Shown here: in pieces, positions 1 to 64,000 of the stretch | Layout: every line of letters begins with the position of its first letter | Numbering within the stretch: position 1 is the first letter of the stretch | Source of the DNA: Pseudomonadota bacterium | Lineage (GTDB): Bacteria; Desulfobacterota; Desulfobulbia; Desulfobulbales; JAGXFP01 | Assembly (NCBI GenBank): GCA_018814305.1 | Contig: JAHJAA010000048.1 | Span: 1 to 64,000, forward strand | Length of the DNA: 64,000 bases | Direction: 5' to 3' | Made by a program: the position numbers and the translations under genes | The notes under the pieces: generated by a model | Database searches by the model: none | What the model was told of the DNA's origin: nothing | What the model saw: the letters and a program-made list of their open reading frames with translations, nothing else

Positions 1-14
1 AAGCGAGGAATCGA

Positions 15-79
15 GACTCCGAAATCCTCGCCGTAACAGCGACAGCGGTGTCTGCTGCTACGCCTGTGGTTTCGGAGTC
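15..79. repeat. Inverted repeat in gene-free left edge
   Basis: Arms GACTCCGAAA (15-24) and TTTCGGAGTC (70-79) are perfect complements over 10 bp and enclose 45 bases. Bases 1-240 hold no convincing coding frame on either strand. The hairpin could be a remnant of a dispersed palindromic repeat or a structure beyond the end of a gene lying left of the window. Function is unknown. Confidence 0.35.
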
Positions 80-240
80 TGCGCTACCTACTCAATCGGC
101 GCAACCCAACCTGACCCAAATTCGGGCGCGATCCAGGTACATCAGTATTTCCCAAGTCCCTTAACCTTGGCCTGAACCTCTTTGAACCTGACCAATTCTC
201 AAATATCTTGCCGTTAAAAACACGAAAAAAATTACTAAGT

Positions 241-280
241 ACAAAAAAAATGCCCCGGTCTCTTGCGAAACCGGGGCATT
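241..280 (-). terminator. Rho-independent terminator of the HesB-like selenoprotein gene
   Basis: The arms AATGCCCCGGT (249-259) and ACCGGGGCATT (270-280) pair over 11 bp. Read on the minus strand the hairpin is followed by a run of T (A-run 243-250 on the plus strand). It lies about 20 bases past the TAA of the gene ending at 302, so transcription of that gene very likely stops here. Confidence 0.85.
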
Positions 281-301
281 AAAACTTTCATTCAACAATA
301 A

Positions 302-637
302 TCAACCACAGCCCCCCGACCCACAGGAACTGCCGCAACCACTGCCGCCACCGGCGACCGGGATCTTGGAGGTAATGGTAAATCCAGAGCGCATTCCACT
401 CTCCATAAAGTCGATCTTGATGCTTTCACAATTCTTCATCAGATCATTGTCCACCAGGAAAGTCAGGTCACTCTGTTCGACGGTCATGTCATTCGTTTTT
501 GGCTCATCCAGAGCCAAGCCCAGAGAGGGCCCGGCTCAGCCACCCTGCATCAATGCGACCCGCAGGGCAGAATCAACGCTGTTCTGCTCCATGTAGGCCT
601 TCAAGTTCGTAATCGCTGTTTCTGTCACTTCAAGCAT
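302..637 (-). CDS. HesB-like selenoprotein (IscA/HesB family, Sec at codon 34)
   Basis: Small protein related to the A-type Fe-S scaffold proteins IscA/HesB. The ATG at 635-637 has a GGAGG site 8 bases upstream. Read from there, the frame runs 33 codons to a TGA (536-538) and then continues without a break to a TAA at 302, 111 residues in all. The TGA sits in the context MQGG-U-AGPSLGLALDEP, exactly where HesB/IscA proteins have the first cluster-binding Cys (GGC-x-G). The tail is Cys/Gly rich (SGCGSSCGSGGCG), replacing the usual CxC. A known family, TIGR01911 'HesB-like selenoprotein', has Sec at this place. A gene finder would call only the part downstream of TGA, from a false TTG at 517. 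selB in the same window supports Sec decoding. The gene is monocistronic with its own terminator. The substrate or partner is unknown; a role in Fe-S or selenium handling is inferred. Confidence 0.85.
513..538 (-). promoter_or_regulatory. Putative bacterial SECIS hairpin after the UGA codon
   Basis: Bacterial Sec insertion needs an mRNA hairpin directly 3' of the UGA that binds SelB. On the mRNA strand the bases just after UGA (538-536) can pair: GCC (535-533) with GGC (515-513), GG with UU by wobble, GCCC (530-527) with GGGC (521-518), leaving a UCUCU loop. The position is right, but the loop lacks the unpaired G usual in E. coli-type SECIS, so the exact fold is uncertain. Confidence 0.5.
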
Positions 638-928
638 AACCAACCCTCCGAAAATATTAATAAAACAGAAAATTATTACCGATTGTCAGAAGCGAATCAT
701 TTGGATCAATCCCAGATAACCCAACTCTCAATACACACATTATAACATATATGAATTTCGGGTAAAAGAGTCAACCTGCAATTTAAGAATAAATTTAAAT
801 AGAAACGATTCCCACTAAAACTATACATCAACCAGAATTGGTAATTTTCATGGATCTTTGGTCGAAAACTCGTACCTCCCTCCGATGTAAAAAATTGTTT
901 CTGGCGTCGTCAGTGAATGGTAGGGTAT

Positions 929-1125
929 AATTAGTTTCCATCCAGAAACGGTCTTTTTCGAGAATCTCTGCGTCAAACCGCACAGTTGCTTGTGCGGCGT
1001 ACCCATGTACGCCTCCGCGCAACTGTTTGTTTTCCTTGACCTTCTCGAAAAACCCTCGTTTCTGAATTGAAAACAACACGTTTCATCATCCTTAAAGTCT
1101 GCGACTTTAAGGATGGAAACTAATT
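929..1125. repeat. Nested imperfect palindrome of about 200 bp
   Basis: Four nested pairs of arms share a centre near 1004: a 15-base outer arm (929-943 with 1111-1125, perfect), CAGAAACG (943-950 with 1057-1064), TTTTTCGAGAA (954-964 with 1042-1052), CAGTTGC (983-989 with 1019-1025) and GGCGTAC (996-1002 with 1007-1013). A perfect 13-bp hairpin (arms 1087-1099 and 1103-1115, loop TGC) is embedded in the right part. An 83-codon minus-strand frame crosses it without a ribosome site and is probably incidental. It looks like a REP/MITE-type element or a structured RNA. The rest of the 638-1311 gap holds no gene that I can see. Confidence 0.6.
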
Positions 1126-1311
1126 AGCCTGAATGTTCAAACCGACTCTGGGCTATGCAACATAATACGATTGACTCTCGGGTGACAAAATCCGACGCTC
1201 ATTCAAGCGCATCCCTTGCCGATTTTGCTAAGGACTTATAGCCCGGTTGAATTTCAACCTCACGTTTCAAAAACTTTTCAATTCATCACAACTATTTTCA
1301 AGGGAAGAATT

Positions 1312-2412
1312 ATGAAACGAATTGTCATTTCCACCGGAGGCGGAGACGCCCCGGGCCTGAATGCAGTCATTCATGCCGTGGTCAAATCTGCAGATTCCAG
1401 AGATTGGGAGGTTTACGGTAGCCGCAGCGGGTACCTGGGACTCCTTGATCCCGATGAACTGATTCGGCTCACCCCGGAAAAGGTTGAGGATATAACTCCC
1501 ACCGGAGGAACCATTCTTGGATCCACCAATAAAGGCAATCCATTTGCCATGCCTGTTGAAAATCTGGCGGGTGAGATACAGATCAGGGATCTTTCCGAAC
1601 GGGTGATGAAAAACTTTAATCGCATGGGTTTTTTTTGCCACATCGCTGTAGGTGGTGACGGAAGTCTGGAAATCGCCCACCGTTTTGCCACCGAAAAGGG
1701 GATGCCGGTCATCGGGGTACCCAAGACCATTGACAATGATCTTGAAGCCACCGAACTGACCTTTGGTTTTGACACCGCAGTTTCCACCGCCACCGAGGCC
1801 CTGGACAAACTCCATTCCACAGCAAAATCCCATGACCGGGTGATGGTGGTGGAAGTCATGGGGAGAGAGTCTGGTTGGATCGCCCTCAACTCGGGGGTTT
1901 CTGGAGGAGCCGATGTGATTCTGATTCCAGAAATTCCCTTTGACACCCAGGTTATCTGTCGAAAACTCACCGACAACGAGCTCCATGGCAAGCATTACGC
2001 CATTGTGGTGGTGGCTGAAGGAGCCAAGTCACGTAACGGCCTAACTGTGATTCAAGATAATGATAAATGCGCGGTGGGACGCCAAGAGGTCCTGCTTGGT
2101 GGGATCGGCGAATGGGTGTCCCGCCAGATCAAGGAATGTGCAGGAAAAGACACCCGGACCATGGTTTTGGGTCATCTCCAGCGAGGTGGCTCGCCCACCA
2201 CTTTTGACCGTATGTTGGCGTTGCGTTTTGGTGCCGCCGCCGTTCGCATGGCCGAAGCCGGACAGTTCGATCAGATGGTGGCCTTAAGCAGCGGAAGCAT
2301 GAAAGCCGTGCCGCTGGCCGAGGCCATTAAGCAGCGAAAAAAAGTTCCTTTAGATAGTGATAAGATTCTTACCGCCCGGGAAATTGGCATCTGTCTTGGA
2401 GATGAATATTGA
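1312..2412 (+). CDS. pfkA: 6-phosphofructokinase, group III (ATP-type G, PPi-type K signature)
   Basis: Phosphorylates fructose 6-phosphate to the 1,6-bisphosphate in glycolysis. 366 residues from the ATG at 1312, which has AGGGAAGA just upstream; an upstream extension of the frame to 1216 has no ribosome site and does not resemble the family. Motifs seen: TGGGDAPGLNA at the N-terminus, GGDGS (Gly117) in the phosphoryl-donor site, PKTIDND (Lys138) with the catalytic Asp, and MGRESGW. In the family, Gly at the first place marks ATP use and Lys at the second is typical of PPi enzymes. The Gly/Lys combination is the mixed group III pattern known from actinomycete ATP enzymes, so ATP is the likelier donor, but PPi should be tested. 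It precedes the Fur-family gene by 70 bases on the same strand. Confidence 0.9.
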   Translation: MKRIVISTGGGDAPGLNAVIHAVVKSADSRDWEVYGSRSGYLGLLDPDELIRLTPEKVEDITPTGGTILGSTNKGNPFAMPVENLAGEIQIRDLSERVMKNFNRMGFFCHIAVGGDGSLEIAHRFATEKGMPVIGVPKTIDNDLEATELTFGFDTAVSTATEALDKLHSTAKSHDRVMVVEVMGRESGWIALNSGVSGGADVILIPEIPFDTQVICRKLTDNELHGKHYAIVVVAEGAKSRNGLTVIQDNDKCAVGRQEVLLGGIGEWVSRQIKECAGKDTRTMVLGHLQRGGSPTTFDRMLALRFGAAAVRMAEAGQFDQMVALSSGSMKAVPLAEAIKQRKKVPLDSDKILTAREIGICLGDEY

Positions 2413-2413
2413 T

Positions 2414-2428
2414 AATAAGAATGTTATT
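2414..2428 (+). promoter_or_regulatory. Possible Fur/PerR-type operator before the fur-like gene
   Basis: AATAA-GAATG-TTATT forms a 5-5-5 inverted repeat directly after the stop of pfkA, in an AT-rich stretch that starts with TTGATAATAAG. It resembles the AT-rich operators of Fur/PerR proteins and lies 55 bases before the regulator's start, where autoregulation would be expected. The match is loose. Confidence 0.25.
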
Positions 2429-2482
2429 CCCAGTAAAACATAAAAAAATATTTTCATTTTTTGTCGGATAGAGGTAAATAGG

Positions 2483-2899
2483 ATGATGCAAACGGAATCG
2501 AGACATAAAATACTACGGCAGACCAACCAGCGGAAGATTATCCTGGAAGAGCTTCAGTGCTTAACCTGCCATCCGACCGCCGCCGCCTTACATGACCTGG
2601 TCAAGAAGCGCTTACCGAGGGTCAGTCTGGGCACTGTCTACAGGAATCTTGAATTATTGTCCGATTGCGGAACAATCCAGAAGCTTGATTTCGGGGAACC
2701 CCATAAACGGTTCGACGGTAATCCAACCCCCCATTACCACGTCAATTGCCAACAATGCGGTCGGGTTGATGATGTCCCCATGCCCCTCCATCCGATCCTT
2801 GAGGATGAGGCCTCGATCATTACCCACTATCAGATTTCAGGACACCATGTAGCCTTCTCCGGTGTCTGCCCCCATTGTCACGGGAAGAAATCAGACTGA
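2483..2899 (+). CDS. Fur/PerR-family metal-dependent transcriptional regulator
   Basis: 138-residue DNA-binding repressor of the ferric uptake regulator family. The N-terminal half carries the winged helix (TNQRKIILEEL ... VSLGTVYRNLELL, the recognition helix). The C-terminal half is the dimer and metal domain with a His-rich segment (PHYHVNCQQCG) and two CxxC pairs (CQQC near 95-98, CPHC near 131-134) for the structural zinc. Residues HKRFDG before the HYH motif match the PerR-like subgroup, but peroxide sensing cannot be told from iron sensing by eye. Start: ATG 2483 or 2486 after GAGGTAAATAGG. The gene ends 62 bases before the convergent HNH gene. Confidence 0.88.
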   Translation: MMQTESRHKILRQTNQRKIILEELQCLTCHPTAAALHDLVKKRLPRVSLGTVYRNLELLSDCGTIQKLDFGEPHKRFDGNPTPHYHVNCQQCGRVDDVPMPLHPILEDEASIITHYQISGHHVAFSGVCPHCHGKKSD

Positions 2900-2961
2900 G
2901 TTCCAAGGTTTCCTTCGCATCCTTCTTTTCTGATTACCCCATTCTGGAATGAACGCTCCAG

Positions 2962-3297
2962 TTATTTGGAGCTATCCCCATCGGATTCCTGCCCATCTTG
3001 GAGTCGGGTGAGAAAATCCCGCCATTCTTCTGGAAGCATGTTTTTTTTCCTGGTGTTACAGTCCTTGCAGCAGGGCTCCAGATTGTTTTTCGCGCTCAAG
3101 CCTCCCCTGGTCAGTGGGACCAGATGATCCATGGTGAGATCCTTGCTTTCGGTGGATTTCCCGCAGAAGTAGCAACATTTCGCCGCAATCTTGTTCTGCC
3201 ACCATCGGGATTTTCGTAGGTCCCTGGCCTTGGCCTTCTCCTTCCGAATAACCTCTTCATCTACTCCGGCAAAAAAAAAGTCGTCATCCCAACTCAT
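2962..3297 (-). CDS. HNH endonuclease domain protein coupled to folC
   Basis: 111-residue protein with a zinc-finger HNH nuclease core in its second half: CYFCGK, then MDHLVPLTRGG, then NLEPCCKDCNTRKKN. The first 40 residues are charged (EEVIRKEKAKARDLRKSRW) and may bind nucleic acid. The start is the ATG at 3297, inside the ATGA that also ends folC, so translation is probably coupled. A longer frame to 3435 would overlap folC by 140 bases and looks like folC in another frame. The role is unknown; such small HNH proteins are common in bacterial chromosomes and are not tied to one pathway. Confidence 0.8.
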   Translation of the reverse strand: MSWDDDFFFAGVDEEVIRKEKAKARDLRKSRWWQNKIAAKCCYFCGKSTESKDLTMDHLVPLTRGGLSAKNNLEPCCKDCNTRKKNMLPEEWRDFLTRLQDGQESDGDSSK

Positions 3298-4631
3298 GGC
3301 ACCGGTTCCCCCAATAAAATTTCCCGGGCAGCCCCGATCAGGTACAAAGAACCGGCAACCCCAATCAGGTCTCGACCGTCGGTTTCCCGCCGGGCCATGG
3401 TCAAGGCTTCGCCAACAGATTCCGCGGTCCGACAATGGGGACGATACTTCGCTGGAACATTTTCAAGCAGTTGCGCTGGGGTTGCACTCCGCTCCGACTC
3501 CGGTCGAGTAAAAATCAATTGATCACAGTACGGGATAATCAGGGCCAGTGATCGGCCAAAATCCTTATCACCCATACTCGCCCAGACCATTATCAAACGA
3601 CGGCGGTCAAACATAGAAGTCAGGGTAGCAGCCAGGGCCTGAACTCCGGCCGGATTGTGGGCACCATCTAAAAGATACCTTCGATACTGGTCGGGCGCCC
3701 GACCTATGTCCGAGGAGTCAACCGGCTGCAGGTCAGGTTCGGTAAGCCGAAAATATTCCATCCGCCCGGGCCATTTCACTTTGGGCAAGGCCCGACGAAC
3801 AACATCGGGGGTAATGCCAAAACCTTGTCCCGCCAGAATTTCCAGAGTTGCCAAGGCAACCGCCGCATTATCGACCTGATATCGTCCGGCAAGACCAAGA
3901 CCTAAGCAAGGAAGGTTCCACCCTTCCTCCCAGCTTCGATAGGACCACTCGCCCTCGCCTTTAACCTCCCCCTGGAAATCGCGCCCAAGGAGAAAAAGTG
4001 GCGCCGCCAATTCCGTACAGCGCTCCCGAACCACCGCCAGAGGCTCCTCCCCGCTAAGGCCTGAAACCAAAGGAACCCCAAGCTTGATGATTCCGGCCTT
4101 CTCCCAGGCGACCGCTGTTAAGGTATGACCGAGATAGGCCTCATGATCCATGGCGATATTGGTGATCACCCCAACCAGCGGGGTAATCACGTTGGTCGCA
4201 TCAAGACGCCCGCCCAGCCCCACCTCAAGAATAACCAGATCAACTTCTTCCTGGGCAAACCAGAGCAGGGCTAAGGCGGTGGTAAATTCAAAATAGGTGA
4301 TCTGTTGTCCGGCCAGACTATCCTTGACCCGAGTGGCCTGTTGGGCAAACTCTTCCCGAGAGATATAGGCGTGATTGATCCGGAAACGCTCCCGAACCGT
4401 TGAGAGATGAGGAGAAGTGTAGAGTCCCACCCGATACCCAGCTTCGACGAGCACCGTCAGCATGGTAGCAGCCACCGAGCCCTTTCCGTTGGTACCGGCC
4501 ACATGGATGAAGCGAAGCCCCTCCTGGGGACGACCCACCCCATCAAGAAAAGCTGCCATGGAATCAAGCCCCAGCTTGATCTTAAAAAACTGCAGATTGT
4601 CGAGAAAGGCCCAGGCCTCATGGTAGTCCAC
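3294..4631 (-). CDS. folC: Bifunctional folylpolyglutamate synthase / dihydrofolate synthase
   Basis: Adds glutamate to dihydropteroate and to reduced folates with ATP in the cytosol. 445 residues, normal length. Seen: P-loop GTNGKGS near residue 45, omega-loop start YTSPHLSTVRERFRIN, GLGGRLDATN, ITNIAMDHEAYLGHT, and LLDGAHNPAG in the C-terminal ligase domain. The start is GTG at 4631, overlapping by one base the TAG of the upstream helicase (TAGTG), with GAGGTG about 10 bases before. It is thus the second gene of a helicase-folC-HNH operon with overlaps at both junctions. Folate supply fits with glyA elsewhere in the window. Confidence 0.95.
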   Translation of the reverse strand: MDYHEAWAFLDNLQFFKIKLGLDSMAAFLDGVGRPQEGLRFIHVAGTNGKGSVAATMLTVLVEAGYRVGLYTSPHLSTVRERFRINHAYISREEFAQQATRVKDSLAGQQITYFEFTTALALLWFAQEEVDLVILEVGLGGRLDATNVITPLVGVITNIAMDHEAYLGHTLTAVAWEKAGIIKLGVPLVSGLSGEEPLAVVRERCTELAAPLFLLGRDFQGEVKGEGEWSYRSWEEGWNLPCLGLGLAGRYQVDNAAVALATLEILAGQGFGITPDVVRRALPKVKWPGRMEYFRLTEPDLQPVDSSDIGRAPDQYRRYLLDGAHNPAGVQALAATLTSMFDRRRLIMVWASMGDKDFGRSLALIIPYCDQLIFTRPESERSATPAQLLENVPAKYRPHCRTAESVGEALTMARRETDGRDLIGVAGSLYLIGAAREILLGEPVP

Positions 4632-6823
4632 TACTCAATCACCTCAAGACGGGCATAATCAAGATGGAGGGTCTTCCGCCCATGACGAGAAAAAAAGACC
4701 TCCACCGACCTGGTTCCGGCACTCTTTTCAATCCGACCTTCGCCAAAAAATGGGTGCCGAACCGCAACCCCTTCCTGGAACATACTGATATCACGGGGTT
4801 GCCGGGATCGGGTCACCACCGCCGCGCTCACCGCAGCCCCGCTCCAGCCGGTCATGCTTTCCCCGCCCTGGACCAGATGTGAGGGAATTTCAGCCAAAAA
4901 AGGTGAAATTCCCCCGCTGGCTGCCTGGCGGTCAAAGGAATTACTTTCCCGAAGATAGGTCAAATACAAATTTTTTCTGGCCCGGGTGGCCGCCACATAG
5001 AACATTCGCCGCTCCTCCTCCCACTCATCTCTCATGAAAGGCTGACAGGTCGGGAAACGACCGGCTGCAAGATGGATCACGAAAACATGATCCCACTCCA
5101 AACCCTTGGCAGAATGGATGGTGGAAAGAACCAGACTCTCCCCATCTCCACCCAGGCGCCCCCCTGCGGTCTCATCGGTAGCTCCCGGCGGATCCAGGGT
5201 GGTATCATCCATAAAGGATTGCAGATCAGGATAACCGGCAACCAACTGGCGCAACTGCTCGAGATCACGGCTCCGGGTGGGATAATCATCATGGTAGATC
5301 CGTTCAAAGATCTCCCGATAATAGTCCATGGCCGCATCATACATCATCACCGGGGTAAATCCCGGGGCAGAAATATCCTTGAGCATAGTCAGCAAGGCCT
5401 TGAGCTGGGCACGCCAGGCCGGGGGGGCCGGATATTCATGCAACGCCGCCAAGGGATCTTCTGCCGACCGGATGGTCTCAAGGACCCGTTGAACCGTCTT
5501 GGGACCGACCTTGTCCAAGAGCAGCAGGATCCGATTCCAGGACAGATGATCCGCGGGGTTGTTGATCACCCGCAGATACGAGAGGATATCCTTGATGTGA
5601 GCCGATTCGGTGAGCTTCATCCCGCCCCGTTTTTCAAAGATGATCTGCCGATTGGTCAACTCAAGCTCAAGTTTGTAGGAATGGAATCCAGACCGGAACA
5701 ACACGGCCATCTCGCTCAGAGGCACCCCGGCATCAACCAGCCCGGAGATCCGATCACAGACCCAACGGGCTTGGGCGGAATCATCCCAGGTTCCGTTGAC
5801 GATGGGCTTGTCCCCTCCGGCAATGGAACTGAAAAGTTTTTTATTATACTTCTCGGTGGCGTGATCAATAATAGCATTGGTCAGAGACAGGATGGCCTGG
5901 GTGGAGCGATAATTCTCTTCGAGCCGGATCAGAGTGGTCCCTGGAAAAATTTGGGGGAAATCCATGATATTCCGGAAATCAGCCCCCCGAAAACTATAAA
6001 TCGACTGGGAGTCATCACCCACCACCATGACATTATTATGACCCTCGGCGGCCAATCGGACAATATCGGCCTGGAGAGGATTGGTATCCTGATACTCGTC
6101 AACCAGGATATGGCGAAATCGTCCTGACACCTCCCTCCGGACCTCGCCCACCTGGCTCAGGACCTTTTGTAGATTAACCAAGAGATCATCATAGTCCATC
6201 AACCCATGTTCCAATTTGAACTGATGATAATGCTTCTGGATCTTAACCAGATCATCAAGAAATTCGGCGAGGTGGGCGTACTGATCCTCAACCGTCTCCT
6301 CCAGGGAACGGGATTTATTCACCGCCCGGGACAGCAGATTACAGATTACCCGCCGGGTGGGAAATCGCTTGCCGGAGGAGCCCAGATTCAGCGATGACTT
6401 GATCAGATTGAGAATCCCTTCCGAGTCGGACCGATCGAGAATGGTGAAATTCGAGGCATATCCCAAATGATGACCAAAACGTCGCAACAGGATATTGGCC
6501 ACGGCATGGAAGGTTCCCCCGGTGATTCTCTGGGCGGAATGATCGATCAGGCGGCCGGCCCGGTCGATCATCTCCTGGGCCGCCTTTCGGGTGAAGGTCA
6601 ACAGCAGGATATTCTCGGCTGAAATGCCCTGGTCAACCAGATAGGCCATCCGATGGACCAGGGTCCGGGTCTTCCCGGTTCCGGCCCCGGCGATGACCAG
6701 AACGGGAGAACCCAGACAGGTGGCCGCCTCACGCTGGGCATCGTTCAGGCCCTCCAGGGCTGTACCCAGAGATGAAATTGCCCTGCCGTCACTGTCCGCT
6801 GAAGGAAAAAGAGATCGTTGCAT
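4631..6823 (-). CDS. UvrD/PcrA-type superfamily 1 DNA helicase
   Basis: 3'-5' ATP-dependent DNA helicase, 730 residues. All SF1 motifs are visible: Q-motif LNDAQREAA, Walker A GAGTGKT, motif II VDEYQDTN, motif III GDDSQSIYSFRGA, motif IV ENYRSTQ, motif V STIHSAKGLEWDHVF, and motif VI VAATRARKNLYLT. The last 60 residues (VAVRHPFFGEGRIEKS ... ARLEVIE) form the small Tudor-like domain of PcrA/UvrD. Middle subdomains are somewhat divergent, so I name the family, not uvrD itself. Likely work: excision repair and removal of RecA or transcription blocks. It is first in the operon with folC. Confidence 0.9.
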   Translation of the reverse strand: MQRSLFPSADSDGRAISSLGTALEGLNDAQREAATCLGSPVLVIAGAGTGKTRTLVHRMAYLVDQGISAENILLLTFTRKAAQEMIDRAGRLIDHSAQRITGGTFHAVANILLRRFGHHLGYASNFTILDRSDSEGILNLIKSSLNLGSSGKRFPTRRVICNLLSRAVNKSRSLEETVEDQYAHLAEFLDDLVKIQKHYHQFKLEHGLMDYDDLLVNLQKVLSQVGEVRREVSGRFRHILVDEYQDTNPLQADIVRLAAEGHNNVMVVGDDSQSIYSFRGADFRNIMDFPQIFPGTTLIRLEENYRSTQAILSLTNAIIDHATEKYNKKLFSSIAGGDKPIVNGTWDDSAQARWVCDRISGLVDAGVPLSEMAVLFRSGFHSYKLELELTNRQIIFEKRGGMKLTESAHIKDILSYLRVINNPADHLSWNRILLLLDKVGPKTVQRVLETIRSAEDPLAALHEYPAPPAWRAQLKALLTMLKDISAPGFTPVMMYDAAMDYYREIFERIYHDDYPTRSRDLEQLRQLVAGYPDLQSFMDDTTLDPPGATDETAGGRLGGDGESLVLSTIHSAKGLEWDHVFVIHLAAGRFPTCQPFMRDEWEEERRMFYVAATRARKNLYLTYLRESNSFDRQAASGGISPFLAEIPSHLVQGGESMTGWSGAAVSAAVVTRSRQPRDISMFQEGVAVRHPFFGEGRIEKSAGTRSVEVFFSRHGRKTLHLDYARLEVIE

Positions 6824-7085
6824 ATATTCTTGTAATTCCTGGTTGATTCAAGATTAACATCCAGTGACTCATACCACCGCAGCCGCACGCCCCCATGACC
6901 AATGGTTCTCATGAATCTGTCAATCTACCACAGGAAATACCCCCCCGCAATCAAGGCTAGTTTGGAATTGACGGAATCGCAGGCTCCGGTTAATCTATTC
7001 ACATTTACAAACACCGATCCGGCGCAGGATACCGGAAAAATTGGCGGGCCTGAGCCGAATTTTCTCCGAGGAAATCCATTCAATT

Positions 7086-7490
7086 ATGAACCAGACAACC
7101 TACTCTGAAATTTTCTCCGAACCAACCTTGGCCGAACTCTTCCCAGCCGAGACCTCCAACGCCTTTTTTGAGGCCCTTTATGGCGATCCTGACGAAGGAG
7201 TCTACGATATAAACTTGATGTTCCGTGACTATTCCCCTGGCAACCAAACCTTGAACTTTGCCCTGACCTTAAATGAACGACCCGGGAAATGCCTGGCCTG
7301 CAAACTCACCTACGGCTTGCCCGAGGTCTTTTCTCGTCATCCGATCATCAATATCAAAGGACTGGTCGAAAAGATCTGTGCCATATTACCCCAGGGGACA
7401 ACCTGCGGCGAGTGGCAGCTCGGCTCAACCCAACAACTCAACCGCCGCCAGTATGTTGTCCCCTTGAGCATCAATCTGGCCAGCGTCTAG
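7086..7490 (+). CDS. Unrecognised cytoplasmic protein, 134 residues
   Basis: The protein has no signal peptide or membrane segment and starts MNQTTYSEIFSEPTLAELF. It has a CLAC pair near residue 78 and a conserved-looking C-terminal half ending VVPLSINLASV. ATG 7086 is preferred (GAGGAAA 12 bases upstream) over an in-frame start at 7041. Codon use resembles its neighbours, and both flanking genes are on the other strand, so it is a single-gene unit. I do not recognise the family. Confidence 0.65.
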   Translation: MNQTTYSEIFSEPTLAELFPAETSNAFFEALYGDPDEGVYDINLMFRDYSPGNQTLNFALTLNERPGKCLACKLTYGLPEVFSRHPIINIKGLVEKICAILPQGTTCGEWQLGSTQQLNRRQYVVPLSINLASV

Positions 7491-7529
7491 CGATTACACT
7501 CCCGGGATTCCCCTCACAAACATCCAGCT

Positions 7530-8297
7530 TTACTCGCCCAACATCTCAATTCGACCCACATCCTCCGGACGATGGGCATCGGACCCGGCAATCAGGGGGA
7601 TATTCATCGACAGGGCCTGTTCAACAATCCATCGGGCCGGAAAGGGTTCTCTCCGGATCTCCATGCGGACTCCAGAGGCATTCACCTCCAGCGCCATCTC
7701 CTTTTCAGCCATGGTTTGTAATATTGCCCGAATCTGCCGATTATTCTCCTCGGTGAAACGAAGCTCGGGGTGATACCGCATCACAGCATCCAAATGACAA
7801 ACCACATCCCCGGGTATGACGGTAACCGCCTCAAGCATGGTGGCAAAATACCGCCGAACCACCTCATCAACCCCGATCCGGCCCAGGGCCTCAATATTGG
7901 TGGCCTTGCGGCTGACCAGGTTATGATGGCCCCCGTCAACCTCCATAAAATGATAGGACAAGCCGATCCGTTCAAAGGGATACTGAGCCAGCAAGGCCAG
8001 AATCTGATCAACCCCGTCAGGGTTGAAGCCAACCTCAACCCCAAGCCCGATCTCGATCCGATTGTGATATTTTTTCTGCAAGAACCGGCCTTCCTGGAAA
8101 TAATCATCAAAGTCGGCGGGTTCCAGCCAAGTACACTCAAAATACCGAATCCCGACCTCCAGATGTTCAAGAAAGACAATCTTTTCGAGCCCGCGAGCCA
8201 AGGCTACCTGAACATAGTCCTCCATGCTTCCAACGGCATGATGACAACGACTGGTATGGATATGGCCGTCACTCTTCAAATCAATCATCAGCGACAT
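7530..8297 (-). CDS. PHP-domain histidinol-phosphatase-like phosphoesterase
   Basis: 255-residue metal-dependent phosphoesterase of the polymerase-and-histidinol-phosphatase (PHP) superfamily. Metal ligands are visible in order: DGHIHTSRCHH at residues 10-20, EHLEVG near 44, GVEVGF near 87, SYHF near 114, CHLD near 165, and GSDAHRPEDVG at the C-terminus. Length and layout match HisK/HisJ-type histidinol phosphatases, which give histidinol from histidinol phosphate. No his gene is nearby, so another small phosphate ester or nucleotide substrate is possible. The next gene upstream ends at 8386 with its own terminator, so this gene is likely transcribed separately. Confidence 0.8.
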   Translation of the reverse strand: MSLMIDLKSDGHIHTSRCHHAVGSMEDYVQVALARGLEKIVFLEHLEVGIRYFECTWLEPADFDDYFQEGRFLQKKYHNRIEIGLGVEVGFNPDGVDQILALLAQYPFERIGLSYHFMEVDGGHHNLVSRKATNIEALGRIGVDEVVRRYFATMLEAVTVIPGDVVCHLDAVMRYHPELRFTEENNRQIRAILQTMAEKEMALEVNASGVRMEIRREPFPARWIVEQALSMNIPLIAGSDAHRPEDVGRIEMLGE

Positions 8298-8316
8298 GTT
8301 CCATTTTTATTAAAAA

Positions 8317-8347
8317 AAAGCACCTTCCCGGAACGGGAAAGTGCTTT
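8317..8347 (-). terminator. Rho-independent terminator after the small gene at 8386-8610
   Basis: AAAGCACCTTCCCG (8317-8330) pairs with CGGGAAAGTGCTTT (8334-8347) over 14 bp with one G-U wobble and a GAA loop. On the minus strand it is followed by a T-run (A-run 8312-8319). It separates the small gene from the PHP gene. Confidence 0.85.
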
Positions 8348-8385
8348 GGCGGTTAGCAACGGAGACACCAGGACCGATCCTTGGA

Positions 8386-8610
8386 TCAGGCGTTCCCCTT
8401 TGGAAAATAATGGACGACACCATCAATCTCGGAGGTATCGCAGATATCGCCGAATCCGAGTTCGATGTAAGGTTCCAACCCATCAATCGGGACCACGAAC
8501 GATTGACCATCCGGCAGATGGTAGATAATAGTCCGAACCTTTTCCATATTGATTGAATGATTCAGTAGTCTTTGCATTAGCACCTCGTACTCATTCAAGG
8601 ATGTCCTCAT
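8386..8610 (-). CDS. Small unrecognised protein, up to 74 residues
   Basis: Short acidic protein with a compact conserved-looking core starting MEKVRTIIYHLPDGQSFVV and ending HYFPKGNA; the core could be a small beta fold. Possible starts are ATG 8610, 8577 (GAGGTG very close before it) and 8547 (core only); 8610 is given but is not certain. A strong terminator directly follows the stop, which supports a real transcribed gene. No family is recognised. Confidence 0.55.
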   Translation of the reverse strand: MRTSLNEYEVLMQRLLNHSINMEKVRTIIYHLPDGQSFVVPIDGLEPYIELGFGDICDTSEIDGVVHYFPKGNA

Positions 8611-8772
8611 TTTGTCATCCCCGCACCCCAAAAACAGGAGATCCAGGATGACGCCTCAACGCAACATCATTGAATTCAACATGTAGTCATTTCCGTAATG
8701 ATTTACAAGTTTTTCGCAACATGAGACCAGATATTTTAAGGGCATCCCCCAAAAGGGCTCATCCACCGGCTA

Positions 8773-10938
8773 TCAATACGATTTTTTGGCCAGGACTTCC
8801 CGGGGTTTTGCCCCGTCAGATGGCCCGACCACCCCTTCTCGTTCCATAGTTTCGATCATTCTAGCCGCACGGTTGTACCCGACCCGCAAACGCCGCTGGA
8901 CCATGGAGATCGAGGCCTGGCCGCTTTCACAGACCAGGGCCACCGCTTCATCATATTTTTCATCATAACCACCTTCGTCATCACCGTCATCGTCATCAGG
9001 GGCATCAGCGATTTTAATCACGGTCTCGTCATAACTGGCTGGACGCTGCCCCTTAATGAAGGTAACAATCTGCTCAATCTCCTTCTCTGAGATAAAGGCC
9101 CCATGGATCCTTTGGAGCCTGGCACTTCCTGGTGGCAGGAACAGCATGTCACCAGCTCCCAGGAGATGCTCAGCACCAGAGCTATCGAGAATGGTTCGGG
9201 AGTCGATTTTCGAAGAGACCTTAAAGGACATCCGGGTGGGGAAATTGGCCTTAATCAGACCGGTCAGGACATCCACCGAAGGCCGCTGAGTGGCCAGGAT
9301 AAGATGCATCCCGGCGGCCCGAGCCATCTGAGCCAATCGTGCCACGGAATCCTCCACGTCACGGGAAGAAACCATCATTAGATCGGCCAACTCATCGATG
9401 ATTATGACGATGAGTGGCAACCGTTCATCACTCATCTCGTTAAAGGAATGGATATTCTTGACCCGTTTTTCTTCCATGAGCTGATAGCGCCGTTCCATCT
9501 CGCGCACCGCCCACTGGAGGGCCCGGCTTGCCATCTTCGGATCAACCACCACCGGATGAAGAAGATGGGGGATATCCTCATAGCAGGACAACTCGATCCG
9601 TTTCGGATCGACCATCAGGAACCGGACCTCCTCAGGGGTCGCCTTCATCAGCATACTGCAGATAATGGTGTTCACCGCCACACTCTTGCCCGCTCCGGTG
9701 GCCCCGGCGATCAGGAGATGGGGCATTTTCGCCAGATTCGCCATAACCGGGTTGCCGATTACGTCCATCCCCAACCCTAGGGTCAACTTAGACCCAGCCT
9801 TCTGGAATTCTTCACTGCCCAGGATATCGCGGACATAGACAATCTGCCGCTCCACGTTGGGAATCTCAATACCCAGCGCCGCCTTACCGGGAATGGAACC
9901 GACAATCCGGACACTCTCGGCCTTTAAACCCATGGCCAGATCATCGGCCAGATTGACCACCTTGTTGATCTTGACCCCCGGGGCTGGTTCAAACTCGTAG
10001 GTGGTGATAACCGGCCCCGGAGAGATTCCGGAAACCTTGCCCTCCACCCCGAAATCTTTTAACTTTTCCTCAAGCTTCCGACTGGTCTCCAGATAATGTT
10101 CACGATCGGCTAGGAAATCGCCGGGAGGTGATTTATCCAAAAGATTAATTCCCGGCAATCGATAATCACCAGCCACCACGGGTTGGGGATGAAAATCCTC
10201 TTCGTCATCACCGGTCAGTCGGACGAATTCATTGACACTGGGCACCGAGATGATCATCTCATCATCTTCGAGTTCACGGACCGGACTATTGACCTTGGGA
10301 GAAGGCTTGGCCGCCGACTTTTTCTCTGCACCGACCATTATCCGTTCATCACCATCGGATTTACGCCGCTCCCTGATCCGCTGCCACAGAAGGCGGATCC
10401 CCTCGACCAGATCACAGGCCGCCACATAGGGCGAAAACTCCAAGGCGGCCATGATTGAGAGGATGAAGAGACAGATAAAAAAGAGGACCGTACCGCCCCC
10501 CCCGAAATAGAGGCCCATGTAATGATTCAGCAGATCGCCCACGGACCCGGCGACGGGATAGCGATGACCGAAGATTTTAAAGGAAGAAAGGCCGGTGGCA
10601 CCCAACAACCCGCAGCTGGCAATGATAATTCCGGTCGAGCCGGCAAAGATATGGGGAAGCCGGGCCAGGGAGGCTCGGGGTGAAAAGAACCGAATTGAAA
10701 AGGTAAAAAAGAGGATAAAAAGCCAGAAAGAACTGACCCCAAGAAACCCCATAACGATCCCGGCAAAAAAGATACCGATCCGCCCACCCCAGAGAACCGG
10801 CTGGAGTCCGCCGACCTCTGCCGGAAGCGAATAACCGGCCAGACAGATCAGGATAAAAATTGAGACGCCGACTCCCAGAACCGAGCCCAGTTCCTGGACC
10901 AGCCCCGGCCTTTCACGCTCAGGTGTTTCTTTGGCCAT
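8773..10938 (-). CDS. ftsK: DNA translocase FtsK
   Basis: Septum-anchored ATP-driven DNA pump that clears chromosome ends and activates XerCD at dif. 721 residues, at the short end for FtsK because the linker is short. The N-terminus has four membrane segments (about 18-38, 53-82, 97-118, 147-168). An acidic linker follows, then the alpha/beta RecA-like motor with GATGAGKS (about 411-418), the Walker B segment LIVIIIDELADL and ATQRPSVDVLTG. The C-terminal gamma winged helix (EAVALVCESGQASISMVQRRLRVGYNR in part) reads KOPS sites. SD AGAGGAGAG precedes ATG 10938. Last gene of the long minus-strand string, 40 bases after nusB. Confidence 0.96.
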   Translation of the reverse strand: MAKETPERERPGLVQELGSVLGVGVSIFILICLAGYSLPAEVGGLQPVLWGGRIGIFFAGIVMGFLGVSSFWLFILFFTFSIRFFSPRASLARLPHIFAGSTGIIIASCGLLGATGLSSFKIFGHRYPVAGSVGDLLNHYMGLYFGGGGTVLFFICLFILSIMAALEFSPYVAACDLVEGIRLLWQRIRERRKSDGDERIMVGAEKKSAAKPSPKVNSPVRELEDDEMIISVPSVNEFVRLTGDDEEDFHPQPVVAGDYRLPGINLLDKSPPGDFLADREHYLETSRKLEEKLKDFGVEGKVSGISPGPVITTYEFEPAPGVKINKVVNLADDLAMGLKAESVRIVGSIPGKAALGIEIPNVERQIVYVRDILGSEEFQKAGSKLTLGLGMDVIGNPVMANLAKMPHLLIAGATGAGKSVAVNTIICSMLMKATPEEVRFLMVDPKRIELSCYEDIPHLLHPVVVDPKMASRALQWAVREMERRYQLMEEKRVKNIHSFNEMSDERLPLIVIIIDELADLMMVSSRDVEDSVARLAQMARAAGMHLILATQRPSVDVLTGLIKANFPTRMSFKVSSKIDSRTILDSSGAEHLLGAGDMLFLPPGSARLQRIHGAFISEKEIEQIVTFIKGQRPASYDETVIKIADAPDDDDGDDEGGYDEKYDEAVALVCESGQASISMVQRRLRVGYNRAARMIETMEREGVVGPSDGAKPREVLAKKSY

Positions 10939-10978
10939 GCTCTCCTCTTCAGCTCAACTGCTGGGTGGAACGTACCTT

Positions 10979-11395
10979 TCAAATACGGCCTAGTTTCTTG
11001 CCAATGGCATCGAGAATGCCATTGATAAAGGAGGCGGCATCCTCATTTGAGTATCGATTGGCGATCTCAATGGCCTCATTGATAACCACCGAGCCGGGTA
11101 TATCGACCATTACTGACAGTTCATACACCGCAATCCGGAGAATATTACGATCAACCTGGGCCATTCGCTCCAGACGCCAATGTTTTGACTGCTCGCCAAT
11201 TAACTGATCAATCTCCTCAAGCCTGCCGCTGATGCCCGCCAACAACTCACGGGCATAGGTCACCGCCTTCTTATTCACTTCAAAGCTCTCGAGTTGAATG
11301 AGAAAGGCCTCAATCAACGACTGGCCAGTTAACTCGCTCTGATACATGGCCTGCATGGCCAGTTCACGGGATTTACGACGAAGGGAAATGGTCAT
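10979..11395 (-). CDS. nusB: Transcription antitermination factor NusB
   Basis: RNA-binding helical protein that, with NusE/S10, binds boxA of rRNA leaders and prevents early termination. 138 residues, normal size. Characteristic segments: SRELAMQAMYQSEL at the N-terminus, DRNILRIAVYEL, and SVVINEAIEIANRYS followed by FINGILDAIGK. It starts 8 bases after the ribH stop. The ribH-nusB pair is a very common bacterial arrangement, which supports the call. Confidence 0.97.
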   Translation of the reverse strand: MTISLRRKSRELAMQAMYQSELTGQSLIEAFLIQLESFEVNKKAVTYARELLAGISGRLEEIDQLIGEQSKHWRLERMAQVDRNILRIAVYELSVMVDIPGSVVINEAIEIANRYSNEDAASFINGILDAIGKKLGRI

Positions 11396-11403
11396 GGGGC
11401 GCT

Positions 11404-11868
11404 CTAAATCTGGCCGAGAAGGTTAACCATTTCAATGGCGGCGATGGCGCAATCCGCCCCTTTATTCCCCGCCTTGGTCCCAGCCCGCTCAATGGCCTGT
11501 TCAATAGAGTCGGTGGTCAGAACCCCGAACATCACCGGCACCCCACTGTCGAGACTGACCTGGGCGATACCCTTAGCCGCCTCGTTGGCCACAAAGTCAA
11601 AATGGGGAGTGGCCCCACGGATAACCGCTCCGAGGCAGATTAGCGCATCGAACCGGCCGGTTTTGACCATGGCCTGGGCCACCAGGGGAATTTCATAGGC
11701 GCCGGGCACCCGGACAACCTCGATGGCATCAGTGGAGGCACCGGAACGAACCAGGGCATCAATGGCCCCATCCAATAATTTTTCGGCTATGAACGAGTTG
11801 AATCGTGCCACCACGATCCCGAATTTTTTCCCATCCGCCTTCAGGTTTCCTTCAATAAATTTAGCCAT
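11404..11868 (-). CDS. ribH: 6,7-dimethyl-8-ribityllumazine synthase
   Basis: Condenses the pyrimidine from RibD with dihydroxybutanone phosphate to lumazine, the penultimate step of riboflavin synthesis; forms icosahedral or pentameric shells. 154 residues, normal size. Motifs: [44 protein letters not shown] and the [11 protein letters not shown](I)ER segment with the conserved phosphate-binding Arg, then [20 protein letters not shown] precedes ATG. It lies 108 bases after ribBA. Confidence 0.97.
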
Positions 11869-11976
11869 TTCCGCTCCCCTATAAATTTAAGTTCAACATG
11901 GTACAACTCATACAACCGAATACGGTTGTCGTCGATCCTTTTTATCAAACGAGACCAGGTCGATCACCCCTTTATC

Positions 11977-13197
11977 TCAAGACAGATCTTTGGGGAGCAT
12001 ATCAAGCATATGCCCCAATTTATCCTTTTTGCACTGCAGATATTTGAGATTTTCCGGCTCGGGAGGGATTTGGATGGACTCACGCCCCACGACCTGGAGA
12101 CCATATCCTTCAAGGCCGACAATCTTCTTAGGATTATTGGTGATAATGCGCATCTTGATAACCCCAATATCCCTAAGAATCTGAGCGCCAATCCCATAAT
12201 CACGGAGATCCGCCTTAAAGCCCAGTTTATTATTAGCCTCAACGGTGTCAAACCCCTCATCCTGCAAGGCATAAGCCTTGAGCTTATTGACCAGACCAAT
12301 GCCTCTACCCTCCTGATGCATATAGAGGATGACGCCCTTACCCCGGTCGCCCACCATCTTCATCGCGGCATGCAATTGGTCGCCGCAATCACAACGCATC
12401 GAACCAAAGACATCCCCGGTCAGGCACTCGGAATGGACCCGGACCAACACCTCTTCATCGGGATTAATATCACCCTTGACCAAAGCGAGATGTTCATAAT
12501 TATCCACATCATTGGTATAGACAATGGCCTTGAACTCTCCCCCAAAACGGGTAGGCAAGCGGGTTTCTGCGGCCCGGTGGACCAGGGTATCCTCCCGAAG
12601 CCGATAGGCAATCAGGTCAGCAATCGTGGCAATCTTGAGACCATGTTTTTTGGCGAACTTTTTTAAGTCCGGCATCCGGGACATGGTCCCGTCTTCATTC
12701 ATGATCTCACAGATCACCCCCGATGGCCGGAGACCAGCCAAGCGGGAAAGATCGACCGAGCCCTCGGTCTGACCGGTCCGGACTAGGACCCCGCCTCGCT
12801 TGGCCCGCAAGGGGAAAATATGCCCAGGGCTGACGATATCATCAGGGGTCACATCCAGTCGAACCGCCGCCTGGATGGTCCGAGCCCGATCCGCCGCAGA
12901 GATCCCGGTGGTTACGCCGGTTCTGGCCTCGATACTCACCGTAAAGGCCGTCTCGAACGGCGACTTATTATCCCGGACCATCATGGGCAAGCCGAGTTTG
13001 TCGGTCTGCTCCGGGGTCAAGGTCAGACAGATCAAACCCCGACCATGGGTGGCCATGAAGTTAACTGCCTCCGGGGTCACCATCTGGGCGGCCATACAGA
13101 GATCGCCCTCATTTTCCCGATCCTCGTCATCCACCAGGATGATCATCTTGCCGGAACGAATATCTTCAATTGCCTCTTCAATGGTATTAACAGTCAT
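11977..13197 (-). CDS. ribBA: Bifunctional DHBP synthase / GTP cyclohydrolase II
   Basis: Supplies both precursors of riboflavin: the N-terminal domain (1-200) makes dihydroxybutanone phosphate from ribulose phosphate ([38 protein letters not shown]); the C-terminal domain (205-406) opens GTP with a zinc site, [18 protein letters not shown], then HQEGRGIGL and the arginine/tyrosine region [18 protein letters not shown] 13197 follows GGAGAG at 5 bases; a TTG 12 bases upstream is not needed. Lies between ribE and ribH. No FMN riboswitch is visible ahead of it or of ribD. The Cys triad is complete, so both activities are expected. Confidence 0.96.
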
Positions 13198-13312
13198 CAA
13201 ACTCTCCAATAATCACGGATCACCCAAAGACAGGAATCCGTAGAAGGTAACGTCCGTGTTCCCCGTGAACACGTCTTGATCCTGGTAAAACGACAGCTTT
13301 ATGGAAGAAAAC

Positions 13313-13960
13313 CTATTTCAAAAACCCGTGCTCGGCCAGAAAGGCTGGATTGATCCGGGAACCGGTTTCAGTGGGTACAGAAAGGAGTTTCTCAACATAT
13401 TTCCCGATCAGATCCACCTCCAGATTGACCATGGCCCCCTGCTTCAGCCCCCCCAAGGTAGTCACTTCCAGGGTATGCGGAATAATCGAGACCCGAAAGA
13501 CCCGCTCATCACAAGAGTTAACGGTCAGACTGATCCCATCGATGGTAATGGAGCCCTTTTCGATAATATACCGCCCGAGGCCCGAAGGAATCTGAAAGGA
13601 AAACAACACGAAGTCGCCCAGGGGGCGGCGTTCAAGCACCGTGGCGACCCCATCGACATGCCCACTGACCAAATGGCCGCCCAGCCGGTCACTAAGCTTG
13701 AGCGCCCTTTCCAGATTCACCACCGAGCCGACTCCTACCCGACCGAGATTCGACCGTGACAAGGTTTCAGGAGAAACGTCCACCTGAAACCTGCGACCGT
13801 TAATGGTCATGGCAGTCAGGCAGACCCCGTTGACGGCAATGGATTCCCCTTCCCGGGGATCGATGAGATCAAAATCCGCTTCGATTCCGAAGACCATCCC
13901 CTGGCCGCCGGGGCTTTTGGCCGTGATTTTCCCTTTGCCTTCAATCAGTCCGGTAAACAT
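13313..13960 (-). CDS. ribE: Riboflavin synthase, alpha chain
   Basis: Dismutates two lumazines to riboflavin and a pyrimidine. 215 residues with the typical internal duplication: MFTGLIEGKGKI opens the first barrel; SIAVNGVCLTA in barrel 1 is echoed by SITIDGISLTVNS in barrel 2; LVSGHVDGVA lies between. ATG 13960 follows GAGGTGAG and is where the family starts. The gene begins 22 bases after ribD. ribC is another symbol used for this enzyme. Confidence 0.96.
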   Translation of the reverse strand: MFTGLIEGKGKITAKSPGGQGMVFGIEADFDLIDPREGESIAVNGVCLTAMTINGRRFQVDVSPETLSRSNLGRVGVGSVVNLERALKLSDRLGGHLVSGHVDGVATVLERRPLGDFVLFSFQIPSGLGRYIIEKGSITIDGISLTVNSCDERVFRVSIIPHTLEVTTLGGLKQGAMVNLEVDLIGKYVEKLLSVPTETGSRINPAFLAEHGFLK

Positions 13961-13982
13961 GGTCTCACCTCGATTCCCGATC

Positions 13983-15089
13983 CTATCGGAACAGTCCTTC
14001 AATCATGATATCCGACCCCAGACGCCGGGTCGTGCGGATTTCCAGACGTTTGCCATCCGCCACCGAGCCACAGGCCAGATCGCCGACCAACGGGACTCCG
14101 CGAGCGCCGAATAAAACCGGGGCCAGAAAAAGACAGGCCTGGTCATAGAGTTCATCCCTGAGAAATGAGGCATGGACCCGACCTCCACCTTCCACCAGCA
14201 CCCCCATGATCCCGATCCGGCCAAGGGTTGCAAGAACCGCCGGCAAGGAGAGCCCCCCGGCAGGATCGAGCGGGACCTCCATTATTTCAGCCCCGGCCCG
14301 GGATAGCTTCTGCCGCCGTGGTTGATCAACATCAGGACCACAGAAAATCAAGGTAGCAGCAGTTGATTGCTGGGTTAACAGTCGGGAGTCAACCGGACAT
14401 CGTAAGCTCCGGTCAAGGACCACCCTGAGGGGATCACGTCCTTTGCCCCAAGGCAGACGGGTGGTCAAGGCCGGATCATCCGCCAGGACCGTCTCGATCC
14501 CGACCAGGATAGCGTCAAATCGATTTCGAAGGCGATGGACCTCCCGCCTGGACTCGTCTCCGGTGACCCGGCCACCGGGACTCCCGACCCCAATGCGCCC
14601 ATCCAAACTGAGTCCCGCCTTCATAACCATCCAGGGTAACCCGGTCACAATATGTTTCACAAAGGGCCGGTTCAACTCAAGGCAGGATTCGGCCAATATT
14701 CCAGCGGTAACCTTGATTCCGTTGGAAGCAAGATAATCATTCCCGCCTCCGGCGACCAAAGGGTTGGGATCATTCATCCCGACCACCACTCGAGAAATAC
14801 CGGCCGCCACAATCCGTTCGGTACAGGGACCTGTCCGCCCCTGATGATGACAGGGCTCCAGAGTGACATAGAGGGTTGCCCCCCGGGCCTCGGTACCAGC
14901 CGCATTCAAGGCATGAACCTCAGCATGGGGGGTTCCGGCCTGGTGATGATATCCCTTGGCGATGAGTCGGCCGTTCTTCACCACCACGGCGCCGACACAA
15001 GGGTTGGGAGCGGTTCGCCCTTCCCCCTTATGGGCCTCGCGTAACGCCATTTTCATAAAATGACTATCAGAATAAGGAAAGGCGCTCAT
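13983..15089 (-). CDS. ribD: Bifunctional riboflavin deaminase/reductase RibD
   Basis: Second and third steps of riboflavin synthesis. The N-terminal cytidine-deaminase-like domain (about 8-150) has the zinc site HAEVHAL and PCHHQGRTGPC. The C-terminal NADPH-dependent reductase (about 155-368) includes VMKAGLSLDGRIG and GVLVEGGGRVHASFL. 368 residues from ATG 15089; a TTG upstream at 15131 extends the frame but has no ribosome site, and 15089 itself lacks a clear one, so the start is moderately sure. It opens the ribD-ribE-ribBA-ribH run and follows nrdR by 60 bases. Confidence 0.94.
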   Translation of the reverse strand: MSAFPYSDSHFMKMALREAHKGEGRTAPNPCVGAVVVKNGRLIAKGYHHQAGTPHAEVHALNAAGTEARGATLYVTLEPCHHQGRTGPCTERIVAAGISRVVVGMNDPNPLVAGGGNDYLASNGIKVTAGILAESCLELNRPFVKHIVTGLPWMVMKAGLSLDGRIGVGSPGGRVTGDESRREVHRLRNRFDAILVGIETVLADDPALTTRLPWGKGRDPLRVVLDRSLRCPVDSRLLTQQSTAATLIFCGPDVDQPRRQKLSRAGAEIMEVPLDPAGGLSLPAVLATLGRIGIMGVLVEGGGRVHASFLRDELYDQACLFLAPVLFGARGVPLVGDLACGSVADGKRLEIRTTRRLGSDIMIEGLFR

Positions 15090-15149
15090 TGGGAAGGGGT
15101 AACTCGAAGATAGAATAAAAAATTGGAACAACGAGAAAAAGTAGCTCGA

Positions 15150-15611
15150 TTACGACTTTGTCGTGTTGAGCATGGATTTCAATTCATCCATAAATTCGCT
15201 TAGATCCTTAAACTGTCGGTAGACCGAGGCAAAGCGGACATAGGCGACTTCATCCATGTTCCTCAATCCATCCATCACCCTTTCACCCACCAGCTTTACC
15301 GGGACTTCCCGTTCTCCCATGTCCTGCAATTCAATTTCCAGGGTATCGACAAACTCCTCGATCTGGGCCATGCTGACCGGTCGCTTTTCACAGGCCTTTT
15401 TCAGTCCAGCCATGAGTTTATCACGATCCCAGGACTCACGCCGACCATCCTTTTTAACCAGCATCGGCAAGGTGACCTCAAGGCGCTCATAGGTCGTAAA
15501 CCGCCGCTGACAGGCATCACAGGAACGCCGTCGTCTGGTAATGGTGAATTCCCGATTAAGTCGAGAGTCAACCACTCGGTTCTCAAGATGACCACAGTAA
15601 GGACATTTCAT
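15150..15611 (-). CDS. nrdR: Transcriptional repressor NrdR
   Basis: Zinc-ribbon/ATP-cone repressor of ribonucleotide reductase genes; senses (d)ATP. 153 residues. Zinc ribbon: CPYC at 3-6 and CDAC at about 31-34, with DSRLNRE and RRRRSC between as in the family. ATP-cone from about residue 47 (VKKDGRRESWDRDKLMAGLKKAC in part) to about 140. SD AAGGAGAG precedes the ATG. It sits between the dCMP deaminase gene and ribD, so dNTP-related genes are grouped here. Confidence 0.97.
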   Translation of the reverse strand: MKCPYCGHLENRVVDSRLNREFTITRRRRSCDACQRRFTTYERLEVTLPMLVKKDGRRESWDRDKLMAGLKKACEKRPVSMAQIEEFVDTLEIELQDMGEREVPVKLVGERVMDGLRNMDEVAYVRFASVYRQFKDLSEFMDELKSMLNTTKS

Positions 15612-15691
15612 GACACAACTCTCCTTGACCTATATGGCCGGTCCTTTCAGGGCTCTGTGATTGCCGCCCTTGGGTGACTCAAATCTCGTGC

Positions 15692-16144
15692 TTAACCTAT
15701 CTGACGAACCGGAATCCCGGCATCCGCCAACAGTGCGGAGGATAAAGAATCAGCATATCCCTCACGATAATAGACCTCGGCGATCCGTGAGTTGATCAAC
15801 ATCTTACTACAAATGGCACAAGGCATATTGGTGCAATACAAGGTAGCACCTTCGGTGGTTGTCCCATGCAGTGCGACCTGGATAATGGCATTCTGCTCGG
15901 CATGAAGCCCTCGGCAAAGCTCATGGCGCTCTCCAGAGGGAATGCCCTGCTGCTCCCTGAGACAACCCACATCAAGACAATGGGGTACTCCAGCCGGGGC
16001 ACCGTTATACCCCGTGGCTATTATGTGTTTATCCCGGACCAGAATGGCGCCGACATAACGCCGGGTGCAGGTGGAGCGCTGGGCGACCAGATCGGTGATC
16101 GCCATGAAGTAATCCTGCCAGGATGGTCGGGGAAGGCTCATCAT
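15692..16144 (-). CDS. dCMP deaminase (ComEB-type)
   Basis: Zinc-dependent deaminase giving dUMP, the substrate of thymidylate synthase. 150 residues. Zinc site: LHAEQNAI (His and catalytic Glu) and [20 protein letters not shown] is the loop usual in deoxycytidylate deaminases. The ATG at 16144 shares its A with the TAA of glyA (TAATG); a second ATG follows at once. Position after glyA is meaningful: SHMT provides the methylene-tetrahydrofolate that thymidylate synthase uses with this enzyme's product. Confidence 0.93.
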
Positions 16145-17403
16145 TACAGCTCGTCACGTTGAAGATCAGGATAAAGGGGGAACCGTTCACAAAGCTCACG
16201 CACCTCGAGTCGAATCTCAGCCAATGCTGCCTCATTCCTCAGATTACTGACCGCTCGATCAACCCACGATCCGATCATCTTCATCTCAGACTCTTTCAAA
16301 CCACGGGTAGTCACGGCAGGAGTTCCAATCCGGACCCCTCCGGTGACAAAACGCGGCTGAGAATCAAAGGGGACGGCATTCTTGTTCACAGTCAAACCGG
16401 CCTTTTCCAGGGACTCTTCAGCATCCTTACCGGTTATACCTTTTCCTGACAAATCCACCAGGAGAAGGTGATTATCGGTACCTCCGGAAACCAATCGGAA
16501 TCCTGAAGCCGTCAGCGTTTCACCGAGAGCCTGGGCATTCTTGACCACCTGTTGCTGATAGATCCGAAAATCATCAGTCAAGGCCTCTCGAAAACTCACG
16601 GCCTTGGCGGCAATTACGTGAACCAGAGGTCCGCCCTGGATTCCGGGAAAAATCTTGCTGTTTATTTTTTTGCCATACTCCTCGCGGGCAAGAATTAAAC
16701 CGCCCCGGGGGCCGCGCATGGTCTTATGGGTCGTGGTGGTGACAAAATCGGCATGGGGTACAGGTGAAGGATGAACGCCTGCCGCCACCAACCCGGCAAT
16801 ATGGGCCATATCAACCATGAACAGGGCTCCGACCTTATCGGCGATACGACGAAAGCCGGCAAAATCGATCACTCTGGGGTACGCGGAAGCCCCGGCCACG
16901 ATCATCTTGGGGCGATGTTCTTCGGCCAATCGCTCCACCTCGGCCATATCAATCCGTTCGTTCTGCCGGTCCACCCCATAGGAGACAAAGTTGTATAATT
17001 GTCCGGAGAAATTCACCGAACTCCCGTGAGTAAGATGACCTCCATGTGCCAGATCCATGCCCAGGACCGTATCACCCGGGGCCAGAGTGGCGAAATAGAC
17101 CGCCATGTTGGCCTGACTGCCGGAGTGGGGTTGAACATTGGCATATTCAGCCTGGAAGATCTCAAGGGCCCGCTTGATGGCCAGCAGCTCAACCTCATCG
17201 GCATATTCACACCCCCCATAATAACGCTTGGAGGGATATCCTTCGGCGTACTTGTTGGTAAAGATTGAGCCCTGGGCTTCAAGAACCGCCTGACTGACGA
17301 TATTTTCCGAGGCAATCAACTCAAGCTGAAACGATTGACGCTCCAGTTCATAATGAATGGAGCGATACACTTCGGGATCAACTGTCTTTAAATGAGATAC
17401 CAT
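16144..17403 (-). CDS. glyA: Serine hydroxymethyltransferase
   Basis: PLP enzyme interconverting serine and glycine and loading methylene-tetrahydrofolate. 419 residues, normal. Motifs: [61 protein letters not shown] and the PLP lysine in [15 protein letters not shown]. Starts 99 bases after rpiB, no glycine riboswitch seen. The stop overlaps the start of the dCMP deaminase gene, so the two are coupled. Confidence 0.98.
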
Positions 17404-17502
17404 GATAATTCCAAAGCTTGATTGATTAAAAAGGGGTCAATCTCGAGATCCCCATGCCCGATATATCCAGAGCCAATTCATAACAGATGACAGCCGTTCC
17501 CC

Positions 17503-17946
17503 TCAGCGGGCGGCTCCAATTTCCGAAAACATGTCAATCCTGGTCTGATGGCGACCTCCGGCAAAATCCGTCAAAATCCACTCCTTGACGATTTCGATCA
17601 TCAGCCCCGGTCCGACCACCCTGGCCCCGAGGCAAAGGACATTGGCATCATTATGCTCCCGGCTCATCCGAGCGGTAAAGATATCCTGGCAGAGCGCCGC
17701 TCGAATGGTCGGATAACGATTGGCAGCCATGGACATGCCGATGCCGGTCCCACAGATCAGGATCCCCCGATCCGCCTTACCATCGACGACGGCCTGGCAG
17801 ACCAACCGAGCGTAATCGGGGTAATTGACCGAATCAGCCGAAGCACAGCCATGATCATCAACCGCCACTCCGAGATCCCGCAACACCGAAATCACGATAT
17901 CTTTTACCGGGAATCCACCATGATCACAACCGATTGCAACATTCAC
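17503..17946 (-). CDS. rpiB: Ribose-5-phosphate isomerase B
   Basis: Interconverts ribose 5-phosphate and ribulose 5-phosphate. 147 residues. MNVAIGCDHGG at the N-terminus holds the substrate Asp/His, and ILICGTGIGMSMAANR holds the catalytic Cys and the anion hole; SREHNDANVLCLGARV is also typical of RpiB rather than allose-6-phosphate or galactose-6-phosphate isomerase LacAB. Its product ribulose 5-phosphate and ribose 5-phosphate feed ribBA and nucleotide synthesis encoded next to it. Separated from fabF by 176 bases with no evident gene. Confidence 0.95.
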   Translation of the reverse strand: MNVAIGCDHGGFPVKDIVISVLRDLGVAVDDHGCASADSVNYPDYARLVCQAVVDGKADRGILICGTGIGMSMAANRYPTIRAALCQDIFTARMSREHNDANVLCLGARVVGPGLMIEIVKEWILTDFAGGRHQTRIDMFSEIGAAR

Positions 17947-18122
17947 CAGACCACCCTCTTCTCAATGAGCAAATTTGTCCGTCTTGTAAAAAGCCACGAA
18001 ACGAACGAACAGCACAACCTAAGTTATTGATTTAACGATGGGCACCTTGACAGAGTTCAATTTCTTACGAAGCCATCAAATTTCACGGGTACAGAAAACT
18101 TTGACAACTCCTCTGTTAAATC

Positions 18123-19367
18123 TCAGCTACCGTCAAAACGTTTCATGATCAAAACCGCATTAGTACCACCGAACCCGAATGAGTTGCTCATTGCAGCCCG
18201 GATGGGCATCTGACGGGCAACGTTCGGTACGTAATCCAGGTCACATTCCGGATCAGGATTCTCCAGATTGATCGTGGGAGGAGCGATGGAATGGTAAATA
18301 CTTAAGGCGGTAAACACCGATTCAATTCCTCCGGCTCCCCCGAGCATGTGCCCGGTCATGGATTTAGTCGAACTGATCGCCAGCTTCGAAGCATGTTCCT
18401 TAAAAACCGTTTTCAAGGCCCGGGTTTCAACCACATCGTTTAATGGGGTTGACGTTCCATGGGCATTGACATAATCAATTTCATCAGGATTCATCCCTGC
18501 GTTTTTCAAAGCCATGCGCATGCAGCGGGCCGCACCGTTACCATCTTCCGGAGGGGCCGCCATATGGTAGGCATCACCACTGAGACCATACCCGACCAAT
18601 TCCGCATAAATCCTGGCCCCCCGTTTCCGGGCATGCTCAAGTTCCTCAATCACCATCATCCCGCCACCCTCGGCAATGATAAAACCATCCCGGTCTCGAT
18701 CAAAGGGACGAGAGGCGGCCTGGGGATCATCGTTTCTACGGGACAGGGCCTTCATGGCATTAAAACCGCACACGGCCAGGGGACAGACGGTAGATTCACT
18801 CCCCCCGGTAATGGCGATATCGCAATCACCATGAACAATGGTCCGAAAGGCCTCACCCACGGCATGGGTCCCGGCGGCACAGGCGGTGGTGACCGAAAGA
18901 TTCGGTCCCTTGGCTCCGGTAATGATCGAAACCTGCCCGGCGCTCATGTTAGAAATTACCATGGGAATAAAAAAAGGCGTTATCCGCTTATGACCGCGTT
19001 CAAGATAGACCTGGTGATACTGCTCAATGGTAGGCAACCCCCCGATCCCATTGCCGGTAAACACCCCGACCCGTTCGGCGTTTGCGTCGTTGATCTCAAG
19101 TCCGGCATCTTTCACGGCCATGAGGGCGCAGACCAGGGCGTACTGAACAAAAAGCTCAAGATGTTTGGCAACTTTCTTGTCAAGAAAGGACTCCACATCC
19201 AAGTCCCGCACCTCACCGGCAATCTGCACCGGAATATCACCGACATCAAATCGACTGATCAAACCAATACCACTCCGACCAGCACAAAGGCCTTCCCAGG
19301 TTTTGGCTACCCCTGTCCCCAGCGGGGTTGTCAGACCGGCGCCTGTCACTACAACTCTTCTACTCAC
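18123..19367 (-). CDS. fabF: 3-oxoacyl-ACP synthase II
   Basis: Elongating ketosynthase of type II fatty-acid synthesis. 414 residues. Catalytic triad visible: Cys in TTACAAGTHAVG, His in NAHGTSTPLND, His in KSMTGHMLGGAG; glycine-rich GFGGTNAVL at the end. Start GTG 19367 with a strong GGAGGTAAGG just upstream. It follows acpP after 230 bases that contain no gene I can support. It is the last fab gene of the cluster. Confidence 0.97.
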   Translation of the reverse strand: MSRRVVVTGAGLTTPLGTGVAKTWEGLCAGRSGIGLISRFDVGDIPVQIAGEVRDLDVESFLDKKVAKHLELFVQYALVCALMAVKDAGLEINDANAERVGVFTGNGIGGLPTIEQYHQVYLERGHKRITPFFIPMVISNMSAGQVSIITGAKGPNLSVTTACAAGTHAVGEAFRTIVHGDCDIAITGGSESTVCPLAVCGFNAMKALSRRNDDPQAASRPFDRDRDGFIIAEGGGMMVIEELEHARKRGARIYAELVGYGLSGDAYHMAAPPEDGNGAARCMRMALKNAGMNPDEIDYVNAHGTSTPLNDVVETRALKTVFKEHASKLAISSTKSMTGHMLGGAGGIESVFTALSIYHSIAPPTINLENPDPECDLDYVPNVARQMPIRAAMSNSFGFGGTNAVLIMKRFDGS

Positions 19368-19597
19368 CCCTTACCTCCTCAGTCATATTCCGGCGGTTGT
19401 CCGTCACCTTGAGTATTCATGTCTTCAAGTGACAAACACACCACTACAGCACATCACCGAACAGTTAGAAACAACGATGCTCCGGATGTTTTTTTAAGAA
19501 CTCCAGAGCACGCGCAACCTTGGTCGAATCCAGCGATTAAGCGAGTTAATCCCAGACGAATCCGGAGGCTCGACTCTGTTCCGACAATAGTTTCTTT

Positions 19598-19831
19598 TCA
19601 GCCGGTTACCTTGGCAACATGGGCAATGGCATCTTTGACCGTGGTAATCTTTTCGGCAACTTCATCGGCAATTTCAATATCAAATGCCTCTTCCATGGCC
19701 ATGATCAATTCGACCAGGTCAAGGGAATCGGCGCCAAGGTCATCAACAAATGAAGCACCGGGAACCACTTTTTCTTTATCGACGCTCAGCTGTTCAGCAA
19801 TGATGTCAATGAGTTTTTGTTCAACAGACAT
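19598..19831 (-). CDS. acpP: Acyl carrier protein
   Basis: 77-residue carrier whose serine in [12 protein letters not shown] receives phosphopantetheine. Highly acidic with the helical pattern of ACP ([15 protein letters not shown] at the start). ATG 19831 has AAGGAGAGAAGC before it; a longer frame to 19870 is without merit. Flanked by fabG (108 bases upstream) and fabF, the usual order. Confidence 0.97.
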
Positions 19832-19939
19832 AGCTTCTCTCCTTTTGTTATCGTAACAAACAAACTGCAATAATCAGCAAAAAAGCACCAAGAGTGCCAC
19901 GGGCAAACCAGATGACTTACGAACTCCAAATACAACCAC

Positions 19940-20686
19940 TCATCCCATGAACATTCCACCGTTCACATGGAGAAACTGACCCGTTACATACCGAGCCTCT
20001 TCAGACACCAGATACCGGACTGCTGCCGCAACATCACGGGCCTCGCCCATGACACCCATGGGAATCTCGTTCAGGATCGTTGCCTTTACGTCCTCAGCCA
20101 GTTCACTGGTCATATCCGTGTCGATATATCCGGGGGAAACCCCATTCACCGTTACATTGCGAGTAGCCAGCTCCCGAGCCACGGAACGAGTCAGCCCAAT
20201 GAGACCAGCCTTAGCGGCCGCATAATTGGCCTGCCCGGCATTCCCGAGCGAACCGATCACCGAACCGATACTGACGATACGTCCCCAGCGCTGTTTCATC
20301 ATGATTCGACTCACCGCCTTGATGCAGTTGAAGGCCCCCTTGAGATTGGTATCGAGCACCTGATCCCAACTCTCCTCCTTCATCTTTATCAACAGACCAT
20401 CACGGGTAATCCCGGCATTATTGATCAGTATATCGATCCGACCGCATTGCGCTACAATCGAAGCGAAGGCCTCCTGGACCAAGCCGGCGTCAGCAACGTC
20501 AAATTTAGAGATAAGAGCCTCACCACCGGCAGCAACGATCCCGCGAACAGTCTCTTCAGCCGCGGTGGGGTTACTGACATAATTCACCACAACCTTTGCC
20601 CCGTCCTGCGCCAGACGAAGACAAATTTCCCGACCGATGCCCCGGCTCCCGCCGGTGACCACTGCAACTTTACCGGCAAGGCTCAT
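19940..20686 (-). CDS. fabG: 3-oxoacyl-ACP reductase
   Basis: NADPH-dependent short-chain dehydrogenase reducing 3-oxoacyl-ACP. 248 residues. TGGSRGIGREIC is the cofactor loop, NNAGIT follows, and the catalytic Ser/Tyr/Lys lie in GSVIGSLGNAGQANYAAAK. VSPGYIDTDMT and the C-terminal HVNGGMFM are typical of FabG. The ATG overlaps the stop of etfA by four bases (ATGA), which ties the ETF genes to the fab operon. Confidence 0.97.
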   Translation of the reverse strand: MSLAGKVAVVTGGSRGIGREICLRLAQDGAKVVVNYVSNPTAAEETVRGIVAAGGEALISKFDVADAGLVQEAFASIVAQCGRIDILINNAGITRDGLLIKMKEESWDQVLDTNLKGAFNCIKAVSRIMMKQRWGRIVSIGSVIGSLGNAGQANYAAAKAGLIGLTRSVARELATRNVTVNGVSPGYIDTDMTSELAEDVKATILNEIPMGVMGEARDVAAAVRYLVSEEARYVTGQFLHVNGGMFMG

Positions 20687-21891
20687 GCGCGCCCCTCCCT
20701 TGAAGGCCTTTTATCCTTAAGATGACTAATGATCTTTGGCAGCACTTCAAACAGGTCGCCGACAATTCCATAGGTGGCGACATCAAAAATCGGGGCATTG
20801 GCATCACGATTGATGGCAATAATGGTATCGGATGACTGCATGCCTACCAAATGTTGAACGGCACCGGAAATGCCGCAGGCGAAATAAATTTTAGGACAAA
20901 CTGTTTTGCCGGTCTGGCCGACCTGATAGGGGTAGGGAATCCAGCCACTATCGACGGCGGCGCGGGACGCAGCAACCGTTCCGCCAAGAAGTTGGGCCAT
21001 CTCCCGGACCAGGGCGAACCCTTTCTCACTTTCCAGCCCCCGCCCTCCGGCGACCAGGACCTCGGCTTCATTAATATTGATCTGCTCGGTTTCCTCCCGG
21101 ACGCTCCGCAAAACCCGCACCCTTGACTGCAAACGAGCAGGATCGGGGGTTACGGTAACAACCTCACCCTTACGGGACGTATCCCGTTCCAGAGGAATCA
21201 TCACCAAGGGACGAACGGTGGCCATCTGCGGACGAGTTCCGGGGCATTCAATGGTGGCCATGATGTTTCCACCAAAGGCGGGCCTGGTCTGAAGTAAGGT
21301 CCCGTCTTCCTCACGAATGGCAAGGGCGGTACAGTCCGCGGTCAACCCGGTGGCCAGCATGGTGGCAAGTCGGGGAATAAAGGAACGCCCGATGGCGGTG
21401 GCCCCGGCCAAAACCACTTCCGGCTTATGTTCCCGAATCAGATCCTCAAGGACATTGGCATAGGCATCATCGGTAAAGTGCACCAAGGCAGGATCATCGA
21501 CCTGGAAGACCCGATCGGCACCATGGGCGATCAATTCATCCGCCTGCCCATTCATGCCTGAACCGAGAAGAACAGCAGCGAGTTCTACCCCGCGTTGATC
21601 GGCAAGTCGCCGTCCGGCGCCCAATAGTTCAAAGGCCACCGGGGCCAGTCGATCATTACGGTATTCAGCAAAAACCCAGATCCCGGACCAATCAGCAAGA
21701 TCAGCTGATAAGGTTTTCTGCTCCCGCTCAATGGCAAGGGCGCCAACCTCGCAGACCTCGACACAACTTCCGCAAAGGGTACAGTTATCACCGACCTTAG
21801 CCACCCCGTCCTGAATGACAATCGCCCCAAAGGTACAGGTTGACTCACACAATCCACAACCGATGCAAAGTTCGCTGTCTATCCGCAACAT
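20683..21891 (-). CDS. etfA: Electron transfer flavoprotein alpha with N-terminal 2[4Fe-4S] ferredoxin domain
   Basis: 402 residues against about 310-330 for plain EtfA. Residues 1-55 form a two-cluster ferredoxin: Cys 9, 12, 15, 19 and Cys 37, 40, 43, 47. The rest is EtfA: GATAIGRSFIPRLATML, then LTADCTAL, RPAFGGNIMATI, and the C-terminal FAD domain GGRGLESEKGF ... AVDSGWIPYPYQVGQTGKTV ... GISGAVQHLVGM. The ferredoxin extension is known from anaerobes, for example CarE of caffeyl-CoA reductase, and lets ETF exchange electrons with iron-sulfur partners. With etfB and the acyl-CoA dehydrogenase upstream it forms a complete module placed between fabH and fabG. Electron donor or acceptor is unknown. 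Confidence 0.94.
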   Translation of the reverse strand: MLRIDSELCIGCGLCESTCTFGAIVIQDGVAKVGDNCTLCGSCVEVCEVGALAIEREQKTLSADLADWSGIWVFAEYRNDRLAPVAFELLGAGRRLADQRGVELAAVLLGSGMNGQADELIAHGADRVFQVDDPALVHFTDDAYANVLEDLIREHKPEVVLAGATAIGRSFIPRLATMLATGLTADCTALAIREEDGTLLQTRPAFGGNIMATIECPGTRPQMATVRPLVMIPLERDTSRKGEVVTVTPDPARLQSRVRVLRSVREETEQININEAEVLVAGGRGLESEKGFALVREMAQLLGGTVAASRAAVDSGWIPYPYQVGQTGKTVCPKIYFACGISGAVQHLVGMQSSDTIIAINRDANAPIFDVATYGIVGDLFEVLPKIISHLKDKRPSREGRA

Positions 21892-21942
21892 AACGTATCA
21901 ATCCATGATCGGGAGAGCCTCAAAGTGGCGGCGCTTCCCTCG

Positions 21943-22722
21943 TTATAATAAAGGTTCCAGTTTTGAAAAAAGCTGTTCAACCTGCTGGTCGACGGTTCCC
22001 ACCAACATTTCTCTTTCGGCCTTAAATTCAGGTGAAAAGACCCTGACAACCTGAGTGGTGGAGCCCTTCAGCCCCAGACATTCCGGATCCGCGTCAATAT
22101 CCGCCGCCGACATCACAACAACCTGTAACTTCTTGGCCTTCATCTTCCCCTTCAAAGAAGGAACCCGCGGCTCATTAATGTCTTTGACTACAGTGAGCAG
22201 GGCCGGCATATTCATTTCGACCTCGTCATACCCATCATCCATCATCCGTTCCAAGCGGATAATCCCGTCAGCACAACCAAGCACTTTCCGGGCAAATGCC
22301 GTATAGGGAATATCCAGTCGCTGGGCCAGACCGGGTCCGACCTGGGCCGTATCGCCATCAATGGCCTGTTTCCCGCAGATCACCAGATCAAATGAACCAA
22401 GTTTTCGAATGGCCTGGGACAGGGTATAGGTCGTTGCCCAGGTATCAGCCCCGGCAAAGGCCCGATCAGAGACCAAGACGGCATCATCGGCCCCGCAGGA
22501 CACCGCATCGCGCAAGACCTCTGCAGCCTGGGGGGGCCCCATGGTCACAACCGTTACCGTCCCGCCATAGAGTTCTTTAAGCCGAACCCCCTCTTCCAGG
22601 GCGTACCGGTCAAAGGGATTCATGATACTTTGCACACCTTCCCGGGCCAGGGTATTGGTCTTGGGATCCAGCCGAACATCCTTGGCATCGGGAACCTGTT
22701 TGACACAGACAATTATCTTCAT
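21943..22722 (-). CDS. etfB: Electron transfer flavoprotein beta
   Basis: 259-residue partner of EtfA. MKIIVCVKQVPDAKDVRLDP at the start, NPFDRYALEEGVRLKE, then SDRAFAGADTWATTYTL and GKQAIDGDTAQVGPGLAQ. The GADT-x-AT segment is like clostridial (bifurcation-capable) EtfB and unlike the mitochondrial form, as I recall the alignments. Thus a second FAD rather than AMP may be bound; this is inference. The ATG overlaps the stop of the acyl-CoA dehydrogenase gene by four bases. Confidence 0.95.
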   Translation of the reverse strand: MKIIVCVKQVPDAKDVRLDPKTNTLAREGVQSIMNPFDRYALEEGVRLKELYGGTVTVVTMGPPQAAEVLRDAVSCGADDAVLVSDRAFAGADTWATTYTLSQAIRKLGSFDLVICGKQAIDGDTAQVGPGLAQRLDIPYTAFARKVLGCADGIIRLERMMDDGYDEVEMNMPALLTVVKDINEPRVPSLKGKMKAKKLQVVVMSAADIDADPECLGLKGSTTQVVRVFSPEFKAEREMLVGTVDQQVEQLFSKLEPLL

Positions 22723-23897
22723 CGAGAATACTCTTTATTCAGGGCCTGACCGATCACGTTCCGCTGGATCTGATTGGTTCCTTCATAGATCTGGAGAATT
22801 TTAGCGTCCCGCATCATCTTCTCCACCGGATACTCCCGCATATACCCGTAACCGCCGAGAATCTGTACGGCATCGGTGGTCACCTTCATGGCCATGTCAG
22901 TGGCCATTACCTTGCACATGGAAGATGGTTTGGAGACATCATTACCCCCGTTATCAATATGACGGGCAGAGGCATAAACCAGCGCCCGGGAGGCCTCCAA
23001 CTGAATGGCCATATCGGCCAGAATATGCTGCACCGCCTGGAATGAGATAATGGGTTTACCGAACTGAACACGCTGCTTGGCGTAAGTAACCGCCTCATCG
23101 AGGGCAGCCTGACCGAGTCCAACACCCAGTGAGGCAATTCCCGGACGAGAGAGATCAAGGGTCTTCATCACCGTAAAAAAACCGGTTCCCTGACGGCCAA
23201 TCAACCGACTGGCCGGGATCCGGCAATCCTTGAAAATCAGCTCCCTGGTTGAGGAGGCGCGGATTCCAAGTTTCTTCTCTTTAACTCCATAGGAAAATCC
23301 CGGATCGGTATCCTCGACCACGAACATGCTGGCCCCACGAGCGCCCTTGGCCCGGTCGGTAATAGCAATTATCGAGTAGATCGAAGCATCTCCGGCATTG
23401 GTAATCCACTGTTTAGTGCCATTCAAAACCCATTCATCACCAACAAGAACGGCGGTGGTCTGAATTCCCGAGGCATCACTGCCGGCATTGGCCTCGGTCA
23501 GACCGAAGGCGGCCAGCTTTTCACCACTGGCAATCAATGGCATATAGTATTGTTTGAGTTCATCGCTTCCCGAGATCAGGATGGGGTAGGCGCCCAGGGC
23601 ACTGGCCGCAAAACTTGTGGCAATACCGACGCATCCCTTGGCAAACTGCTCAAGGGCCAAAACCATATCGAAACAGCCACCACCGAATCCGCCGTACTCT
23701 TCCGGAATATAGAGCCCGAAAAGATCAGCCTGGGCCATCTCTTTGAGAATTCCAGTGGGAAACTCTTCATTTTCATCAAGTTCAGCCCGTTGAGGGATAA
23801 TTTTCTCCTCGGTGATCTGCCGGGCTACATCAACGATCATCTGCTGTTCTTCAGTAAGGAAGTAGTTCAAGATGGTCACCTTTTTTTCATCTGACAT
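22719..23897 (-). CDS. Acyl-CoA dehydrogenase (short-chain/butyryl type)
   Basis: FAD enzyme interconverting an acyl thioester and its 2-enoyl form with ETF as electron partner. 392 residues. Seen: FGLTEANAGSDASG and WITNAGDA (FAD/substrate contacts), VQFGKPIISFQAVQHILADM, ILGGYGYMREYPVEKMMRDAK, and the catalytic Glu in QIYEGTNQIQRN at the place used by short-chain enzymes. GTG 23900 precedes ATG 23897. Lies 54 bases after fabH and overlaps etfB. No other beta-oxidation gene is present, so a role in fatty-acid synthesis, such as a reverse (enoyl-reducing) reaction, must be considered as well as fermentation-type metabolism. Confidence 0.93.
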   Translation of the reverse strand: MSDEKKVTILNYFLTEEQQMIVDVARQITEEKIIPQRAELDENEEFPTGILKEMAQADLFGLYIPEEYGGFGGGCFDMVLALEQFAKGCVGIATSFAASALGAYPILISGSDELKQYYMPLIASGEKLAAFGLTEANAGSDASGIQTTAVLVGDEWVLNGTKQWITNAGDASIYSIIAITDRAKGARGASMFVVEDTDPGFSYGVKEKKLGIRASSTRELIFKDCRIPASRLIGRQGTGFFTVMKTLDLSRPGIASLGVGLGQAALDEAVTYAKQRVQFGKPIISFQAVQHILADMAIQLEASRALVYASARHIDNGGNDVSKPSSMCKVMATDMAMKVTTDAVQILGGYGYMREYPVEKMMRDAKILQIYEGTNQIQRNVIGQALNKEYSR

Positions 23898-23954
23898 CAC
23901 GGATAATCAACCAACGGGAACCGAGCCTACAATCAAGAGCGACCGGTATAGGCA

Positions 23955-24974
23955 TTACCACCTGATCAATTCAGCACCCCAGGTGAAGCCCCCGCCAAAA
24001 GCACAGAGCAGAACCATATCGCCCCGATGTAGCATCCCTTCACGATTTGCATCGTCAAGGGCTATGGGAATGGTTGCCGCGGATGTATTACCATATTTGT
24101 GAATATTTATGTATATTTTTTCCTGAGAAATCCCGAGACGTTCACCCAGGCTTTGCAGAATTCTGATATTAGCCTGATGTGGGACGACCAGATCGATATC
24201 CGAGGCGGATACTCCTGCCTCACGCAAGACCTGGGCAACGGCATCTTCCATGGCCCGAACCGCATTTTTAAAAACTTCGCGCCCCACCATCCGAATATAA
24301 GAACCGCTATCCTTCCTAGGGGTTCCCAGGCGTGAGGGATCCACTCCCCCACCATCCTCACCACCGAGGAATGGATTCTGGCTTGGCGCTGCATTCATAT
24401 GCAACAGATCCCAGAGACGACCATCTGAAAATAGTTTCCCGGCCAGAATCCCCCGCTCACCACGAGCGGAACCAACCACTGCCGCCCCAGCTCCATCGCC
24501 GAATAGAACACAGGTATTCCGGTCTTGCCAGTTGACCCTCGAGGAGAGGGTTTCAGCACCGATGACCAGAATTTTACTATCGGGGTTGGCCCTAACCTGC
24601 TTGTCGGCAATGTCCAGGGCATACAGGAATCCAGAGCAGGCGGCAGATAGATCAAAGGCATACCCATTGACTGCCCCAATCTCCTTCTGAACAAGACAGG
24701 CACAGGACGGCATGGTCATTTCCGGGGTAATAGTTCCGACGATTATCTGGCTTAGCTCTTCGGGCGAAATTCCAGCCATGGCCAGGGCCTGCCGAGCGGC
24801 CTGGGCGGCAATCTTCGAGGTCTCTTCACCTGGCCCGGAAATATGGCGCACCCGAATACCCGTCCGGGTGGCAATCCACTCATCAGAGGTATCGACCAAC
24901 TTTTCCAGTTCGGCATTGGTCAACCGGAATTTAGGCAGATAGGACCCGGTTCCGAGTATCGTTCCTCTGATCAT
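23955..24974 (-). CDS. fabH: 3-oxoacyl-ACP synthase III
   Basis: Starts fatty-acid synthesis by condensing acetyl-CoA with malonyl-ACP. 339 residues. Catalytic Cys in LSAACSGFLYAL, His in VPHQANIRI, Asn in KYGNTSAATIP. Early WIATRTGIRVRHI binds CoA. It follows plsX by 141 bases. An unusual Gly/Asp-rich insert (GGEDGGGVDPSRLG, about residue 204) sits in the loop after residue 190 and may affect primer choice. Confidence 0.97.
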   Translation of the reverse strand: MIRGTILGTGSYLPKFRLTNAELEKLVDTSDEWIATRTGIRVRHISGPGEETSKIAAQAARQALAMAGISPEELSQIIVGTITPEMTMPSCACLVQKEIGAVNGYAFDLSAACSGFLYALDIADKQVRANPDSKILVIGAETLSSRVNWQDRNTCVLFGDGAGAAVVGSARGERGILAGKLFSDGRLWDLLHMNAAPSQNPFLGGEDGGGVDPSRLGTPRKDSGSYIRMVGREVFKNAVRAMEDAVAQVLREAGVSASDIDLVVPHQANIRILQSLGERLGISQEKIYINIHKYGNTSAATIPIALDDANREGMLHRGDMVLLCAFGGGFTWGAELIRW

Positions 24975-25115
24975 ATGGGACTCCGTTGCCGCGCAGACTC
25001 GTCGGATCTTGCCTCACGGCACACCCGAATTTTCTGTAATTTATTACGGGAGGGGGTGGCGTAATTGCAAATTGGGAGGAAAAGCCACCAAGCACTGCTT
25101 AATAGGGGGGGTCGG

Positions 25116-26207
25116 TCATTCACGGCTACTTTCAGCTACCGATTGCTGACTCAAAACCGACAAATCCCTGTCAACAGACGATTCAATCGATTCAAGACCG
25201 GAATCAGCAGGCAAATCAATTTCGGCCATGAGTTCCATAATCCGCCGATTCAGGCCGTTTTCAATCAACCCGGCAGCGACAAAAACAGCATTTTTGATAG
25301 CAGTGGCATTGGAACGGCCATGACAAACAATACCCGTTCCGTTCAAGCCAAGCAAAGGGGCTCCGCCGTACTCGGCATAATCAATTCTCTTTTTGAATCG
25401 AGAAAAAGCATTTCTCGACAAAAGGTAGCCGACCTTGGCCGTAAAACTCTTCTGAATTTCATCCCGCAACATGCCGGTCAAGGCCTCAGCGAGCCCCTCA
25501 CTGATCTTCAAACAGACGTTACCAACAAAACCATCGCAGACAATGACATCGACATCACCAAGAAAGGTGTCACCTCCCTCAATATTCCCGATGTAATTCA
25601 ACGAGGTCTGCCGGAACAGTTCATCGGTCTTCCGAACCAGTGAATTGCCCTTGCCCTGCTCTTCCCCGATGCTCAGCACACCGATCCGGGGCCTAATGAC
25701 CCCGAAGATCACTTCAGAAAAGGCGGCGGCCATCACCCCGAACTGCAGGAGATGTTTGGGACGACAATCAACGTTGGCCCCAACATCCATCATGATCACC
25801 GGCGCCTTCAAAGTCGGAAAGGCACTGGCTATGCCAGGTCGGGATATCTTCGGAAGACGCCCCAACGACCGGACAGCCGCAGCCATGGTCGCCCCTGAAT
25901 TTCCGGCACTGACCACAGAATCGACCTTGCCCTGCCGCAACAGGTCAAAAGCAACCACAATAGAAGAATCAGGTTTTCGGCGAATGGCATCAATGGGTGA
26001 ATCGCCCATCCCAACCACCTGGGTCGTATGAACGACCCGCACCCGTTCCGGATCATTAAAATGATGCCTGGCCAGGATGGACTCAAGGTTTTTTTTATCA
26101 CCAATCAGGGAGACGACGAGTTTTGAATCATTTACAGCCTCGATTGCCCCAAGAACAAGTTCTTCGGACCCTCGATCTCCCCCCATGGCGTCAAGTGCTA
26201 TATGCAC
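25116..26207 (-). CDS. plsX: Phosphate acyltransferase PlsX
   Basis: Makes acyl phosphate from acyl-ACP for phospholipid synthesis at the membrane. 363 residues. IALDAMGGDRGSEELVLGA at the start, SAGNSGATMAAA, MMDVGANVDCRPKHLLQFG, GVLSIGEEQGKGN and VCDGFVGNVCLKISEGLAE are diagnostic. Start GTG 26207, 9 bases after the rpmF stop. The yceD-rpmF-plsX-fabH order is conserved across many bacteria. Confidence 0.97.
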   Translation of the reverse strand: MHIALDAMGGDRGSEELVLGAIEAVNDSKLVVSLIGDKKNLESILARHHFNDPERVRVVHTTQVVGMGDSPIDAIRRKPDSSIVVAFDLLRQGKVDSVVSAGNSGATMAAAVRSLGRLPKISRPGIASAFPTLKAPVIMMDVGANVDCRPKHLLQFGVMAAAFSEVIFGVIRPRIGVLSIGEEQGKGNSLVRKTDELFRQTSLNYIGNIEGGDTFLGDVDVIVCDGFVGNVCLKISEGLAEALTGMLRDEIQKSFTAKVGYLLSRNAFSRFKKRIDYAEYGGAPLLGLNGTGIVCHGRSNATAIKNAVFVAAGLIENGLNRRIMELMAEIDLPADSGLESIESSVDRDLSVLSQQSVAESSRE

Positions 26208-26216
26208 CGTACCACC

Positions 26217-26408
26217 TTAATCCAGCTCTTCCTCTTCAAACTTGACAACGGTACGCCCGTTATAAGTCCCGCAACCGGCGCAGAGCCGATGGGGAAGTTT
26301 GGGTTCTCCACACTCCGAACATTTGGCAACACAAGGGGCGGTCAGACCATCATTGGCCCGACGTTTATGCGTCCGTGCATGGGAATGTCTTCTTTTTGGT
26401 AAAGCCAT
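26217..26408 (-). CDS. rpmF: Ribosomal protein bL32
   Basis: 63-residue zinc-ribbon protein of the large subunit. MALPKRRHSHARTHKRRA is the classical basic N-terminus; CSEC and CAGC form the zinc site. ATG 26408 follows GGAGGAAAAA; the longer frame to 26495 is spurious. It lies between yceD and plsX as in most bacteria. Confidence 0.97.
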   Translation of the reverse strand: MALPKRRHSHARTHKRRANDGLTAPCVAKCSECGEPKLPHRLCAGCGTYNGRTVVKFEEEELD

Positions 26409-26491
26409 TTTTTCCTCCGTCTGGGAAACTAGAATTCCCTTAGTACTCTTGACTTGCAGCGAGGAGTAGGAACACCGCTCCCCGGCAACAC

Positions 26492-27016
26492 TCATTTACT
26501 CTTAAACAATCGGCCCAAATCTTGAAAGGGAGAATCGCTCGGCGCATTGTCACACCCGCAATCTCCAAAATTTTTATTTTTCCCGCATTGAAGGCATAAA
26601 CCAAGACAATCTTCCCGACAAAGCGCTTTAAATGGTTGAGACAAAAAAACCTGCTGCCGCAGGATATTACTTACATCAATGGCCGGTTCGGAAAGATATT
26701 CCACTTCCTCCTCGGTCGGATCAAATTCTTGTTCGGCGCTAACTTCCAGTGGGCGCTCTACTCCTGGAATGTACTCCAGGACGACTTGAAACTCAACATC
26801 CCGGTCCTGATTGAAATTTTCAAGACACCGATCACATTGCAGGGACTGAAGATACTGGATAGTCCCATGCGCAAGGACTCGGCCAACATCCCTTTCCAGA
26901 AAAAGAGTCCCCTGAACCTCGCCTGAGACGGGAATATCCGCCAGCGGGAACCAAGACGTATCCGTAAGTTGTACCTGCAATCCCTCCGCTGGAATCTCAA
27001 TAAATTGTACAATCAT
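26492..27016 (-). CDS. YceD/DUF177 family protein
   Basis: 174-residue protein of the family found next to rpmF and linked, in E. coli and plants, to 23S rRNA accumulation. Two Cys pairs: CDRC near 62-65, and CREDCLGLCLQCGKN near 134-148, the family hallmark; a last CGC lies near the end. First gene after the strong promoter at 27062-27089. No better function than a ribosome/large-subunit role can be given. Confidence 0.92.
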   Translation of the reverse strand: MIVQFIEIPAEGLQVQLTDTSWFPLADIPVSGEVQGTLFLERDVGRVLAHGTIQYLQSLQCDRCLENFNQDRDVEFQVVLEYIPGVERPLEVSAEQEFDPTEEEVEYLSEPAIDVSNILRQQVFLSQPFKALCREDCLGLCLQCGKNKNFGDCGCDNAPSDSPFQDLGRLFKSK

Positions 27017-27061
27017 GGTGTCATTCTAATCGGGAGGGATCCTCTAGATATAAACCGGAGA

Positions 27062-27089
27062 ATTATACGGTGTTGTTTCATATTGTCAA
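27062..27089 (-). promoter_or_regulatory. Near-consensus sigma70 promoter of the yceD-rpmF-plsX-fab operon
   Basis: On the minus strand TTGACA (27089-27084), a 16-base spacer, then TATAAT (27067-27062): both hexamers are perfect. Transcription would begin near 27055, leaving a leader of about 38 bases before the yceD ATG at 27016. It is the best promoter match I found in the window and heads about 20 co-directional genes. Confidence 0.8.
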
Positions 27090-27222
27090 GAAATTTGACG
27101 TACCGCCCATCTTGACCCAACCGCAGGCAATTTTAGGATTCGCTCAAGGTTAAATTCCAACCGAAGCAGAAATCAGCAGACCGAGGATCTCAAGGAACAG
27201 CCCTTTGACGTTTCACCTTTGA

Positions 27223-27729
27223 TTATGACAGCAAGAGCCGCATTACTGCATACCGCAACCACCCGGTCAGGGCCATAAAAATAGCCAGATTTACGATCCA
27301 GCGACCATAGGCAAGCCGGAGTATTTCTCCTTCGGCAAGACGGGTCAGGATGAGTCCGGCCGGGAAAGCCACCACCAAGGAAAGGAGCAACAAGAAACCC
27401 AGCAGATACACAAAGAAAAGTAAAAACACCGAATGAAGCCGACCAAAACGCTTGACCAGACGAAACTGGAGCCGATCGGCATTTCTTTCCGCGATGGCCA
27501 AGACAAATGTTTGCAGAAGGATAAAAGGCAGCACCGCCAGAACAAACCAGAAGGGACACCCGTCATTTCGAGTCATAAAGAGGATGGTGGCTATCACGAT
27601 CAAAACAAAACCACTGCAGGCCAAGGGATTTAGAAGCACCAGACCAGGCAGATACTCACTGTCATCCTTATCATGGTTAGGTTCACGTCCAAACCCGGAA
27701 TCCGATTTATGAAACGCTCTACGATGCAT
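27223..27729 (-). CDS. Membrane protein of unknown function
   Basis: 168 residues with about four hydrophobic segments (38-55, 63-82, 97-125, 140-160) and a charged 30-residue N-terminus. No family recognised and no motif beyond hydrophobicity. It follows mlaC by 74 bases on the same strand, so it may be part of the RND-MlaA-MlaC group or a separate gene. No clear ribosome site before ATG 27729. Confidence 0.6.
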   Translation of the reverse strand: MHRRAFHKSDSGFGREPNHDKDDSEYLPGLVLLNPLACSGFVLIVIATILFMTRNDGCPFWFVLAVLPFILLQTFVLAIAERNADRLQFRLVKRFGRLHSVFLLFFVYLLGFLLLLSLVVAFPAGLILTRLAEGEILRLAYGRWIVNLAIFMALTGWLRYAVMRLLLS

Positions 27730-27803
27730 TATGTATTGTTATTACCGGGAAAGCTTCTGCCATCCCTGAAGGGAAAACGGATATCGAGTCACCGGAGAAG
27801 CCC

Positions 27804-28433
27804 TTACTCAAGACGGACTTTCTCCTCCATCCTTTTGATCAAACCGGCATAATCTTCCTTGCTGATAATTCGGGAAAACTCGCTCCGGTAGTTCTTGACC
27901 AAACTGACCCCCTCGATTTCTACATCATAGACACGCCAGTCATGACCTTTCAGAATGAGCTTGTAATTAATTGATATTTCTCGGGTATTCTTAATAACAC
28001 TGGTGAAGACCATTGCCCTGCTCCCGGTCTTATCCATGATTACCTTATGATAAGAAATCTCTTCATTGGAGTAGCCTTCTATTCGCCCGATATAATTATT
28101 CTTCAGCAGGTCAGCAAACAACTTCTGAAAAACGCCCCTTTGCTCTTCCGATTTCTCATCCCAAACCTTCCCCAGGGTGCGCATAGACATCTCCCGAAAG
28201 TCAAAACGGATGTCCACCGCTTTTATGATCCGGGTACGGCGCTCACCGCTCTTCTCGGGGGAGGCCAAGGCCGGATCCCGCATGAGCAACAAAATGGAAT
28301 CCACCGTCTCCCGAATTTGGACCATCGGCCCTGGGTCTTCGGCACACACCCCGAGGGACGAATCCCAACTCACCACAAGGGTTAAGGCCAGGAAAACCAG
28401 CAACAAACGGCTCTTCAGCTTCAATAATCGCAT
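27804..28433 (-). CDS. MlaC/Ttg2D-family periplasmic lipid carrier
   Basis: 209 residues: signal peptide (about 1-30) followed by a MlaC fold. Typical segments are RRTRIIKAVDIRFDFREMSMRTLG in part, KLFADLLKNNYIGRIEGYS, and a C-terminal KGHDWRVYDVEIEGVSLVKNYRSEF in part. MlaC ferries phospholipids across the periplasm between outer-membrane MlaA and an inner-membrane machine. HpnM of hopanoid loci is in the same family. Here the gene follows mlaA by about 170 bases, and the usual mlaBDEF genes are not in the window; the inner-membrane partner may be the RND protein upstream. Confidence 0.88.
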   Translation of the reverse strand: MRLLKLKSRLLLVFLALTLVVSWDSSLGVCAEDPGPMVQIRETVDSILLLMRDPALASPEKSGERRTRIIKAVDIRFDFREMSMRTLGKVWDEKSEEQRGVFQKLFADLLKNNYIGRIEGYSNEEISYHKVIMDKTGSRAMVFTSVIKNTREISINYKLILKGHDWRVYDVEIEGVSLVKNYRSEFSRIISKEDYAGLIKRMEEKVRLE

Positions 28434-28604
28434 ATCAGTCTCCCGGTATAATGCCCTCGTCCAACTATCATTGGAGCGAGGAGTCGGTTCAACTGAACCG
28501 GTCAGGGATTAAGGATAGCCCATTGGTAAAAATCGGCAAGACATTCATGATTCGCCGACAAAGAGCAGCAGAGGCAGTCTCCAGAGAAAAGCCGCCGCTT
28601 CAAC

Positions 28605-29447
28605 TCAGTCTGTATAATCCTCATCATTTACCTTCTGTCGCCGGTACATAATTGAGGCGTCCCGCAAGGCACTGTAAGGATCAAATGTCGCTGCTTTAAA
28701 ACTTTCATACTCATCAAGACGGAACGAGGCCTTATTCAACTCCTCGCCAGAACGGACACTATAATAAATCTTTTCATCATACTTTATGGCCAGAAGAGAT
28801 ACTGGGTCGAGAAAGTAATTCCCTACCAATCCCAAAGAATCCCGCAAATTAGATGGGCCAAAGAAAGGAAGACAGAGGTAAATTCCCTCCCCCATTCCGT
28901 ATTTCCCCAAGGTCTGACCGACATCCTCATCAAGACCAGAGAGGTGTAACCAATGGTAAGCCGGATCCCACAGGCCCGCAACGCCGAGAGTCGAATTGAC
29001 CACAAACCGGCTTAACTCATTACCGCTTCGAACAATCTTCCCCTGGAGCAGGCCATTGGCCAGCCGAATTGGCGTCCTGAGATTATGGAAAAAATTGGAC
29101 ACACACTCCCGGGCCGGTTCCGGGATAACCCCGGCATACCCGCTGGCCACTGGCCGCATCACCCATGAATAAAAGAGATCGTTAAAAGAAAAAACCAGCC
29201 GGTTCCAGGTTTCCAGGGGGTCTGCCACCAGAACAGCTGTCTCCTCCTCCTGCCAGGCATCTTCCTCTTCAAAGAAGGAGTCCTCTACTAGTGGATACCC
29301 GATGCCGCTCCCATCCGAACCGATCCCAGCGCCAGGCGCAGTATGTCCTGTCCAAGGCGACAGCAGCCCTAAAAAGACAAAACACATGCCCGCCACCAGT
29401 GGACTTTTCCACGGGTGGCGACTGAATAGATCCATAACTTTCGGCAT
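28605..29447 (-). CDS. MlaA/VacJ-family outer-membrane lipid protein
   Basis: 280 residues from ATG 29447, which has GGAG 7 bases upstream; ATG 29459 is also possible. N-terminal signal sequence, then an acidic linker (EEEDAWQEEE) and the MlaA domain: DPLETWNRLVFSFND, VRSGNELSRFVVNSTLGVAG, DPAYHWL, DVGQTLGKYGMGEG, YLCLPFFGPSNLRD. MlaA removes misplaced phospholipid from the outer leaflet. Unlike E. coli MlaA no lipobox Cys follows the signal sequence, so it may not be a lipoprotein. Neighbours are an RND exporter and MlaC. Confidence 0.9.
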   Translation of the reverse strand: MPKVMDLFSRHPWKSPLVAGMCFVFLGLLSPWTGHTAPGAGIGSDGSGIGYPLVEDSFFEEEDAWQEEETAVLVADPLETWNRLVFSFNDLFYSWVMRPVASGYAGVIPEPARECVSNFFHNLRTPIRLANGLLQGKIVRSGNELSRFVVNSTLGVAGLWDPAYHWLHLSGLDEDVGQTLGKYGMGEGIYLCLPFFGPSNLRDSLGLVGNYFLDPVSLLAIKYDEKIYYSVRSGEELNKASFRLDEYESFKAATFDPYSALRDASIMYRRQKVNDEDYTD

Positions 29448-29739
29448 CAATAACTCCATCGACAAGATCGGGCGGTTTTTACTGCATCCAACCCATAAAA
29501 ACGAATGTATCTCAATCTACAAGGTGAGGCAGAAATATGTCAACCAGCATCACCAATCTCAGCAAAATAGACGAAGCGTAACTATCCAGCTGCACTCCAT
29601 CTGCGTCCGATTCGGTCTTCCAGCATACCAATGTATAGCTGAAAGACTGAATCGTACACATCTGAAGCACATCCGGAGTCTACGCTTCCATGAATAGTTC
29701 CATTCCGGCGGGTTTGCTCGTTACCGGCATTATGCTTCT

Positions 29740-29826
29740 AAGTAACAAATATGCAACATGTTGATTTTGTTACTTTTAAAATAGGGGCCGGGCTCGCCCG
29801 GTTAGGAAGCTGGATAGTTACGACGA
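29740..29826. repeat. Hairpin-bearing intergenic repeat, copy A
   Basis: In the 395-base gap between mlaA and the RND gene, AAGTAACAAA (29740-29749) pairs with TTTGTTACTT (29766-29775), and CCGGGC/GCCCGG forms a second hairpin (29788-29801). GCTGGATAGTTACGA follows. The elements TTTTGTTACTT and GGATAG-Y-TACGA recur in the same order at 33224-33390. The rest of the gap shows no gene. Confidence 0.4.
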
Positions 29827-29842
29827 AACAACCTCACCATTA

Positions 29843-32344
29843 TTATTCATTGGTGTTTGATAGCGCCTGGTTGGGCCCCAGAGGTTTGATGATTAGCAGC
29901 AACTTCGGCAACAAAATCAAAGCAGCCAACAAGGCTACAAACATGGCAAAGCCGGTAAACAACCCGAAGTAGATTGTGGGGATAAAATTGGATAAAACTA
30001 GGATGGAGAACCCGATAATAATGGTCACAGAGGTATAATACATGGCCCTGCCGATACTTACATGACAACGATACATGGTGGCCAGATAATTTCTATCCTT
30101 GGGGAACTCCTTTTGAAACCGATGAACATAATGGATGGTATCATCAACGGCGATCCCGATGGTGATGGCGGCAATGGTAATGGTCATCATGTCCAGCGGG
30201 ATACCGAACCATCCCATGGCGCCCAAGACCATGGCGGCCGGCAACAAATTAGGGATAATCGCAATGACCGCCAGCATGAACGAACGAAACAACACAACAA
30301 ACATTACCATGATCCCGAGAAAGACCATGGAGATGGTCATAATCTGCGAACGGAACAGGCTCTGCAGCATGTTGTTATAGAGAACAAACATCCCGGTAAA
30401 ATGAATCTGGTCATCATCAAGGCCGATCTCTTCCCGGATAAAAGTCCTGATCGTATCAAGGAGGGCCTTTCTGCCCATGGTCTGTCCCGACTCAATCACC
30501 CGCATGGTTATCCGGGCTTGGGGGATATCGGTGGCTATGTAAGGAGTTATCAGAAGTTCTCTGATCTGTTGAGGACTTTCCTGATGCATAATTGCCAATT
30601 CATAATTTTCCAGCGGGACGTCACCATTCAAGCGGGTGACGATTTTGGTGACGGTGGCGATGGACAACACCTCCCCGATTTCAGAAATCCCGGTTAAAAA
30701 ATCATGAACCTTCTCAATCTGTTCCATCCGATAGGCGGAAACATACCAAGGCGGAGGCTCCTTGGCCTCTCCTGCGGCAAAGGGATCGTCAAAGGGATCA
30801 TCTTCCGGGGTAGACGTCAATGGTTCTTCATGAAAGTCGAGAATCAGTTCAAGCGGGGTTGTGCCCCCCAATTTCTGGTCAATGACGCTCATACCCTGAT
30901 ATATTTCGGTTCGCGAACGAAAATAATCAATGAATCGGTTCTCGACCTTGAGCTTGGTCATCCCGAAACCACTACCCACAGCCAGACCAATACAGACCAG
31001 CACAACCTTGCCACCATGATGTTCGGTCAAGCGGGCAAAGAAAAGGGTCAGCGGGGAATCTCCCTGGGACTCCGTCTTCCCATCCATCCGAGGAAACAGC
31101 ATAAGGCCCGCAGGAAAAAGAATAAATGAAAGGACAAAGGAGACGATCAGGCCAACGGTCATCATCATCCCGAAATCCATCACCGGGCGAATGCCGCTGA
31201 CCAACAAAGAGACAAAAGCCACAATGGTGGTCAAGGTCGTATACAGACAGGGCAAGAAAGTCAGCCGAACCGTTTCCCGAACCAGGGTGCGTTGATCGTC
31301 ATCAGGTTGCCGCCCATGGAGCTCACGGTAACGGACAATAAGATGAATAGTCAAAGACATGGTGAAGATCAGCATCAGCGAGATGAAATTCGACGATATC
31401 ACGGTTACTCGCCAGTCCACCATCCCCAGATAACCAATCATGATCAGGCCGGCCACCAGACAACACCCCATGGACAGAAAGACCCAGCGGATTCTCCGAA
31501 ATATCACCAGCAGGGTCAGAATCAGAAAGAGAAAGACCCCAACTCCGAAAATCCCGAGATCGTTCCGAATGAAAGAGATCATATCCGCGACGATCATCGG
31601 TACCCCGCCCAGAAATATCTCAGCCTCACCCTGATGCAGGCGGGCAACCTGACGTATATCATCCACCAGCCGATTCTGATTGTCTGTCAACAGGGCCAAG
31701 CGCTCCCGATACCGCGCTGAAACGACGGCCAACTCAAATGATTCTTCACGGGTAATGGTTCCGTCATACCCTTTTTCCCTAAGCTCATAGCGCCGTTTCA
31801 ACAAGGTCTTATAAGTCTGGTCGGTGGGGAGGGCCATTAAAATAGTCGTCGTCCGACCATCTTGACTCAAGAGCCTTCGGGCATAAAGGGGATTGGTCAG
31901 GAGCTCGTCTTCAGCCACTGCCAGGTCGATGCCGGAATCCTCCAGAGTCTTGATCCGCCCAGGTTCACCCAGATCCGATAACCCGACCTTCGAGGTAAAC
32001 AACAGCGGCACATCGAGGATCGAGGTAACCGACTCAATCCCGTGAACTTCCCGGAGTTCATCCCGTAAGGACTTGAGTGCGGCCAGAGATTCCGGAGCAA
32101 AAAGATTACCCGTGGGAGTGTAGGTCAAAATCAGGACATCACTTGCCCCGTAGCGATCGTTGATCTGCCTGAAGTACCGAAGATCGTGATCGTTTTCTAA
32201 AACCAGGGAATCACCGGAGGCATCCAATTTAAAATCAGGAATACGAAAGGCAAAAAAAACCAAGACCCCCAGGACAACCAGAAGCGTCACCCCGGGGCGG
32301 GAAAGAATCAAACGGTCATAGAATCGAGAAATCCGTGAGATCAT
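29843..32344 (-). CDS. RND-superfamily (MMPL/HpnN-like) lipid exporter
   Basis: 833 residues with the duplicated RND plan: membrane helix near 15-35, a periplasmic domain (about 40-250), five helices around 255-425, a helix near 450, a second periplasmic domain (about 480-650), and five helices to the end. GIAVDDTIHYVHRFQKE in the second bundle and MSLTIHLIVRYRE in the first are the conserved intramembrane segments of the HpnN/MMPL-like branch. These proteins move hydrophobic cargo such as hopanoids or other lipids. Placement before mlaA and mlaC suggests a lipid-export unit; no hopanoid gene is in the window. C-terminus is QALSNTNE. Confidence 0.88.
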   Translation of the reverse strand: MISRISRFYDRLILSRPGVTLLVVLGVLVFFAFRIPDFKLDASGDSLVLENDHDLRYFRQINDRYGASDVLILTYTPTGNLFAPESLAALKSLRDELREVHGIESVTSILDVPLLFTSKVGLSDLGEPGRIKTLEDSGIDLAVAEDELLTNPLYARRLLSQDGRTTTILMALPTDQTYKTLLKRRYELREKGYDGTITREESFELAVVSARYRERLALLTDNQNRLVDDIRQVARLHQGEAEIFLGGVPMIVADMISFIRNDLGIFGVGVFLFLILTLLVIFRRIRWVFLSMGCCLVAGLIMIGYLGMVDWRVTVISSNFISLMLIFTMSLTIHLIVRYRELHGRQPDDDQRTLVRETVRLTFLPCLYTTLTTIVAFVSLLVSGIRPVMDFGMMMTVGLIVSFVLSFILFPAGLMLFPRMDGKTESQGDSPLTLFFARLTEHHGGKVVLVCIGLAVGSGFGMTKLKVENRFIDYFRSRTEIYQGMSVIDQKLGGTTPLELILDFHEEPLTSTPEDDPFDDPFAAGEAKEPPPWYVSAYRMEQIEKVHDFLTGISEIGEVLSIATVTKIVTRLNGDVPLENYELAIMHQESPQQIRELLITPYIATDIPQARITMRVIESGQTMGRKALLDTIRTFIREEIGLDDDQIHFTGMFVLYNNMLQSLFRSQIMTISMVFLGIMVMFVVLFRSFMLAVIAIIPNLLPAAMVLGAMGWFGIPLDMMTITIAAITIGIAVDDTIHYVHRFQKEFPKDRNYLATMYRCHVSIGRAMYYTSVTIIIGFSILVLSNFIPTIYFGLFTGFAMFVALLAALILLPKLLLIIKPLGPNQALSNTNE

Positions 32345-32483
32345 AGGGTATCACAATTGAAATTATTTCATAACGGCCCAAAAGAGACTTTCAAACGATC
32401 GTTTCAATTTCGGAAGATACAACAGCATGGAGCAAAAGGGAAGCGGTTATCCGGGGAAGAATTGATCCAGCAAGGTTCCTTGC

Positions 32484-33125
32484 CTAATGATCTGAAATAA
32501 TCCTTGGCCTGCTGGTCACCTCCAGAAACGGACGAACCGCCTCGGCAACCATCCCGGCCATTACCCCATAGCCCAAAGAGTTTGGGTGGATTTGATCACT
32601 CATCAGTTCTACCCTCCCCCATATTCCAGCAAAAACATTGGGAATGAGAACAGACCCGGAAGATTGGGCCAACTCACGATATCCCGCATCATAACCCTTG
32701 GAAAACAGCGGGATATCAATCCCACCCAGAACAACCAGGGCCCCGGCCTCCTGCAGAAGTTCAACAATCCGCCTCAGGTTTCTAAAGGCGGAGTCCCGAC
32801 TGACCCCCTTGCGCAAATCATTGCCGCCCAGGATCACAATTGCAATCCCCGGTCGGAAAGCCAGTACGGTATCAACCCGGGCCAAACCCTGGGCCGTGGT
32901 CTCACCGGAAATACCGGCATTGATAACTTCAACCCCAAGCAGACGGGAGAGTTGCGCCGGGTAGTCTTGATCGGAAACGGCACCAACCCCGGCAGTAAGG
33001 CTATCACCGAAACAGACAATCGGTCCAGCCGCAGTATCGGCGTTTTTGATCTGGGGATGAGGGTTAAACAGGAAAAATCCCCCCCCAAGAAGAATCACCA
33101 GACCAACGATCAATATTTTTTTCAT
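32484..33125 (-). CDS. SGNH-fold esterase/lysophospholipase (TesA-like)
   Basis: 213-residue secreted or membrane-anchored hydrolase. ATG 33125 starts a hydrophobic leader (MKKILIVGLVILLGGGFFLF). Blocks: GDSLTAGVGA with the Ser, GISGETTAQG with the Gly, VILGGNDLRKG with the Asn, and DQIHPNSLGYGVMA with the catalytic Asp/His. Family members cleave lysophospholipids, thioesters or aryl esters. It sits 139 bases upstream of the RND gene on the same strand, so it may act on the same lipids. Confidence 0.9.
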   Translation of the reverse strand: MKKILIVGLVILLGGGFFLFNPHPQIKNADTAAGPIVCFGDSLTAGVGAVSDQDYPAQLSRLLGVEVINAGISGETTAQGLARVDTVLAFRPGIAIVILGGNDLRKGVSRDSAFRNLRRIVELLQEAGALVVLGGIDIPLFSKGYDAGYRELAQSSGSVLIPNVFAGIWGRVELMSDQIHPNSLGYGVMAGMVAEAVRPFLEVTSRPRIISDH

Positions 33126-33223
33126 GAACGGGCCTACTAGGATGAGGAGCACAACCTTTTGGGCCGGGACGGGGACTCTTCGGATCAACCCTCCCCGACC
33201 CTAACCAGAAAGACATAGCCATG

Positions 33224-33390
33224 ATTTTTTGTTACTTAAAAGCTCCTGCCGAAATCGGAGCAATTATCCTGAACTGTAACTGTTCAGCAGCGCAGTTGAT
33301 TGCGGTAAGCGGGCTGGCAATGCGTGGCTCGCCTCCGTGAGCCGGCCCGATCGCCGCAAGATGTGGTGCTGCTGGATAGCTACGATTTTT
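33224..33390. repeat. Hairpin-bearing intergenic repeat, copy B
   Basis: TTTTTTGTTACTT near 33224, then GCTCC/GGAGC, CTGAAC/GTTCAG and a GC-rich stem around 33300-33355, then GCTGGATAGCTACGA near 33376. The first and last elements match copy A at 29740-29826 in order and direction, with a longer GC-rich middle. Possibly a dispersed palindromic element placed beside lipid-transport genes. Confidence 0.35.
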
Positions 33391-33403
33391 TCGACATTTC
33401 TGT

Positions 33404-34000
33404 TCACCTTCCTGCCATTTTCACAGCAATGATCTGGACCACGACTCCCATTCCGGTATGGAGCTTCCCCTCAAGCACTTCTCGCTTGATTTCTCGCCCC
33501 ACTTCGAATGCCAAACCTGCCAGTTCATCCTTGAGCGCCGACAGGGTCATCATAAGTTCGGCGCTGGGCGGACCACCTGTTCCCTGAGCAAGCTGGGCCG
33601 GGGTGTACGCCTCCAGCAACAACACACCCCCAGGCCGCAGGCCGTCAACCACCTTTTTATGAAGTTCAACCCTCACCGAGGGGGAGAGATGACAAAATAT
33701 GGAAACGATTCCATCCCAAGTCCCAGGAGTGATTTCATATCGAGCTAAATCTTCAACCTCCGTATCCACTGTCACCCCACGCTCATCGGCCAATTGGTTG
33801 GCTTTGGCGAGCCCAACCTCCGAGGAGTCCACAGCCGTTACCATGTAACCCTGCTCGGCAAGATAGACGGCATTACGACCCTCCCCCTCAGCCAGACAGA
33901 GAACTTTTCCCATGGGTATCCGTGAAGCGTTGCGACGCAAAAATTCGTTTGGCGAGGTTCCATAAACAAATTCGGGATCACTGTAGCGTTGATTCCACAT
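33404..34000 (-). CDS. Class I SAM-dependent methyltransferase (TehB-like)
   Basis: 198-residue cytosolic protein. Motif I VLCLAEGEGRNAVYLAEQG, the acidic ribose contact VTAVDSSEVG, and GLRPGGVLLLEAYTP as post-motif. Starts MWNQRYSDPEFVYGTSPNEF, usual in the TehB/thiopurine-type branch, whose members methylate small molecules or chalcogen anions. No neighbour names the substrate. Single-gene unit ahead of a long non-coding gap. Confidence 0.85.
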   Translation of the reverse strand: MWNQRYSDPEFVYGTSPNEFLRRNASRIPMGKVLCLAEGEGRNAVYLAEQGYMVTAVDSSEVGLAKANQLADERGVTVDTEVEDLARYEITPGTWDGIVSIFCHLSPSVRVELHKKVVDGLRPGGVLLLEAYTPAQLAQGTGGPPSAELMMTLSALKDELAGLAFEVGREIKREVLEGKLHTGMGVVVQIIAVKMAGR

Positions 34001-34476
34001 TAGAAGCCTCTGTATTTTTTGAGTTGAACTCTTGCGATATCAACTCTACTCCCATTCTTTTTTTGTTGAAAGACGATTTTCACCTGATCCTGATTCCCAG
34101 GATCATCCTTGAACTTTCAACGGCCAATACCAATACCCAGATCAAGTCTCCAATAACTTTCCGACCAACCATTAAAAAGCGTCATAGGCTGGATTTCCTG
34201 GTCAACAAACGCACCCGAGCCACACTCCTGAATACTATCGAGTCAGCCCGAAAAAACCTTGAGATTACGACCTTTCCAGAACCAAACTCGACCTAATATT
34301 GATCGAGATAAACTTTATTTTCCCTCTAGATTAATCAAAAAAATATTGTTAAGTTAATGAAACCTTTGGTTGTCAGGCATCGTCAAACATAACTGCCATT
34401 TTGTTATGCAAATCCGATGGTGCTACTTTAAGGTTTATGGTCGTGACACAGTTTATACAAAACAGGGAGGTAAAAA
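34001..34476. other. Structured non-coding gap between divergent genes
   Basis: No convincing gene. GAGTTGA/TCAACTC form a hairpin (34021-34046). A nested hairpin follows: GTTGAAAG (34065-34072) with CTTTCAAC (34114-34121), and inside it TGATCCTG (34085-34092) with CAGGATCA (34098-34105). A plus-strand frame of up to 124 codons crosses the gap but begins inside the methyltransferase gene and lacks a ribosome site. The leader of the lipoprotein gene at 34477 ends with AGGGAGG. Confidence 0.4.
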
Positions 34477-36678
34477 ATGAGAAAAGGCCTGAAAATGCAA
34501 CGAATTTTACTCATGGTGGTGTTCTCTGCATCCATTGCACTTTTTCTCTCCTGCGGAGGTGGCGGTGGTGGTTCCTCAGAGACCATGATCACCGTCGACA
34601 GCCCCACCAACCTCACCACCATATCGGGCAATGCCACCTACTCCAACGGCTTGCAGATGGGTGACGGCGACACCCTGACAATTGACAACGCCTCCGACGA
34701 CGGCTCCACTGTTATCAATGTCCAAGGTGATTTGACTGCTGCTGGAACGATTGATATTCAGGACTCGGATACCACCGTGCGAATCAATGTCAGTGGCAAT
34801 GCCAACCTGACCGGAACCTTCTCCTTTCCAGCAACCGGATCAAATAATATCCTGGAGATTGTTGTCAACGGAATTATTACTATAGATGACGGTTTCTCCC
34901 CCATTACCAACGGCAGTATTATCATTGTTGACGACGAAACTCTCCTGAAGACGCCGGCGGATTATATTGCCGATGCCCAGGAGGATGACGGGGTCAGTCC
35001 AGTCATTATGCAACCCGTAGAGGAACCGACAACCACCACGTCCTCGTTACTCCCATCAGCAGGTTTAGCTGGCAGTATCGTAGCCGCCGCCAGAAATTGT
35101 GATCCAAATGCCGGGGTTCATTGGATCATGTTCGACTGGACCAAACGTCCACTTGATCCGGTCGCCCAAAGCACAAGTCCCGATCCCATCGTAGTCGCCG
35201 TCTGGACCCAATGTGATCTGGTCGTGGACAGTTTTCGTGTCCAGGCCCCACCGTGGACCCCCCATCCCGACAAAAACGCCGACAACAGTGAACCTGAGGC
35301 TCGGGGAAAAAAGGGCGTCAAGGGAATGACCATGAATCTCAGGACCAACGGCAAGATGATCTTCAAGGGGGGATCAACCTTGTCCTTGATGGGCGGGGGC
35401 GACGGACAAGGCGCCACCCATTCCGGCAACCCGGCTGTGGCAGTCGGCGGCAAAGGTGGTGAAAGCGGAGATCTGAAGATCCGGGCCGGGGGTGGATTCA
35501 CCTTTGACCCGGGTGCAACCCTGACCATCAATCCTGGAGCCGGCGGGGCCGGAGGATCCGCCACCGCAACCGGTACCGATGGTGCGGACGGCTGCAACGG
35601 TGAAGCCGGAGCTGATGCCACAGCCACCGGCGGTGACGGCGGCAAGAACTCAAAAAAATTACGAATCCGAGGAGTCGATCCCACCGGCAAGATCTATATC
35701 GGCACCATGGTTGGTGGCAAGGGTGGGACCGCCACAGCCAACGCCGGCTCAGGTGGCGACGGAGAAAGCCGCAATGACAAAAGCTGTAACGGCGGTAAAG
35801 GTGGTGATGCCGCAGCCGCCGGCGGCAAGGGCGGCGATGTAACTTTTACCTACGGCGGTACCGGCATTGTTACCAACCCGGCAGCTACTCCCGGCGATGG
35901 CGGAGCTGCTGCGACGAATAGCGGATGGGGCGGCGACGGCGGTTCCCGAGAACCCCAACCGGGCGGCAACGGCGGTAATGGTGGCAACGCCACTTCTAAC
36001 AGCGGTGAACCGGGTCAGGCCATGATTAATGGCGGACTGGTGGTCGGCACCGAGGCTCCGGGCGACAGTGAAGTAGCCACGATTTGGGAAGGTGACGGCG
36101 GCGACTGTGGTAAATGTGACGGGATTGGCGGCAACGGCGGGGACTGGATAACCAAGGTTGGCGGTATTACAACAGGCAGCAGCTCATTCGACAAAGGTTC
36201 CAGTGACTGCGACTGCCCGATCGCCACCACAACCACCACGGAAGAAGCCACAACGGCAACTGAAGCAACCACAACCACCACTGCCGCACCAACTACCACA
36301 ACTACGGCAGCAGCGACCACAACCACGGCTTCCACCACGACGACCACGGTGGGTGAAGCGACGGTCTCAGGGGCGTCCACCGGCTATATTCATTATGCCG
36401 GCTGGAGCGAACTCTGTTTTGCGATCACCCTCCAAAACGTGGTTGCCGGCTCCATTCTGAGCCTGCAGATCACCGATTCATTGGGGTTCTACAATAAGGT
36501 CGTCACGGCAATGGTCGGAGAAACGTTAATCGCCACCGCAAATGCCCAAATCAGTTACTACGCCCTCTATAACTGGACCATTCTGTCAATCACCACAGCA
36601 ACCGGGATACCGTACCCTTTCACCGGTACCACCTCGGGGTCCATTAACGTCACTACCGCACCTCAACCCTGTCAGTAG
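34477..36678 (+). CDS. Large glycine-rich lipoprotein with Thr-rich stalk
   Basis: 733 residues from ATG 34477, 6 bases after GGGAGG. Leader with lipobox LFLS-C26 followed by GGGGGG. Residues 27-160 are rich in short beta strands (repeated T/I/N, for example GNATYSNGLQMGDGDTLTID). About 289-565 consists of Gly-rich runs of GGxGG and GxGGxA type, likely polyglycine-II or collagen-like packing. About 582-625 is almost pure Thr with Ala/Pro/Glu, like a stalk. 626-733 is a separate beta-rich domain. Some Cys (CNGEAG, CDPN, CGKC) are spaced along it. Probably a surface or outer-membrane structural protein; no family named. Terminator at 36756-36792. Confidence 0.85.
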   Translation: MRKGLKMQRILLMVVFSASIALFLSCGGGGGGSSETMITVDSPTNLTTISGNATYSNGLQMGDGDTLTIDNASDDGSTVINVQGDLTAAGTIDIQDSDTTVRINVSGNANLTGTFSFPATGSNNILEIVVNGIITIDDGFSPITNGSIIIVDDETLLKTPADYIADAQEDDGVSPVIMQPVEEPTTTTSSLLPSAGLAGSIVAAARNCDPNAGVHWIMFDWTKRPLDPVAQSTSPDPIVVAVWTQCDLVVDSFRVQAPPWTPHPDKNADNSEPEARGKKGVKGMTMNLRTNGKMIFKGGSTLSLMGGGDGQGATHSGNPAVAVGGKGGESGDLKIRAGGGFTFDPGATLTINPGAGGAGGSATATGTDGADGCNGEAGADATATGGDGGKNSKKLRIRGVDPTGKIYIGTMVGGKGGTATANAGSGGDGESRNDKSCNGGKGGDAAAAGGKGGDVTFTYGGTGIVTNPAATPGDGGAAATNSGWGGDGGSREPQPGGNGGNGGNATSNSGEPGQAMINGGLVVGTEAPGDSEVATIWEGDGGDCGKCDGIGGNGGDWITKVGGITTGSSSFDKGSSDCDCPIATTTTTEEATTATEATTTTTAAPTTTTTAAATTTTASTTTTTVGEATVSGASTGYIHYAGWSELCFAITLQNVVAGSILSLQITDSLGFYNKVVTAMVGETLIATANAQISYYALYNWTILSITTATGIPYPFTGTTSGSINVTTAPQPCQ

Positions 36679-36755
36679 AACGAAAAACCTCCCGGGCCAC
36701 CGGCTTATGGCCGTTGACCCAGGAAAGAGAAACATTGTTCACAACCCAAATCGAC

Positions 36756-36792
36756 AACAGCCCTTCCGACTGAACCGACCGGAAGGGCTGTT
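36756..36792 (+). terminator. Terminator between the convergent lipoprotein and PF03640 genes
   Basis: AACAGCCCTTCCG (36756-36768) pairs with CGGAAGGGCTGTT (36780-36792) over 13 bp with an 11-base loop. A short T-rich tail follows on the plus strand. It ends the gene stopping at 36678. Confidence 0.75.
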
Positions 36793-36813
36793 TGCATTCT
36801 ATTGAAATACCTC

Positions 36814-37233
36814 TTATTGAGGTGGAAACGTATCGGGATTAATTACAAACCAAACATCATTAAGTCCTTGTCCACCAGTGTCTCCAGCCGTTTTGTCCCC
36901 TGCCCGGTAGTAAAGCGGGTATCCCCGAAACGTCGTCTGCTTGGCTCCGTCCGCCCGCGTCATATTAACAAACTCATCGGCAAGAATTCCGGCCGGCGCG
37001 GCAACGATCTCCCGATAGTACGGGGGCCATTTTGCGCTACAGGGTCCGGCACATACGCTCTTCCCCGGAGTATCCTGCATAAACCAATAGATGGTCATCC
37101 CCTCGGCATCGGTCAGATACCGACCAACCCCTTCCTTTTCGTTGATTTTTACAGCATGATGATCCGCCAAGGCAATACCGACAAATAGCAGCAGCGACAC
37201 GATGACGATTACGAGGCGTCCTATATTTCTCAT
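36814..37233 (-). CDS. Small secreted protein of the PF03640/COG4315 repeat family
   Basis: 139 residues with a signal peptide (MRNIGRLVIVIVSLLLFVG, cleavage near ALA-D). Two copies of the family repeat: GRYLTDAEGMTIYWFMQD followed by SVCAGPCSAKWPP, and QTTFRGYPLYYRAGD followed by GLNDVWFVINPD. Function of the family is unknown; some members are lipoproteins, this one has no lipobox. ATG 37233 has GGGAGGAG before it; the frame upstream to 37383 is not coding. Confidence 0.85.
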   Translation of the reverse strand: MRNIGRLVIVIVSLLLFVGIALADHHAVKINEKEGVGRYLTDAEGMTIYWFMQDTPGKSVCAGPCSAKWPPYYREIVAAPAGILADEFVNMTRADGAKQTTFRGYPLYYRAGDKTAGDTGGQGLNDVWFVINPDTFPPQ

Positions 37234-37489
37234 ACTGTCTCCTCCCGGTAAGTTTTTCTGAAAAAAACTCTCTCTGCCGAAAATCGTATCATGAGTAGCC
37301 CTTACCAAGGCAAGGGAAAATCCTCGGGGCCCATGAGAATATTTATATCGCTGGGATGAAGGACTCGTACAATCAAGCCCCACATAATATTCGACTGGCC
37401 TATCTTTCGGGTAGGCGGTAGAATAAAAAAAATTTTGGAATCAGACTCTGAAGCTCCAATCTTATCAACCGTCACCAGGGGTGAAGAAC

Positions 37490-38086
37490 ATGGGTATTGC
37501 CGCTATCGTAACACTGGTCATCATCGTCCTCCTTATTATGTACGGAATCGGGATTTTCAACAGACTGGTCACCTTCCGTAATCGTTACAAAAATGCCTTT
37601 GCCCAGATCGAGGTTCAACTCAAACGGCGGTACGACCTGATCCCCAACCTGGTCGAGACCGCCAAGGCCTACATGGCGCATGAAAAAGAGACTCTGGAAA
37701 ATGTAATCGCCGCCCGCAACGCCGCCTCCAAGGGCCTTGCCGCCGCAGCCTCCGATCCCGGCAACGCCAGTGCCCTGCAAGGCCTGGCCGGAGCAGAGGG
37801 GAATCTGGCAGGGGCCTTAACCCGTTTCAGCATGGTGATGGAGGCCTACCCGGATCTCAAGGCCAACCAGAATATGATGCAGCTCAGCGAGGAACTGACC
37901 AGCACCGAAAACAAGGTCGCCTTTGCCCGCCAGGCCTTTAATGACCAGGTCATGACCTATAACACCTACAAACAGACCTTCCCGCCGGTGATCTTCGCCG
38001 GCGCCTTCGGTCACGGCCAGGATGCCACCTTACTGGAGTTCGAAGACAGCAAGGAGATCCAGGCCGCCCCAAAAGTCTCTTTCTAA
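37490..38086 (+). CDS. LemA family membrane protein
   Basis: 198 residues: one N-terminal membrane helix (about 4-22), then a long helical bundle with the LemA signature NRLVTFRNRYKNAFAQIEVQ, LKRRYDLIPNLVETAKAYM, and NRFxxx-like ARQAFNDQVMTYNTYKQTFPP. ATG 37490 follows GGGGTGAAG; GTG 37481 is the outer option. LemA proteins often pair with M48/HtpX proteases, as here 19 bases downstream. The pair is thought to act in envelope stress, but its biochemical job is not settled. Confidence 0.92.
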   Translation: MGIAAIVTLVIIVLLIMYGIGIFNRLVTFRNRYKNAFAQIEVQLKRRYDLIPNLVETAKAYMAHEKETLENVIAARNAASKGLAAAASDPGNASALQGLAGAEGNLAGALTRFSMVMEAYPDLKANQNMMQLSEELTSTENKVAFARQAFNDQVMTYNTYKQTFPPVIFAGAFGHGQDATLLEFEDSKEIQAAPKVSF

Positions 38087-38105
38087 ATAAACACGGAGAG
38101 CGATT

Positions 38106-40016
38106 ATGGATTTCTTTGCATCCCAGGATCAGGCCCGGCAGAGCACCAGCCGTTTGGTGATCCTTTTTTCCCTGGCCGTATTATCCCTGATTGCCATGAC
38201 CAATATGCTGGTCCTGGCAGTTTTCGGTTTCCTCGGCAACCAGGAGAGCTCCACCCGAAACGCTACCCTCAACCTTGACTGGGAGGTCTTTGGCGCCATC
38301 ACTCTCGGGGTGATCCTCATCGTCGGCCTGGGCAGTCTCTACAAGATTATGCAGCTCTCCGGCGGAGGCGACCGAATCGCCCAGATGCTGGACGGCCAGT
38401 TGATCGTTGACTCATCAGGAGATGCGGACAAGCAGAAGATCCTCAACGTGGTCGAAGAGATGGCCATTGCCTCCGGTTCACCGGTGCCGCCGGTCTACCT
38501 CTTGGACGACGATGCCATCAATGCCTTTGCCGCCGGCTATACCACCAGCGACGCGGTGATCGGCATCACCCGGGGCGCCATCCAAAAACTCTCCCGCGAC
38601 CAGTTACAAGGAGTAATTGCCCACGAGTTCAGCCATATCCTCAACGGCGACATGCGGCTCAATATCCGCCTGATCGGCACCCTCCACGGCATCCTGATCC
38701 TGGGGATGGTCGGATACTATATCCTGCGATCCGGCTCCCGCTCCTCCCGCAGTAACTCGAAGGGCGGGGGCGGCGCCATCCTCTTCCTGGGTATTGGATT
38801 GATGGTTATCGGGTATTCCGGGACTTTTTTCGGCAATCTGATCAAGGCAGCGGTCAGCCGTCAGCGGGAATTTCTGGCCGATGCCTCTGCGGTTCAATAT
38901 ACCCGCAACCCGGACGGGATCGGCGGCGCCCTTAAAAGAATCGGGAACGACACCACCGGTTCAACCCTGACCCATCCCGGAAGTTCCGAAATCAGTCACG
39001 CCCTGTTCTGCCAGGGTTTCACCTCTTTTTTCGGCAGCCTCTTCGCCACCCACCCGCCCCTGGCCGAACGGATCAAAAAAATTCAGCCGGATTGGGACGG
39101 TAAATTCGAGGGGGTAAACACCTCAACTCGACAGCCCCCCCCAATCCCACCGGAAAAAAGCCACAAGGAAAGAATCGACCAAACCACCTCAGTCCTCACC
39201 GGGATACTTGCTGCTACAGCCATGGAAAGTGTCGGCCGTCCCACCCAGCAGCATCTTGGGTATGCCAGAGAGTTGATCGCCGGTTTACCAAAGGTTCTTA
39301 AAAATGCAGTCCATCAGCCCTATGCAGCCCGAGCGGTGATCTACTGCCTGGTGCTTGATACAAATGATCAGATCCGCGACCGACAACTCAGGCATCTGGA
39401 AAAGGCAGCCGACTCCGAAGACTACCAGATGGCCGTTCGCCTGGCCAATGAAGTCAGGCGCCTCCAGCCGGCCAGCCGACTTCCGCTCCTGGATATGGCC
39501 ATGCCCGCCCTGCGCCAACTCTCACAACAACAGTTTGGATTGTTCCGAGAGAACCTCATGGTTTTGATCGAAGCGGATGGCAAACTGAGTCTTTTTGAAT
39601 GGGCCCTGCAGAAAATCGTCATCCATCATCTGGACGGGGCCTTTGGTGGGCACTCCGGCAAAACTCCCCAGAGCACGACCCTCACTAAATCAACCGAGGC
39701 CTGCGCTCTCCTACTGACTCTCCTGGTCAACGCAACAAAACATCGGGGGATGACCACTGACGAAGTGTTCGCAGCGGCCGCCGCGCAATTACCGGATCTT
39801 GAACTCGCACAACCGGAGAAGCAGGAACTGACCCTCATCAAACTCGACCTGGCCATGGACGAACTCTCCGGCCTCATGCCCCAGGAGAAACAGAAGCTCC
39901 TGACCGCCTGCGCCACCGCCGTCCTGGCCGATCAGCAGATCGACCCGGTCGAAGCGGAACTTTTGAGGGCCATTGCCGACACCTTCAACTGCCCGATGCC
40001 ACCGTTGATTGGCTGA
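38106..40016 (+). CDS. M48-family membrane metalloprotease with TerB-like C-terminal domain
   Basis: 636 residues, about twice HtpX. Helices near 18-40 and 58-80, then the zinc site VIAHEFSHILNGD (HExxH), two further helices around 195-245, and the third ligand Glu in RQREFLADASAVQYTRNP. After residue 330 follow a helical region and, at the end, ADQQIDPVEAELLRAIAD-x-FNCPMPPL, which is like the TerB (tellurite resistance) fold; an earlier LIEADGKLSLFEWALQKI half-copy is also seen. Forms an operon with lemA. Likely an envelope quality-control protease; the TerB-like part may sense or regulate. Confidence 0.9.
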   Translation: MDFFASQDQARQSTSRLVILFSLAVLSLIAMTNMLVLAVFGFLGNQESSTRNATLNLDWEVFGAITLGVILIVGLGSLYKIMQLSGGGDRIAQMLDGQLIVDSSGDADKQKILNVVEEMAIASGSPVPPVYLLDDDAINAFAAGYTTSDAVIGITRGAIQKLSRDQLQGVIAHEFSHILNGDMRLNIRLIGTLHGILILGMVGYYILRSGSRSSRSNSKGGGGAILFLGIGLMVIGYSGTFFGNLIKAAVSRQREFLADASAVQYTRNPDGIGGALKRIGNDTTGSTLTHPGSSEISHALFCQGFTSFFGSLFATHPPLAERIKKIQPDWDGKFEGVNTSTRQPPPIPPEKSHKERIDQTTSVLTGILAATAMESVGRPTQQHLGYARELIAGLPKVLKNAVHQPYAARAVIYCLVLDTNDQIRDRQLRHLEKAADSEDYQMAVRLANEVRRLQPASRLPLLDMAMPALRQLSQQQFGLFRENLMVLIEADGKLSLFEWALQKIVIHHLDGAFGGHSGKTPQSTTLTKSTEACALLLTLLVNATKHRGMTTDEVFAAAAAQLPDLELAQPEKQELTLIKLDLAMDELSGLMPQEKQKLLTACATAVLADQQIDPVEAELLRAIADTFNCPMPPLIG

Positions 40017-40156
40017 TAAATTCAGGTAGAACAGAAGGTCGAGGGTGTCTTTGAAATTTCTGGGCATGCATTCTTTCGTGAGCTTTCCCCAGAAACAAGC
40101 CAAACGATACCAGGTGAAGGCCCCCACAAAAAGCAGGAAATGACGTTGTTATTGCC

Positions 40157-40282
40157 TTATCCCTTGATCAGGGCAACATGGTGCCGACAGAATTCATTGA
40201 ACAACTTCCGGCGCTCAGGCAATTTCAATCGAAAATAAAATGGACTCAGCATCAAAATGTGCAGGACTTCAACCCGTGACAT
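40157..40282 (-). CDS. Small protein, 41 residues, with strong ribosome site
   Basis: ATG 40282 has TAGGAGGTG 6 bases upstream, one of the best sites in the window. The peptide is basic with aromatic residues, begins MSRVEVLHILMLSPFYF and ends CRHHVALIKG. No membrane helix is certain and no family is recognised. It lies in the gap between the M48 gene and the repeat-bearing region. Confidence 0.5.
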   Translation of the reverse strand: MSRVEVLHILMLSPFYFRLKLPERRKLFNEFCRHHVALIKG

Positions 40283-40463
40283 AGGCACACCTCCTACCAG
40301 GTAAAACTTACCAAAGGAGTAACGCAATGACCGTGCCCAAAGCAACCAGCTACCTTATTCCCTTTCGTTTCAATACTTTAGTCATATCCACCTTCATCCA
40401 TAGTGGATATTTTTTGCCGGATTCCGTCAAAAAAATAATGCCAAAAGGGCCTGATATGTCATG

Positions 40464-40541
40464 CGAGGGATCACGAGGGATCAGGGGACACCAAGGGATC
40501 AAGGGATCAAGGGATCAGGGACGGATCACATCGGATCAGGG
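40464..40541. repeat. AAGGGATC tandem repeats
   Basis: Three perfect 8-base units AAGGGATC run at 40493-40516, with further GAGGGATCA and CGGATCA variants on both sides. No coding frame is evident. The gap 40283-40672 otherwise contains the palindrome at 40631-40655. Confidence 0.6.
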
Positions 40542-40630
40542 TAGAGCAGGAAGGCAACAGTTTAGTCCCCTTATCCCACTTATCCGCACGAAGCTGCAAT
40601 ATACGACGAATGATGACTACACAACATATG

Positions 40631-40655
40631 GTATGCACTTGAGTCAAGTGCATAC
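40631..40655. repeat. 25-base perfect palindrome
   Basis: GTATGCACTTGA, a single G, then TCAAGTGCATAC: 12-bp arms around one base. It is 18 bases past the stop of the minus-strand lipoprotein gene (40673). There is no T-run, so it is a doubtful terminator; an operator or a recombination site is possible. Confidence 0.55.
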
Positions 40656-40672
40656 CCAGTTAAATCAAAATG

Positions 40673-42280
40673 TCAATCCTCGAGACAACGCACACTGAAG
40701 CCGGTCGCCCGGTTGTAGCCGTTAGAAATGTAGGCGTTGCCGCTTCTGAAGTGCAAGTTGCGAGCGAAGATACCATTGACCGAGCTGCTCCAGTAGTTGC
40801 CGTTGCTGCCTGCGTAGTCGACCGAGCCGTTGAAGTGGCGGTACCCTGCCGACACAAGCTTTAAGGGAGAAGCGAAGGCCCCATTTTGATCATTGGATGA
40901 CCAGGTAACACGTTCCGCCTCCCATTCCATATCGGTGGGCAAGCGGAACCCTGCGGGACATGGGTTGTTGACGCCGGACATCCCCTGCCAGAGGTTATTG
41001 TTCTGGGGAGAACGCCAATCGTATGGATCACTGGGTGCCAGAATAAAACTCCCATGCCCCGGGGTATCCGATGAACTGAGGGTGGTGGTAGTCGGGCTGT
41101 TTCGCTTCTCATGCCCATCCGTGTCCCGGCCCCACAGATAAAGATCGCCATAAGCCTCTGAGTCATCAAAACTGGTGGCGACTCGTGCAGCTCCTAAGTT
41201 TCGATCCAGCCAAACCCGCCCAGTTGGCGAGGTGACGGTGCCGACTGAACCGCCTGTAGTTGCATCGGCCCCTGAACAATCCTGATCAATCCCGTCATTG
41301 GGTATATCAATGGCTCCGGGATAAATAGTACTGTCACCATCATTACAATCGCCTTGGCCATCGGTGTACCCATCGCCGTCAAAATCTATCGCTAAACAGA
41401 TCATATCACCGTTTTGACAATCCTGATCAATCCCATCTCCACAAACCTCCATCGCTCCCGGATGAACTGAATTATTAAAGTCATCACAATCACCTTGATT
41501 TTCATTGAACCCGTCCCGGTCATCATCAATCTCATTCGGATCAGCAGAACAGACTAGATCGGCGCCTGAACAATCCTGATCAATGCCGTCACCACAGGCT
41601 TCCGGGGCTCCAGGATATACGGTGCCGTTGGTATCATCACAGTCTCCTTGATTTTCGCTATATCCGTCCCAATCATCATCGCTCGCATTTGAATCCGCCG
41701 AGCAGACCATATCACTGCCCGAACAGTTCTGATCGATCCCATCACCGCAGATCTCAATGGCCACCGGATTTATTGAACTATCACTATCATTGCAATCCCC
41801 ACGGCTCTCCGCATAACCATCACCATCATTGTCCACATCATTCTGGTTCTGGACGGAGACCATTGTTACGATCCCAATATTATTCTCCCCACTGGTGATC
41901 GTTATACCATTACGCACGCCCTCGTAAAGAACGGTGGCCATATCGGCTTTAAGCCCCCGGACAGTCACCGTCCAGTTATTGGCCACCGGAATTCCCTCGA
42001 CCAAACCGCTCCCGGCATCAACCGGAAAATCCTGCTGGACATTACTCCGGCCGGGCGAGGAAAAGATCACCCGCACTGTCACCACCCCGTCCGGAACCAG
42101 ACTGGGATTACTGGCCGCCCGGGTCGTGATCATCAGCCCGGAGGAGTCCTCCCAGAGCAGACTCAGGGAAGCAGAACCGGTCTCATAGCTCAGATTCCCG
42201 GTGCCCCCCCCACAACCGGCAAAGGAGAGCAAAATCAGGACATTCAAGATGGTGACGATTTTTCGTTTGATCGATTTCAT
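40673..42280 (-). CDS. Lipoprotein with four MopE-type repeats and a FISUMP domain
   Basis: 535 residues. Lipobox FAG-C23. 24-145: a beta-sandwich-like region. 149-340: four 45-50-residue repeats of the putative metal-binding type (DxDxDGY, GDCNDxx, YPGAxExCGDGIDQDCSG), as in copper protein MopE; the Asp pattern suggests calcium. 350-535: a C-terminal FISUMP-type domain (GRVWLDRNLGAA, CPAGFRLPTDMEWEA, GNYWSSS, GFSVRCLED), a C-type-lectin-like fold. Surface binding protein is likely; the ligand is unknown. The gene for a 101-residue secreted protein lies 64 bases upstream on the same strand. No reverse transcriptase is near. Confidence 0.85.
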   Translation of the reverse strand: MKSIKRKIVTILNVLILLSFAGCGGGTGNLSYETGSASLSLLWEDSSGLMITTRAASNPSLVPDGVVTVRVIFSSPGRSNVQQDFPVDAGSGLVEGIPVANNWTVTVRGLKADMATVLYEGVRNGITITSGENNIGIVTMVSVQNQNDVDNDGDGYAESRGDCNDSDSSINPVAIEICGDGIDQNCSGSDMVCSADSNASDDDWDGYSENQGDCDDTNGTVYPGAPEACGDGIDQDCSGADLVCSADPNEIDDDRDGFNENQGDCDDFNNSVHPGAMEVCGDGIDQDCQNGDMICLAIDFDGDGYTDGQGDCNDGDSTIYPGAIDIPNDGIDQDCSGADATTGGSVGTVTSPTGRVWLDRNLGAARVATSFDDSEAYGDLYLWGRDTDGHEKRNSPTTTTLSSSDTPGHGSFILAPSDPYDWRSPQNNNLWQGMSGVNNPCPAGFRLPTDMEWEAERVTWSSNDQNGAFASPLKLVSAGYRHFNGSVDYAGSNGNYWSSSVNGIFARNLHFRSGNAYISNGYNRATGFSVRCLED

Positions 42281-42344
42281 AGGGGAGTTCTCAACTGAGT
42301 ATTAGCTCAAAACGGCACCGATTCCTAAAAGACTCGCTGCTTAC

Positions 42345-42650
42345 TTACCAACTCACCGTGGCACTGCCGGTGGACGGTGCGGCAGGAGAAGACGAGCCTC
42401 CTCCCCCACCCCCACCGGCGGCAGCCGCCCCGATGGCACCCACAGCCAGAAGGCCAAGCCCCCATTTCCACCAACTGGAGCCGGACTCTTCCTTCACTTC
42501 CTTCACCTCTTTAACCGGAGGTGGCCCAGGGGCCAACTCTTCCTGGATCAACTCCTGCTCGATGGCATCCGGGCTGTCATACATCTTGCCCTGGGCAGTT
42601 GTACAAAATAACAGCATGCAAGCGACAAGTAGCGCACAGATTTTTTTCAT
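42345..42650 (-). CDS. Small secreted Gly-rich protein with one membrane helix
   Basis: 101 residues from ATG 42650 (GGTGGAAAG before it). Signal peptide MKKICALLVACMLLFCTTAQ, then an acidic Pro/Val/Glu segment (EELAPGPPPVKEVKEVKE), a helix WWKWGLGLLAVGAIGAAAA, and a Gly7-Ser3 run at 85-95. Ends ATVSW. No family recognised. Probably co-transcribed with the lipoprotein gene after it. Confidence 0.65.
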   Translation of the reverse strand: MKKICALLVACMLLFCTTAQGKMYDSPDAIEQELIQEELAPGPPPVKEVKEVKEESGSSWWKWGLGLLAVGAIGAAAAGGGGGGGSSSPAAPSTGSATVSW

Positions 42651-42667
42651 TCTTTCCACCAAATGAT

Positions 42668-42862
42668 TTATTCCAGGTCCAACAGGAGATGAATCTCCCG
42701 AGCAAGTTCCGGCAAATGTATTCTGGCAATCTGCCAAACTTCTTCTGCGTCAACTCCGAAATAATCGTGGGCAATAATATTTCGGAATCCCTTAATCTTC
42801 AGCCAATCGATACGGCTATTTTCTTCTAAAAACGCTTCGGAATACCAAAAGGCTTTGCCTAT
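42668..42862 (-). pseudogene. HEPN (DUF86) toxin remnant, N-terminus deleted
   Basis: Directly after the MNT stop, an open stretch of 64 codons without a start codon reads like the C-terminal half of a HEPN toxin: it begins IGKAFWYSEAF, contains the RNase motif in WLKIKGFRNIIAHDYFG (RNxxxH), then VDAEEVWQIARIHLPEL and a TAA at 42668. The first 50 or so residues of the family are missing and the frame has only an ATA where it opens. It is thus the remains of the toxin of an MNT-HEPN pair, made harmless by a deletion of roughly 150 bases. Confidence 0.75.
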
Positions 42863-42864
42863 TT

Positions 42865-43167
42865 TTACTCAACATAGATTACTTCACCCATTATCTCTTT
42901 CTTCACATACTCCTTCAAATACTTTTCACGGGCTATATCAACCTGACGACCGAATTTTTGTTGCAAGAGAGTGCGGAGTTCATTTTTAAGCTCATAGATA
43001 TTGGGCGTATTATCCCGAAGTTCAATCATCAGATCAATATCACTGTTTTCGGTATAATCTCCTCGACTGAACGAGCCAAAAAGACCGACCTGGGTCAAAT
43101 GAAAATGTTCATACAGGTAGGACTTATTTTCCGCCAAATATTTGATGATCTCTTCCTGGCTAACCAT
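42865..43167 (-). CDS. MNT-type minimal nucleotidyltransferase antitoxin
   Basis: 100 residues, complete. GLFGSFSRGDYTENSDIDLMIEL holds the GSxxRG motif and the DxD metal ligands of pol-beta nucleotidyltransferases; the C-terminus EVIYVE is typical. MNT antitoxins AMPylate HEPN toxins (as MntA does HepT). Its HEPN partner directly downstream is decayed, so this copy is now unpaired. SD GGAAATAA is weak; start ATG 43167. Confidence 0.88.
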   Translation of the reverse strand: MVSQEEIIKYLAENKSYLYEHFHLTQVGLFGSFSRGDYTENSDIDLMIELRDNTPNIYELKNELRTLLQQKFGRQVDIAREKYLKEYVKKEIMGEVIYVE

Positions 43168-43234
43168 TTATTTCCTCAAGACAGGTTGTGTCTTCCAGAA
43201 TTCAAATGCCTTCTGATGCTTTGAGCTCCAGAGC

Positions 43235-44500
43235 TTACTCCTTGCCGACCAGCACCAAGGCCCTATCACCAATGACCTCAGGCTCCTGACTCCGCTGGTA
43301 CATCATGAAGGAGTAATCGTTAACACTCTCCACATCATTCAAGGCCTCGGCCAGGCCGCCGACGGTCACCTCATGCCCTGCTTCCACCGCATCTTTGATA
43401 TGTTTCAAGAAAAAATAGGTGAAGAGGCCGTGCTGTTTCTCGGGGTACCAGGAGCTGATCTGGTTACCCCGCGAACTGGTAAAGACCGCCGCGTTATCAA
43501 GTTTCAACACCGGTTGTTTCACCCGCAAACCGATGGCACTGGCCTTGGGGATAATCGAACCCTTACTGGACATCCCGCTGAAACAGGCGTCAAAGGCCAT
43601 GGTGATACTCTTCACCTCTTTATCCGCTCCCATTTTATAGAGATTACTGTAAAGAAGATCCAGTGAATAGCTGGTCAGTTTAATCGCACCGGGATCAGCC
43701 TCGGCAGGGAGCAGGCTGACATCACCGGTGTCGGGGTCCGGAGCCCCATGACCGGAATAATAGATGAAGATATCTGCCTTCCCCTTGCGGGCTCGACTGT
43801 AAAGGATCCCTCGATGATCATTCTGATTGCCGAAGGTTTTGAAAAGATCCGGCAGGGTAGCATTCTCCATATAAATGATATTCTGCTCCTTGAATCCCAT
43901 GGTCTCGATCAGATACTGTTTCATGACCGAGGCATCACGAATGGCATAATCGACCTGGGGAATCCCCGGATTCCGGTACTCCTTATTGCCGATGACCACG
44001 GCCACCGCATAGGGCCGGACCAGACCGGTCCGAGGTGGGATGTCGACATTGGCCGACTGTTGGGCCTCGGCCAGGGTTGCCTGAAAATAACTGTTGGCAG
44101 GATCAAGGGAAACCGCCTTCCGGGCCAGCTCCAGCGCCCGCTGTCGTTGGGGATCCTGTTTGTCAGTCAAGAGAAGATGGGCGAGCCCGTTCAGGGCCTT
44201 GGCGTAATCAGGTTTGAGCTGAACCGCCCTTTCCAGATGATTCCCTGCCCTATCCACCCGGCCTTCGGCATAATACAGCATGGCCTGATTATAATGGAGC
44301 GCAGCACTTTCGGGACATAGGGCGATGGCCTGGTCATAGGAACGAATCGCCTCAGCCGGACTGGTGCGACTTTCCTGCATGGCCTGACGCGCGAAGACTT
44401 GGGCCTCCCGGCAGTCGGCAGCCAAAACCGTTGCGACAGGAACAGTGCACAAGATCCCACCCACCAGGGCCAAAATGAAGGTAAAAAAAGACGATTTCAT
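43235..44500 (-). CDS. Secreted TPR-caspase-like (C14) protease
   Basis: 421 residues from ATG 44500, after GGAGGGG. Signal peptide (1-28, ATVLAA). 30-150: about three TPR units (AIRSYDQAIALCPESAALHYNQ, in part; HLERAVQLKPDYAKALNGLA; KAVSLDPANSYFQATLA). 163-421: metacaspase-like domain with His251 in YYSGHGAPDP and Cys306 in FDACFSGM, both catalytic residues intact. Starts YAVAVVIGNKEYRN as C14 domains do. Periplasmic protease with cleavage after basic residues by family analogy. Possible promoter 44579-44607. Confidence 0.9.
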   Translation of the reverse strand: MKSSFFTFILALVGGILCTVPVATVLAADCREAQVFARQAMQESRTSPAEAIRSYDQAIALCPESAALHYNQAMLYYAEGRVDRAGNHLERAVQLKPDYAKALNGLAHLLLTDKQDPQRQRALELARKAVSLDPANSYFQATLAEAQQSANVDIPPRTGLVRPYAVAVVIGNKEYRNPGIPQVDYAIRDASVMKQYLIETMGFKEQNIIYMENATLPDLFKTFGNQNDHRGILYSRARKGKADIFIYYSGHGAPDPDTGDVSLLPAEADPGAIKLTSYSLDLLYSNLYKMGADKEVKSITMAFDACFSGMSSKGSIIPKASAIGLRVKQPVLKLDNAAVFTSSRGNQISSWYPEKQHGLFTYFFLKHIKDAVEAGHEVTVGGLAEALNDVESVNDYSFMMYQRSQEPEVIGDRALVLVGKE

Positions 44501-44578
44501 GCTCCCCTCCAGAATAAAAAAGCGCTGCCCATAAAGATGGGACAGTAAGACCAATATCAAGAATGAATTGTATCCTAT

Positions 44579-44607
44579 TGAATAGCGAATTCAACCTGCC
44601 CTGTCAA
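44579..44607 (-). promoter_or_regulatory. Possible sigma70 promoter of the TPR-caspase gene
   Basis: Minus-strand TTGACA (44607-44602), a 17-base spacer and TATTCA (44584-44579). The -35 is perfect, the -10 only fair. Start of transcription would be near 44572, 70 bases before the gene. Confidence 0.45.
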
Positions 44608-44658
44608 GTGTCAGACCCTGACTCTCCAAAGCCATAATCTCCGGGACATTTGCAGGAA

Positions 44659-44677
44659 TCGGATAACAATTATCCGA
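44659..44677. promoter_or_regulatory. Palindrome between divergent genes, operator candidate
   Basis: TCGGATAA-CAA-TTATCCGA has 8-bp perfect arms. It lies between the minus-strand caspase gene and the plus-strand gene at 44778, about 50 bases upstream of the caspase -35. The GGATAACAATT core recalls lac-type operators by chance or descent. No regulator gene adjoins. Confidence 0.35.
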
Positions 44678-44777
44678 AAAGCCACTTATCATATCCAACT
44701 TTATTTGATAGGTTTAGATAATGGAACCGTCACCTTTTGATCCTTCCTGAAAAATACCTTCAAGGAGACCACGAAAA

Positions 44778-45518
44778 ATGCAGAATATCCGCCGCCCTCT
44801 GGTCTTTATCTTCCTGATTCTTTTTAGCCTGCAATCGTCAACCTTGCCAGTACAAGCCGACGCCGGGCCCAAAGAAGGATTCTTCGAAACGGCAGCAGGG
44901 ATTATTGTCATCAGCCAGGTGGTTTTCTGGGGAGTCTTCGGCCTCGTCCGGCATTTCAAAAAAGAAAAGCGGGCCAGGGCCGTTACCGCGATACATTTTG
45001 ACTGGGAACGGGTCAGACTGACCATTGGTCAGGAAAGAATGGAGGTGACGGCAGAATTTGAATACACCAACCAGAGCGATGAGCGACTGGTGATGAACAT
45101 GTTTTTCCCTTTTACCCAAAAGGTTCGCGGAAATATCAAGGATATCCAGATCAATCTGGACCGCATTGACCAGCATGGGGTGGTGACGGCCAAAAGGATC
45201 AAGTACCACATTAAGCGGAACCGGATTGATTTCCGATACTACATCGATCCCCGGGAAAAAATCCGCTTATCAATTTCATACGACGAGGCCCTGCAAGGCT
45301 CCCAGGCGGCCTACATCCTCACCTCCATTAAACGCTGGAAACGGCCGGTGGGTCTGGCGGAGTTCATTGTGGAGCTCCCCCTTGAACTTCAAAATCCACA
45401 TTTTTCGTACAACGATTCACTGGTGGAGAGCATTCATGACCAGAAGCGTGGGGTTGGAATTTACCGTTTTGAGATGCATGACCTCTTCCCCGACCAGGAA
45501 TTTGAGGTGAGCTGGTGA
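44778..45518 (+). CDS. Secreted or membrane-anchored protein, unrecognised
   Basis: 246 residues: signal peptide (1-28), a further hydrophobic helix (36-57, TAAGIIVISQVVFWGVFGLV), a short basic segment, then a domain of about 180 residues with alternating beta strands (RVRLTIGQERMEVTAEFEYTN in part). Its sequence MFFPFTQ and ISYDEALQ suggest an immunoglobulin-like or DUF-type fold with conserved aromatic core. AAGGAG lies 10-12 bases before ATG. It is 31 bases upstream of the GIY-YIG gene and may share its transcript. Confidence 0.7.
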   Translation: MQNIRRPLVFIFLILFSLQSSTLPVQADAGPKEGFFETAAGIIVISQVVFWGVFGLVRHFKKEKRARAVTAIHFDWERVRLTIGQERMEVTAEFEYTNQSDERLVMNMFFPFTQKVRGNIKDIQINLDRIDQHGVVTAKRIKYHIKRNRIDFRYYIDPREKIRLSISYDEALQGSQAAYILTSIKRWKRPVGLAEFIVELPLELQNPHFSYNDSLVESIHDQKRGVGIYRFEMHDLFPDQEFEVSW

Positions 45519-45549
45519 GGGCTAGGAGCCCCGGTAAAGGAAGGTTTTG

Positions 45550-45813
45550 ATGGTGGAAGAGCAGAACTGGTCCCTCTACCTGATCCAATGTGCGGACGGC
45601 ACCCTGTATACCGGGATTGCCCGAGGTCTGGAAAAAAGAATCGCAACCCACAACGACGGGTCAGGGGCTCGCTATACCCGAGGGAGGGGGCCGGTTACCC
45701 TGGTTTACCGGGAAGATTTTCCCGACCGGGCAACCGCATCCAAAAGAGAATACGAGGTCAAGCGGATGACCAGACGCGAAAAACTGAAATTAATTGAGTC
45801 TCACGCAAAATAA
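45550..45813 (+). CDS. GIY-YIG nuclease superfamily protein (UPF0213/YhbQ type)
   Basis: 87 residues. The GIY-YIG core is SLYLIQCADGTLYTGIARGL, then RIATHNDGSGARYTRGRGPV with the family Arg/His, and a C-terminal KREYEVKRMTRREKLKLIE. Such single-domain proteins are linked to DNA repair and to nicking of damaged DNA (YhbQ). ATG 45550 follows AAGGAAGG; TTG 45547 is not needed. Confidence 0.92.
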   Translation: MVEEQNWSLYLIQCADGTLYTGIARGLEKRIATHNDGSGARYTRGRGPVTLVYREDFPDRATASKREYEVKRMTRREKLKLIESHAK

Positions 45814-45846
45814 AAAAAACCGGAAGAGGCACAGGGCCCCTTCCGG
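45812..45846 (-). terminator. Terminator of the DEAD-box helicase gene
   Basis: CCGGAAG (45820-45826) pairs with CTTCCGG (45840-45846), with an inner GGC/GCC pair. On the minus strand eight T follow (45819-45812). As the GIY-YIG gene stops at 45813 from the other side, the hairpin may serve both. Confidence 0.8.
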
Positions 45847-45871
45847 ATAGGACATAAGGTCCAGAGAAAAA

Positions 45872-47311
<1,440 letters not shown>

Positions 47312-47969
47312 AAACAAAAAACCTCAAAATAAGATGACCCGAGTTGCCAATGGAAAGGGTCCTCGGAAAAACCCCGAAAAAATCAAGATCAGGACAACTA
47401 TAATCCGGATCCCGGGGTAAGGGTGCAGGAATACCCTGCGTGACCGGTCCGATCAAGCCAGCCCAGCGACGTAATAAAGTCAGCGGCATGCGATTGATTG
47501 GTTTCCGGATAAATCAAACGGGTCCCAGCCAAAAATGGAGTTTTTGCCTGATCAAAGGTCATGCCCAAAAAATCATGCTCGGAAATAAGCGAAACGAAGT
47601 AAAGACTCCGATATCACTCATCTTCCGGTGCATATCTTGGGGCAATCCTTGATCTCAGGAAAAATCCTCACGGGGTGGCAGACACGAATTAACAATCGTT
47701 TAACGGTATCCAACGGGGAGTGGAGCAGGCGACTCGACAGGATATATCGTGAAATGAATTGCAGAACTCTAAGGAACAATTTGTTAATTATACACGGGGA
47801 ATCTTTTCCTGCAAGGGAAATCGACCGTAAATGGCCTCATTAAAGAATTGGCGGGTATCTTTTCTTGAAAAACTATGGTAACCTGACCCCCTTTTTTAAT
47901 GAAAATCCCGTCATCAGGCTCTTTCCAGCCCATCAGGCGGGATTTTGTACCTTCCCAAAGGAGAGACCA
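47312..47969. other. Long divergent intergenic region (DEAD-box / FKBP)
   Basis: 658 bases between divergent genes. I see no gene with a ribosome site and no strong hairpin; both promoters must be here. The DEAD-box side may carry a long leader. AT-rich stretch TTTGTTAATTATACACG near 47778 could be a -10 area for the FKBP gene, without a good -35. Confidence 0.4.
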
Positions 47970-48398
47970 ATGACCCAGGCAAAAAACGGCGATACCGTCA
48001 AAATCAACTACACCGGAAAACTAAACGATGGCACGGTTTTCGACTCTTCAGAGGGGCGGGAGCCATTGGCCTTTACCCTGGGCAGCGGCCAGGTTATCCC
48101 TGGCTTTGAAGAGGCGGTTCTAGGCATGACCATCGGCGCATCCAAGAATATCGCCATCCCTGTGGAGAAGGCATACGGTCCCCGTAACGAAGAGCTGGTC
48201 ATGACCGCTCCCCTGGAGCAAGTCCCGCCCGATCTCAATCCGGAAGTGGGCCAGCAGCTCCAGTTAAGCGGACCCAACAATGAATTGATCGTGGTACAAG
48301 TGGTTGAGGTAACCGAGGAGTCCATCACTCTGGACGCCAACCCCCCCTTGGCCGGTGAAGACCTGATTTTTGATATCGAACTGGTGGCCATTGGTTGA
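47970..48398 (+). CDS. FKBP-type peptidyl-prolyl isomerase (SlyD-like)
   Basis: 142 residues, cytosolic (no leader). KINYTGKLNDGTVFDSSEGREPLAFTLGSG (in part) and VIPGFEEAVLGMTIG are the FKBP core; the insert-in-flap segment around GPRNEELV to LQLSG is that of SlyD, but the metal-binding His tail is missing. ATG 47970 follows AAAGGAGAG; the frame upstream to 47865 is leader. Folding catalyst and chaperone. Confidence 0.93.
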   Translation: MTQAKNGDTVKINYTGKLNDGTVFDSSEGREPLAFTLGSGQVIPGFEEAVLGMTIGASKNIAIPVEKAYGPRNEELVMTAPLEQVPPDLNPEVGQQLQLSGPNNELIVVQVVEVTEESITLDANPPLAGEDLIFDIELVAIG

Positions 48399-48431
48399 TC
48401 CGAGTAAACCCATCCGATCTCAGGAAACATC

Positions 48432-48908
48432 ATGTTCAACCATATCAAAAAACTTCTTTTCAGTAACCCAATCCCAGGGAAGCCCCGGCAGGATCATGAG
48501 CTCGCCAATCGAATCTCAGCCTGTGTCATCCTGCTGGAGGCGGCCTTGGTTGACAATCACCTGGCGGAAACAGAAATGGAGCATATCCACGCTTCCATCA
48601 TCCAGGAGTTCGGACTGGAACCGGTCTATGCAGAGGAACTGCTTGAGATGGCCCACAAGGCCAGAAACAAGGCCACCGATCTTTGGGAATTCACCAACAG
48701 AATCAATCAGAGTGCCACCCCAGAAGAAAAGCTGGCGATTATGAAGCGGGTATGGCACATCATCTACGCCGACGGCAATCTCGACATGCTGGAAGATCAT
48801 TTTGCCCACAAGCTGGCCAACCTCCTGCGCCTGACCCATGGGCAGATGATTGAGACCAAACTCCAGGCCAAGGCTGAAATTGCCCGACGCCCTTCAGCGG
48901 AACAATAA
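48432..48908 (+). CDS. TerB-family tellurite-resistance-like protein
   Basis: 158-residue helical protein. ISACVILLEAALVDNHLAETEMEHIHASI and IMKRVWHIIYADGNLDMLEDH (in parts) match the two metal-binding helices of TerB/DjlA-type domains, with the conserved Asp/Glu. It starts 33 bases after the FKBP gene. Function of single TerB domains is unknown; the C-terminus of the M48 protease at 38-40 kb has the same fold. Confidence 0.85.
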   Translation: MFNHIKKLLFSNPIPGKPRQDHELANRISACVILLEAALVDNHLAETEMEHIHASIIQEFGLEPVYAEELLEMAHKARNKATDLWEFTNRINQSATPEEKLAIMKRVWHIIYADGNLDMLEDHFAHKLANLLRLTHGQMIETKLQAKAEIARRPSAEQ

Positions 48909-48940
48909 AGGCTCCGCCCAACTGCCAACTGAATTATAAA

Positions 48941-48960
48941 ACAGCTGGCCTCCCCCAGCT
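48941..48960 (-). terminator. Weak hairpin at the end of the gene 48959-49570
   Basis: AGCTGG/CCAGCT (48943-48948 and 48955-48960) forms a 6-bp stem, overlapping the stop codon, and TTTTAT follows on the minus strand. Modest evidence for termination. Confidence 0.4.
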
Positions 48961-49570
48961 ATTCATCAAGGGACATCAAGTCGGCCTGATACTGTTCAAG
49001 GAGTTGCTTCTCGGCGGGGGTGGGCTTCGGCAGGTATTGGTAAGCCTCCTGCATACCCTTGATGGCGGCAATGCCGTCTTCCATCCCTTTTTTGGTCTGA
49101 AGGTAGGCCTCCGGGTTCATCTGGGCCTTTTTTTTCTCCAAATCAACCAGACGGGCCTCCATCCCGATCACCGTGGCGTCGGTCCCCAGGGTAATCTCAT
49201 CGCGCATGCCCAAGGCTATCACCCGCATACTTTTTTTCAACCAGAGCTTAGGGTCCAGCTGTCTTGATTGGGCCCAATTCAAATAGTCCGGATCCTTCAG
49301 GGCCTCATTAAAATCGACCAGAACATCATCCTCAGCCGTCTTTTCCATATTGTCGTCGAGGGCGGTAAATTCGCTCCACCGGGCGATCATGTCCAGGACA
49401 TCATCCTCAGTAAATCGAACATCGCTGACAAATTCGGCCAGATCTCTGGTCCATTGAATAAACTGAAGATTAGCCTCCCGGACATCGAGGACCCCATCGC
49501 CCTGATCGGCACTGGCGACCGTGACCAATGACAAAAACACGAGCAAGAACCGAAAAACCAACCTTTTCAT
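48959..49570 (-). CDS. Secreted helical protein, unrecognised
   Basis: 203 residues: signal peptide (1-21, MKRLVFRFLLVFLSLVTVASA), then an acidic, all-helical domain with repeated charged/amphipathic stretches (VIGMEARLVDLEKKKAQMNP; EAYLQTKKGMEDGIAAIKGM). No Cys, no motif. GGAGGGAGGATT is an excellent ribosome site. Preceded by a terminator, so it is its own unit. The family is not known to me. Confidence 0.7.
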   Translation of the reverse strand: MKRLVFRFLLVFLSLVTVASADQGDGVLDVREANLQFIQWTRDLAEFVSDVRFTEDDVLDMIARWSEFTALDDNMEKTAEDDVLVDFNEALKDPDYLNWAQSRQLDPKLWLKKSMRVIALGMRDEITLGTDATVIGMEARLVDLEKKKAQMNPEAYLQTKKGMEDGIAAIKGMQEAYQYLPKPTPAEKQLLEQYQADLMSLDE

Positions 49571-49591
49571 AATCCTCCCTCCTCAAACAAA

Positions 49592-49626
49592 AGAGATTCC
49601 ATCGCACCAGCCGCGACGGAATCTCT
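49592..49626 (-). terminator. Terminator of hemB
   Basis: AGAGATTCC (49592-49600) pairs with GGAATCTCT (49618-49626), with a further TCGC/GCGA inner pair; on the minus strand TTTTGTTTG follows. Confidence 0.75.
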
Positions 49627-49656
49627 CCTTTACAATCAATCTGACCGGTTCAGGTT

Positions 49657-50634
49657 TCAGCGATTCTGCATATAACGGGCCGCATCCTTGGCGGAATAAG
49701 TCAGGATAATATCCGCCCCGGCCCTTCTGATGCTGAGCAACGTCTCGTACATAACCTTATCGCCGTCAATCCAGCCCTTTTCGGCCGCAGCCTTGATCAT
49801 GGCGTACTCGCCGCTGACATGATAGGCGGCAATGGGCAGATCGAACTCGTCGCGGAGTTTACTGATGATATCAAGATAGGCCACCGCCGGTTTAACCATC
49901 AGGATGTCGGCACCCTCGTCCACGTCAAGGGTCGCCTCGCGAAAGGCCTCGCGCGAGTTGGCCGGATCCATCTGATAGCCACAGCGATCGCCGAACTGGG
50001 GTGCACCATCGGCGGCTTCGCGAAACGGTCCGTAAAAGGCCGAGGCATACTTGACCGCATAAGACATGATCGGAATGTTATGAAAATTATTTTCATCAAG
50101 GGTCGCCCGGATTTCAGCCACCCGACCATCCATCATGTCCGAAGGGGCCACCATATCGGCACCGGCACGGACATGGGAAAGGGCGGTATGAGCGAGGACC
50201 TCAAGGGTTGAGTCGTTATCAATCTCGTTATCGATGATCAACCCGCAATGACCGTGATCGGTATATTCACAAAGGCACACATCGGTGATAACATTCATCC
50301 CCGGGGCCTTGTTCTTAAGTTCCTTGATGGCCCGCTGGATTATCCCATCCTTGGCATGGGCGCCGGAACCCACCGCATCCTTTTTCTCGGGGAGTCCAAA
50401 GAGAATCACACTATTAATTCCGAGCTTCATGCATTCGGCCGCTTCCTTACCGAGTTCATCGACGGAAAAACGGAATACACCAGGCATCGAGCCGATTTCC
50501 TCCTTGATTTTTTTCCCAGGGCGAACAAAGAGCGGGTAGATCAGATGATCCGGAGAAAGATGGGTCTCGCGAATCAGAGAACGAAGTACTTCATTTTTCC
50601 GCAACCGGCGCGGGCGATATTCCGGAAAAACCAT
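49657..50634 (-). CDS. hemB: Porphobilinogen synthase
   Basis: Condenses two aminolevulinates to porphobilinogen in tetrapyrrole synthesis. 325 residues, normal. Zinc Cys cluster [14 protein letters not shown] present, so it is the Zn-dependent class. Schiff-base Lys in [12 protein letters not shown], and SDMMDGRV plus [13 protein letters not shown]. Single gene with its own terminator. Needed for cytochromes and siroheme, in keeping with an anaerobic respiring organism. Confidence 0.97.
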
Positions 50635-50818
50635 GACAAATCTCCTTCTTGGAATTTATGAAATTGAGAATTATGTATGCTCTACGTTGTTAAACTTAAA
50701 CTACCTACTCAAAGTCTTGCCATAAAAAACATGAAGAGCACTGATACGGAAAAGTTACGATCAATAGGACCCATCCCCATCAATCACCCCCGGATCTGAC
50801 TCCAGACTGCAGCCAAAC

Positions 50819-52573
50819 TCACTTGAGCTGAAACTCCTTCTCAACCAGATCATTGATAAATTTTTCTGGTTCGTCAATGCCGGAACCGGTGATGGTGACC
50901 TGATGCAAATCCACTTTCTGGCTGAGCAACCGGAAACCATACTCGCAGATCTCTATCACCCTTTTGCAGATGGATCGAATCATCTTTCTGTTTTTGGGGT
51001 AACGGGCCAGAATCCGATCAATGGCATCCTCACTGAACAAAATTTCCATTTCGGGGGAACCAAACTCTACTTCACACTCCCGGATACGATGAACCAATTC
51101 GATGAAGACCTCACAGGCGTCATTGGTATCCATGTTTTCAGTCTGACAAAATCTGGCCAGAAGGGCCAGGCGCTCTTCTGAAATATTGATCTCGGGCCGA
51201 TGATAACATTCCGCCCGTGACTGTTTCATGAAACGGACCAATTCATCCAGTTCGGTCACCGCCAGTTGGCGGTATCGATCAAGGTGCAAGTCCCTTTGGT
51301 CGGGATCGTCTATTAACGCGGCCAGACCATCCTCCGGATTAAGCACCATCTCGGCTGAAATCACCAGGAAAGGCAGGGTCAGGGAAGGAAGCCTCTTTTC
51401 AAAAGGCAGCAGAACCCGTTCAAGCACGCTCTGGAGCCCGCGGGCGCCGGTCTTTTCGATAATGGCCAGCCGGGCAATTTCCCGATAGGACTCATCCTCA
51501 AAAGCCAGTTTGATGCCATAGGCGCGAAAGTCCTTTTTCTTACTGAGCACCACCCCACAGCCGGGATTTCGTAAAATCTGGTATAAATCTCCTTCGTCCA
51601 ATGATTCAAGGACGGAGATCACCGGTAGGCGACCGACAAACTCACTCTCAAATCCATAGCCGATCAAATCCTCAGCTTTGGCCTGCAACAGGTAATAGGT
51701 ATCATCCTTCCGGGAGGTTACCGTTGATTCAAAACCCATGGATTGCCGGGAAACCCGTTTACGAACGATCTCTCCCAGCCCCCCGAAGGCCCCACTCATG
51801 ATAAAGAGGATATTCCTGGTGTTAACCGCCCTTTTTTCTCGTTTGCCGTGGGTCCGATAATACTCCATGGCCTCCATCTGTGAAATGGGATCATGGGGAA
51901 CCTTGAGATCCACATCGGTCTCCTCCATGGGTTTCAGGAAGGCCCTCTGGACCCCGGTTCTGGAAATATCATGTCCCACAAGATTGGAACTTGAGGCTAT
52001 CTTATCAATTTCATCCACATATATGATTCCCAAACCGGCCTTTTCCAGGTCACCATCTGCCTGCCGAGCCAGATCCCGGACCAGATCTTCCACATCGCCG
52101 CCCACATACCCTGTTTCACTGAACTTGGTGGCGTCACCCTTGACAAAAGGAACGCCCAACTTCCTGGCAATGAGTTTAATGAGAAAGGTCTTGCCGACTC
52201 CGGTGGGGCCGACCAACAGGATATTGTTTTTAACCTGGCCCAGGCTCCTTTGCTCCGGACCACCGCTTTCTTCGGCAAAGCGGATCCGGTTGAAATGGGT
52301 GCATATCTTGGTGGCCAGCACGGCCTTGGCGTCATCCTGCCGGACCACGTACTCATCCAGATAATCAATCAACTCCTCGGGTTTCATCCGAAAGTTGTAC
52401 ACCGCCTGGTCTTTTTCAGCAGGAACCTCGGTTTCCAATGTTTCCTGAACTTCCGCCATGGGAAATAGACCGGTTGAAACTATTTTGATCCGGTTCCCGT
52501 ACTTTTCGGAGAGATAATCCCCGATTTCCTTTTCCAGATCTTTCTGGGTGGGAAAACCACTATCTGATGTCAT
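50819..52573 (-). CDS. ClpX-like AAA+ ATPase without zinc domain
   Basis: 584 residues against about 420 for ClpX. 1-55 replaces the N-terminal Cys4 zinc domain with an unrelated segment; 60-100 is the ClpX-like start YVVRQDDAKAVLA; Walker A GPTGVGKT (122-129); Walker B GIIYVDEIDK (183-191); sensor region; MGF at 279-281 stands where ClpX has its IGF loop for ClpP; GARGLQSVL holds the sensor-2 Arg. Then come 150-170 extra C-terminal residues (about 410-584) of unknown fold. It lies downstream of ntrX, same strand, 102 bases apart. Probably an unfoldase with its own substrates; ClpP binding is inferred from MGF. Confidence 0.85.
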   Translation of the reverse strand: MTSDSGFPTQKDLEKEIGDYLSEKYGNRIKIVSTGLFPMAEVQETLETEVPAEKDQAVYNFRMKPEELIDYLDEYVVRQDDAKAVLATKICTHFNRIRFAEESGGPEQRSLGQVKNNILLVGPTGVGKTFLIKLIARKLGVPFVKGDATKFSETGYVGGDVEDLVRDLARQADGDLEKAGLGIIYVDEIDKIASSSNLVGHDISRTGVQRAFLKPMEETDVDLKVPHDPISQMEAMEYYRTHGKREKRAVNTRNILFIMSGAFGGLGEIVRKRVSRQSMGFESTVTSRKDDTYYLLQAKAEDLIGYGFESEFVGRLPVISVLESLDEGDLYQILRNPGCGVVLSKKKDFRAYGIKLAFEDESYREIARLAIIEKTGARGLQSVLERVLLPFEKRLPSLTLPFLVISAEMVLNPEDGLAALIDDPDQRDLHLDRYRQLAVTELDELVRFMKQSRAECYHRPEINISEERLALLARFCQTENMDTNDACEVFIELVHRIRECEVEFGSPEMEILFSEDAIDRILARYPKNRKMIRSICKRVIEICEYGFRLLSQKVDLHQVTITGSGIDEPEKFINDLVEKEFQLK

Positions 52574-52676
52574 AATTTGTATCTCGCTATCTTCTTTCGG
52601 GAAGATTGATCAGGGGCACTTTGAACGACGCCTACCCTACTCCGGCACCCAAAACAACAGGCCAATCACAACTCAC

Positions 52677-54056
52677 CTATTCTTCAACTTCAATGGTTAA
52701 TGACTTTACTTTTTTATGAAGATGACTCCGCTCCAAGCCGACTTCTTCAGCCGTCTGGGTAATATTACCATCATTCTCTTTCAGCCGTTGGCGAAGAAAC
52801 TCCCGCTCAAAGATCCTGCGGGCCTCCTTAAAATTTCTTTCCTGAAACATTTCCGGCCACTCAGAAGTCGACCCAGTCGAATCTCTTCCTGCTCCACCTC
52901 CTTCCGGCTGGAGTCCCAAATCATCGGCGGAAATGACCCGGGCAGGGGTCATGATCACCGCCCTTTCGACCAGATTTTTCAACTCCCGAACATTCCCAGG
53001 CCAACGATGACGAACCAGGGCTTGCAAAGCGGAACCATCAAAGGTTTTTTCGCCAAGGCCCTTCCGGGCCATCACCCCAAGAAAATCGGCGACCAGGAGG
53101 GGGATATCCTCGAGTCGCTCCCGTAAGGGTGGGACATTGATCGGTACCACATTCAAACGATAAAAAAGATCCGCGCGGAAGGAGCCCTGCTCGATTTCCA
53201 TTTCCAGATCCTTGTTGGTTGCAGCCAGCACCCGAACATCAACGGAGATGGTCTTGCCTCCCCCCACCCGTTCGAATTTCTGCTCCTGCAGAATTCGTAG
53301 AATCTTGGCCTGGGTTTTAAGACTCATATCACCGATCTCATCCAGAAAGAGCAAACCTCCATCCGCCTGATCGAATTTTCCTCGCTTACTGCTGGCGGCT
53401 CCAGTAAATGACCCCTTCTCGTGCCCGAACAACTCGCTCTCAATCAATTCTTCCGGAATCGCCGCACAGTTCAACTCGATCATGGGTTGTCTGACCGCCG
53501 TCGACATCTGATGAATAGCTTGGGCCACAACCTCCTTACCGGTCCCATGCTCTCCTCGAATCAGGACCCAGGCCGAAGTAGGAGCCACCCGCTCGATCTG
53601 ATGACGCAGCTGTTGAATCGCCGGTGAATTACCGGTTAAGCCTTGTTGTTTAACCGCCTTACTGCGCAGGATGCGATTCTCTTCTTCCAGTCGGGAGATG
53701 CGCAGACCGTTATTAACCGCCACCATAATTTTATCATAGGAAGGCGGCTTCTCAATAAAATCAAACGCCCCCATCTTGGTGGCCTTGACCGCCGTTTCAA
53801 TATTGCCATGCCCGGAGATCATGATCACCGGCAACATTGGATGCCTGCTCTTTAACTCCTTAAGGGCGGTCAGCCCGTCCATCCCTGGCATCCAGATATC
53901 CAGGAGGACCAGATCGGCCTGTTCCTCCTCCAGATATTTCAAGGCCTTCTCGGCGGAGTCCACCGTAACCGGTAAAAAGCCCTCATCGGAGAGAATACCC
54001 TCCAGGGAATCACGGATACTCTTTTCATCGTCAACAACCAGAACTGTCTTTGCCAT
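52677..54056 (-). CDS. ntrX: Sigma54-dependent response regulator NtrX
   Basis: 459 residues. Receiver (1-120) with phospho-Asp53 in LLDIWMPGMDG; AAA+ (140-380) with GEHGTGKE (Walker A), ESELFGHEKGSFTGA (the sigma54 loop, GAFTGA as GSFTGA), LLFLDEIGD; C-terminal Fis-type HTH (about 415-455, DGNITQTAEEVGLERSHLHKK). Activates sigma54 promoters when phosphorylated by NtrY. The ATG lies 2 bases after the ntrY stop, AAGGGAAG before it. Targets in other bacteria include nitrogen and envelope genes; here unknown. Confidence 0.95.
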   Translation of the reverse strand: MAKTVLVVDDEKSIRDSLEGILSDEGFLPVTVDSAEKALKYLEEEQADLVLLDIWMPGMDGLTALKELKSRHPMLPVIMISGHGNIETAVKATKMGAFDFIEKPPSYDKIMVAVNNGLRISRLEEENRILRSKAVKQQGLTGNSPAIQQLRHQIERVAPTSAWVLIRGEHGTGKEVVAQAIHQMSTAVRQPMIELNCAAIPEELIESELFGHEKGSFTGAASSKRGKFDQADGGLLFLDEIGDMSLKTQAKILRILQEQKFERVGGGKTISVDVRVLAATNKDLEMEIEQGSFRADLFYRLNVVPINVPPLRERLEDIPLLVADFLGVMARKGLGEKTFDGSALQALVRHRWPGNVRELKNLVERAVIMTPARVISADDLGLQPEGGGAGRDSTGSTSEWPEMFQERNFKEARRIFEREFLRQRLKENDGNITQTAEEVGLERSHLHKKVKSLTIEVEE

Positions 54057-54058
54057 GC

Positions 54059-56314
54059 TCACTTCCCTTGAACCGGGAGTTCAACCACGAACCGTGCCCC
54101 CGACGGCTCATTGTCGCGGACCCTGATATACCCGTCATGATCCGCCACGATGGTGCTGGCAATGGCCAACCCCAGACCTGTCCCGGATTTTTTGGTGGAA
54201 AAATAGGGCTCGAAGAGCCGGAGCTTCTCATTATCGGCCACCCCGGGACCATTGTCCCATACCTCGAGGAAGGCCTGACGATTTTTCTCGTCGTACCGCA
54301 GATCAATACCTATTTGCCCTTTTTGGGGATCCACGGCGGCGACGGCGTTATCGAGTAAGTTAATCATTACTCTTTTTAATTGCTTCAGATCAAAGGGAAA
54401 TTTGGGAATTTCACCACTTTGGTTAAATTTGAAGTCAATGTTTTTATGGGCCTCGCCAAAGAAGAGATAGAGTTCACGGGCCATCTCAAAAAGGCTGTGG
54501 TTGGCCTTCTGGACTGCCGGCATCCGGGCAAAGTTTGAAAACTCGCTGACCAGACGCTTCAATTCATCGACCTGGTTGACGATGGTCTGGGTGCAGTTAT
54601 CAAAAACCTCACCATCATCGGCCAGTTTTTCAAGGTAGCGTTTACGTAATCGTTGGGCGGACAACTGAATAGGGGTTAGAGGATTTTTGACCTCATGAGC
54701 GATCCGTCGAGCCACCTCTCGCCAGGCCGCCATCCGCTGGGCCTTTTCCAATTCCGTCAGATTGTCAAAGACCAGGACCACCCCAAGGTTCCGATTTTGC
54801 TCATCCCGTAACTGGGTAAAATTAACCCGGAGAGAAAATATCTCATCTCCCATGTTCAATCGGACCGGATGCTGAATCGTCGACCGGCCGGAGCTGATCA
54901 ACTCTTCAAAGAAACCACTCATGATTTGCTGATGTTCCGGGCGCATCATTTCCCGATAATCCTTACCGATAAAACGATCCCGGTCAATCTTCAACAACTC
55001 TTCAGCAAAACGATTGATGGTGGTGATCCGCCCGGTTTCATCCATAGAAACCACACCCGCCGCCACATTTTGCAGAATGGTCTCGGTGTACTGCTGCCGG
55101 TTCGAGAGCTCAAGATTACTATCGGTTAAAGCCTGATTAACCTTCTCCAGTTGAAGTTTCCCGGCCAAGAGATCCCGGGTCATCTGATTGAATGAATCGA
55201 CCAGGGTACCCATTTCATCGTCGGAATCCTTGTCGAGAACAAAATCCAGTTCTCCATCGGCAACCCGTCGAGTGGCAGAGGCGAGAGTAGCAATGGGGCC
55301 GGTCAATCCCCGGGCCATATAAAACCCAAACCAGATAGCGCTGAAGATGATCAGGAGAGTGACGACCAACAAAACCACCAGGAGGCTGGTCTTGATGGGG
55401 TTTTTAAGGAGCATCAACTGCCGATACCCTTCCAGCCCACTGGAAATAAGCTCCATGGAACGAAGGCGGGAACGGGGCAGCAGCAGAGAGGTGATCAAAA
55501 TATTCATTTTCTGATCGGTTAGCGACCCAATATTCACCGGGGTCAATCCCCGAACCAGTTCACCCTCTTCCACTGTTTGAATGGCCACCAGATCGGTCTC
55601 TCCAGCCAAAGCTCGCCGGAGAAGCTCCGCGGGGACCTCCGGGACATTCTCCCGATCAATCCCAGTGCCGAACACCTTGACCAGGGGAACCCTCTGATTA
55701 CTCAACAATTCGAGTCCGGCCAGTCCATGACTTTCGGCAATATCGGTTAAGAAAAGATCAAGATGCTGGGCAATCAGCTGCTGATAGAGTTGAGCTTCCA
55801 GACGCACCGCGATGGATTTCCCCTGACTGCGAACCTGAGAACGGGCTTTATCATAGACCTCCCTCGCCATATTCAATGATTCCTGCAGGGACTGCTCCAC
55901 CCGAATATTGAACCAGTAGTCCATACTGGTTGAGACAAACTGCAGCGAAATAAAGAACAGGAGCCCAGTGGGAACCAGAGAGAGAGAAACAAAGGAAACC
56001 ACCATCTTGGTCCGGAGCCGGGTACCCAACAAGTCACGGCGCCGTTCAAAAATCAGCTGCACCAGGTTCCGGAGGACCAGAAACACCACCAGCAACAACA
56101 GCATAACGTTGAGGTTAATAACCGTGAAAACCAAGACATTACCGCTGACCGGAAAGGGAATGGTCCCGAGTTCAAAAACCCTCGATTCGATGTAGGTCAG
56201 GATGGGCAGGGTACAGAGGCAGATAAGGATGACCAGCCAGATCCGGCGGCGTTTTTTCAAGTCGCGCAGGAGAAGTCCCTGGGAGGTATTGAGCTCAATA
56301 TCGGAAGGTGACAT
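54059..56314 (-). CDS. ntrY: Membrane sensor kinase NtrY
   Basis: 751 residues. Helices near 25-50, 65-90, 110-130 and 305-330 bracket a periplasmic domain (about 130-300). HAMP (about 330-385, GPIATLASATRRVADGELDF). PAS (about 405-515, TILQNVAAGVVSMDETGRI). HisKA with phospho-His in RRIAHEVKNPLTP; HATPase with LLDNAVAA, WDNGPGVAD and GTGLGLAIA. ATG 56314 overlaps the upstream DUF4390 gene by 20 bases. Kinase for NtrX, which follows at once. Confidence 0.94.
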   Translation of the reverse strand: MSPSDIELNTSQGLLLRDLKKRRRIWLVILICLCTLPILTYIESRVFELGTIPFPVSGNVLVFTVINLNVMLLLLVVFLVLRNLVQLIFERRRDLLGTRLRTKMVVSFVSLSLVPTGLLFFISLQFVSTSMDYWFNIRVEQSLQESLNMAREVYDKARSQVRSQGKSIAVRLEAQLYQQLIAQHLDLFLTDIAESHGLAGLELLSNQRVPLVKVFGTGIDRENVPEVPAELLRRALAGETDLVAIQTVEEGELVRGLTPVNIGSLTDQKMNILITSLLLPRSRLRSMELISSGLEGYRQLMLLKNPIKTSLLVVLLVVTLLIIFSAIWFGFYMARGLTGPIATLASATRRVADGELDFVLDKDSDDEMGTLVDSFNQMTRDLLAGKLQLEKVNQALTDSNLELSNRQQYTETILQNVAAGVVSMDETGRITTINRFAEELLKIDRDRFIGKDYREMMRPEHQQIMSGFFEELISSGRSTIQHPVRLNMGDEIFSLRVNFTQLRDEQNRNLGVVLVFDNLTELEKAQRMAAWREVARRIAHEVKNPLTPIQLSAQRLRKRYLEKLADDGEVFDNCTQTIVNQVDELKRLVSEFSNFARMPAVQKANHSLFEMARELYLFFGEAHKNIDFKFNQSGEIPKFPFDLKQLKRVMINLLDNAVAAVDPQKGQIGIDLRYDEKNRQAFLEVWDNGPGVADNEKLRLFEPYFSTKKSGTGLGLAIASTIVADHDGYIRVRDNEPSGARFVVELPVQGK

Positions 56315-56891
56315 GATTCCAATCCGTATCAAAGTCCAGCAGTTGCCAGAAAGGGATCAGATAGTGAAAGAAAAGCGGCAGGGTCTTCCGCTCAAGCCTG
56401 GCCTTGACATCAACGACATAAACCTGGCCTGGCCTGAGAATCCCAAGAGAAGCAATCCTTACTCCATCTACCCTGTTCATTAATTTTTTCCCCTCCAAGC
56501 GAGACGGCGCCGCGATGGTCTTCTGCCGCTCGGAACATTTCACTCTGTATTCCTGCTTGAGCGAATCAAAGGAAAGGGTATGATCGAAGGTCAATGAAGC
56601 AATAGCCCGCCGACCGCCTCCTTCGTTGACCACCTCATTCAACGTCACATAAAACGTGAAGGTGGCTGGAATTCCGTTGTCGATTCCCTCCTCCATCTCT
56701 GGCCGGAAGGCATGATCAAGGGAAAAATACAGGACAAGATCCTGTTTGGTATTATTGACCACCAGATCAGTGACCTCGGCCTTTTGAGCCATGACCAAGG
56801 AGGGACTGAGGAATCCGGCCACAAACCACCCCGCCGCCAGCACAAAAAAACATTGCCAGAAGCTGCTTAGGTATCCACTCAAACCACGCAA
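56295..56891 (-). CDS. DUF4390 family secreted protein
   Basis: About 198 residues from TTG 56891, which has GGAG 8 bases upstream; a TTG at 56912 is the other option. Signal sequence or N-terminal helix (FWQCFFVLAAGWFVAGFL), then a beta-rich domain: VTDLVVNNTKQDLVLYFSLDHAF in part, FTFYVTLNEVV, KTLPLFFHYLIPFWQLLDFDTDW in part near the end. The family is regularly found upstream of ntrYX in Desulfobacterota and Proteobacteria; it may be the periplasmic partner of NtrY. Overlaps hflX and ntrY at its two ends. Confidence 0.8.
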   Translation of the reverse strand: MRGLSGYLSSFWQCFFVLAAGWFVAGFLSPSLVMAQKAEVTDLVVNNTKQDLVLYFSLDHAFRPEMEEGIDNGIPATFTFYVTLNEVVNEGGGRRAIASLTFDHTLSFDSLKQEYRVKCSERQKTIAAPSRLEGKKLMNRVDGVRIASLGILRPGQVYVVDVKARLERKTLPLFFHYLIPFWQLLDFDTDWNHVTFRY

Positions 56892-56904
56892 AGAGATTGC
56901 TCCA

Positions 56905-58536
56905 TCATACAATTTTTTTCATGATCAGATCCTGGGCCCGGTCAAGAAATGGACCGAAGGTCTTGGAATCCATGGCAGAAAGAGGGAATCCATTTAATTG
57001 TCGGGCAAGATTGTCTAAAAACGCCGGATCAACTAGGTCAATCTTATTCAATACCCTCAAGCATGGAATAGTATCAAGTTTCAGCTCCCTTAGCAAATCA
57101 TCAACCACCCGGATCTGATCAGAATGGGCGGGATTGCCCAGGTCGATCACATGAACCAGGAGATCCGCCTCATGGAGTTCCTCCAGGGTGGACTTGAAAG
57201 AGAGCAACAGTTCGTCAGGAAGATCACGAATAAAGCCCACCGTATCGGTGATCACCACCTCAAGATCCCGGGGAAACCGTAACCTGCGACTGGTGGGGTC
57301 CAAGGTGGCAAACAATTTATCTTCGGCCAGGATTTGACTGTGGGTCAAGGTATTGAGCAAGGTCGATTTACCGGCATTGGTATAGCCCACCAATGAAATA
57401 ACCGGTAAATCCTTTTTCCGGCGCCGTGATCGTCGATGATGCCGTTCACGACCAACTTGCTCCAGTTTACGGGCCAGAATGGCCAACCGCTCCTGGATCC
57501 GCCGCCGATCTATCTCAAGCTTGGTCTCGCCGGGTCCTCGGGCACCAATACCACCGGTAAGACGGGATAGCGCGTCATCCCTGGTCCCTAGCCTCGGCAA
57601 CAAATACTTCAGCTGGGCCATTTCGATCTGCAGTTTCCCCTCCCGACTCAAGGCCCGCCGGGCAAAGATATCAAGAATCAACTGGGTCCGATCGATGACC
57701 CGCATCTCAGTATGATCGGTGATGGAACGGATCTGTGAGGGACTCAATTCCTGATCAAAAATCAACAGATTCGCGTTATTGACCAGGGCCTTCAACATGA
57801 TCTCGCCCAGTTTGCCGCGCCCCATGATGATCCGGGGATTAATCTTACGCGGCCGCTGAATCACGGTTTCGGCAACATGAACTTCGGCCGTCCCCGCCAG
57901 TTCAACCAGTTCAGCCATGGAATCTTCGGCCACCTCCCGCGGCAGAGTGGTCACACTGATAAGGATAGCCCGATCCTGTTGGCCATCAACCTCCAACCTG
58001 GGACTAACCCTGGCAAATTCCTGCTCAAGGGAATTAATGAGTTCAAGGAAATTATCGGTCTGCTGGCTTGGCACCACTGGATCCAAAAAGACCCAGTTAC
58101 GACCGGCCAGTGGCGTCGGCAGGAGATGAGCCGCATAGAGGCGCTCGGGATAGCCGTTTTCATCAACCTTGATCATGGCCATCAAATCAAAGCGAAGAAA
58201 GAGCAAATCCATCAGATCGTCATCGTTCAAGTCCTCCCCGGCCAGATGGGTGTGGACACAGCGCAACCCCTTGAGACGCCCACCAGTCCCGCGAATCTGC
58301 GGCAATACCGGCAGCATGATTCCCCGATGATCTCCGACAACCACCTCGAAGACCCGACCGGCCCGATCAATCAACACCCCGATCTGCCGACCGAGTACGA
58401 AAGACATCCCCGCAATTTCCCGGGCCAGCTCCGGACTTACAATCCGGTCAGGGGAAACCCGACGCCCGGCGAGACGATCAAGTGCGCGGAGCTGGGCGGT
58501 TTTCAGTCCACCTGTATTACCGGATACGTTCGACAT
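56905..58536 (-). CDS. hflX: Ribosome-rescue GTPase HflX with long N-terminal extension
   Basis: 543 residues against about 430. The canonical HflX begins near 188 (ILISVTTLPREVAEDSMAEL) with the glycine-rich GRGKLGEIM, and the GTPase domain has G1 GYTNAGKST, G2 FATLDPTSR, G3 DTVGFIRDLP, G4 NKID. Residues 1-187 form an extra domain (MSFVLGRQIGVLIDRAGRVF in part, GVHTHL-type LRCVHTHLAGEDLNDDDL) seen in related anaerobes and of unknown role. Gene starts 8 bases after selB and its end abuts DUF4390. Confidence 0.93.
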   Translation of the reverse strand: MSNVSGNTGGLKTAQLRALDRLAGRRVSPDRIVSPELAREIAGMSFVLGRQIGVLIDRAGRVFEVVVGDHRGIMLPVLPQIRGTGGRLKGLRCVHTHLAGEDLNDDDLMDLLFLRFDLMAMIKVDENGYPERLYAAHLLPTPLAGRNWVFLDPVVPSQQTDNFLELINSLEQEFARVSPRLEVDGQQDRAILISVTTLPREVAEDSMAELVELAGTAEVHVAETVIQRPRKINPRIIMGRGKLGEIMLKALVNNANLLIFDQELSPSQIRSITDHTEMRVIDRTQLILDIFARRALSREGKLQIEMAQLKYLLPRLGTRDDALSRLTGGIGARGPGETKLEIDRRRIQERLAILARKLEQVGRERHHRRSRRRKKDLPVISLVGYTNAGKSTLLNTLTHSQILAEDKLFATLDPTSRRLRFPRDLEVVITDTVGFIRDLPDELLLSFKSTLEELHEADLLVHVIDLGNPAHSDQIRVVDDLLRELKLDTIPCLRVLNKIDLVDPAFLDNLARQLNGFPLSAMDSKTFGPFLDRAQDLIMKKIV

Positions 58537-58544
58537 GGCCCGGA

Positions 58545-60464
58545 CTAGGTCCGTTTCTCCCGAAGAACCCGTTTATCACCAATTCGTAAGGTGATTTTTC
58601 GTTGGTCGAAATACTCCAGAAGAGGAATGGAAAATTTCCGGGAAAGCCCGGTTAACCCCTTGAATCCCTGGGCATCAATTTCGGAGTATTGCCGAAGAAA
58701 AGCGATCAGTTCGGCCTCCAAACCGGCCAAGATCTCGGTGTAAAAATAAAGATCCTCGCTGACCTTGGTCAAGATATTTTCCCGAACCAGCACCCCGATC
58801 ATCTCTTTTACCAGTGGGGTTGGGCGGGAGGCGAAATGAGCAAAAAGCTCTTTGATTCTAGGGGCTTGCAAGGCAGCATCACGATAAAAGCAGAGTATCT
58901 CTTCATGGAGTTGACTATGGTCTTCAGCCATGGCCGGATTATGGTCAAAGGATTTCACCACGGAATCATCCTGAATCAGGAGTTTTTTCTGGGTAAGATC
59001 GGTCAGCAGAAACTGATATAGTTTCTGGTCAAGATTGGCGCCAAGACGACTCCGCAATTCCTCCTTGGATATCCCGGGCTGAAGAGGATTCTCCTGGTGA
59101 AAAGCCTCGACAAACTCGACAACGGTCTGTCGCAACTTGTCAACAACCTGGGCCGAGACCATCAGCTGACGGCTTGAGTCGATCATTACGGCCTGGCGGG
59201 TGGAGAGCGGAACATCAAGTACCTTTTTAAAACGGTTCCCGAAGAGTCCCATCTGGACCCCAAGCTGCTCTGCAGTCAAGCCGACAACTCCGGCTTCCCG
59301 AAGATGGAGGTTGATCAGGTCTGTATGATCCCCGTTTCGATAGCAGTCAAAAATCTCTTCATTACCAGTGCGAAACCGCCGTTTTTTGGCAGCATGACCA
59401 CTGTAAATAACCCCGCCACCGATGGTGTGAACCGGAGAATAACTCCGCACCACATAATGATCACCGGGCCAGGCGCAGGCCGGCTCTTCAAAGAGAAGTT
59501 GGGCGTTGCAGGAATCTCCCGGTTCGATCTCATCCCGATCCAACAGTACGATCCGCCCCATGATCTCGGCGGTGCCGAGATGAATTCTCACCCGACTCCG
59601 ATTCTTCATTTTTTTCCGGTTCGCCGAAAGGTAGAGGAATTCAACGTCCATAATATAGGACGGATTCAGGCTGCCGAGGGTGGCACAGACATCCCCGCGA
59701 TTGATGCTCTCCCGTTCAATTCCCTGGATATTGATGGCAGTACGATGCCCCGCTTCCACCTCCTGGATATCCCGGGTATGAACCTGGAGCCCCCGAATCC
59801 TGCCGAGATTCATGCCGGGATAGATACAGATCTCATCACCGACCTTTACCCGCCCGGAAATGGAGGTCCCGGTAACCACCGAACCAAAACCCTTGATGGA
59901 AAAAATCCGATCAACCGGGAGGCGAAAAGGCCCGAAGGCTTCGGTAAAAGCGGAGGCCGCGACCTGGCGATCCAATTCAGCGCGGACCTCGTCGATCCCG
60001 GACCCGGTCGTCGAAGATATGGCGATCATCGGGGCATCATCTAAAAAACTCCCGATAAAAAATTCTCTGATCTCATCTTGAACCAGTTCAAGCCACTCGG
60101 GCTCAACCAGATCTTTTTTAGTGACGATAATAATCCCGCGGTCAACCCCAAGCAGACGGCATATCTCAAAATGTTCACGGGTCTGGGGCATGATCCCCTC
60201 ATCGGCGGCGACGACAAAGGCCACCAGATCAATCCCGGCAGCCCCGGCCACCATATTCTTGATAAACTTCTCATGACCTGGAACATCAACGATTCCCAGT
60301 CGATGACCGCAGGGCAAATCAAGATAGGCAAAACCCAGTTCGATGGTTATCCCCCGGGCCTTTTCCTCTTTGAGGCGATCGGTGTCTATACCGGTCAGGG
60401 CCTTGACCAGACTGGTCTTGCCGTGATCCACATGACCGGCCGTACCCAAAACTATTTCACGCAT
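58545..60464 (-). CDS. selB: Selenocysteine-specific elongation factor SelB
   Basis: 639 residues. GTPase: [25 protein letters not shown]. Domains II/III to about 350, then the four winged helices of domain IV (about 380-639) that bind SECIS hairpins, ending [17 protein letters not shown]. Brings Sec-tRNA to UGA codons. A client, the HesB-like selenoprotein at 302-637, is in the same window. selA, selC and selD are not. It lies 5 bases after the metallo-hydrolase gene and 8 before hflX. Confidence 0.97.
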
Positions 60465-60469
60465 TCCTG

Positions 60470-61117
60470 CTACCGCGCCCAGGAACTATCTGAAAGAAAT
60501 GGATTTGTCCGGATCTCCGCCGCCAGGGTTGAATGATCACCACCATACCCATGCCCCGGCCAAACCACTGTTTCTCCGGGAAGGATCAGGAGACGATCGC
60601 GGATTGCCTGGAAAAGCTGCTGCCCATTCCCCCCCGGGAAGTCAGTCCGCCCGACGCCGCCGACGAAGAGGGTGTCGCCGGTGAACAGGTTGGGTGGATT
60701 ATAAAGGCAGATACCGCCGGGAGTATGGCCCGGAGTAGTAATCACCTTGAGGCTCTCACTCCCGAACTCAATCAAATCACCATCCTTAACCAGACGATCC
60801 GGTTTTGGTGAAGGAGCCAATCCCAGAATGGAAAAATATTGCTCCACATCAGGTTTCCCGAAAAACTCGGCATCTTCAGCCGACATGATGATCTCGGCGC
60901 CGGTAGCCTTCTTAATCGGAGCATTAGCGCAGACATGATCCGGATGGCCATGGGTGTTGATGATGGCAGTCACCTGGATCTTCTCGGCCTTGCACCGGGA
61001 CAGGATCAGATCCTCATCACCGCCCGGATCAATGATCACTCCCTGCCGAGTCTCCTCACAGGCCAGGATATAACAACAGACCGACATCGACCCGACCGTT
61101 ATCGCTTCCAGAAACAT
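60470..61117 (-). CDS. Metallo-beta-lactamase-fold hydrolase (glyoxalase II-like)
   Basis: 215 residues from ATG 61117, with GAGGG 5 bases upstream (ATG 61129 has none). Zinc ligands: NTHGHPDH near 60-67, TTPGHTPGGIC near 130-140, FTGDTLF near 152, and VWPGHGYG near 193. A glyoxalase II-type thioester hydrolase is likely, perhaps without glutathione. First gene in the run with selB, hflX, DUF4390 and ntrYX. Confidence 0.92.
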   Translation of the reverse strand: MFLEAITVGSMSVCCYILACEETRQGVIIDPGGDEDLILSRCKAEKIQVTAIINTHGHPDHVCANAPIKKATGAEIIMSAEDAEFFGKPDVEQYFSILGLAPSPKPDRLVKDGDLIEFGSESLKVITTPGHTPGGICLYNPPNLFTGDTLFVGGVGRTDFPGGNGQQLFQAIRDRLLILPGETVVWPGHGYGGDHSTLAAEIRTNPFLSDSSWAR

Positions 61118-61165
61118 TTTTTCCCTCATACGCCAAAGTTTTTTTGTGGAGTTACCGTTGAGGTA

Positions 61166-62110
61166 TCAACAATCACAGGTCACCGGGTTGCATTCACCAC
61201 CCTCGCACCCGCATTTCGGGGTTACGGTGGCCAGAGAAATCCTGTTCACTGTGCTCGCGATAACATTATCAAGCACTTCCGTAAAAGCGGTGATCGCCGG
61301 GCTCTCACCTGCCCCAACCAGATACGGTTGCCCGGCATCCCCTCCGATCACGATCTGCGGGTCGACAGGGATGGTCCCCAAAAAAGGCACCTTGAAATCG
61401 ACAGCCGTCTTCCGACCACCACCGGTTTTAAAGATCTCAACCGTCTTGTTGCAATGAGGACAAACCATCCCGCTCATATTCTCGACAACCCCAAGGACTT
61501 CCATACTGACATGCTTACAGAAGTTGAGCGATTTCCTTACATCAGCCAGGGCAATCTCCTGGGGGGTCGTCACGACCAGGGCCAAGGCATCCTTGATTGT
61601 TGAAGATATGGTCAGGGGCTCATCACCGGTGCCCGGAGGGGAATCAATAACCAAAAAATCCAGCTCCCCCCAGTCAATATCAGCAATGAACTGACGAATA
61701 GCCTGAATCTTCAAGGGACCTCGCCAAATGATTGGATCATCCCGATTTTCCATCATGTACTCCAGGGAAATGACCTTCAAATTATCCCCATACAGCATGG
61801 GTGGGACCAGATCGCCTTGTTTTTCGACCCCTTGGACGCGCTCGGTCAAGGCCAGCATCCGACAGATATCGGGACCATGGAGATCCACATCCATCAGACC
61901 CACTTTATACCCCCTTTTGGCCAGCCCCACCGCCAAGTTGGTGGAAACGGTACTTTTGCCGACTCCACCCTTCCCGCTCATGACCAGAATTTTATTTTTG
62001 ATCCGGCCCAACGATCTGTTAATCGACTCATCCTGTTTGGCAATAACGGCATTCGCGCCCCCACAGGTGCTTTTCTTGCTCGCACATGAACTCCCGCATG
62101 AATCTCCCAT
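61166..62110 (-). CDS. Mrp/Nbp35-type Fe-S cluster carrier ATPase
   Basis: 314 residues from ATG 62110 after AGGAGGT. P-loop MSGKGGVGKST (deviant Walker A), DVDLHGPDI, IDSPPGTGDEPLT. Cys groups: N-terminal MGDSCGSSCASKKSTCGG (Nbp35-like), VCPHCNK in the middle (CxxC that bridges the dimer cluster), and the tail CGCEGGECNPVTCDC. Delivers [4Fe-4S] clusters to apoproteins in the cytosol. The Cys-rich tail is like that of the HesB-like selenoprotein, though the genes are at opposite ends of the window. N-terminal plus C-terminal Cys groups together exceed standard Mrp. Confidence 0.94.
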   Translation of the reverse strand: MGDSCGSSCASKKSTCGGANAVIAKQDESINRSLGRIKNKILVMSGKGGVGKSTVSTNLAVGLAKRGYKVGLMDVDLHGPDICRMLALTERVQGVEKQGDLVPPMLYGDNLKVISLEYMMENRDDPIIWRGPLKIQAIRQFIADIDWGELDFLVIDSPPGTGDEPLTISSTIKDALALVVTTPQEIALADVRKSLNFCKHVSMEVLGVVENMSGMVCPHCNKTVEIFKTGGGRKTAVDFKVPFLGTIPVDPQIVIGGDAGQPYLVGAGESPAITAFTEVLDNVIASTVNRISLATVTPKCGCEGGECNPVTCDC

Positions 62111-62231
62111 TAAAAACCTCCTGTACAACTATCTATTTTAAAAAAATCATTTCAAACAGGTTTCAAATTGTTCCAAATGAACTTAAACACACCAGATACT
62201 GAACTACTAAGCCCCATAAATAAAAGTTCGG

Positions 62232-63461
62232 TTATGAGCGTTGGGAAACCTGATTCCGGCCCGCCTTTTTCGCTTTATAGAGGGCCTCATCCGCCTCCTT
62301 CATTACCACCCCGACCGGGGACTTCCGGTCGACTCGGGTGGCAACCCCGATACTGATGGTCACTCCGACTTTTCGCTGCGAAGGCGCCACTTCCCCTCTC
62401 TTCCCGCGGCCCTTTTTAACCGGCCGGTCCTGCCCCCGAACCATAAATTCGGCAAATTCGACCGATTTCCGCAGTCGCTCGAGATGCTCCAGACATTCTT
62501 CTGAAGTTTTCCGGGGGAAAACTATAGTGAACTCCTCCCCGCCATAGCGAAAAGGCCGCCCACCACCGGTGACTCGACCAATTTTCCCAGCAACCATTTT
62601 CAAAACCTGGTCCCCGATATCATGGCCGTAGGTATCATTAAATTTCTTAAAAAAATCGATATCAAGCATGGCAATGGAATACCTGCCGGGAAGCCTCAAG
62701 CACAACTCATTCAAGGCTCTGCGTCCAGGCAAACCAGTCAACTCATCCTTGTAGGCCATACTATAAGCTGCTTCGACAATCGATGCCAGCAGGATCAACC
62801 CACCAAAGGTGAAAGAAATGGAAGACCGGATACCTGTATACTGGGCCTGGGCAGCATATGCGGCAATCAGCGCCCAGAAAAAACCGGCTAGGACCGCATC
62901 ACGGCGGTGCCACCACAGAGAACCGATCAAGAGAAGTGAGAGCAGATATACGATAAGCCCGACCTGAGGCAACCCAGCCACCAGAGGGGGAAGATTTTGC
63001 AGCAGGGGTTGCTCTACAAGTGACAGAAACCCTGGAAAATAGTCGGTAGCATACACTACCAACAGCGGCTGGCTAAAGATCAGAATAAAGCGCGTAGCGA
63101 GGCTTAAAGATAATAGCCCCCGCTCCCGACCCAAAGCCAACAGCACTAGATTAAGGGGAAGTAGAACGGCGAGAAGCGCCTTGAATTGATCAGGAGAAAT
63201 AAACTCCGAGACCGTCTCTGGAACAACCCGGAGAAATCGGGCAACCACCAGGAGGAGACCAATGGCCATAACCGGTTTAAAACGATTAAACCGCCACCCG
63301 ACCATAATACCCAACAGCGGCAAGATCACCAGTCCAATCCGGACCACCAGCCCCCGCCAAGGGACGAAGGTGGGGGCTTGGTTAAAGGCAAGACCAGCCA
63401 ACAGCAATAACCCACCGGGCAAAAAAAGGCCGGCCACCCCCCTGATTCCAACAACCGACAT
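62232..63461 (-). CDS. Membrane diguanylate cyclase (GGDEF)
   Basis: 409 residues. About seven to eight membrane helices in 1-235 (a 7TM-like sensor), then GGDEF with DELTGLPGRRALNE, DIDFFKKFNDTYGHDIGDQVLK in part, and the active site RYGGEEFTIVF (near 305). The I-site RxxD before GGEEF is absent (TGGG there), so no product inhibition by this route. A lysine/arginine insert (QDRPVKKGRGKRGEV) lies in the domain. ATG 63461 lies 2 bases after the Sel1 protein's stop, so they are coupled. Confidence 0.92.
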   Translation of the reverse strand: MSVVGIRGVAGLFLPGGLLLLAGLAFNQAPTFVPWRGLVVRIGLVILPLLGIMVGWRFNRFKPVMAIGLLLVVARFLRVVPETVSEFISPDQFKALLAVLLPLNLVLLALGRERGLLSLSLATRFILIFSQPLLVVYATDYFPGFLSLVEQPLLQNLPPLVAGLPQVGLIVYLLSLLLIGSLWWHRRDAVLAGFFWALIAAYAAQAQYTGIRSSISFTFGGLILLASIVEAAYSMAYKDELTGLPGRRALNELCLRLPGRYSIAMLDIDFFKKFNDTYGHDIGDQVLKMVAGKIGRVTGGGRPFRYGGEEFTIVFPRKTSEECLEHLERLRKSVEFAEFMVRGQDRPVKKGRGKRGEVAPSQRKVGVTISIGVATRVDRKSPVGVVMKEADEALYKAKKAGRNQVSQRS

Positions 63462-63463
63462 CT

Positions 63464-64000
63464 TTACTCGGCAAGCCCCGTCATAGTCTGGTGGGCATAG
63501 ACATCACCCAGTTCTGCGGCCTTTTCATAAAGTTTTCTGGCATCCGCTAAGTTACGGGGAACTCCCGTGCCGGTTTCATACATATAGCCCAGAAAATAAA
63601 GCGAGCGGACATCGCCCTTTTTGGCCGAGGTAACCCAATACTTGAGGGCTTTAGCGTAATCCTGCCCAACTCCTTTCCCGGTTGCATGGAGTACGCCGAG
63701 ATAGTAAATGGCACTAACGTTCCCTTGATCAGAAGCTTTCAATAACCATTCAACCGCTGATTTCAAATTCTTCTTTACCCCTTCACCATTGGCATACGCC
63801 ATCCCGAGGGCATACTCGGCATCACTTAATCCCTGCTGAGCCGATTTGGCAAACCAGACCGCCGCTTCCTTAGCGGATTTGGTCACCCCGATCCCATCAT
63901 TATTAATCACACCAAGACGATATTGGGCTTCCGCATGACCTTGTTTGGCGGCCAGGGTATGCCATTTAATTGCATCTTCCAGATCCTTTTTGGCATGCTT
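63464..64000 (-). CDS. Sel1-repeat protein, start beyond the window
   Basis: At least 178 residues; the frame stays open to the right edge (from base 64000 KHAKKDLEDAIKWHTLAAKQ). About five 36-residue Sel1-like units (AAVWFAKSAQQGLSDAEYALGMAYANGEGV in part; YYLGVLHATGKGVGQDYAKA; YFLGYMYETGTGVPRNLADA). Sel1 proteins are adaptors for protein-protein contacts. The 5' end and any signal peptide are outside. Stop at 63464, right before the diguanylate cyclase start. Confidence 0.9.
   Translation of the reverse strand, partial: KHAKKDLEDAIKWHTLAAKQGHAEAQYRLGVINNDGIGVTKSAKEAAVWFAKSAQQGLSDAEYALGMAYANGEGVKKNLKSAVEWLLKASDQGNVSAIYYLGVLHATGKGVGQDYAKALKYWVTSAKKGDVRSLYFLGYMYETGTGVPRNLADARKLYEKAAELGDVYAHQTMTGLAE

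Follow-up and report, generated by a model that had tools for sequence, protein, structure and literature searches.

A HesB-like selenoprotein gene with a covarying SECIS hairpin in a bacterium of the Desulfobulbales

The gene and its surroundings

The window, the whole stretch of 64,000 nucleotides analysed here, contains on its minus strand a gene that opens with an ATG at 637-635, closes with a TGA at 304-302 and encodes 111 residues if a further, in-frame TGA at codon 34 is read through (Table 1). An earlier reading, made from the sequence only, had described an otherwise intact HesB/IscA-type gene with a ribosome site ahead of the ATG and a terminator behind the stop, and had predicted that a gene finder would truncate it. 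All of this was borne out: the coordinates of the TGA are exact, the reading frame is preserved before and after it, and the ribosome site and the terminator hairpin with its T-run are in place. To a standard gene finder codon 34 is a stop, and the protein would be cut at codon 33. The TGA stands in the context GG-U-AGPSLGLALDEP, and the predicted protein reads MLEVTETAITNLKAYMEQNSVDSALRVALMQGG-U-AGPSLGLALDEPK...GGGSGCGSSCGSGGCG. A search of the window at the Rfam gathering thresholds returned no matches.

Table 1. Features of the window, with positions counted from its first letter
Feature	Positions	Strand	Remarks
Intrinsic terminator, hairpin and T-run	249..280	-	14-bp stem
hesB-like selenoprotein CDS	302..637	-	111 codons, Sec34; NF038090, 140.8 bits; frame intact on TGA readthrough
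Cys-rich tail CGSSCGSGGC	308..337	-	C101 invariant, C105 and C110 nearly so
SECIS hairpin TTGGCTC-TGGAT-GAGCCAA	499..517	-	inner stem in Sec genes, compensatory changes
In-frame TGA, Sec codon 34	536..538	-	aligned with Cys35 of IscA
Ribosome-binding site GGAGGG	644..649	-	6 nt 5' of ATG 637, by sequence
Possible sigma-70 promoter TTTACC-16-TATAAT	739..766	-	consensus match only; number of such matches at chance level
Divergent 6-phosphofructokinase-like gene	1312..2412	+	product name from reading of the sequence alone
SelB, Sec-specific elongation factor, canonical copy	58545..60464	-	TIGR00475, 356 bits (cut-off 242)

We considered whether the terminal TGA might specify a second Sec and rejected the idea; in the window a frame continued past this codon enters the terminator, and a hairpin to match was not seen. 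We read the codon as an ordinary stop. In four Sec genes (L077, L096, L118 and L127) the terminal TGA is followed directly by TAA.

Between hesB and the phosphofructokinase-like gene lies a 21-nt inverted repeat (90%), with its arms at 928-948 and 1106-1126 of the window, 157 nt apart, and a hairpin at 1087-1115 inside it. The repeat looks like the remnant of a small mobile element. Operon partners were also considered as a clue to function and set aside, because clustering of the neighbourhoods gave only the divergent upstream gene cluster, read as a phosphofructokinase-like gene and present in 17 related loci, and a few weaker links. The clustering found no functional partner conserved beside the Sec gene, and genomic context therefore does not establish an iron-sulfur role.

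Codon 34 and the SECIS hairpin

Matches scoring over the family cut-off occur in 168 of the 395 sampled genomes of the phylum, and most of the matches among those listed for the phylum have exactly one in-frame TGA, a recurrence far in excess of chance. We read 96 homologous genes in full, and found that codon 34 is TGA in 67 of them and TGC or TGT in the other 29. The sequence-only reading had named a lack of homologues with Cys or U at position 34 as the finding that should count against it; both kinds are present. The gene is found with exactly one TGA in all five available genomes that belong to the same taxonomic family. A search of genome contigs with the single protein gave nine loci, several of them named Desulfobulbaceae or Desulforhopalus, and these names suggest a host of the Desulfobulbales type. 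The 67 genes that keep the TGA come from many bacterial families, and the protein sequence downstream of it is conserved as well. This comparison shows that the UGA at position 34 has been conserved as a sense codon.

A further line of evidence is the RNA that follows the codon. The 45 nt from the TGA align without gaps over the 67 Sec genes, which have in common a hairpin with the consensus TTGGCTC-TGGAY-GAGCCAA, its stem starting about 19 nt after the UGA. All five inner pairs of this stem are present in 66 of the 67 Sec genes but in 2 of the 29 Cys genes (p about 2e-20, Fisher test); at the 15 loci that carry both a Sec and a Cys copy, they are present in every Sec copy and in no Cys copy. 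Compensatory changes replace C-G by U-A in eight sequences and G-C by U-A in one. We counted 9 double-change cells versus 1.0 in shuffles, none of the 500 shuffles attained the observed covariation score, and pairing was much poorer when the structure was slid along the alignment. Codon usage in the stem is likewise constrained: its Ala or Val codon ends in T in 67 of 67 Sec genes, and where it encodes Ala it is GCT in 59 of 59 cases; elsewhere in these genes GCT accounts for 53 of 339 Ala codons. Taken together, the pairing of the stem, its covariation and the GCT bias indicate selection on the RNA, as expected for a SECIS element. When the stretch from the window is folded alone, the lowest-energy structure is a longer alternative helix that has one arm in common with the SECIS hairpin; this helix is not general to the family, whereas the conserved hairpin is.

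The stop called at codon 34 by a standard gene finder might suggest a pseudogene, an error in the sequence, or a short protein made from the part before or the part after the TGA, a reading that is refuted by the comparative data (the TGA in 67 genes of many families, the conservation downstream of it and the SECIS with its compensatory changes) and to which we assign practically no probability. It is thus confirmed that 637-302 is a SECIS-dependent selenoprotein gene and not a pseudogene.

The covarying hairpin separates the Sec genes of the family from its Cys genes. SelA was detected in 355 of the 395 genomes of the phylum, so frequently that its co-occurrence with the gene by itself carries little weight; the telling case is genome G210, where SelA is not detectable, the codon is TGT, and the five stem pairs are kept while the loop is changed. 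This stem is a fossil SECIS. Zhang et al. have described fossil SECIS elements in Cys genes, one of their examples being a HesB-like protein (PMC1794560). Two Cys genes retain the five inner pairs of the stem: that of G210 (L147) and the Cys gene of L019.

UGA decoding in the genome

Selenium machinery is present in this genome. SelA lies on contig C70 (624 bits) and SelD, in its Cys form, on contig C19; the canonical SelB is in the window, and was found in all five genomes of the taxonomic family. Two molybdopterin oxidoreductases of the same genome, G000 (C7:196306-197580 and C5:73094-74362), and an MvhD/FlpD (C7:192200-192568) also have one in-frame TGA and are probably further selenoproteins.

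The sole tRNA-Sec-like gene over threshold in the assembly is outside the window, at C19:3979-3887. It has the anticodon UCA and stands directly upstream of a second SelB, which is 29% identical to the SelB of the window. We rejected the tRNA-Sec call for this gene, which has an A1-U72 pair and U73 instead; G73 is held essential for tRNA-Sec (PMC5330540). With its A1-U72 pair, U73, UCA anticodon and downstream selB copy, the pair on C19 matches the SelC* tRNA-Cys/SelB* pairs of Desulfobacterales (PMC7609411). Annotation pipelines should therefore be used with care here, as gene finders would cut the selenoprotein at codon 33 and tRNA finders label a tRNA with SelC* features as tRNA-Sec. The SelC*-type tRNA and the divergent SelB that follows it (G000:C19:3979-1937, L019) stand in a cassette together with SelD (Cys form), YedF, a Cys HesB, a double-cubane reductase and its activator, MvhD and HdrA. 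We also considered C19 as contamination and dismissed this, because in tetranucleotide profile C19 is about as close to the window as another contig of the same genome is, and closer than loci from sibling genera.

Since the SelC*/SelB* features stand alongside a canonical SelB, UGA possibly has two readers in this organism, which may carry two UGA decoders. It could then be argued that SelC* tRNA-Cys(UCA) and SelB* insert cysteine at this UGA in place of Sec, either always or in part of the protein made. The tRNA gene just described, adjoining a second SelB, favours such a reading, and so does an equivalent pair in another genome (G404:C104; L169 and L191), where the SelB* is 80% identical; G404 has both tRNAs, the SelC*-type and the canonical tRNA-Sec, and both SelBs. 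Several observations weigh on the other side. SelA and the canonical SelB are present, and no CysRS* was recognised on C19 or on the stretch of G404 that was read. The failure to find a canonical G73 tRNA-Sec in the 96.7%-complete assembly counts against Sec; the protein that adjoins selC in G002-G004 was also undetected there, in a search run without a positive control within this genome, and we therefore read the absence of a canonical selC as an assembly gap, in which the gene probably lies. Finally, the four sibling genomes G001-G004 have a canonical G73 tRNA-Sec and the equivalent TGA gene, without a close SelB*. Because these siblings keep both the TGA and the hairpin, Sec is by far the likelier residue at 34, and we consider decoding as cysteine to be improbable.

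A mixed arrangement is conceivable, in which Sec-tRNA with SelB and SelC* with SelB* would let the one HesB-like gene yield either Sec or Cys at residue 34, besides the separate Cys paralogue beside the SelB* genes. We think this would be a long shot. If it were true, Sec and Cys would be switched by decoding and not by choice of gene.

Family, possible role and Sec/Cys exchange

The protein belongs to NF038090 (IscA_HesB_Se, NCBIfam), which it matches with 140.8 bits over residues 1-102, against a curated cut-off of 85. The sequence-only reading had assigned it to TIGR01911 (HesB_rel_seleno). We had to correct this assignment, because the score of 42.8 bits lies under the curated cut-off of 66.35, although the protein is homologous to TIGR01911 over 84 residues and has the Sec region in common with it. 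The PF01521 model of A-type Fe-S carriers is matched with 35.2 bits (gathering threshold 26.3), and scores are under the cut-off for all IscA, SufA and ErpA equivalog models. HesB-like selenoproteins, a family already published by Zhang et al. in 2006 (PMC1794560), carry a UxGP motif (PMC13188914). Like the protein described here, in which the motif is U34-A-G-P, the family has Sec at the identical place, includes Cys versions and counts Deltaproteobacteria among its hosts. We see no essential difference from it; a 2026 review files the family under TIGR01911, the cut-off of which our protein does not reach. HesB-like selenoproteins have thus been known since at least 2006, and one has been labelled with 75Se; the gene in the window adds a securely supported member.

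Residue 34 aligns with the first cluster-binding cysteine, Cys35, of E. coli IscA (GCSG in 1s98) through a profile of 67 family members, and this profile matches the structures of IscA and SufA. The AlphaFold2 model is confident in its core (mean pLDDT 81.8) and of low confidence in the Cys-rich tail, and a Foldseek search with this model has IscA and SufA as its best matches; the fold is predicted to be IscA-like. In common with IscA, SufA and ErpA, the protein has the fold, the position of the first ligand, the glycine two residues on and the tail cysteines. It differs from them in having Sec for Cys35, and a tail of the form C-X3-C-X4-C where theirs is C-G-C. The central claim of the sequence-only reading, that in this HesB-like selenoprotein Sec takes the place of the first cluster-binding cysteine, holds on the strength of this alignment, the homologues with U or C at 34, the TGA-specific SECIS, and SelA and SelB.

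In 67 aligned proteins, position 34 is always U or C and C101 never varies; C105 and C110 are each conserved in at least 90%. The spacing is U34-X66-C101-X3-C105-X4-C110; neither the classical CGC tail nor the Cys-Xn-Cys-X-Cys ligand motif of A-type carriers (PMC7144353) is present. The earlier suggestion of a selenolate beside a CGSSCGSGGC tail is therefore retained in part: the tail is there, as C101-X3-C105-X4-C110 and not as a classical CGC, and the placing of a selenolate in a cluster or redox site is something we infer.

On balance we lean towards regarding the product as a stand-alone, A-type-carrier-like selenoprotein. SelB with Sec-tRNA would bind the hairpin, so that Sec is inserted at position 34, and the final TGA, which has no such hairpin, would terminate translation; this part of the mechanism is well founded and very probable. 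Beyond this, Sec34 and the cysteines C101, C105 and C110 of a mobile tail might transiently hold an Fe-S cluster or iron and deliver it to clients among the enzymes of anaerobic electron transfer. A selenolate would make rapid ligand exchange or reversible oxidation possible, with the Cys copies taking over under selenium shortage. The invariant U/C34 and C101 and the near-invariant C105 and C110 suit a metal or cluster site formed by Sec34 and the tail. We put the carrier role forward tentatively.

The protein may instead handle redox reactions of thiols and selenols, or metals, forming a selenenylsulfide between Sec34 and a tail cysteine, and not be an Fe-S carrier. Its tail is rich in cysteines with C-X3-C-X4-C spacing and not CGC, and in most families where Sec derives from Cys it sits at a redox-active cysteine (PMC1794560). 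Methanococcus maripaludis has a HesB-like selenoprotein, MMJJ_08070, described as distantly related to IscA and identified through mutagenesis and 75Se labelling; the gene can be disrupted, and the mutant is unimpaired in nitrogen fixation (PMC11097638). This protein is archaeal and we liken ours to it by description alone. Points to the contrary are that the protein agrees with A-type carriers in its fold and in where Sec34 is placed, that no UxxC or CxxU redox pair occurs at Sec34, and that a gene for an Fe-S reductase accompanies the Cys paralogue. In this genome the paralogue lies directly before the double-cubane Fe-S reductase and its activator; HdrA and MvhD are close by. The sibling genome G001 has an identical layout. 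By association only, this context supports an Fe-S-related role for the family. Given the conservation of the cysteine sites, the non-CGC tail, a context of association only and the M. maripaludis mutant, we keep the carrier as the tentative choice and regard redox or metal handling as a rather doubtful one.

Conversions between Sec and Cys in the HesB-like family were reported by Zhang et al. (PMC1794560), so the phenomenon itself is already known. In a tree of 96 proteins, which was built from 111 columns and is therefore short, with many forks unresolved, well-supported branches call for no fewer than 9 changes of the Sec/Cys label; parsimony requires 12 changes, versus about 25 for shuffled labels. 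Tandem pairs of a Sec and a Cys gene occur in at least four bacterial families (f2, f19, f36 and f44). The TGA and the Cys codon of such a pair lie on one strand with about 0.4-1 kb between them, and only the Sec copy has the full SECIS stem. The number of changes and the repeated tandem pairs exceed what open papers were found to report, and the pairs are natural experiments on the benefit of selenium in an iron-sulfur-carrier fold. The loci with tandem pairs are L075, L076, L077, L084, L104, L107, L111, L113, L129, L133 and L140-L144.
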